A DNA stretch of 26,987 bases. Origin: Lachnospiraceae bacterium. GTDB lineage: Bacteria > Bacillota_A > Clostridia > Lachnospirales > Lachnospiraceae. The translations under genes and the position numbers were made by a program. Position 1 is the first letter of the stretch. Every line of letters starts with the position of its first letter. Positions 1 through 26,987 of the stretch are shown here, piece by piece. The notes under the pieces were generated by a model. That model did no database searches and was not told the origin of the DNA. It saw only the letters and a list, made by a program, of their open reading frames with translations. The stretch is taken from positions 1-26,987 of the forward strand of contig JAILPG010000347.1 of assembly GCA_024699595.1 (NCBI GenBank), in the 5' to 3' direction.

Positions 1-1218
1 CTCCTTGATCCAGTACAGGGCGTTTGCTATGAGATAATTCTTGACCTGGGGTCTCGCATAATTGTATATAAGCGTCCCCCAGTGAGGATGATATCCCTGT
101 CTGGGATCGAGATGTTCATAGAGGCAGGTTCCGTCAAAGGAGGAAAGCCCCTGGATATCTCTCGGGAAATGCGCGGGAACCCAGTCAAGGATCACTCCGA
201 TGCCGTGAGCATGCATGTAATTCATGAAATACTTGAAATCATCGCAGGTACCGTATCTGCTTGTCGGTGCATAATAACCGATCGTCTGGTAGCCCCATGA
301 TCCGTCAAAGGGATGCTCCATAACGGGCATGAGCTCTATATGGGTATAGCCCATGTCGGTCACATACTCCGCTATCATCTCGCAGAGCTCTCTGTAATTA
401 TAGAATTCCCTGCCATCCTCAGGCTTTTTAAAGGACCCAAGATGCAGTTCATATACCGATATGGGTCTGTCCTTTGCCTGAAATTCTTTTCTGTTTTTAA
501 GCCACAGCTCATCATCAAATTCAAAGGTGCTCTCTCTTACGACAGATGCAGTCTGCGGACGAAGCTCTGCTCCGAAGCCGTACGGATCTGCCTTTAAGGA
601 AATATTGTCACCCTTAAGCTTAAGCTCGTACTTATAGATGGCACCGTCTAAGACTCCCGGGATAAACAGCTCAAAAATGCCGGCTTCCTCTATCTTTCTC
701 ATCTGATGGACTCTGCCGTCCCAGCCGTTAAAGTCTCCGACAACGCTTACCCTTACGGCATTTGGTGCCCATACGGCAAAGTTGGTGCCCTTTACACCTC
801 CGTATTCCATGACATGGGCTCCGAGGATCTTATATATCTCATAATGGATACCTGCATTGAACCGCTCTATATCATCCTTTGTGATGATGGAATCATAAAA
901 ATACGGGTCCCTTACTATACTCTCGCGGCCCTTTTTATCGATGACCCTGAAGTAATAGCTGTACTTACATCTCTTGAGTGTCTTTATAAACACCGCATAG
1001 AAGCCCTCCTCGTCGGCAAGCTCCATCGGATATTCTTCCGTTCCCCTGTTCATGGTAACGACTGCAAAGACTTTTTTTACATCGGGAATAAAGGTCTGTA
1101 TGAGTATGCCGCCGTTTACATAGTGGCCGCCCAGTATGTCATGAGGTCTCTCTTCTTCCGAATAGACAACAGCCTCGATCTCGGGCCAGTCCATCATCTT
1201 GTACAGTTTTTTATTCAT
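1..1218 (-). CDS. glgB: 1,4-alpha-glucan (glycogen) branching enzyme, N-terminal part
   Basis: This enzyme makes alpha-1,6 branches in glycogen in the cytoplasm. The window holds the first 406 codons; the gene runs off the left edge, so the C-terminal barrel with the catalytic nucleophile is not visible. Seen from the start: an N1 domain with the HDILG motif, a second CBM48-type domain with NFAVWAPNA and VVGDFNGWDG, then the start of the GH13 barrel with GYYAPTSRYG, region I as ILDWVPAHFP, FDGTCLYEH and HWGTLIYNYARP. These match the GlgB family closely. The ATG at 1218 follows an AGGTAG/AAGG ribosome site that overlaps the stop of the upstream DUF1015 gene (6-nt gap), so the two are almost certainly co-transcribed. 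A two-domain N-terminus is normal for this family, and I see no defect in the part present. Confidence 0.95.
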   Translation of the reverse strand, partial: MNKKLYKMMDWPEIEAVVYSEEERPHDILGGHYVNGGILIQTFIPDVKKVFAVVTMNRGTEEYPMELADEEGFYAVFIKTLKRCKYSYYFRVIDKKGRESIVRDPYFYDSIITKDDIERFNAGIHYEIYKILGAHVMEYGGVKGTNFAVWAPNAVRVSVVGDFNGWDGRVHQMRKIEEAGIFELFIPGVLDGAIYKYELKLKGDNISLKADPYGFGAELRPQTASVVRESTFEFDDELWLKNRKEFQAKDRPISVYELHLGSFKKPEDGREFYNYRELCEMIAEYVTDMGYTHIELMPVMEHPFDGSWGYQTIGYYAPTSRYGTCDDFKYFMNYMHAHGIGVILDWVPAHFPRDIQGLSSFDGTCLYEHLDPRQGYHPHWGTLIYNYARPQVKNYLIANALYWIKE

Positions 1219-1224
1219 AACCTT

Positions 1225-2466
1225 CTACCTTTCGATCTCATGAATGAACAGTCCGCTTCTAAGTTTCGGCTCAAACCAGGTGGATTTGGGCGGCATGAGC
1301 CTTCCTTTATCAGCCACCTCAAAGAGTTCGTCTATTCCGGTAGGATACATACAGAAGGCGATCTTACAGTCAGTCTCCACTCTTCTCTCAAGCTCCTTAA
1401 GTCCTCTTATCCCGCCTACAAAATCTATCCTGTCATCTGTCTTAAGATCCTTAATGCCAAACAAAGGCTCAATGACCTCGTTCTGAAGTACGGATACATC
1501 AAGGGACTCCACCGGATCATCGTTTATAAGTGAAGGATCAAATGTGAACAGATACCATTTTCCGCCGGTATATATGGTAACCTCACCCTTCCGGGATGGC
1601 TTTGAGGCTGCGGGAAGCGGGCCTTCAAGCTTTCCCTTAGTCTTCAGATAGTCAAATATCTCATCCTCGGAATGCCCGTTTAGATCCTTTATGACCCTGT
1701 TGTAATCAAGGATCTTTAGCTGGTCATCGGGGAACAGTACCGATAGGAAATAGTTGAATTCCTCTTTTCCCGTATAGTCCTTATGCTCTTCTCTTCTCAT
1801 AAGACCGACCTTTACGGCGGATGCGCATCTGTGATGTCCGTCCGCGATATAAATCGCATTCATCGATCCAAAGGCCTCTTTTATGCACCTTACGTCATCG
1901 TTTTCAGAAATGACAAAGCCCCTGTGTCTTATGCCGTCATCAGAGGTAAAATCAAAATCCGGATCTGTCTTTTTAATCCTGTCTACTATGGAATTGATCG
2001 CATCACTACTCTTATATGCCAAAAAGATCGGGCCGGTCTGGGCGCTTAAGGCATCCACATGCCTTATCCTGTCCTTTTCCTTGTCGGCCCTGGTATTTTC
2101 ATGCTTTTTAATGACGCCGTTCATATAATCATCTATCGATGCAACGGCAACTATCCCCGTCTGAACCCTGCCGTCCATCGTAAGCTCATAGATGTAGTAA
2201 TGCTCTTCGTCATCCCTTACAAACTCTCCGTCTGCAAGCATCTGTCTGAAGAGTTCATCCGCTTTTTGATAGACTGCATCCGAATACATGTCGATACCCT
2301 CGGGGAACTGGGTCTCGGCGCGGTCGATCCTCAAAAAGGAATGCTCATCGCCTTTTACCTTTTCTCTTGCCTCTTTACTTGAATACACATCATAGGGAAG
2401 GGCTGCTGTCTGTGCCTCCATCCCCTTATTCGGTCTTATTGCCTTAAACGGCAGAATCTCAGCCAT
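1225..2466 (-). CDS. DUF1015 family protein, possibly linked to serine metabolism
   Basis: This 413-residue protein is a full-length DUF1015 (COG4198) member. The family hallmarks are visible: the N-terminal LPFKAIRPNK and ALPYDVYSS motifs, KHENTRADKEKDRIRH around residues 121-136, and AIYIADGHHR around residues 204-213. No signal peptide or membrane segment is seen, so it is probably cytosolic. The biochemical role is not established as far as I know. From memory, DUF1015 genes often lie next to serC-serA in Firmicutes; here they are separated by the export cassette. The DGHHR motif resembles the catalytic motif of ParB/Srx-fold enzymes such as the free-serine kinases SerK and SbnI. That comparison is my inference and does not prove a function. 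The start at 2466 has a GGAGG ribosome site and a good promoter upstream; glgB follows after 6 nt. Confidence 0.88.
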   Translation of the reverse strand: MAEILPFKAIRPNKGMEAQTAALPYDVYSSKEAREKVKGDEHSFLRIDRAETQFPEGIDMYSDAVYQKADELFRQMLADGEFVRDDEEHYYIYELTMDGRVQTGIVAVASIDDYMNGVIKKHENTRADKEKDRIRHVDALSAQTGPIFLAYKSSDAINSIVDRIKKTDPDFDFTSDDGIRHRGFVISENDDVRCIKEAFGSMNAIYIADGHHRCASAVKVGLMRREEHKDYTGKEEFNYFLSVLFPDDQLKILDYNRVIKDLNGHSEDEIFDYLKTKGKLEGPLPAASKPSRKGEVTIYTGGKWYLFTFDPSLINDDPVESLDVSVLQNEVIEPLFGIKDLKTDDRIDFVGGIRGLKELERRVETDCKIAFCMYPTGIDELFEVADKGRLMPPKSTWFEPKLRSGLFIHEIER

Positions 2467-2494
2467 TTCTGTCCTCCGGACTGTTTTTTGTTAT

Positions 2495-2523
2495 ATTTTA
2501 AGCTACATGCGGGTTTTTGACAA
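2495..2523 (-). promoter_or_regulatory. Sigma-70-type promoter for DUF1015-glgB
   Basis: On the minus strand a TTGTCA -35 box (2523-2518) and a TAAAAT -10 box (2500-2495) are separated by exactly 17 nt. The start codon at 2466 lies about 30 nt further on, after a GGAGG ribosome site. The -35 box overlaps five bases of the opposing plus-strand -35 box. Confidence 0.68.
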
Positions 2524-2545
2524 GAAATAATGCTTTTGCTATGAT
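2517..2545 (+). promoter_or_regulatory. Near-consensus sigma-70-type promoter for the small gene at 2573
   Basis: TTGACA at 2517-2522 and TATGAT at 2540-2545 are spaced by 17 nt, with an extended TGC (2537-2539) just before the -10 box. The first base of transcription is expected near 2552, giving a leader of about 20 nt before the AGGAG ribosome site at 2561-2565. This is one of the strongest promoter matches in the window. Confidence 0.78.
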
Positions 2546-2572
2546 GTGGCAAAGGTCAAAAGGAGAAAACCA

Positions 2573-2836
2573 ATGAATGATACCGACAGAGAATTCCTCT
2601 CAAAGATAAACAGATATGCCGAAGAAGTCTTAGGTGACATCGATCCGCAGAAGACTCCTATATCCTTTCAGCTCGAAAAATTAAAGCCCGTCATGACAGA
2701 GCTTTCAAAAGAAACAGGGCTTTCCCTTGAGGATGTTTTCATAAAATACATGGATCTTGCCAGTGAGGCAGGGATCGAGGCACAGGAAAAATTAAAGGAT
2801 GACCTCGGCCCGGATGTGGATATTGAGATCCGATAA
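2573..2836 (+). CDS. Small acidic protein of unknown function
   Basis: An 87-residue protein that I do not recognise. It is rich in charged residues, probably all alpha-helical (for example LEKLKPVMTELSKETG and a helix around YMDLASEAGIEAQEKL), and has no signal peptide, membrane segment or cysteine. The ATG at 2573 is preferred over an in-frame GTG at 2546, because the GTG overlaps the -10 box of the promoter and the ATG has AGGAG seven bases upstream. It is one of only two plus-strand genes, divergent from DUF1015-glgB and convergent with the export cassette, with only 38 nt to the cassette's stop codon. Its promoter is near-consensus, so it is likely well expressed. A link to the exporter is possible from position alone, but the C-terminus lacks the Gly-Gly type cleavage site expected of an exported leader peptide. 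Confidence 0.8.
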   Translation: MNDTDREFLSKINRYAEEVLGDIDPQKTPISFQLEKLKPVMTELSKETGLSLEDVFIKYMDLASEAGIEAQEKLKDDLGPDVDIEIR

Positions 2837-2856
2837 GGAAACTCCGGTCAAACCGG

Positions 2857-2888
2857 AAAAAAAGACCGGATGCTTTATGCATCCAGTC
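2857..2888 (-). terminator. Intrinsic terminator of the export cassette, with the stop codon in its loop
   Basis: On the minus strand a 10-bp stem (2888-2879 with 2873-2864, one G-T pair) closes a 5-nt loop and is followed by seven T residues (2863-2857). The TAA stop of the last ABC gene (2877-2875) lies in the loop, so the gene end and the terminator overlap. A second small perfect hairpin (2843-2857, six base pairs) follows; it lacks a T run on the plus strand, so no clear terminator serves the convergent gene. Confidence 0.85.
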
Positions 2889-5058
2889 TCTGTCTTTCTA
2901 CAAGGGAGGCAAAGAAACCGCCCTGTTCTATCAGTTCGTCATAAGTCCCGTCTTCTATTATCTTTCCGCCCTCAAGCACTATTATCCTGTCACAGTCCTT
3001 AATGGTGCTCAGTCTGTGGGCTATCACTATCCTGGTACATTTAAGAGAAGCCAGTGAATCCGCCACTTTTTTCTGAGTGATGTTGTCAAGAGCGCTCGTA
3101 GCCTCATCAAACATGAGGATCTTGGGCTTTGGTGCCACTGCCCTTGCAATCATCAGCCTCTGTTTCTGTCCTCCGGATATTCCTCCGCCGCCTTCAGAAA
3201 CAAGAGTAAACATTCCCATCGGCATGTTTCTTATATCCTCAGCCATGCCTGCCATCTCGGCCGCTTCCCATGCATCATCCAGGGTAAGTTCGGGCGCAGA
3301 TATCACGATATTCTCAAATATGTCTCCCTGGAAGAGCTTTCCGTTCTGCGTTACAGATCCGATAGCCTTTCTTAATGATTTAAGATCCAGACTGTTTATA
3401 TCTTTGCCGTCATAATAGATCGCACCTCTCTGCGGTTTTTCAAAGCCAAGTAAAAGCCTCATGAGCGTTGATTTTCCGCAGCCCGTCTTTCCCACTATCG
3501 CAAGATACTGTCCGGGACGGATCTTAAGCGACAGATTGTCTATTACCATTGGCATATTCTCGTTGTATCTGAACGAAACATTGTTGAGTTCTATTCCGCC
3601 GGCAAGCCTTGTGACCACCTGTTTTCCCTCTGATATCTCAGGTTCCTCGTCAAGGATTGGCTTTACCTGGTCAAGAACAGGCTTGATCTGTGCTATCTGA
3701 AGAGTGATCCCCGAAAGTGCGGCAAAGGCTCCCGATACCATTCCGTATGCGGTTTTAAATGAATAGTAATCAGCAACTCCTACACCGTTATTAACAGCAA
3801 TAAAATCGATCAGCACGCCTCCCAAAAGAGTGATGGCACTTGAGATCACGGGACTTAACTTTACTAAAAGAGGCGGATCATAACTCAGCTTTGCCTCTTT
3901 TGCATAGAGATTACCCCATCTGGCAAAGGCTCTTTTTTCCGCACCTGCAAGCCTTAGCTTCTGTATGCCCGAGATCATCGCAAAGCTCATTCCGTTTTCC
4001 TTGGCTGCAAGCTCCATCATATCTCTTCTGATAGTCATCTGCATTAAGACGGAGAGCATCGAAAAGACAACCGTGAGCAGGATGATGATAATCGACGGAA
4101 CTACAAGGGACGGTGCATATTTAAATATCTGAGTCACATAGACCAGTGAGAAAAGCCCTGTGAGTGCCGTTGAGAACACGGTTGAAAGAAACATCGAGCA
4201 GAGGTTGTTCAGATAACTGACCTTGGTCGCAAGCTCACCCGAACCGTAATCCTTAAAGAAATCCGCAGGCAGGGATAAGATCCTCATCATGGTCGCAGAT
4301 TCGACGCAGACTTCCATCTTAGTATTTAACCTGGACATCACGATGCTCTTTGTCGTGTTAAACATGAGCACGGAAATACTTACACTGATCAGAAAGACCG
4401 CGATCCCGACAAGAGCGTTTATATTGCCCGATCCTATAATGGATGAAAAAATGATATTGTTGATCTTCGGAGTGATCATTCCGATGAGCGTTGCTATCGC
4501 GGTAACCGCAACAACGATCATCACATCGTTTCTCGAGATCGTCCAAAGGATATATCTTATAAGATCCTTTATATCTATCTTTCTTAACGGGAAAGGCTTG
4601 TAGAATACCAAAGCTTCCTTCTCAAACTCATCGCAGTTTGATCCGGTCACCCGGGTCTTAACGCCCGTCTTTGCATCTATGTACACATAGCCGTTGATAC
4701 CCGAAGGGATCAGTGCTATCGGAGTGCCGTCGCTTTTCTTTACGGACAGCATCGCACCGACCGCATCCTTATACCAGCCCTCGGAAAGCTTGACCTCACG
4801 ATACATTATCCCGTTGGGACGAAGCAGATATTCCAGCTGGTCATCGATCTTTTTTATGTTGTCGGGAACTTCCTTGGGTTTCACTCCATAATACTTAAGG
4901 ACCTCATCTATGGCATTTTTCGCTATCAGCCTCTCATCCTGCAGTGCCTTGGAGATCTTTGAGCCCATAATGGCCCCGGCGATATTTATAAAAGAGTCCT
5001 CGAACAGCTCGTTATCTGTTTTCTTTCTTTCTTTTATCTGTTCATCAAACCAGCCCAC
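2875..5058 (-). CDS. NHLM-type peptide export ABC transporter, permease/ATPase without peptidase
   Basis: A 727-residue membrane ABC exporter subunit of the NHLM bacteriocin-system type. The start GWFDEQIKERK, the roughly 165-residue soluble N-terminal domain, six predicted membrane segments (about 175-205, 213-240, 290-312, 317-340, 400-422 and 433-455) and the C-terminal ATPase fit that family. The ATPase is intact: Walker A GKTGCGKST (523-531), signature SGGQ (628-631), Walker B ILMFDE (647-652) and H-loop His681. Unlike its neighbour it has no C39 peptidase. It starts with GTG at 5058 behind an AGAGG site, 23 nt after the C39-ABC gene, so the two are translated from one message and probably form a heterodimer. 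Known family members export ribosomally made peptides with nitrile-hydratase-like or Nif11-like leaders. The cargo here is not visible. Confidence 0.9.
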   Translation of the reverse strand: MGWFDEQIKERKKTDNELFEDSFINIAGAIMGSKISKALQDERLIAKNAIDEVLKYYGVKPKEVPDNIKKIDDQLEYLLRPNGIMYREVKLSEGWYKDAVGAMLSVKKSDGTPIALIPSGINGYVYIDAKTGVKTRVTGSNCDEFEKEALVFYKPFPLRKIDIKDLIRYILWTISRNDVMIVVAVTAIATLIGMITPKINNIIFSSIIGSGNINALVGIAVFLISVSISVLMFNTTKSIVMSRLNTKMEVCVESATMMRILSLPADFFKDYGSGELATKVSYLNNLCSMFLSTVFSTALTGLFSLVYVTQIFKYAPSLVVPSIIIILLTVVFSMLSVLMQMTIRRDMMELAAKENGMSFAMISGIQKLRLAGAEKRAFARWGNLYAKEAKLSYDPPLLVKLSPVISSAITLLGGVLIDFIAVNNGVGVADYYSFKTAYGMVSGAFAALSGITLQIAQIKPVLDQVKPILDEEPEISEGKQVVTRLAGGIELNNVSFRYNENMPMVIDNLSLKIRPGQYLAIVGKTGCGKSTLMRLLLGFEKPQRGAIYYDGKDINSLDLKSLRKAIGSVTQNGKLFQGDIFENIVISAPELTLDDAWEAAEMAGMAEDIRNMPMGMFTLVSEGGGGISGGQKQRLMIARAVAPKPKILMFDEATSALDNITQKKVADSLASLKCTRIVIAHRLSTIKDCDRIIVLEGGKIIEDGTYDELIEQGGFFASLVERQRLDA

Positions 5059-5081
5059 GTTTGCATTCCTCTCACAATAGA

Positions 5082-7265
5082 TCAGTCATTTGAAACAAGT
5101 GAAGTATAATAACCGCCCATTTTATACAGCTCATCATGGGTTCCGCGCTCAACGACCTCACCCTTGTCAAGAACTATTATCTCATCGCAGTCACGGATCG
5201 TACTCAGTCTGTGTGCGACCACGATACAGGTGATGCCGCGGTCACAGATAGCTTTTACGACCTCGTATTCAGTCTTTGCATCAAGCGCCGAAGTGGCTTC
5301 ATCAAGGATTATTATCGTAGGATCCTGGGCAAGTACCCTTGCGATCTCGATACGCTGTCTCTGTCCTCCCGAGAAGTCTTTTCCGCCTTCAGTGATCTTA
5401 TACTGATAGCCTCCGTCACGAAGGATGATATCCTCATGTATCCTTGCATCTCTTGCGGCAAGTATCATTTCAAAGTCTTCGATGGAGTTGTCCCACATCT
5501 TGATATTATTGGCTATCGTATCCTCGAACAGGATGATATCCTGATCCACCACGGCAAGAGATCCTGTAAATACGCTTCTGTCTATCTCCTTAAGCGGCTT
5601 TCCGTCAAAGAGTATCTCACCGTTCCAGGGTTCATACAGACCCGATATCAGCTTGGAAAGAGTGGATTTTCCGCAGCCCGATGAACCGACAAAAGCAACC
5701 TTTCCGCCTTTTTTTAGGGAGAGATTGAAATCCTTTATAAGCGGAGCTGCAAGCTTTGAATAGCCGAAGGTCAGGTTCTTTATCTCAAGATTGCCCGAAA
5801 GCTTACCGTACTCGGCGTTATCATCGACGATAAACGGCTCTTCCTTTACAAATTCGGGATATTCCATTACATCCTCGATCCTCTCCATCTGGGTACGCAT
5901 TTCCTGAATGGTCTGGCCCGCAGAGATAAGAGAGGTCGCAGGCATGGTAAACAGATTTAAGAATCCCTGGAATGCCGTGATCATGCCGACGGTAAACTGC
6001 CCCTTCATGGCAAGATACACGCCGAGCGAAAAGACGATATTTCCCGTAAGCGTGGATACGATCGAAGGGATAAGGCCCAGTTCGTTGTTGAGCTTATCGA
6101 ATTTTACCTTCTGTGTATTGACACTGGCCTGATATCCCGACCACTTCCTGAAGAAACCGTTTTCAGCACCGCTGCTCTTTATGGTCTCTATCATTTCAAT
6201 ACCGGAAACAGTGGCTCCTGCAAGCTTTCCTGCATCCCTCATCTGCACTCTTGTTATATTTACCCTCTTTTCGGAGATGATCCTTGACATGACCAGATTG
6301 ATCGCGATCGACAATACCCCGACTAGCGTGAGCATAACGCTGTATCTGATCATTACGACCAGATAAAAGATCATCATGACCGTATTTATGAAAAGCGGGG
6401 CGACAGTCTGAACCAAAGTCTCTGCGACAGAAGCATTCGAAGACTGGCGCTGCTGTATATCACCGGCCATTCTCTGTGAGAAGAAATCAATGGGAAGTCT
6501 CAGCACCTTCCACATGTAGCTTGTATTTCCGACAGCGGCAAATTTACCGCTTATGCGCAGCGAATATACGGTCTGGATCCATGATACCAGGATCTCAACC
6601 AGTACAAAGAGCGTAAAGGATGTAAAAAACGGCAGGATAAAACCACTTGCTTTCTCTGTAAGGAGTCTGTCTATGAATATCCTGTCCATGGCAGGCGTGA
6701 TAAGCTGCATGAGATTTACGATGACCATGGTAAGTGCAACAAACGCGACTGCCGGTGCCGCACCCTTCATCCTCTTTTTTGCAAACTCGATAACACTCTT
6801 TTGCCTGCCTCCGGGCTCAAAGTTCTCTCCCGGCTCAAACATGAGGCATATTCCGGTAAATGCCTTGTCGAATTCCTCTTTTGTGACCGAAACGTTTCCT
6901 CTGGCCGGGTCGTTTAAATACACCTTGTCGCCCTTTACTCCGCATACGACAACAAAATGATTAAACTCCCAATGCACTATGCACGGGAATTCACCTTCCT
7001 CATAGAGTGTCTCCGGTTCGATACGGTATCCGGCCGCAACAAGACCGTAATTTCTGGCTGCAAGCAGAACATTTTTTGCATTCGAACCGTCTCTTGAAAC
7101 TCCGCAGTCGGATCTGACCTGTTCAAGAGGTATCCATTTACCATAATATGCAAGCACCATGGTAAGACATGCAGCTCCGCACTCAAGCGCTTCCATCTGC
7201 ATTACGACGGGAACCTTGGCTTTGCCGCCCTTTACCGGCTTTTTAACAGCTGCTTCTTTAGACAT
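5082..7265 (-). CDS. NHLM-type peptidase-containing ABC exporter (C39 peptidase, permease, ATPase)
   Basis: A 727-residue exporter that should cut the leader from a peptide and pump the product across the cytoplasmic membrane. A C39 peptidase occupies residues 20-145, with catalytic Cys29 in MEALECGAAC, His103 in FNHFVVV and Asp119 in LNDPARG. Membrane segments lie roughly at 170-192, 208-235, 285-306, 310-330 and 397-445. The ATPase is intact, with Walker A GSSGCGKST (527-535), FSGGQRQR signature (631-638) and IIILDE (651-656). It starts at an ATG behind AAGGAAG, 10 nt after the short HlyD-like gene. All catalytic residues are present, so there is no sign of decay in this gene, in contrast to its upstream neighbour. 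C39 peptidases normally cut after Gly-Gly or Gly-Ala in a double-glycine leader; no such precursor is evident in the window. Confidence 0.93.
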   Translation of the reverse strand: MSKEAAVKKPVKGGKAKVPVVMQMEALECGAACLTMVLAYYGKWIPLEQVRSDCGVSRDGSNAKNVLLAARNYGLVAAGYRIEPETLYEEGEFPCIVHWEFNHFVVVCGVKGDKVYLNDPARGNVSVTKEEFDKAFTGICLMFEPGENFEPGGRQKSVIEFAKKRMKGAAPAVAFVALTMVIVNLMQLITPAMDRIFIDRLLTEKASGFILPFFTSFTLFVLVEILVSWIQTVYSLRISGKFAAVGNTSYMWKVLRLPIDFFSQRMAGDIQQRQSSNASVAETLVQTVAPLFINTVMMIFYLVVMIRYSVMLTLVGVLSIAINLVMSRIISEKRVNITRVQMRDAGKLAGATVSGIEMIETIKSSGAENGFFRKWSGYQASVNTQKVKFDKLNNELGLIPSIVSTLTGNIVFSLGVYLAMKGQFTVGMITAFQGFLNLFTMPATSLISAGQTIQEMRTQMERIEDVMEYPEFVKEEPFIVDDNAEYGKLSGNLEIKNLTFGYSKLAAPLIKDFNLSLKKGGKVAFVGSSGCGKSTLSKLISGLYEPWNGEILFDGKPLKEIDRSVFTGSLAVVDQDIILFEDTIANNIKMWDNSIEDFEMILAARDARIHEDIILRDGGYQYKITEGGKDFSGGQRQRIEIARVLAQDPTIIILDEATSALDAKTEYEVVKAICDRGITCIVVAHRLSTIRDCDEIIVLDKGEVVERGTHDELYKMGGYYTSLVSND

Positions 7266-7275
7266 GTGTCTTCCT

Positions 7276-7512
7276 TCAATTCAGCAAGTATTTAATGGGA
7301 TGTATCATTTCGGTAACACCCTGGGCATTTTCCACAGGTATCGTTCCGAGCGCCGACCATACGATAACGCCTACGAGAAGCAGGATTATCGCACCAAGCA
7401 TAAGCCATATGCCCGGTGATACTACCTTTATGTAGTCATCAAGCTGTTCGGGAGACGATATCCTCTCAAGACTCTTCTCTCTGAAAAGATTACTGTTTTT
7501 CTCGTTTGCCAT
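7276..7512 (-). CDS. Shortened HlyD-like adaptor of the NHLM export system (probable internal deletion)
   Basis: A 78-residue protein whose first 57 residues match the start of NHLM secretion (HlyD/membrane-fusion) proteins: FREKSLERISSPEQLDDYI, then one membrane helix at about 35-56 ending in WSALGTIP. Full-length relatives carry a further large extracytoplasmic domain of well over 100 residues; here only about 20 residues follow. The last residues, GVTEMIHPIKYLLN, resemble to my eye the C-terminal end of full-length family members, which would mean the middle was lost in frame. That last point is from memory and needs an alignment. The gene has a proper ATG and GGAG site, is first in the cassette, and follows serA by 60 nt with no terminator. 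It could be a decayed gene or a working small membrane partner of the two ABC proteins. Confidence 0.8.
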   Translation of the reverse strand: MANEKNSNLFREKSLERISSPEQLDDYIKVVSPGIWLMLGAIILLLVGVIVWSALGTIPVENAQGVTEMIHPIKYLLN

Positions 7513-7572
7513 ACTCTTCTCCGATCTGCTAAATCTACAGTAAACGATCTGATGTATCCTTCTTAAGCTTTG

Positions 7573-8736
7573 TTACTTCACAACCCTTACTCTGATAACT
7601 CCGTCGATAGCCCTGAGCTTTTCAACGATCTCATCCGTGATCTCTGACTCAACATCCATCATGGTATAAGCATAATCCCCTTTTGACTTGTTGATCATGT
7701 CGGTGATGTTAATGCCGAGATCACCGAAGTTTGCAGTGAATTTCGTGATCATGTTGGCGATGTTTCTGTGATGTATCGCAACTCTGCCCGCCGACTGGCA
7801 GATACCCATATCAGCCGTGGGGAAATTGACCGAATTGTTGATATTGCCGTTCTCAAGATAATCCATGAGCTCCTTGACAGCCATCTTGGCACAGTTATCC
7901 TCGGACTCCTCGGTCGATGCTCCGAGATGAGGGATCACTATGCACCCTTCTTTGCCTGCCGTGGTCGGATTCGGGAAATCAGATACATATTTTCTTATCT
8001 TTCCGGTCTTTATACCTTCAAGGACTGCCTCTTCATCAGCTAAAAGATCCCTTGCAAAGTTAAGGATGATGACGCCGTCCTTCATCTTCTTTATCGCTTC
8101 GGCGTTTATCGTCTTCTTGGTAGACTCAAGAAGCGGAACATGGATCGTGATGATATCGCATTCCTCATAGATCTCATCAACATTGAGCACGTGCTTAATA
8201 TCTCTTGAAAGATTCCATGCCGCATCAACCGATATGTAGGGATCATAGCCGTATACTTCCATGCCCATATGCTTTGCCGCATTGGCGACTCTGACACCTA
8301 TGGCTCCGAGGCCTATGATACCGATCTTTTTATTGAATATCTCTGTTCCCGCAAACTGCTTCTTGGCCTTCTCGGCAGTCTTTGCGATGTTTTCGTCATC
8401 ACTGTTTTCCTTGACCCACTCTATACCGCCGACAACATCTCTTGATGCAAGAAGCATCCCGGCAAATACAAGCTCCTTTACCCCGTTTGCATTGGCACCG
8501 GGAGTATTGAATACCACTATGCCCTTTCCTGCACACAGATCAAGGGGGATATTGTTTACGCCGGCACCTGCCCTTGCTATCGCAAGCAGTCCGTCCGGAA
8601 GATCCATGTCATGCATGGATGCCGATCTTACAAGAACACCCTGCGCCTCATTTATATCATCGGTCTTTGCAAAATTATCGGTAAACTTTTCCGTCCCGAT
8701 CTTTGATATATCATTCAAACATGCATACTTAAACAT
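7573..8736 (-). CDS. serA: D-3-phosphoglycerate dehydrogenase
   Basis: Catalyses the first step of serine synthesis, NAD-dependent oxidation of 3-phosphoglycerate. The 387-residue protein is the short form with a C-terminal ACT domain (from about residue 317). It shows the nucleotide-binding GLGAIG (142-147) within KIGIIGLGAIGVRVANAAKH, the conserved Arg229 in NFARD, and catalytic His270 in IPHLGAST. The usual NxARG has become NFARD, a variant I regard as tolerable in this clade. The ATG shares one base with the TAA stop of serC (overlap TAATG) and the GAGGAG site lies inside serC, so the two are translationally coupled. The ACT domain suggests feedback control by serine, known for other family members but not shown by sequence alone. 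Confidence 0.95.
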   Translation of the reverse strand: MFKYACLNDISKIGTEKFTDNFAKTDDINEAQGVLVRSASMHDMDLPDGLLAIARAGAGVNNIPLDLCAGKGIVVFNTPGANANGVKELVFAGMLLASRDVVGGIEWVKENSDDENIAKTAEKAKKQFAGTEIFNKKIGIIGLGAIGVRVANAAKHMGMEVYGYDPYISVDAAWNLSRDIKHVLNVDEIYEECDIITIHVPLLESTKKTINAEAIKKMKDGVIILNFARDLLADEEAVLEGIKTGKIRKYVSDFPNPTTAGKEGCIVIPHLGASTEESEDNCAKMAVKELMDYLENGNINNSVNFPTADMGICQSAGRVAIHHRNIANMITKFTANFGDLGINITDMINKSKGDYAYTMMDVESEITDEIVEKLRAIDGVIRVRVVK

Positions 8737-9818
8737 TACGCATTCTCCTCTTCAAATTTTTTCATAAAAGCAACAAGTGCTTCAACGCCTTCCTTCGGCA
8801 TTGCGTTGTAAATGGAAGCTCTCATCCCGCCGACGCTTCTGTGGCCCTTAAGGCTTACCAGACCGTTTTCAGCGGCTTCCTTTACAAACTTTGCATCAAG
8901 CTCATCGTTTCCGGTGATGAAAGGAACATTCATAAGCGACCTTGAATCCTTCTCGACCGTTCCCTTAAAGAGCTTTGAGGAATCAAGGAAATCATAAAGG
9001 ATCTTGGCCTTTTCCTCGTTTCTCTCTTTCATTGCGGCAAGTCCGCCCATCTTCTTGATCCATTTGAATACCTTGCCGCAGATATAGATGCCGTATGCGG
9101 GAGGTGTATTGTAAAGTGAATCCGCATCCGCATGAGTCTTGTATTTAAGCATCGTGGGAGTATGCTCCAGAGTATCTTCGGTTATAAGGTCTTCTCTGAT
9201 AATGACGATGACCACGCCTGCAGGTCCGATATTCTTCTGCACTCCGCCGTAGATCACGCCGTACTTTGTAACGTCCACGGGCTCTGAGAGGAAACATGAG
9301 GATACATCGGCAACAAGAGTCTTGCCCTTTGTATTGGGAAGCGTCTTAAACTTGGTTCCGTATATCGTATTGTTCTCGCAGATATATACATAATCCGCAT
9401 CATCAGATATGGGGAGGTCGGAGCAGTCCGGAATATAGGAAAAAGTTTTGTCTTCGGAAGAAGCGATGGCATTGGCCTTTCCGTAGATCTGCGCTTCCTT
9501 CCATGCCTTCTTGGCCCACTGTCCGGTGATGATGTAATCAGCCACTCTGTTCTTCATAAGGTTCATGGGGATCATTGCAAACTGCTGGCTGGCTCCACCC
9601 TGTAAGAAAAGCACTTTGTAATTATCGGGTATGCCCATAAGCTCCCGAAGATCCTTCTCAGCCTCTTTGATTATGGCATCATAGGTCTTCGAGCGGTGGC
9701 TCATCTCCATTACGGACATTCCGCTTCCCTTATAATCAAGCATCTCATCTGCCGCTTCCTTAAGTACCTCCTCAGGTAATACGGCAGGACCCGCCGAAAA
9801 ATTATAAACTCTGCTCAC
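8736..9818 (-). CDS. serC: Phosphoserine aminotransferase
   Basis: Transfers an amino group from glutamate to 3-phosphohydroxypyruvate, giving phosphoserine. The 360-residue length is standard. Visible features are the N-terminal NFSAGPAVLPEEVL, the phosphate/PLP-binding GGASQQF (74-80), and the PLP lysine Lys195 in YGGVQKNIGPAG. The start codon is GTG at 9818, set by a strong AAGGAGG site about eight bases upstream; no better ATG is nearby. It is followed by serA with a 1-base overlap and preceded by ilvB with a 40-nt gap, which has no clear terminator. A phosphoserine phosphatase gene is not in the window. Confidence 0.96.
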   Translation of the reverse strand: MSRVYNFSAGPAVLPEEVLKEAADEMLDYKGSGMSVMEMSHRSKTYDAIIKEAEKDLRELMGIPDNYKVLFLQGGASQQFAMIPMNLMKNRVADYIITGQWAKKAWKEAQIYGKANAIASSEDKTFSYIPDCSDLPISDDADYVYICENNTIYGTKFKTLPNTKGKTLVADVSSCFLSEPVDVTKYGVIYGGVQKNIGPAGVVIVIIREDLITEDTLEHTPTMLKYKTHADADSLYNTPPAYGIYICGKVFKWIKKMGGLAAMKERNEEKAKILYDFLDSSKLFKGTVEKDSRSLMNVPFITGNDELDAKFVKEAAENGLVSLKGHRSVGGMRASIYNAMPKEGVEALVAFMKKFEEENA

Positions 9819-9858
9819 TTGTTGTTCCTCCTTGTATATTTTCTCATCTTTATCGGGA

Positions 9859-11532
9859 TCAGTTCTTCATATCTTTCTCATCAAAGGCTTCCGAGATCGG
9901 GGCTCCTGCAGGAACCATCGGAAATACCTTGTCATCGCTGTCTATCACTACCTCTAACAGCACGGGCTCATTAAGGTCAAGTGCCCAGGAGATCGCATCG
10001 GAAACCTCTTCTTTTTTGGTTATTCTCTTTGCCTTGCATCCAAGAGCCTCGGCAACTTTGCAATAGTCAACCTTGTCGGACAGTATCGTATTTGAATATC
10101 TCTTGTCATAGAACAGCGTCTGCCACTGTCTCACCATTCCGAGTACGGAGTTGTTTATCACGATCTCGATCACAGGGACATTAAAGTTGCTTGCCGTTGC
10201 AAGCTCATTCATGTTCATTCTGAAACATCCGTCTCCCGCGATGTTTATTACCTTCTTATCAGGCCTTCCGATCTTTGCGCCGATCGCAGCACCGAGACCG
10301 TATCCCATGGTACCCAGGCCTCCGGATGAGATAAAGGTCCTCGGCTCTTTGTATTTGTAATACTGCGCAGCCCACATCTGGTGCTGTCCTACATCAGTCG
10401 TAATGATCGCATCTCCGTCCGTAAGCTTATAGAGCTCTTCTATCACGTAAGGACAGGTAAGAGCGGAATGATCATAGTCAAGAGGATATTTCTCCTTAAG
10501 CTCCGTGACCGAAGCGATGAATTCCTCATGTTCAAGCTTTATTAACTTGCTGTTAAGCTTATTCAGTATGTCTTTTACATCACCGACTATGCTCACATTG
10601 CACTTTATGTTCTTGTTGATCTCTGCAGGATCTATGTCGATATGGATTATCTTTGCATTACTTGCAAATCTCTTGGCGTTTCCGATAACCCTGTCCGAAA
10701 ATCTTGCACCTATGGCTATCAGGAGATCACACTGGCTTACTCCGAAATTGGAGGCCTTGGTACCGTGCATTCCGATCATTCCGGTATAGAGAGGATCCCT
10801 TCCGTCGAAGCCGCCCTTTCCCATCAGTGTATCGCAGACCGGAGCATCGATCTTATGTGCAAATTCCTTAAGCTCTTCGCAGGCTCCGGATATAACGGTG
10901 CCTCCTCCGGTATAGATAAAGGGCTTCTTGGCCTTTGTAATGAGCTTTACTGCCTTTTCTATATCTTCATCGGTATACCTTGTCACCTCGGGAAGCTTGT
11001 AAGCTTCTTTGTGTGTAAACTCGGTCTTTGCGGCTGTCACATCCTTGGTGATATCCACAATCACCGGTCCGGGACGTCCCGAGGTCGCTATGGCAAAGGC
11101 TTTCCTCAACGTATCAGCAAGCTCGTTTACATCCTTTACTATATATCCGTGTTTGGTAATGGGCATGGTGATACCGGCTATATCAACCTCCTGGAAAGTA
11201 TCCTTTCCAAGCAGGGGCAGGGCCACATTTGCGGTGATCGCAACAAGCGGCACCGAATCCATATATGCCGTGGCTATTCCGGTGACCAGATTTGTGGCTC
11301 CGGGACCCGAGGTTGCAAAACAGACTCCCGGCTTTCCCGTTGCCCTTGCATAGCCGTCAGCGGCATGGGCAGCTCCCTGTTCATGGGATGTCAGGTAATG
11401 CTTTATTGAATCTTTGTAATCATACAGAGTGTCATAAATATTGAGGATCGTTCCGCCGGGATAACCGAATACGGTATCCACGCCATTTTCCTTAAGAACC
11501 TCCATTACGATCTGTGAACCGGTAAGCAGCAT
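9859..11532 (-). CDS. ilvB: Acetolactate synthase, large (catalytic) subunit
   Basis: ThDP-dependent condensation of pyruvate (or pyruvate with 2-ketobutyrate), first common step of valine, leucine and isoleucine synthesis. The 557-residue protein shows catalytic Glu51 in SHEQGAAHAADGYARATG, ARFSDR in the central domain, and the ThDP motif starting at GDG (433-435) and ending at Asn460/461. LTGSQIVMEVLKENGVDTVFG at the N-terminus is typical of the anabolic enzyme rather than of catabolic AlsS. The ATG at 11532 follows an AAGGAGA site. No small regulatory subunit gene (ilvN/ilvH) adjoins it, so that subunit must lie elsewhere or be absent. It is downstream of ilvD (76-nt gap) and upstream of serC. 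Confidence 0.94.
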   Translation of the reverse strand: MLLTGSQIVMEVLKENGVDTVFGYPGGTILNIYDTLYDYKDSIKHYLTSHEQGAAHAADGYARATGKPGVCFATSGPGATNLVTGIATAYMDSVPLVAITANVALPLLGKDTFQEVDIAGITMPITKHGYIVKDVNELADTLRKAFAIATSGRPGPVIVDITKDVTAAKTEFTHKEAYKLPEVTRYTDEDIEKAVKLITKAKKPFIYTGGGTVISGACEELKEFAHKIDAPVCDTLMGKGGFDGRDPLYTGMIGMHGTKASNFGVSQCDLLIAIGARFSDRVIGNAKRFASNAKIIHIDIDPAEINKNIKCNVSIVGDVKDILNKLNSKLIKLEHEEFIASVTELKEKYPLDYDHSALTCPYVIEELYKLTDGDAIITTDVGQHQMWAAQYYKYKEPRTFISSGGLGTMGYGLGAAIGAKIGRPDKKVINIAGDGCFRMNMNELATASNFNVPVIEIVINNSVLGMVRQWQTLFYDKRYSNTILSDKVDYCKVAEALGCKAKRITKKEEVSDAISWALDLNEPVLLEVVIDSDDKVFPMVPAGAPISEAFDEKDMKN

Positions 11533-11608
11533 ATCTTTCTCCTTGAATATTTATTTCCTTTGCGGATTCCTGCGCATTTTGCGCTGTACTGGGAAGTATC
11601 TGATATTA

Positions 11609-13273
11609 TCAGGGATTTTTAAGCACAGCTCCCAGGTTTCCGCTCGTTACCAGCTGTTCATATCTTGCAAGATAACCTGTTGTTACTTTAGGCTCCCGCT
11701 TCTTCCATGCGGCCTTTCTTCTTTCAAGCTCCGCATCATCTATTACAAAATCAAGCTTCATGTTCGGAATATCTATCTTAATGATGTCTCCTTCATTTAC
11801 AAAGGCGATGGGGCCTCCGACTGCTGCCTCGGGTGATACATGTCCGATCGAAGCTCCTCTGGAAGCGCCCGAAAAACGTCCATCGGTAATAAGGGCCACA
11901 CTGCTTCCAAGACCCATTCCCGCGATCGCCGAAGTCGGATTTAACATCTCCCTCATGCCGGGGCCGCCCTTTGGCCCTTCATATCTGATCACGACAACAT
12001 CACCTTCCACGATCTTTCCGCCCTTGATCGCGGCTATCGCATCCTCTTCGCAGTCAAATACTCTTGCGGGTCCTTCATGCACAAGCATCTCCGGAGCTAC
12101 AGCAGAACGCTTTACAACGCTTCCGTCAGGTGCAAGATTGCCCTTTAATACGGCAAGTCCGCCGGTCTTTGAATAAGGATTGTCATTAGGCCTGATAACT
12201 TCCGTATTCAGATTCTTAACGCCCTTGATATTCTCTCCCAGGGTCTTTGTGGTAACGGTCATGCAGTCAAGATTTAAGAGGTTAAGCTCCGCAAGCTGGT
12301 TCATCACCGCATATACGCCTCCGGCCTCGTTAAGGTCTTCCATGTATGTAGGTCCAGCCGGAGCAAGATGACAGAGATTAGGTGTTCTTTCACTTATCTC
12401 GTTTGCCATCGCTATGTCAAAATCAAATCCGATCTCATGAGCTATCGCAGGGATATGAAGCATTGAATTTGTGGAACAGCCAAGTGCCATATCAACGGTC
12501 AGAGCATTCATTATCGCATCCTTCGTGATGATATCCCTCGGGCGTATGTTCTTATTATAAAGATCCATAACTGCCATTCCCGCTTCCTTGGCTAATCTGA
12601 TACGGGCCGAATAAACGGCGGGGATGGTTCCGTTACCGCTAAGTCCCATTCCAAGGGCTTCCGTAAGGCAGTTCATCGAATTGGCCGTATACATACCCGA
12701 ACATGAACCGCAGGTCGGGCACGCATTATCCTCAAAATATCTAAGCTCATCATCATCTATCTTTCCTGCCGCATTGGCACCTACAGCCTCAAACATGCTC
12801 GACAGTGAAGTCTTATGCCCGTGAACATGACCTGCAAGCATCGGGCCTCCCGAAACAAATACCGTAGGAACATTGATCCTTGCAGCTGCCATCAAAAGAC
12901 CCGGAACGTTCTTGTCACAGTTGGGTACCATCACAAGTGCATCAAACTGATGTGCAAGTGCCATACATTCGGTGGAATCGGCGATAAGATCCCTTGTAAC
13001 AAGGGAATACTTCATCCCGACATGGCCCATTGCGATCCCGTCGCATACGGCTATCGCCGGAAATACGACCGGACATCCGCCTGCCATGGCTACGCCGAGC
13101 TTTACCGCCTCGACTATCTTATCAAGATTCATATGGCCGGGCACTATCTCGTTATAGGAGCTTACTATGCCAACAAGCGGCCTTTCCATCTCTTCCTTTG
13201 TAAACCCGAGTGCATTGAACAGGGATCTGTGCGGTGCGGCCTGGGGTCCTTTTTTTACAGCATCACTTTTCAT
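11609..13273 (-). CDS. ilvD: Dihydroxy-acid dehydratase
   Basis: Iron-sulfur enzyme that dehydrates 2,3-dihydroxy-isovalerate and its isoleucine analogue. The 554-residue length and motifs are standard: [11 protein letters not shown] near 40-50, [13 protein letters not shown] (76-88), PNCDKNVPG (117-125), [19 protein letters not shown] (184-202) and the C-terminal [10 protein letters not shown]. Cys77, Cys119 and a cysteine of the 185-191 cluster are the likely Fe-S ligands. The gene sits 29 nt after leuB. The 76 nt before ilvB contain only short inverted repeats (for example a 5-bp GCGCA/TGCGC) and no T-rich terminator, so ilvB is probably co-transcribed. Confidence 0.96.
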
Positions 13274-13302
13274 ATTCTTATCCTTTCCCGGTACTCTGTC
13301 GT

Positions 13303-14385
13303 TCAGATATTTCCGGCTATCATATCTCCCATCTCACTAGTCATAAGCAAAGTGCATCCATCCGACATGATGTCTCCTGTCCTGTATCCGTCGGTAAGCG
13401 CCTTCTGTACCGCTGCATCCACAGCATCCGCTTCACTGTCAAGATTAAGTGAATAACGAAGGAGCATGGAGGCCGACAGAATGGTCGCGATCGGATTGGC
13501 CTTATTCATTCCCGCTATATCCGGTGCCGATCCGTGAGATGGCTCATACAGTCCGAAGCTTGTATCATTGAGACTTGCGGATGCAAGCATCCCTATAGAT
13601 CCTGTTATCATACTGGCTTCATCAGACAGTATGTCTCCGAACATGTTTTCCGTAAGGATAACGTCAAACTGCCCCGGATCCTTTACAAGCTGCATGGCGC
13701 AGTTGTCAACGAGCATATGTGACAGCTCGACATCGGGATAATCCTCTTTTACCTCACATACGACCTTCCGCCATAATCTCGAGGAATCAAGTACATTTGC
13801 CTTGTCGACGCTTGTTACCCTGCCCTTTCTTTTCTTTGCTATCTCGAAAGCCTTTATGGCTATCCTTCTGATCTCGTTTTCATTATAGGTAAGGGTATCA
13901 ACGGCACATCTTATGCCGTTTTCCTCATAGGTCTTTCTCTCGCCGAAATATAGCCCCCCCGTAAGCTCACGCATTATAAGGATATCAAATCCGTCCTTTG
14001 TAAGCTCCTCCTTAAGCGGACATGCCTTTGCAAGCTCTCTGTACAGCACTGCGGGCCTGAGATTTGCAAACAGGTTAAGAGCCTTTCTGATGCCAAGAAG
14101 CCCCGCTTCCGGCCTTTTTGAAGGCTCCAGCTTATACCACGGCGAAGTATTCGCATCTCCGCCTATCGATCCCATGAGCACCGCATCACAGGCCTTTGCT
14201 CTCTCAACGGTCTCATCCGTAAGCGGTACTCCGTACTCATCTATGGATGCGCCGCCAAGTAACAGCCTGTCATATATGAATTCATGCCCGTATTTTGATG
14301 AAACAGCATTAAGGACCTTAACGGCTTCCGCTACTATCTCCGGTCCGATACCGTCTCCGGGAATACATGCTATATTATATTTCAT
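13303..14385 (-). CDS. leuB: 3-isopropylmalate dehydrogenase
   Basis: Oxidative decarboxylation of 3-isopropylmalate in leucine synthesis. The 360-residue protein has the family landmarks: [16 protein letters not shown] at the N-terminus, MGSIGGD, the substrate-binding [46 protein letters not shown] with the metal aspartates, and [12 protein letters not shown] for NAD specificity. This last motif separates it from isocitrate dehydrogenase. The start at 14385 has a GGAGA site. It lies 19 nt after yajC. leuA, leuC and leuD, which often accompany leuB, are not in the window. Confidence 0.96.
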
Positions 14386-14404
14386 CTGATCATTCTCCGG
14401 TTTC

Positions 14405-14722
14405 TTATTCGGCTCCCGCCTTTTCTACCTGTGCTATCGCTGATTTCTGCATCGGTATCCTGCAGTTTTTGTTGTTTCCGAACTCAACTATCACGGTATC
14501 GTCCTGTATATCAAGGATGATGCCGTAGAAACCGCTTGTTGTCAGTATGCAGTCTCCGACAGCCAGATCCGCGAGCATTGATTTAACTCTGTTCTGCTCC
14601 TTCTTCTGAGGCTTAAACACCATAAAATACATAATAGCTCCGAAGATCGCTATATATACCACTATCATCAGGATACCCTGAGTCTGTGAACCACCTGCAT
14701 CTGCTAAAAAAATCGTACTCAT
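14405..14722 (-). CDS. yajC: Preprotein translocase accessory subunit YajC
   Basis: A small membrane protein that associates with SecDF in protein export. The 105-residue sequence starts [11 protein letters not shown], has one membrane segment ([20 protein letters not shown]) followed by the conserved basic [14 protein letters not shown], then a short soluble beta domain ([17 protein letters not shown]). I choose the ATG at 14722 because GGAGG lies six bases upstream; an in-frame ATG at 14740 has no ribosome site. Location beside tgt is the usual arrangement in bacteria, but secD/secF do not follow; leuB does. The 60 nt between tgt and yajC hold a weak 6-bp hairpin at 14758-14774. Confidence 0.93.
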
Positions 14723-14757
14723 CCCATTCCTCCACTGCATTTTTGTTTATCATAAAG

Positions 14758-14774
14758 CGCATTCCTCAAATGCG
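14758..14774 (-). other. Small hairpin between tgt and yajC
   Basis: A 6-bp inverted repeat (CGCATT with AATGCG) with a 5-nt loop lies in the leader of yajC. On the minus strand it is followed only by CTTTATG, too poor in T to be a convincing terminator. It could be a weak attenuator or chance. Confidence 0.25.
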
Positions 14775-14801
14775 TTTAGGATAAATATACACAATTAGCC
14801 G

Positions 14802-15938
14802 CTAATCATCAAGCTTTTTTGAAAAGCCCTCAAGCCTGTTTCTCTTATAGGTTTGATAGCAGTTTGTCTCTATCGCGTCCCTTATCTCAGCCATCATATT
14901 ATTGTAAAAAGTCAGATTGTGAAGCACGCACAGCCGCATCCCTAGCATTTCCTTTGCCTTGAGCAGGTGTCTGATATATGCTCTCGAATAGTCACGGCAT
15001 GCAGGGCACTTACAGCCCTCCTCTATCGGAGACATGTCCTTTTCATATTGTAAGTTAAACAGGTTAAGCTTTCCGTTATTGGTATAGACGTGTCCGTGCC
15101 TTCCGTTTCGTGAGGGGTAGACGCAGTCGAAGAAATCAACTCCCCGGTCCACTGCCTCCAGAATGTTTTCCGGAGTCCCGACACCCATCAGATATACGGG
15201 TTTGTCATTTGGAAGAAAAGGAACGGTTTTTTCCAGGATATGATACATCTCTTCATGGGTCTCACCTACGGCAAGTCCTCCGATCGCGTATCCCGGAAGA
15301 TCGAGTTCACTTATCTGCTTTGCATGCTCGATCCTTATGTCATCAAATACCGCTCCCTGATTGATCCCGAATAAGAGCTGGTCCTTATTTATCGTATCAT
15401 CAAGACCGTTAAGCCTTTCAAGTTCATTTTTGCATCTTACAAGCCATCTTGTGGTACGGTCGACCGAAGGCTTCACATACTCTCTTTCGGCTCTTGAGGA
15501 TGGACATTCGTCAAAAGCCATTGCGATAGTCGAGCCAAGATTTGACTGGATCCGCATGCTTTCCTCCGGCCCCATGAATATCTTTCTTCCGTCCACATGG
15601 GAGTTAAAATACACTCCTTCTTCCCTGATCCTTCGAAGTGAGCTTAGGGAAAAGACCTGAAAGCCTCCGGAATCCGTAAGTATCGGCCTGTCCCATACCA
15701 TGAAGCGGTGCAGTCCGCCAAGCTCCTTAATAAGCTCATCTCCGGGGCGCACATGCAGATGATAGGTATTTGACAGCTGTACCTGACATCCCGTCTCCTT
15801 AAGGTCAACAGTCGAAACGGCTCCCTTTATGGCTGCCACGGTCCCTACATTCATAAAAACCGGAGTCTGTATCTTTCCGTGAACCGTAGTAAACTCGGCT
15901 CTCTTTGCCATTCCGTCCCTGTTTATCACTCTGTACAT
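14802..15938 (-). CDS. tgt: tRNA-guanine transglycosylase
   Basis: Exchanges guanine 34 of Asp, Asn, His and Tyr tRNAs for the queuosine precursor. The 378-residue protein starts MYRVINRDGMAKRAEF, as the family does. Motifs seen: TYHLHVRPGDELI, the active-site DSGGFQVFSLSSLR, MAFDECPS, GGLAVGE, and the second aspartate in DFFDCVYPSRNGRHG. The zinc site is CKCPACRDYSRAYIRHLL, with the distal histidine in LCVLHN. I prefer the ATG at 15938 to the upstream ATG at 15977, because the extra 13 residues are not family-like; its AAGGG site is somewhat distant. The 122 nt upstream contain a 6-bp AAGTCC/GGACTT inverted repeat and no convincing promoter. Confidence 0.95.
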   Translation of the reverse strand: MYRVINRDGMAKRAEFTTVHGKIQTPVFMNVGTVAAIKGAVSTVDLKETGCQVQLSNTYHLHVRPGDELIKELGGLHRFMVWDRPILTDSGGFQVFSLSSLRRIREEGVYFNSHVDGRKIFMGPEESMRIQSNLGSTIAMAFDECPSSRAEREYVKPSVDRTTRWLVRCKNELERLNGLDDTINKDQLLFGINQGAVFDDIRIEHAKQISELDLPGYAIGGLAVGETHEEMYHILEKTVPFLPNDKPVYLMGVGTPENILEAVDRGVDFFDCVYPSRNGRHGHVYTNNGKLNLFNLQYEKDMSPIEEGCKCPACRDYSRAYIRHLLKAKEMLGMRLCVLHNLTFYNNMMAEIRDAIETNCYQTYKRNRLEGFSKKLDD

Positions 15939-16060
15939 TATTTCAGATCGCCCTTTCTGTATGCTTAAGCAACACAAAGGCCAAAGTCCCCGAAATAGAC
16001 ACGGACTTCAGCCCATCAATGAGTAAATATGATCATGAGTCACGGATATTTCCACCCTGC

Positions 16061-17110
16061 TCACTCAAGCTTCATTATCACTACGCAGTTTCCCTTAGGC
16101 ACCTTAAGTTCGGGGCCGTTCATGACTATCGTATTACTCTTTAAGTTCAAGTTGAAAAACGTTACCGTATCGGATTCATGATTGATGCTGATAAGATGCT
16201 TCATATCGGGATAGCAGGCAATATCCTTGGGATAATCGCCGCTTATCGGCAGTATGAAGCGCTTTGATAACATGCCGCTCTTTGCATCGATGGAAAAAGC
16301 GCCCACACTGTTGTCTCCGGCATTTGATGTAAACAGATACTTGTGATCGGGTGAGAACTCGATCGCACAGGCCGCAGATCCACCGGCATGGTAATCATTA
16401 AGGGTCGACACTCTCTGTATCCTGTTAAATACAGGCATATTTCCGCCGTCCTTATATTCGTACACATCTATAGTGTTGCTCAGTTCATGCACGACATAGG
16501 CAAACTTACCGTCACGTCTGAACTTGATATATTTCGGAGCGCTCTCCTGATCACACCTTACTATATCGGAAAGCTTAAGCGTTCCCTTCTGATGATCGAG
16601 AGCATAGATCATAACATGATCAAGACCTATGGCACAGGCACACAGATACTTATTGTCCCTCGTCATCTTTACGCAGCTCACATGAGGTCTGAAATTACGC
16701 TCGGCGATGCTTCCCATGCCCTTTAAGTACACCTCATCGGTGATATGCTCCATTCCACCGTGTCCGTTAAGCTTAAGAACAGTGATCTTTCCGTCATGAT
16801 AGCCTGCCACGAAGAGGTATTTGTCATTATAATCCGTGGACAGATAACAGCCTCTCATGCCGTTTATCGAAATGATATTTACAACCTTTAAGTTGCCGTC
16901 GGGCTCGATCTTAAAAGCCTCGACTCCCATGTCCGTTATTGAGTACAGATATTTTCCGTTATGGGATACCGTGATGTATGATGAATTGGTGATGGATATC
17001 TGTTCCCTTTCGGTCATCCTTCCCTTCTTCACATCAACGTCGAATATCCTTATTCCCTTGTCACTATCCCTTGTATAGCTGGATATATAAGCAACATACT
17101 TATCTTCCAT
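16061..17110 (-). CDS. Lactonase-family beta-propeller protein (6-phosphogluconolactonase-like)
   Basis: A 349-residue protein of the YbhE/Pgl beta-propeller family (PF10282). It begins YVAYISSYTRDSDKGIRIF, and blade repeats recur, such as ISVNGMRGCYLSTD-like strands, PHVSCVKMTRDNKYLCAC, APKYIKFRRDGKFAYVVHE, CAIEFSPDHKYLFTSNAGDN and DYPKDIACYPDMKHLIS. E. coli Pgl of this family hydrolyses 6-phosphogluconolactone in the oxidative pentose phosphate pathway, but many paralogues are uncharacterised, so the substrate is uncertain. I place the start at the ATG at 17110, eight bases after GGGAG; a GTG at 17119 would overlap that site. No signal peptide is present. It lies 41 nt downstream of trpS in the same direction. 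Confidence 0.85.
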   Translation of the reverse strand: MEDKYVAYISSYTRDSDKGIRIFDVDVKKGRMTEREQISITNSSYITVSHNGKYLYSITDMGVEAFKIEPDGNLKVVNIISINGMRGCYLSTDYNDKYLFVAGYHDGKITVLKLNGHGGMEHITDEVYLKGMGSIAERNFRPHVSCVKMTRDNKYLCACAIGLDHVMIYALDHQKGTLKLSDIVRCDQESAPKYIKFRRDGKFAYVVHELSNTIDVYEYKDGGNMPVFNRIQRVSTLNDYHAGGSAACAIEFSPDHKYLFTSNAGDNSVGAFSIDAKSGMLSKRFILPISGDYPKDIACYPDMKHLISINHESDTVTFFNLNLKSNTIVMNGPELKVPKGNCVVIMKLE

Positions 17111-17160
17111 ATCGATCACTCCCGGTAAACTGATATATTCTTAAGAAAAATGGTCCTGCC

Positions 17161-18165
17161 TCATCTGATCCTTTCAGGATATCCCACTTTCTTTTTAACC
17201 TTTCTGAGCGTTTTCTCAGCAGTGTGTGCTGCTCTCTCAGCATTGTTCTTTATAACGGAATCAAGATAATCCTTGTTCTTCTCAAGATCGCTCATCCTCT
17301 CCTGCAGGGGCTTTAATACGGCTACTACCGCTTCGCCGACGGCTGTCTTGAAATCACCGTATCCCTTGCCAGCAAACTGCTCTTCAACGCTCTGAGGGGT
17401 GCATCCTGTGCAGGCTGCATAGATATCTATAAGATTCTTTATGCCCGGCTGTTCATCGCTGTATCTTACGGCTGCTTCCGAATCCGTAACGGCTCTTTTG
17501 AACTTACGCATCACCGTATCGGGATCGTCCGTTAAGTAGACGCTTGCGTTAGGATTTTCATCGGACTTTGACATCTTTTTTTGCGGATCCTGAAGGCTCA
17601 TGATCTTGGCTCCTACCTTTCCTATATAGGGCTCGGGCACGGTAAAGACGTCACCGTATATGCTGTTAAATCTCTGTGCCAGATCTCTTGTAAGCTCGAG
17701 ATGCTGCATCTGGTCGATTCCAACAGGAACCACATCCGCCTGATATAACAGGATATCTGCGGCCATCAGCACGGGATAGGTAAACAGCCCCGCATTGATA
17801 TTGTCAGCATGCTTTGCAGACTTGTCCTTAAACTGCGTCATCCTGTTAAGCTCACCCATGTAGGTAAAGCAGTTTAATATCCAGGCAAGCTCGGCATGAG
17901 CCGAAACATGTGACTGGTAATACAGTATGCTTTTCTCCGGGTCGATCCCGGCGGCAATATAAAGGGTCAGAAGACGCCTTGCTCTTTTTCTGAGCTCTGC
18001 GGGATCCTGTCTTACGGTTATCGAATGCATGTCAACCACCGAATAATAGCACTCGTATTCGTCCGAAAGACTCACCCAGTTCTTAAGCGCGCCCAGGTAA
18101 TTGCCTATCGTAAGATTCCCTGTAGCCTGCATTCCGGAAAAAAGGACCTTCTTTCCATCTATCAT
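17161..18165 (-). CDS. trpS: Tryptophan-tRNA ligase
   Basis: Charges tRNA-Trp with tryptophan. The 334-residue length is normal for the bacterial enzyme. Class I signatures are clear: the HIGH equivalent TIGN (19-22) in GMQATGNLTIGNYLGALKNW, and KMSKS in QKKMSKSDENP. Other family motifs are YPVLMAADILLYQADVVPVG and DQMQHLELTRD. The gene begins only 4 nt after the GH13-like gene, using a GGAGG site inside that gene's end, so its translation is coupled to that gene. I saw no T-box leader in front of it; expression is likely from the promoter upstream of the sirtuin-like gene. Confidence 0.97.
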   Translation of the reverse strand: MIDGKKVLFSGMQATGNLTIGNYLGALKNWVSLSDEYECYYSVVDMHSITVRQDPAELRKRARRLLTLYIAAGIDPEKSILYYQSHVSAHAELAWILNCFTYMGELNRMTQFKDKSAKHADNINAGLFTYPVLMAADILLYQADVVPVGIDQMQHLELTRDLAQRFNSIYGDVFTVPEPYIGKVGAKIMSLQDPQKKMSKSDENPNASVYLTDDPDTVMRKFKRAVTDSEAAVRYSDEQPGIKNLIDIYAACTGCTPQSVEEQFAGKGYGDFKTAVGEAVVAVLKPLQERMSDLEKNKDYLDSVIKNNAERAAHTAEKTLRKVKKKVGYPERIR

Positions 18166-18169
18166 TTTG

Positions 18170-20044
18170 TCATTCCTCCGTGATCTTTTTCTTCTGTTTT
18201 TTTATGCTATCCTTATCCTTTTCGGAGATAAGCAGCAGTATTGCTCTCTCCTTAACGACTATCGAGTCCTTGACCTCTGACAGTTTATCCGTATATGCCT
18301 CAATGTTTCCGTCGCTTGATACAAGCGCCCTCCACTTAAGTCCTTCCGGGAGCTTGGGCAGAGCATATGAATGCTCTTCCCAGTGCATATTGTATGCTAT
18401 ATAGAAAAAGTCATCATCCTTTCCGTCCTCTCTCTTTGCATACATTCCGCAGTACATCATCCCGATGTTCCTTATATGATTATAGAACTTAGGATACCAT
18501 GCTGCCTCCGCATGATATGAAAGATCCGGATATCCGCAGGAAAGCGTGTCGATGAGCTTCGGCTCATGGCACATATGCAGTATCGGATGAGCGGTTCTTA
18601 GCCTGATAACACTCTTTACAAAGCTCTCAAAAAGCTCCGTCTCCCTGCTCTTCTTCCATTTGATCCAGCTGATGGCATTATCCTGACAGTAAGGATTATT
18701 ATTGCCGTTTCTGGTATTCATGAATTCATCGCCGCTTAGGATGACAGGTATCCCTCTTGAGAACATAAGCATCATCACGGCATTTTTCATCTGTTTAAGC
18801 CTAAGCGTCCTTACGGCCTTCTTCCTTGACATGCCCTCCTGGCCGCAGTTCCAGCTGTAATTATAATCCGTTCCGTCCAGGTTATTCTCGTTATTGTCGT
18901 CATTATGCTTGTAATCATAAGAGACAAGGTCATTTAAGGTAAAGCCTTCATAGGTTGTGATATAGTTGAGCTGTCTTATATCAGCAGGATTGCTTCTGTT
19001 TAACTCAGTAAATCTCTGGAGCATATCCTCATCGCTCTTTAAGTAGCGTCTGTAAACATTCATGCAGTCGCTGTCTGCCTTTGCAAGGAAGCTGTGCTTA
19101 AAGCCGTCCCTGCCGCCAAAGAGCCTCTCTGTATCAAAGCTCTTATAATAGATCTTTGTGTGTGAAAGCATTGCTTCCTTACAGATCATGTCTATCGGGA
19201 TATTCTCTCCCATCATGAAAAATCCGTCGATATGGTATTCCGATACCCAGTGTTTCAGACAGGGGATTATGATATTCCTGTTTACCTCATCGGGGAAATA
19301 GAATCTCATCACGACCTCTATACCTTCTCTGTGAAGGGCAAGGACCATGTTCTTAAATTCATTTACAAAATCATCCGAATATGAATACTCGGGCTTGGGC
19401 ATAAAATAGCAGGCACTCTTAAAGCCCCAGTAATTTATCTTCTCACGTACATCTTCCCTGTGATAAGGCTTGTCCGATGTATCTTCCGTCTCATCAAAAT
19501 CATAGGCAGGCATAAGTATCACCTGATTAACGGACATATCTTTTAAATGGCTGATCTTCTCGGTAAGGCCGAGATACGTGCCTTTATACTTTACCTTTGA
19601 CGAAGGATCCTTTGTAAAGCCCCTGACATGCAGGTCATAGGCTATGACCTCGCAGAGATCGGTCTCTAAAAGCTTATCGCCCTTCCAGTCAAAGGTATCA
19701 TTATAGACCATGTAAGGGTTGATCTTTCCATCCTTCCTGCTCTCTCCCCATTTTCTGTTTCTTTTGGCATTCTTTGCATAAATATCGGTTGAGAGCTTTC
19801 CGTCTGCCTCAAAGGTATAGCTTATCTCTTCGGGAACAAGGCCTGATACCTTAACGGAATAGACGTTTCCGAAGGTTCTGTAGGGCAGCATGTCTATTTT
19901 TTCGATAAGCCTGTCGTTTTTATCATAAAGGCACAAAAAAAGTGTCCTCGAACATGAAGAAGTGAAGCAGAAGTTGATTCCGGCTTCACTCAGGCTTGCT
20001 CCATATTCGGTGCTGACACCTTTTTCTATCCTGATATGACTCAT
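18170..20044 (-). CDS. GlgX/isoamylase-type GH13 protein with all catalytic residues replaced (probable pseudoenzyme)
   Basis: A 624-residue protein with a CBM48-like N-terminal domain (about 10-110), a GH13 barrel like glycogen debranching enzyme GlgX (about 130-470) and a C-terminal beta domain. Family landmarks remain: YDLHVRGFTKD (136-146), YKGTYLGL (153-160), NYWGFKSACYF (204-214), GFTLNDLVSYDYKHN (367-381), GIPVILSGDEFMNTRNGNNN (431-450). The four catalytic regions are broken. Region I DVVYNH-type is now RFYFPD (247-252). Region II GFRFD is GFFMM (274-278), so the nucleophile Asp is Met278. The acid/base Glu is Lys301 in YKSFD. Region IV HD is YE (365-366). Hydrolysis by the GH13 mechanism therefore seems impossible. 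A glycogen-binding or regulatory role is my inference. The frame is full length, without stops. It starts 19 nt after the sirtuin-like gene with a weak ribosome site. Confidence 0.88.
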   Translation of the reverse strand: MSHIRIEKGVSTEYGASLSEAGINFCFTSSCSRTLFLCLYDKNDRLIEKIDMLPYRTFGNVYSVKVSGLVPEEISYTFEADGKLSTDIYAKNAKRNRKWGESRKDGKINPYMVYNDTFDWKGDKLLETDLCEVIAYDLHVRGFTKDPSSKVKYKGTYLGLTEKISHLKDMSVNQVILMPAYDFDETEDTSDKPYHREDVREKINYWGFKSACYFMPKPEYSYSDDFVNEFKNMVLALHREGIEVVMRFYFPDEVNRNIIIPCLKHWVSEYHIDGFFMMGENIPIDMICKEAMLSHTKIYYKSFDTERLFGGRDGFKHSFLAKADSDCMNVYRRYLKSDEDMLQRFTELNRSNPADIRQLNYITTYEGFTLNDLVSYDYKHNDDNNENNLDGTDYNYSWNCGQEGMSRKKAVRTLRLKQMKNAVMMLMFSRGIPVILSGDEFMNTRNGNNNPYCQDNAISWIKWKKSRETELFESFVKSVIRLRTAHPILHMCHEPKLIDTLSCGYPDLSYHAEAAWYPKFYNHIRNIGMMYCGMYAKREDGKDDDFFYIAYNMHWEEHSYALPKLPEGLKWRALVSSDGNIEAYTDKLSEVKDSIVVKERAILLLISEKDKDSIKKQKKKITEE

Positions 20045-20063
20045 ATTTCTATAACCAACCGCC

Positions 20064-20816
20064 CTAATATACTACCATGGGCAGGATATCCTCCACCTTT
20101 CCGTGTATGCACATATCGGCTGCACTGTCACTGTGATGCTCATGCAGCGTTATCAGTACTACCCTGTTGCCCTCATAGTACTGTAACAGGCTGTTTACCA
20201 TCGGCGCAGCCATATTGGTCCCAAGTATCAGGATTATGTTTGCATTGACTACGGCATTTGATGCTGCAGTAAGGACATCATTTCTTATCATCTCGCCATG
20301 CAGCTGTACTCTGGGTCTTACGGGAGCCTGACATGCATCGCACAGCGGTATTCCCTTTTTGCTCCTCATGTATTCAAGATCATAGAGCCTGTGGCACTTG
20401 GGACACTGGTTCACATGACGGTTGCCGTGCAGTCTTATGACATTATATATTCCGGCATCCTCGGGAAGCCCCAGTACATCATGCGTGATTACCGCCGACA
20501 GCTTGCCGAGGTCCTGCAGATGCTTTATCGCATGATATCCAAGTCCCGGCTTTATATCAAGATCCATGATCTCTTTTCTGTAGAACTCATAGAATTTCTG
20601 TTTTTTTGTAGCATAAAAAGAACCGGAATAGATCTCCTCGGGTGACATGCCGTACTCTTCTTCAATACGGTACGATTCGTCATTGCTCCAGAGGTTCTTT
20701 CCGCCGCATTCGATCTCCATCCCGACGCCGCAAAAACAGACGATCTGTCCGTTATCACGTATCAGATTTCTTAAATGACTGATTTTTTCTTCCGTGGCTG
20801 TTGATGAGATGATCAT
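20064..20816 (-). CDS. Sirtuin (SIR2)-like protein with altered NAD-site motifs
   Basis: A 250-residue SIR2-family protein. Supporting features: catalytic-type His130 in IRLHGNRHVNQC, a zinc site of Cys138, Cys141, Cys159 and Cys162, RPRVQLHGE (167-175, normally RPxVVxFGE), and GTNMAAP (199-205) near the NAD end. Canonical GAGxS is CGVGME (29-34), the GIPDFR stretch is replaced by GGKNLWSND (38-46), and TQNxD is THDVL (111-115), so the usual Asn and Asp are Asp113 and Leu115. True sirtuins deacylate lysines using NAD; whether this one does is uncertain, but it could bind NAD or ADP-ribose, or act on another substrate. I have a memory of similar clostridial proteins, so it may be a real subfamily. 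ATG at 20816 has a GAGG site and a promoter. It heads the run sirtuin, GH13-like, trpS. Confidence 0.82.
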   Translation of the reverse strand: MIISSTATEEKISHLRNLIRDNGQIVCFCGVGMEIECGGKNLWSNDESYRIEEEYGMSPEEIYSGSFYATKKQKFYEFYRKEIMDLDIKPGLGYHAIKHLQDLGKLSAVITHDVLGLPEDAGIYNVIRLHGNRHVNQCPKCHRLYDLEYMRSKKGIPLCDACQAPVRPRVQLHGEMIRNDVLTAASNAVVNANIILILGTNMAAPMVNSLLQYYEGNRVVLITLHEHHSDSAADMCIHGKVEDILPMVVY

Positions 20817-20845
20817 ATGTCTTCCTCATAGCTTTGTCTGATTTT

Positions 20846-20874
20846 ATAATATCAGCATTTTTTCCTTTTTTCAA
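20846..20874 (-). promoter_or_regulatory. Promoter of the sirtuin-GH13-trpS gene run
   Basis: On the minus strand TTGAAA (20874-20869) and TATTAT (20851-20846) are 17 nt apart, in an A-rich context. The start codon of the sirtuin-like gene is 29 nt beyond the -10 box. The first 46-bp repeat begins about 19 bases upstream of the -35 box. Confidence 0.62.
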
Positions 20875-20892
20875 GGATAATGCCACGGTTTT

Positions 20893-21020
20893 GGGCTCCC
20901 GCGACTGGGGTGCAGGGTTGTTTGTGGAAAATATGTCGGGGCTACCGCGACTGAGGTGGATGGCATTGTTAGGAAAACAGGTCGGGGCTACCGCGACTGG
21001 TTCCCGTGCCATTGTAGAAA
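20893..21020. repeat. Three 46-bp tandem repeats with a GGGGCTACCGCGACTG core
   Basis: The core GGGGCTACCGCGACTG occurs at 20938-20953 and again, identical, at 20984-20999; a variant GGGCTCCCGCGACTG lies at 20893-20907. The period is exactly 46 bp. The 30-bp stretches between the cores are also related (each has an ATTGT- or TTTGT-like step followed by GGAAAA or GAAAA), so the whole unit, not just the core, was duplicated. The third unit forms the left arm of a long hairpin. No reading frame explains them. Together with the hairpin and the two promoters they fill the 457-nt space 20817-21273. Confidence 0.8.
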
Positions 21021-21050
21021 AATGGCCCGGAAACCCTCGCGGCTAGCCCC
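20984..21050. other. 67-nt imperfect palindrome (long hairpin)
   Basis: Two 30-nt arms (20984-21013 and 21021-21050) pair over 26 base pairs around a 7-nt loop GTAGAAA. The ends are GGGGCTA and TAGCCCC; paired blocks are 7, 6, 4, 3 and 6 bp with small bulges or mismatches between them. There is no T run after it on either strand, so it is not a normal terminator. Blocks interrupted at matching places suggest either selection on structure or an old mobile repeat of the REP/MITE kind. Confidence 0.78.
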
Positions 21051-21157
21051 TCGGTATCGCTGTTCATAGAAATATCCATCTGAAAATATATAGATTGTTT
21101 TTATGGTAGGATGAATAAAATCCAGATTGTAGTTTCTGCTATCCCAAGGGTGAATGA

Positions 21158-21186
21158 TTGCATGTGTTCTGTCATGGTGATATATT
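21158..21186 (+). promoter_or_regulatory. Candidate promoter of the DUF1292 gene
   Basis: TTGCAT (21158-21163) and TATATT (21181-21186) are spaced by 17 nt on the plus strand. This would give a leader of about 80 nt before the start codon at 21274. A later TTGACA at 21241 lacks a matching -10 box. Confidence 0.5.
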
Positions 21187-21273
21187 GATGATGGGCTTAT
21201 GAATTGCTGTGAAAAACAGCGGATTGAGCTATTAAACTCGTTGACATTCAGCACCTTTAAGAAAGGATTCATT

Positions 21274-21582
21274 ATGGCTTTTAACGAAAATATCGATCCG
21301 GATGAGGAAATGACCGTTGAGCTGACGCTCGAGGACGGTTTGACAGTAAACTGCGGGATCATTACGATCTTCGAATGTGACGGCAGGGATTACATTGCAC
21401 TTTCTCCGCTTGACAACAAAGATTTTGAGGATGAGATCTGGTTCTACAGATATGAAGAGGATCCTGAGGATGAGACCAAAGAACCCTCTCTTGAATATAT
21501 CGAGGATGACAATGAGTATGAGGCTGTCGCCGATGCTTTTGACGAGCTTTTGGATGAGCAGGAATTTGAAGAAGGTGAGTAA
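21274..21582 (+). CDS. DUF1292 family protein
   Basis: A 102-residue, very acidic protein of the DUF1292 family, common in Firmicutes and of unknown role. The core is seen in MTVELTLEDGLTVNCGIITI, then FECDGRDYIALSPLD and EIWFYRYEED, followed by an acidic tail rich in Glu and Asp (EYEAVADAFDELLDEQEFEE). The small beta-rich domain followed by an acidic helix is typical. No membrane segment or signal peptide. I set the start at the ATG at 21274, which has AAAGGA six bases upstream; an upstream ATG at 21199 would add 25 residues that do not look like the family. It is a single-gene unit, divergent from the sirtuin-like gene and convergent with the DUF2264 gene. Confidence 0.88.
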   Translation: MAFNENIDPDEEMTVELTLEDGLTVNCGIITIFECDGRDYIALSPLDNKDFEDEIWFYRYEEDPEDETKEPSLEYIEDDNEYEAVADAFDELLDEQEFEEGE

Positions 21583-21611
21583 GCCGTTTGAGCCGGACAG
21601 CTTTAACGGCT
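21582..21611. terminator. Possible shared terminator hairpin between convergent genes
   Basis: A 7-bp inverted repeat (AGCCGTT at 21582-21588, AACGGCT at 21605-21611) with a 16-nt loop lies between the DUF1292 stop and the DUF2264 stop. Only a short TTTT follows on the plus strand after AAGGC, so it is a weak terminator at best. Confidence 0.35.
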
Positions 21612-21618
21612 AAGGCTT

Positions 21619-23736
21619 TTAAATGGTCATGTTCCTCTCCACGTTCTTACAGTCTATCGTTCTGATACTGCCATCTCTGTGTCTTATGGTCATGCTGTCC
21701 GATCTTTTAAAGACTCCGTTTTTAAGTTCGCACGGATCAGCATTTACCGTGATCGTGTCTATCGGGAATATGTCTTCTTTTGACAGGCTTCTGTCTCCCT
21801 GTGCACTTATAAGCTGTGATATATAGGCTGTGCATTCACCTGCGTCATACTGTCTGTACAGCCCGCCTTTTGCAAGTATCATAAGTGATGACTCCGATAC
21901 GGGATTGGTTCCCCGGTTTCTGACAACCGACATATCCGCAAATCCGGAATATACCGTCATTGCCATCTCTCTTTTTTCTCCGTTTTCACCGCTTCCCTTT
22001 ATGACATATGAAACGGGCTTCAGTCTGTCCATGACGGTTCCGTCTTTTGCAAGGACCGTGATCTCTTCTCCGCTTATCTTCTCCGCCTCTGCATCGCCCA
22101 TATCGGCAAATCCGTAGGAGCCAAGTATTATCTCCATCGGGCGTTTCACGATCCTGAATCTGTCTGCTCTCATTATCCCAAGAGGTACGGCATAGTCGCA
22201 CAGATCCACGGCCTCGAGCCAGTGGCATTCATTTGTAAGATCATATTCAAAGAACTGTCTTCTGTACAATACCTGCTCCGATACCCCGCAGTAAAAAGTT
22301 ACATTTGCTCTCTCATTGTGGTTATCGGTAAGGCTTACAAGCTCGTACTGGCAGGATCTTTCATCGCTTTCCCAGGGGTATTTTGAGTTGTAGCAAAGCT
22401 TTGAGTAGTTAAGCATTCCATGCCCGTCGCCCTTTGATTTGAGCACTTTGGCCGTTCTCAGGATCATGGTGCCGTTTGCTTTGTGATCAGTATATACCAG
22501 GGCGGGCCCTGAAAGGACTGTCTCCTTTACCTCATTATCCGACAGCTTCTCCCATGTCCCGTTATTCTCCTTTTCGCTCCAGAAGGGATGTTCTTTGGGA
22601 AGCTTTAGGCACAAAAAGGACTTGAATATCCAGAATACGGATTCCGCGCAGGAATAGCCCTGTATGAGCGGCTTGAACTCGCCATAAAATCCAAGTGACG
22701 GTACTCCGTTTATCAGAAAATCATCCCTTGATAGGAACTGTAACATCGCACCCGATGCTATCCTCCTTGCAAGTCCGGGATTTATGCGCGAATCATTTAA
22801 AAAGAGGTTTCCGTCAAATGCCGAAGTGACGGCATTTCGGTAGATGCAGCTTCTGCCCCACATGGTCATGTGGCCATCCTCGTCAAACAGATCGGGAAAT
22901 GTCTCCATGAGCCTGTTTGAATTTTCCTCAAACTGCAAAGCTACCCCGGGCATGTTTTCGTATCCGTACCACTTATTCCACAAAGGTGCATAGAAATTAA
23001 AAGCCCAACAGGAATAATAATCAAAGGAATGACCGTCTCGATACCACCCGTCTCCCACATAGTAGCTGAGGCATTCCGATGCATGATCAGCCATCACCGA
23101 CTCGTCGATCTCATAGCCGTTCATATGCAGAAAGGCAAGATCCAGCATATTAAAGAACCGCCAGTTCTGAGGTACTGTATTTGCATGGGCATAGCCCGAC
23201 AGGAAAGCTGCTATCCCATCCTTTTCGGCATCGGAATATGTGTCCCATAAAACGTCCTTGCACATATACAGGCCTATTACCAAAGCTGCGGTCTCCACGG
23301 TCTGCTGAAAGGGTCTGAACGGATCCTCTGAGCCCGTACTCTTTAGCATCTCGTCATAGGAACCCGCGTATTCCCTGCTGCTTTTATCCGTACAGCTGCG
23401 CAGTATATGCAGTTTGTAATAATCCCTCACATTGATCCCGTTAAGAGTAAGGGCGGGATCTTCATCGATCAGTACTGACGCAAGAAAAAGAGACCTCGTC
23501 AGTCCCTCAAACATCTCAGCTCTCATCTCCGCATCGAGCACACCGCCCGATGCACCCTTGTGAGGATAGGTGATCTCCGTCTCCGATCTCTTTACTATGA
23601 CTGGATCATCCATGCTCTTTATATGATCAAATATCCCCGAGAGAAGATATTTTCCTGCTGCCGTAAAGCTCTCTCTCGTAAGCCCCGTATAGGGGCTAAG
23701 TTCATGATCAGTATATTCGGAAGTATATGCACTCAT
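21619..23736 (-). CDS. DUF2264 family protein, probable intracellular carbohydrate-active enzyme
   Basis: A 705-residue protein of the DUF2264 family. The N-terminal half has the look of an alpha/alpha-barrel (helices such as FLASVLIDEDPAL, FFNMLDLAFLHMNGYEID, and aromatic-rich DGWYRDGHSFDYYSCWAFN and FYAPLWNKWYGYEN). The C-terminal half is beta-rich (GHGMLNYSKLCYNSKYPW, WLEAVDLCDYAVPLG). DUF2264 genes usually sit with GH88/GH105-type genes and sugar importers, as here. The exact reaction is not known to me. No signal peptide, so it should act in the cytoplasm. I start it at the ATG at 23736, seven bases after GGAGG; the frame stays open another 60 codons upstream, but that part overlaps the GH88 gene and looks like non-coding translation. 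It is 19 nt from the GH88 stop. Confidence 0.82.
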   Translation of the reverse strand: MSAYTSEYTDHELSPYTGLTRESFTAAGKYLLSGIFDHIKSMDDPVIVKRSETEITYPHKGASGGVLDAEMRAEMFEGLTRSLFLASVLIDEDPALTLNGINVRDYYKLHILRSCTDKSSREYAGSYDEMLKSTGSEDPFRPFQQTVETAALVIGLYMCKDVLWDTYSDAEKDGIAAFLSGYAHANTVPQNWRFFNMLDLAFLHMNGYEIDESVMADHASECLSYYVGDGWYRDGHSFDYYSCWAFNFYAPLWNKWYGYENMPGVALQFEENSNRLMETFPDLFDEDGHMTMWGRSCIYRNAVTSAFDGNLFLNDSRINPGLARRIASGAMLQFLSRDDFLINGVPSLGFYGEFKPLIQGYSCAESVFWIFKSFLCLKLPKEHPFWSEKENNGTWEKLSDNEVKETVLSGPALVYTDHKANGTMILRTAKVLKSKGDGHGMLNYSKLCYNSKYPWESDERSCQYELVSLTDNHNERANVTFYCGVSEQVLYRRQFFEYDLTNECHWLEAVDLCDYAVPLGIMRADRFRIVKRPMEIILGSYGFADMGDAEAEKISGEEITVLAKDGTVMDRLKPVSYVIKGSGENGEKREMAMTVYSGFADMSVVRNRGTNPVSESSLMILAKGGLYRQYDAGECTAYISQLISAQGDRSLSKEDIFPIDTITVNADPCELKNGVFKRSDSMTIRHRDGSIRTIDCKNVERNMTI

Positions 23737-23755
23737 TAAAGATCCTCCAAAAATA

Positions 23756-24961
23756 CTACCAGTAGATGATCCAGTCCGGATCAAGCAGTCTGGTAAGCGC
23801 CTCCATATAATAATAATCACCCCAGAGTACGCATTCGTCCACACCCTCAGGCGTACAGGTATTATACGGGCTCTTCTTTGAATAGGTTCCGTGAAGGAGC
23901 CGCCCGTTGCTTTCATTTATATCCTTTACGGAATAATCATCGATAACGGATTTAATTATACGCTTTGCAACAGATGTATAATACCATCCATCCTCTTCAT
24001 TCATATATTTGCTCATTTCAAGCATCCCACAGGCTGCTATCACTGCCGAGGAGGAGTCCCTCGGCTCCGTATCCTTATCATCCTCTCCGAAGCTTAGATC
24101 CCACATAGGCACAAGATCATACGGAAGATGTCTCAGGAAATACCCGCATACACGCTTAAAATAGCCGATGTATTCTTCTCTTTTCGTATATTTATATGCA
24201 ACCGCACAGCCGTATATTCCCCATGCCTGTCCTCTCGCCCAGGCTGATCCGTCCTTATAGCCCTGACAGGTGGCACCGTGGTGAAAGGCTCCGGTCTGCT
24301 TGTCCATGAATACTGTATGCCAGGTGGAATCATCCTCCCTTATCACGTTGTTCATGGCAGTATGTATATGTTTTTCGGCGATATCCCTGTATTTATCATC
24401 GCCTGTCTCGAGGCTTGCCCAGTAAAGGAGCGGGAGGTTTAACAGACAGTCTATGATAAATCTGTAATTGTCATCAGCGCCCATTTTTCCCCAGGCCTGT
24501 ATGAACTCGCCCACGCTCTGAAATCTCTTTATGAGCATGTCAGCTGCCTTTATCGCAGCTTCCCTTCCGGTCTTATTTCCGGTAAGCTTATATGCGGCAA
24601 CACAGGAAGGGCTGTAGAGAAATCCCATGTCGTGATGATCTACATCGATCTCATTCATCACTCTGTCATAAAAGGATCTTACCTGGGCATTTGCCGCATC
24701 AAGCAGCCTTCCCTTATCGGAGGACTCTTTTGTATTTTCATAGGATAGCCACAACTGGCCCGTATAAAAGCCGGTTGTCCAGCCCTTATTCTCACAGGGT
24801 CTGTAAAAATTATCCACACTTGCCGCATAGGGAAAACAGTCCTTAAAATCATCAAGATACTTAAGGACTCCCGAAATACATACGGACAGGGCCTTTTTTA
24901 CCTCATCCGTCGTAACCTCGGGATGATCCTTTATCATGTCTGTATCGATCCATTTTTCCAT
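23756..24961 (-). CDS. GH88 unsaturated glucuronyl hydrolase
   Basis: Removes 4,5-unsaturated uronic acid from the non-reducing end of oligosaccharides left by polysaccharide lyases. The 401-residue protein has the UGL-type landmarks: GWTTGFYTGQLWLSYE (60-75), the first catalytic-type Asp111 in DHHDMGF, Asp171 in RFIIDCLLNLPLLYWAS, and SAWARGQAWGIYG. Asp111 and Asp171 correspond to the two essential aspartates described for Bacillus UGL. No signal peptide, so it is cytosolic, consistent with import by the adjacent ABC transporter. The start at 24961 has a GAGGTG site and lies 15 nt after the permease gene. Specificity (pectin, rhamnogalacturonan or glycosaminoglycan type) cannot be read from the sequence. 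Confidence 0.92.
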   Translation of the reverse strand: MEKWIDTDMIKDHPEVTTDEVKKALSVCISGVLKYLDDFKDCFPYAASVDNFYRPCENKGWTTGFYTGQLWLSYENTKESSDKGRLLDAANAQVRSFYDRVMNEIDVDHHDMGFLYSPSCVAAYKLTGNKTGREAAIKAADMLIKRFQSVGEFIQAWGKMGADDNYRFIIDCLLNLPLLYWASLETGDDKYRDIAEKHIHTAMNNVIREDDSTWHTVFMDKQTGAFHHGATCQGYKDGSAWARGQAWGIYGCAVAYKYTKREEYIGYFKRVCGYFLRHLPYDLVPMWDLSFGEDDKDTEPRDSSSAVIAACGMLEMSKYMNEEDGWYYTSVAKRIIKSVIDDYSVKDINESNGRLLHGTYSKKSPYNTCTPEGVDECVLWGDYYYMEALTRLLDPDWIIYW

Positions 24962-24976
24962 AATATGTGTTCACCT

Positions 24977-25816
24977 CTACCCTTTCACGGCACCGGTCGT
25001 AATACCAGCCACAAAGTATTTCTGCAGTGACATGAATACGATGAGCACCGGTATCAGGGACAGCACGGATGCCGCCATGATAAGTCCGTACTCGGCCGAA
25101 TACTGTGATATGAACATCTTAATTCCTATCTGCAGGGTTTTCTTTGAATCCGAGGTCAGATAGATAAGGGGGCCTAAGAAATCATTCCAGGTATTTACAA
25201 AGGTAAATATGACAAGAGTTGAAAGCGCCGGCTTTGAAAGCGGCAGCATGATCGATGCATAGATCTTGTACTCACTCATGCCGTCTATCCTTGCCGCTTC
25301 GCAGAGCGAATCGGGTATGCCCTCATAGAACTGTCTCATAAGGAACACTCCGAATGCCGAGAAAGCCTGCAGGATGATGATCGCAAGATGCGTATCCGCA
25401 AGTCCGAGCTTCCTCATAAAGATAAACTGCGGCACCATGTATACCTGCCAGGGAACGGCTATGGTCGCTATGTATGCAAGAAAGAGAAGGTTTCTTCCGC
25501 GGAATTCAAGCTTTGCAAAAGCATAGGCGGCAAAGCTTGAGGTAAGTATCTGTAAAAGAGTTACTATCACGGTAAGCTTTACGGTATTAAGTGCATATTT
25601 TGCAAGAGGGATCTTTGTCCAGATATCCACGTAATTCTGCCATCTTGCTTCGAATCCGACCCATGCATAGGGGATCATGAAAACATCCTTGTTAAGCTTA
25701 AGCGATGCCGTGATCATCCATGCAAACGGCACAAGCATAATGACTGAGAGGAGTATCAGGAAGAAATAGATTATGGTCTTTTTGATTGCCGTATTATTTT
25801 TCGATCTTGATTCCAT
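24977..25816 (-). CDS. Carbohydrate ABC transporter permease (MalG/UgpE type)
   Basis: Inner-membrane permease of a type I sugar importer. The 279-residue protein has six predicted membrane segments, starting with KKTIIYFFLILLSVIMLVPF and ending with LIMAASVLSLIPVLIVFMSL, and the EAA loop EAARIDGMSEYKIYASIMLP that contacts the ATPase. It ends in the usual QKYFVAGITTGAVKG. I take the ATG at 25816, with an AGGGGGTG site, rather than one at 25855 that lies inside the preceding permease gene. It follows that gene by 13 nt. No ATPase gene is in the window; such importers often share a common MsmK/UgpC-type ATPase encoded elsewhere. Confidence 0.93.
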   Translation of the reverse strand: MESRSKNNTAIKKTIIYFFLILLSVIMLVPFAWMITASLKLNKDVFMIPYAWVGFEARWQNYVDIWTKIPLAKYALNTVKLTVIVTLLQILTSSFAAYAFAKLEFRGRNLLFLAYIATIAVPWQVYMVPQFIFMRKLGLADTHLAIIILQAFSAFGVFLMRQFYEGIPDSLCEAARIDGMSEYKIYASIMLPLSKPALSTLVIFTFVNTWNDFLGPLIYLTSDSKKTLQIGIKMFISQYSAEYGLIMAASVLSLIPVLIVFMSLQKYFVAGITTGAVKG

Positions 25817-25829
25817 ACCCTTCACCCCC

Positions 25830-26765
25830 TTAGTCGTTTGCGTAATTCTTCTCACCCTTAAACTGTATCAGGGTGATCACAAGAACTATGACAAACAGTA
25901 CAAGAGCCGCCGCCGAGGCACTTCCGAGCTTCCAGTTTCTGAAGGCTTCCTCGTAGATATAATATACAAGGACCATCGCGCTCTTATTTACCACGCCGTT
26001 GGAACCTCCGGCCAACATATATACGATATCGTATATCTTGAAACAGCTTATGGTTAACATCACGCTTACAAAGAAGGTTGTAGGCTTAAGCTGCGGAAGC
26101 GTCACATACCAGAATCTCTGCCATGCCCCCGCTCCGTCAAGCGCAGCCGCCTCATACAGGTCTTCGCTTATACCCTGTAATCCTGCAAGATATATCACCA
26201 TATAATAGCCCATGTTCTTCCATATCGAGAACAGTATGATCGTAAGCATTACGGTATTGGGTGCTGCCGCCCACTTAAGCGGGGCTGCATGAAATACATT
26301 CATTAGCAGCTGGTTCATGAGTCCCGCCTTGTTGGGCGTAAACAGCATGTTCCATACGGCAGCTACCGCTACCAGAGAGGCTACATATGGAAAAAAGACA
26401 ACGGTTCTGAAAAAGGTCCGGCCTTTAATCTTCTGGTTTAGAAGGATCGCAAGTCCAAGAGCACACACAAGTGTCAGCGGGACAGTAAACAGACTGTATA
26501 CTATGGTGTTTTTTAGAGAAGCCATAAACCTGTCGTTTGTAAAGAGATCCTTAAAATTGGCTATCCCCGTAAACTGCATGGGATTTGACCCGTCCCACTG
26601 TGTAAAAGCCATGATAAAAGCAAGTATTATGGGGCCCAGTGTGAACACGGCAAAGCCCACGAAATTCGGTGCTATAAAGGAATAGGCCACGAGGGTTCTC
26701 TTTTTTTCTCTTTTTGACATGCCCTTCTTTGCCGGCATGACTGCTGCTGTCTGATTAGCGCTCAT
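25830..26765 (-). CDS. Carbohydrate ABC transporter permease (MalF/UgpA type)
   Basis: Partner permease of the same sugar importer. The 311-residue protein has a basic N-terminus (AKKGMSKREKKR), then membrane segments beginning LVAYSFIAPNFVGFAVFTLG, as in UgpA-type permeases, and the EAA loop EAAALDGAGAWQRFWYVTLP. It forms a heterodimer with the next gene's product. Between it and the upstream binding-protein gene lie 108 nt that hold a 14-bp stem-loop. Start at 26765 with a GGAGA-like site. The substrate is inferred to be an uronic-acid oligosaccharide from the downstream GH88 gene. Confidence 0.93.
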   Translation of the reverse strand: MSANQTAAVMPAKKGMSKREKKRTLVAYSFIAPNFVGFAVFTLGPIILAFIMAFTQWDGSNPMQFTGIANFKDLFTNDRFMASLKNTIVYSLFTVPLTLVCALGLAILLNQKIKGRTFFRTVVFFPYVASLVAVAAVWNMLFTPNKAGLMNQLLMNVFHAAPLKWAAAPNTVMLTIILFSIWKNMGYYMVIYLAGLQGISEDLYEAAALDGAGAWQRFWYVTLPQLKPTTFFVSVMLTISCFKIYDIVYMLAGGSNGVVNKSAMVLVYYIYEEAFRNWKLGSASAAALVLFVIVLVITLIQFKGEKNYAND

Positions 26766-26800
26766 CTTCTTCTCCGTTTATCCAGGTTTCTCATCTTACA

Positions 26801-26835
26801 AACAGGGTACCTGTCACCTTAACAGGTACCCTGTT
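26801..26835 (-). other. 14-bp stem-loop between solute-binding protein and permease genes
   Basis: Perfect 14-bp inverted repeat (26801-26814 with 26822-26835) with a 7-nt loop, containing GGTACC in each arm. On the minus strand only TTTG follows, so it is at most a leaky terminator. In maltose-type operons such stem-loops raise binding-protein mRNA relative to the permeases; the same role here is inferred. Nothing else is seen in the 108-nt gap. Confidence 0.75.
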
Positions 26836-26873
26836 CTGAACACTATTATATTCTTGGAAGTATTGTCAGGATA

Positions 26874-26987
26874 TTACTGGGCAAGTATTGCCTGTACTCC
26901 TTCATTCATTGCCTCTATTGCTTCATCAACCGTTGAGATCTCGTTCATGATGTTATCATGCTGCTCATTAAGAACTGTCTCGATCTC
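26874..26987 (-). CDS. C-terminal tail of an extracellular sugar-binding lipoprotein
   Basis: The last 37 codons and TAA of a gene that runs off the right edge. The peptide NEISTVDEAIEAMNEGVQ and the ending AILAQ are typical of the final helix of family 1 sugar solute-binding proteins. Its place directly before two MalF/MalG-type permeases supports this, although too little is visible to give more detail. Confidence 0.78.
   Translation of the reverse strand, partial: EIETVLNEQHDNIMNEISTVDEAIEAMNEGVQAILAQ

Follow-up and report, generated by a model that had tools for sequence, protein, structure and literature searches.

A GlgX-like protein family of Lachnospiraceae lacking the catalytic triad and two cleft loops, and its possible role as a glucan-binding accessory of glycogen metabolism

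The stretch of Lachnospiraceae DNA analysed here (the window, 26,987 nt) carries, as the preliminary description had stated, an uninterrupted frame of 624 codons for a GlgX-like protein, P0001; it runs on the minus strand. The features of this gene, which we call the dead-GlgX gene for reasons given below, and of its surroundings are listed in Table 1. It lies closely between trpS and a SIR2-family deacylase gene. In the nearest sister locus, L001, the dead-GlgX gene and trpS overlap by 4 nt, and this overlap, with the 4-nt gap in the window, suggests that the two genes may be co-expressed. The neighbours at L001 are the same as in the window, while locus L015 has trpS, lactonase, tgt, yajC, leuB and ilvD in common with it. 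Across 21 loci, a UvrD-type helicase gene was found upstream in 11 and a DUF5662 gene downstream in 11, with both in 10 (the identities come from one scanned protein of each), and a gene that we take from its first residues to be gltX was present in nine.

Table 1. Features of the dead-GlgX gene and its surroundings in the window
Feature	Position	Strand	Basis or remark
Dead GlgX-like protein P0001, coding sequence	18170..20044	minus	624 aa, 624-codon open frame
R247, region I Asp place (E. coli GlgX D261)	19304..19306	minus	alignment
E253/V254 junction, ~44 residues of the true-GlgX beta3-alpha3 loop gone	19283..19288	minus	alignment
M278, catalytic nucleophile place (E. coli D336); ~14 residues of the next loop gone	19211..19213	minus	alignment
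K301, acid/base Glu place (E. coli E371)	19142..19144	minus	alignment
Residues 360-404, beta7 loop of border lobe (N381, W398 = maize ISA1 N561, W578)	18833..18967	minus	mapping, conservation
Y365-E366, region IV His-Asp place (E. coli H442-D443)	18947..18952	minus	alignment
Residues 431-456, beta8 loop GDEF...GNNNPYCQDN (N448 = maize N628)	18677..18754	minus	mapping, conservation
trpS	17161..18165	minus	starts 4 nt after the dead-GlgX stop codon
SIR2-family deacylase gene	20064..20816	minus	19 nt upstream of the dead-GlgX gene
glgB 5' part, truncated at window edge	1..1218	minus	46% identity to E. coli GlgB, 395 aligned positions

The preliminary description had also pointed to a glgB gene in the window. 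One is present, but as a 5' part only, the window edge cutting the gene, and it lies on the same strand as the dead-GlgX gene at a distance of ~17 kb. Linkage of the two is weak, about what chance would give by rough impression: among 62 carriers of the dead form, glgB was on the same contig in 10 and within 50 kb in five. An attempt to read a function from the neighbouring genes gave nothing, as the context holds no glycogen operon and no neighbour indicating glycogen. No Rfam matches were found in the window at gathering thresholds. Elsewhere in the window, ~800 nt (20817–21618) are without a recognised gene; they hold a 124-aa frame for which neither Pfam nor NCBIfam gave a match. Two adjoining ABC transporter genes lie at 2875–7265 (minus strand), one with an N-terminal peptidase C39 domain of the kind found in peptide (bacteriocin-type) exporters. 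At 21619–26765 (minus strand), genes for a DUF2264 protein, a protein of the GH88 family and two ABC permeases for sugars form a set that perhaps serves in the use of uronates or oligosaccharides. As listed, the DUF2264 frame shares 161 nt with the GH88 gene, which makes a start further in probable.

P0001 matches the NCBIfam model for GlgX, TIGR02100 (E 3.3e-87), at 293.2 bits and does not reach the equivalog cut-off of that model, 640.9 bits. An NCBIfam model specific to the dead-GlgX family was not found: all 53 of the 53 members scanned (set A3) match TIGR02100 together with other GlgX/pullulanase models. The best PDB sequence relatives are plant isoamylase 1 (ISA1), Streptomyces venezuelae GlgX, TreX and E. 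coli GlgX, with ISA2 lower down; identity to E. coli GlgX is 26% over 577 aligned positions. An AF2 model of P0001 (pLDDT 90.4) gave Foldseek and VIA matches to ISA1, GlgX and TreX, with residues 5–610 of 624 aligning to ISA1. The CBM48-like domain, the (beta/alpha)8 barrel and the C-terminal beta-sandwich of the GH13_11 fold are all present. Since no signal sequence was seen in P0001 by eye, the protein is probably cytoplasmic.

To collect relatives, we searched proteins with P0001, keeping the best 120 of 5608 matches, and with a distant member, keeping the best 120 of 7997. Together with the loci, this yielded 303 distinct proteins, of which the 301 with at least 480 aa were aligned. Twenty-nine are true GlgX, all reading D-R-D-E-H-D at the six catalytic positions. 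Among the other 272, P0001 included, the full triad is found in none, so the change is common to a family and not peculiar to one genome. None of the three triad residues is kept in 229 of these proteins, one is kept in 24, and two in 19.

Alignment with E. coli GlgX gave R247, M278, K301 and Y365-E366 at the four catalytic regions, the same replacements that the preliminary description had named. Position by position, D261 becomes R247, R334 becomes F276, D336 becomes M278, E371 becomes K301, H442 becomes Y365 and D443 becomes E366, and the Asp/Glu/Asp triad of regions II, III and IV is absent from P0001 (M278, K301, E366). Relative to GlgX, TreX and isoamylase (CAZy GH13_11), the dead form is without the triad and without two cleft loops, and P0001 scores 293 against 640.9 bits for TIGR02100. 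As read from the alignments, the loop deletions are an addition to the preliminary description, which named residue changes alone. The span from the region I Asp to the nucleophile (247–278) is 31–32 residues in 272 of 272 family proteins and 76 in 29 of 29 true GlgX; the span from nucleophile to acid/base (278–301) is 22–24 residues in the family and 38 in true GlgX. The N-domain of the family is also shorter than that of GlgX, by a median of 13 residues. An 11-protein MAFFT alignment placed the gap just before M278, which we assign to the nucleophile place because members read DGFR-I/V-N there and the 301-row alignment agrees. An active site moved elsewhere in the barrel was considered and is not credible with both cleft loops missing; the alignment check turned up no credible catalytic set, and the claim of loss stands. 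On this basis, we regard the loss of GH13 hydrolysis in the dead-GlgX protein as almost certain.

All six former catalytic positions vary within the dead-GlgX family. Position 247 is E in 126 proteins, R in 85 and Q in 47, with the original D retained in 14 of 272; D is found at position 278 in three, E at 301 in 34, and D at 366 in 25. A tree that included 66 of the 272 proteins was rooted on E. coli GlgX and two pullulanases. In it the 66 form one clade (support 1.0), which joins the Lachnospiraceae true GlgX in a larger clade (support 0.987). A tree of the 301 proteins, made with the six positions removed, splits the family into two large branches plus seven proteins that group by themselves. 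One branch, of 123 proteins, has mostly E247, N/S278, S/T301 and N366, while in the branch of 142 that includes P0001 the commonest states are R/Q247, M278 and Y365. This pattern suggests that the triad was lost at the family root and that the dead centre drifted afterwards.

Thirty further loci from 23 genomes, 16 of them among the 80 genomes described below, comprised 17 dead-type and 13 true GlgX, although several were already in the aligned set. In each of the 17 dead-type loci the first span is 31–32 residues, and in none is the triad present. Five dead-type loci of the genome tally (L087–L091) were inspected apart from these thirty. Internal stops were flagged in several matches of the genome scan; in the four inspected, L053, L054, L056 and L058, the match merely reaches or just passes the gene's own stop. 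Among the matches listed, the relatives bear Lachnospiraceae names, including the genera Velocimicrobium, Suipraeoptans and Eisenbergiella, and Lachnospira and Lachnoclostridium, which we take to be Lachnospiraceae genera as well. The exceptions are 'uncultured Eubacteriales bacterium' (L008) and 'Clostridium sp. CAG:411'.

The dN/dS of the P0001 gene against its nearest sister, L001, is 0.149, far from 1. Six other family pairs gave 0.080–0.135 and six flanking genes 0.029–0.103; all values are from our own Nei-Gojobori script and are approximate, with dS above 1 and near saturation in several pairs. At the protein level P0001 and its sister are 70% identical. Of the eight flanking proteins, the DUF2264 protein is 75% identical between the two loci and the other seven are 86–95% identical. 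The dead-GlgX gene is thus evolving more quickly than most of its neighbours and is still clearly constrained.

Where does this constraint fall? Between P0001 and L001, 40 of 45 residues are identical in the beta7 loop (360–404) and 25 of 26 in the beta8 loop (431–456), against 75 of 121 in residues 239–359. The mean conservation of the former catalytic blocks (239–310) is 0.40–0.59 in the 272 proteins vs. 0.82–0.88 in the 29 true GlgX, while the beta7 and beta8 loops have 0.78 and 0.82 vs. 0.86 and 0.89, with the caveat that the 29 are fewer and closer kin, which makes the comparison a loose one. When stretches of 15 residues are ranked by conservation, 24 of the top 25 fall within 366–463, and the remaining one starts at 159. 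The preliminary description's view that a non-hydrolytic GlgX-fold protein has been kept by selection is therefore well supported, by the absence of the triad from all 272 proteins, the loss of the loops, the dN/dS and the conservation of these two loops.

The same region is known from plants. In maize, the sugary1 missense sites R504, N561, W578 and N628 are in the 'border lobe' of isoamylase 1, and W578 touches bound glucan at a secondary site, SBS2 (PMC12510319). They correspond to R332, N381, W398 and N448 of P0001, mapped through an alignment with rice ISA1 on the assumption that maize 504–628 is gap-free, which gave a single fitting offset among those tried. The second site is N561 in a table of the source and once N562 in its text (PMC12510319); N561 fits the mapping. 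These four residues are kept in 271, 272, 272 and 272 of the 272 family proteins. True GlgX keeps them too (29, 28, 29 and 29 of 29), so they may have been retained for folding or by inheritance, and glucan contact is reported for one of the four. However, E. coli GlgX has Asn at the place of W398, so a Trp there is not demanded by the fold. Part of the border-lobe loop has pLDDT below 50 in both models (389–397 in P0001, most of 410–434 in the model from the second branch), which leaves the shape of that segment unfixed, and its invariant columns carry no covariation signal.

For the distribution of the family, 250 genomes were drawn from Lachnospiraceae, the family of the Eisenbergiella genome G002, and 202 of them gave a match to the family model at 1e-30, a count that takes in true GlgX. 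The two forms were separated in 80 genomes, with a tally read by eye from profile-match rows and cross-checked against the wider genome scan. The dead form is present in 63 (counting G085, where it is a 384-residue fragment), true GlgX in 25 (counting two fragments, G053 and G059), and both in 22. At the thresholds used, 41 of the 63 carriers have no GlgX, nor was it seen in six of the 12 genomes behind the named loci. Class-wide, 11 of 291 genomes match at 1e-90, eight with dead-type proteins and three with true GlgX; four of the eight, the centre genome included, were already in the family sample. GlgA (76 of 80) and GlgB (75 of 80) are near-universal in the sample, so co-occurrence with them says little. 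GlgA is found in 61 of 63 carriers and 15 of 17 non-carriers (p 0.20); this and all other co-occurrence figures given here are uncorrected for kinship and genome completeness.

We propose, with a probability of about 0.5, that the dead-GlgX protein is an accessory of glycogen metabolism that binds alpha-glucan without hydrolysing it. The triad and two cleft loops would have been lost in an ancestor in or near Lachnospiraceae, the loss being read from alignment and the date being our estimate. Purifying selection has kept the protein while the dead centre drifted, towards substitutions of N/S type in one branch and of R/M/Y type in that of P0001. The strongest constraint lies, by the mapping above, on the border lobe with the Trp known from plant isoamylase 1 to contact glucan, and through this lobe the protein may bind the alpha-glucan chains of glycogen. 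As a passive accessory it might organise or protect these chains, or place GlgB or phosphorylase on them, a role that would be of the same kind as the one plant ISA1/ISA2 complexes play apart from catalysis. The preliminary description had offered a glycogen-binding scaffold, sensor or regulator. That reading is plausible, the border lobe being the best-kept part; a role limited to aiding a debranching enzyme is unlikely, because 41 of the 63 carriers show no GlgX. A more specific version, towards which we are tentative and lean to doubt, is that of a stand-alone, enzyme-free organiser that would keep the border-lobe site, need no debranching partner and set the architecture or turnover of glycogen. 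If true, bacteria would have evolved, separately, a counterpart to the role beyond catalysis that was recently ascribed to plant ISA1/ISA2 complexes.

A different possibility is that glucan binding is beside the point and that the protein regulates a partner, with the invariant lobe forming an interface to GlgB or phosphorylase. The proposed interface would also take in seven newly constrained positions, N204, E339, D499, R525, Y535, M553 and H554, which are at least 95% conserved in the dead family and less than 60% conserved, or not scorable, in the 29 true GlgX. An invariant loop to which monomer models from two branches give low confidence would also suit an interface. All 63 carriers have GlgB, as do 12 of the 17 non-carriers (Fisher p 2.6e-4, uncorrected for kinship and genome completeness), but this co-occurrence is only suggestive, as just five of the 80 genomes are without GlgB and two of these are small (1.2 and 1.9 Mb). 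That glgB is seldom nearby (within 50 kb in 5 of 62) speaks against such a partnership, and the best-kept part of the protein holds a Trp whose plant counterpart touches glucan. We consider this explanation unlikely.

The closest known kind to the dead-GlgX family is plant ISA2, a GH13_11 protein with a substituted nucleophile and other catalytic residues substituted, which is under selection and has an elevated rate of change (PMC12510319). Both are non-catalytic GH13_11 proteins in which the nucleophile is replaced, and ISA2 is among the PDB matches of P0001. The dead form might then be an obligate subunit of the same type, forming a hetero-oligomer with the true GlgX of the cell and stabilising or directing it, and indeed 22 of the 25 genomes with true GlgX have the dead form. 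However, the association between the two is not significant (p 0.24 in the 80 genomes), and most carriers are without a visible GlgX partner, as are half of the 12 genomes of named loci. In contrast to plant ISA2, dead-GlgX also has no additional N-terminal beta-sandwich, for which the alignment of residues 5–610 of 624 to ISA1 leaves no room. A further difference is that the border-lobe Trp is kept in dead-GlgX, whereas the SBS2 sequence is not found in ISA2 according to PMC12510319. An obligate GlgX subunit is therefore rather improbable.

A rebuilt pocket (R247, F276, M278, Y365) could instead catalyse a different reaction on glucans. P0001's branch does have preferred residues of its own at these places (R in 84, F in 76, M in 83 and Y in 103 of 120), and in 26 of the 63 carriers GlgX, type I pullulanase and GH133 are all absent at the thresholds used, leaving a debranching step unaccounted for. 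But the same is true of 12 of the 17 non-carriers. Most of these carriers and non-carriers have GlgA and GlgB, so that their debranching step is unassigned. In the 80 genomes the dead form is not significantly associated with type I pullulanase (p 0.33), with GH133 (p 0.10) or with any of the three debranchers (p 0.054). The former catalytic blocks, moreover, are less conserved than in true GlgX, and all six positions vary, which makes a new enzyme a very improbable reading. Finally, a decaying pseudogene or annotation artefact, to which the lower identity to L001 than that of the flanking proteins might point, has a negligible chance given the low dN/dS in all seven pairs, the near-identity of the border-lobe blocks in the sister, and the complete or nearly complete frames of 272 family members (although open frames alone were collected).

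The accessory reading can be set beside other known proteins. In some bacteria GlgD is a subunit of GlgC, which is the catalytic one (PMC10395257). It shows that an enzyme of bacterial glycogen metabolism can have an accessory partner. GlgD differs from dead-GlgX in that it belongs with another enzyme, one acting in glycogen synthesis. The GlgX of S. venezuelae is under c-di-GMP control, showing that a GlgX can carry regulation (PMC9530166); it has the same fold as dead-GlgX but is catalytic. No description of a catalytically dead bacterial GlgX family was found in the titles and abstract openings of the papers listed by our searches. Why selection retains a non-catalytic isoamylase is not understood (PMC12510319). 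With a large bacterial family in an ISA2-like state, often with no GlgX seen, this question becomes approachable by removal of a single gene.

The family also bears on how glycogen genes are counted. A survey of such genes in gut bacteria relied on annotation profiling and on BLASTP, the latter with cut-offs of at least 20% identity and half the length (PMC10395257). At 26% identity over 577 positions to E. coli GlgX, P0001 could be counted as GlgX by a survey of this type. With 63 dead and 25 true forms among 80 genomes, predictions of glycogen breakdown in these bacteria may be too high. With its permissive cut-offs, the survey reported two glgX homologues in Blautia obeum (PMC10395257), one of which may be the dead form.
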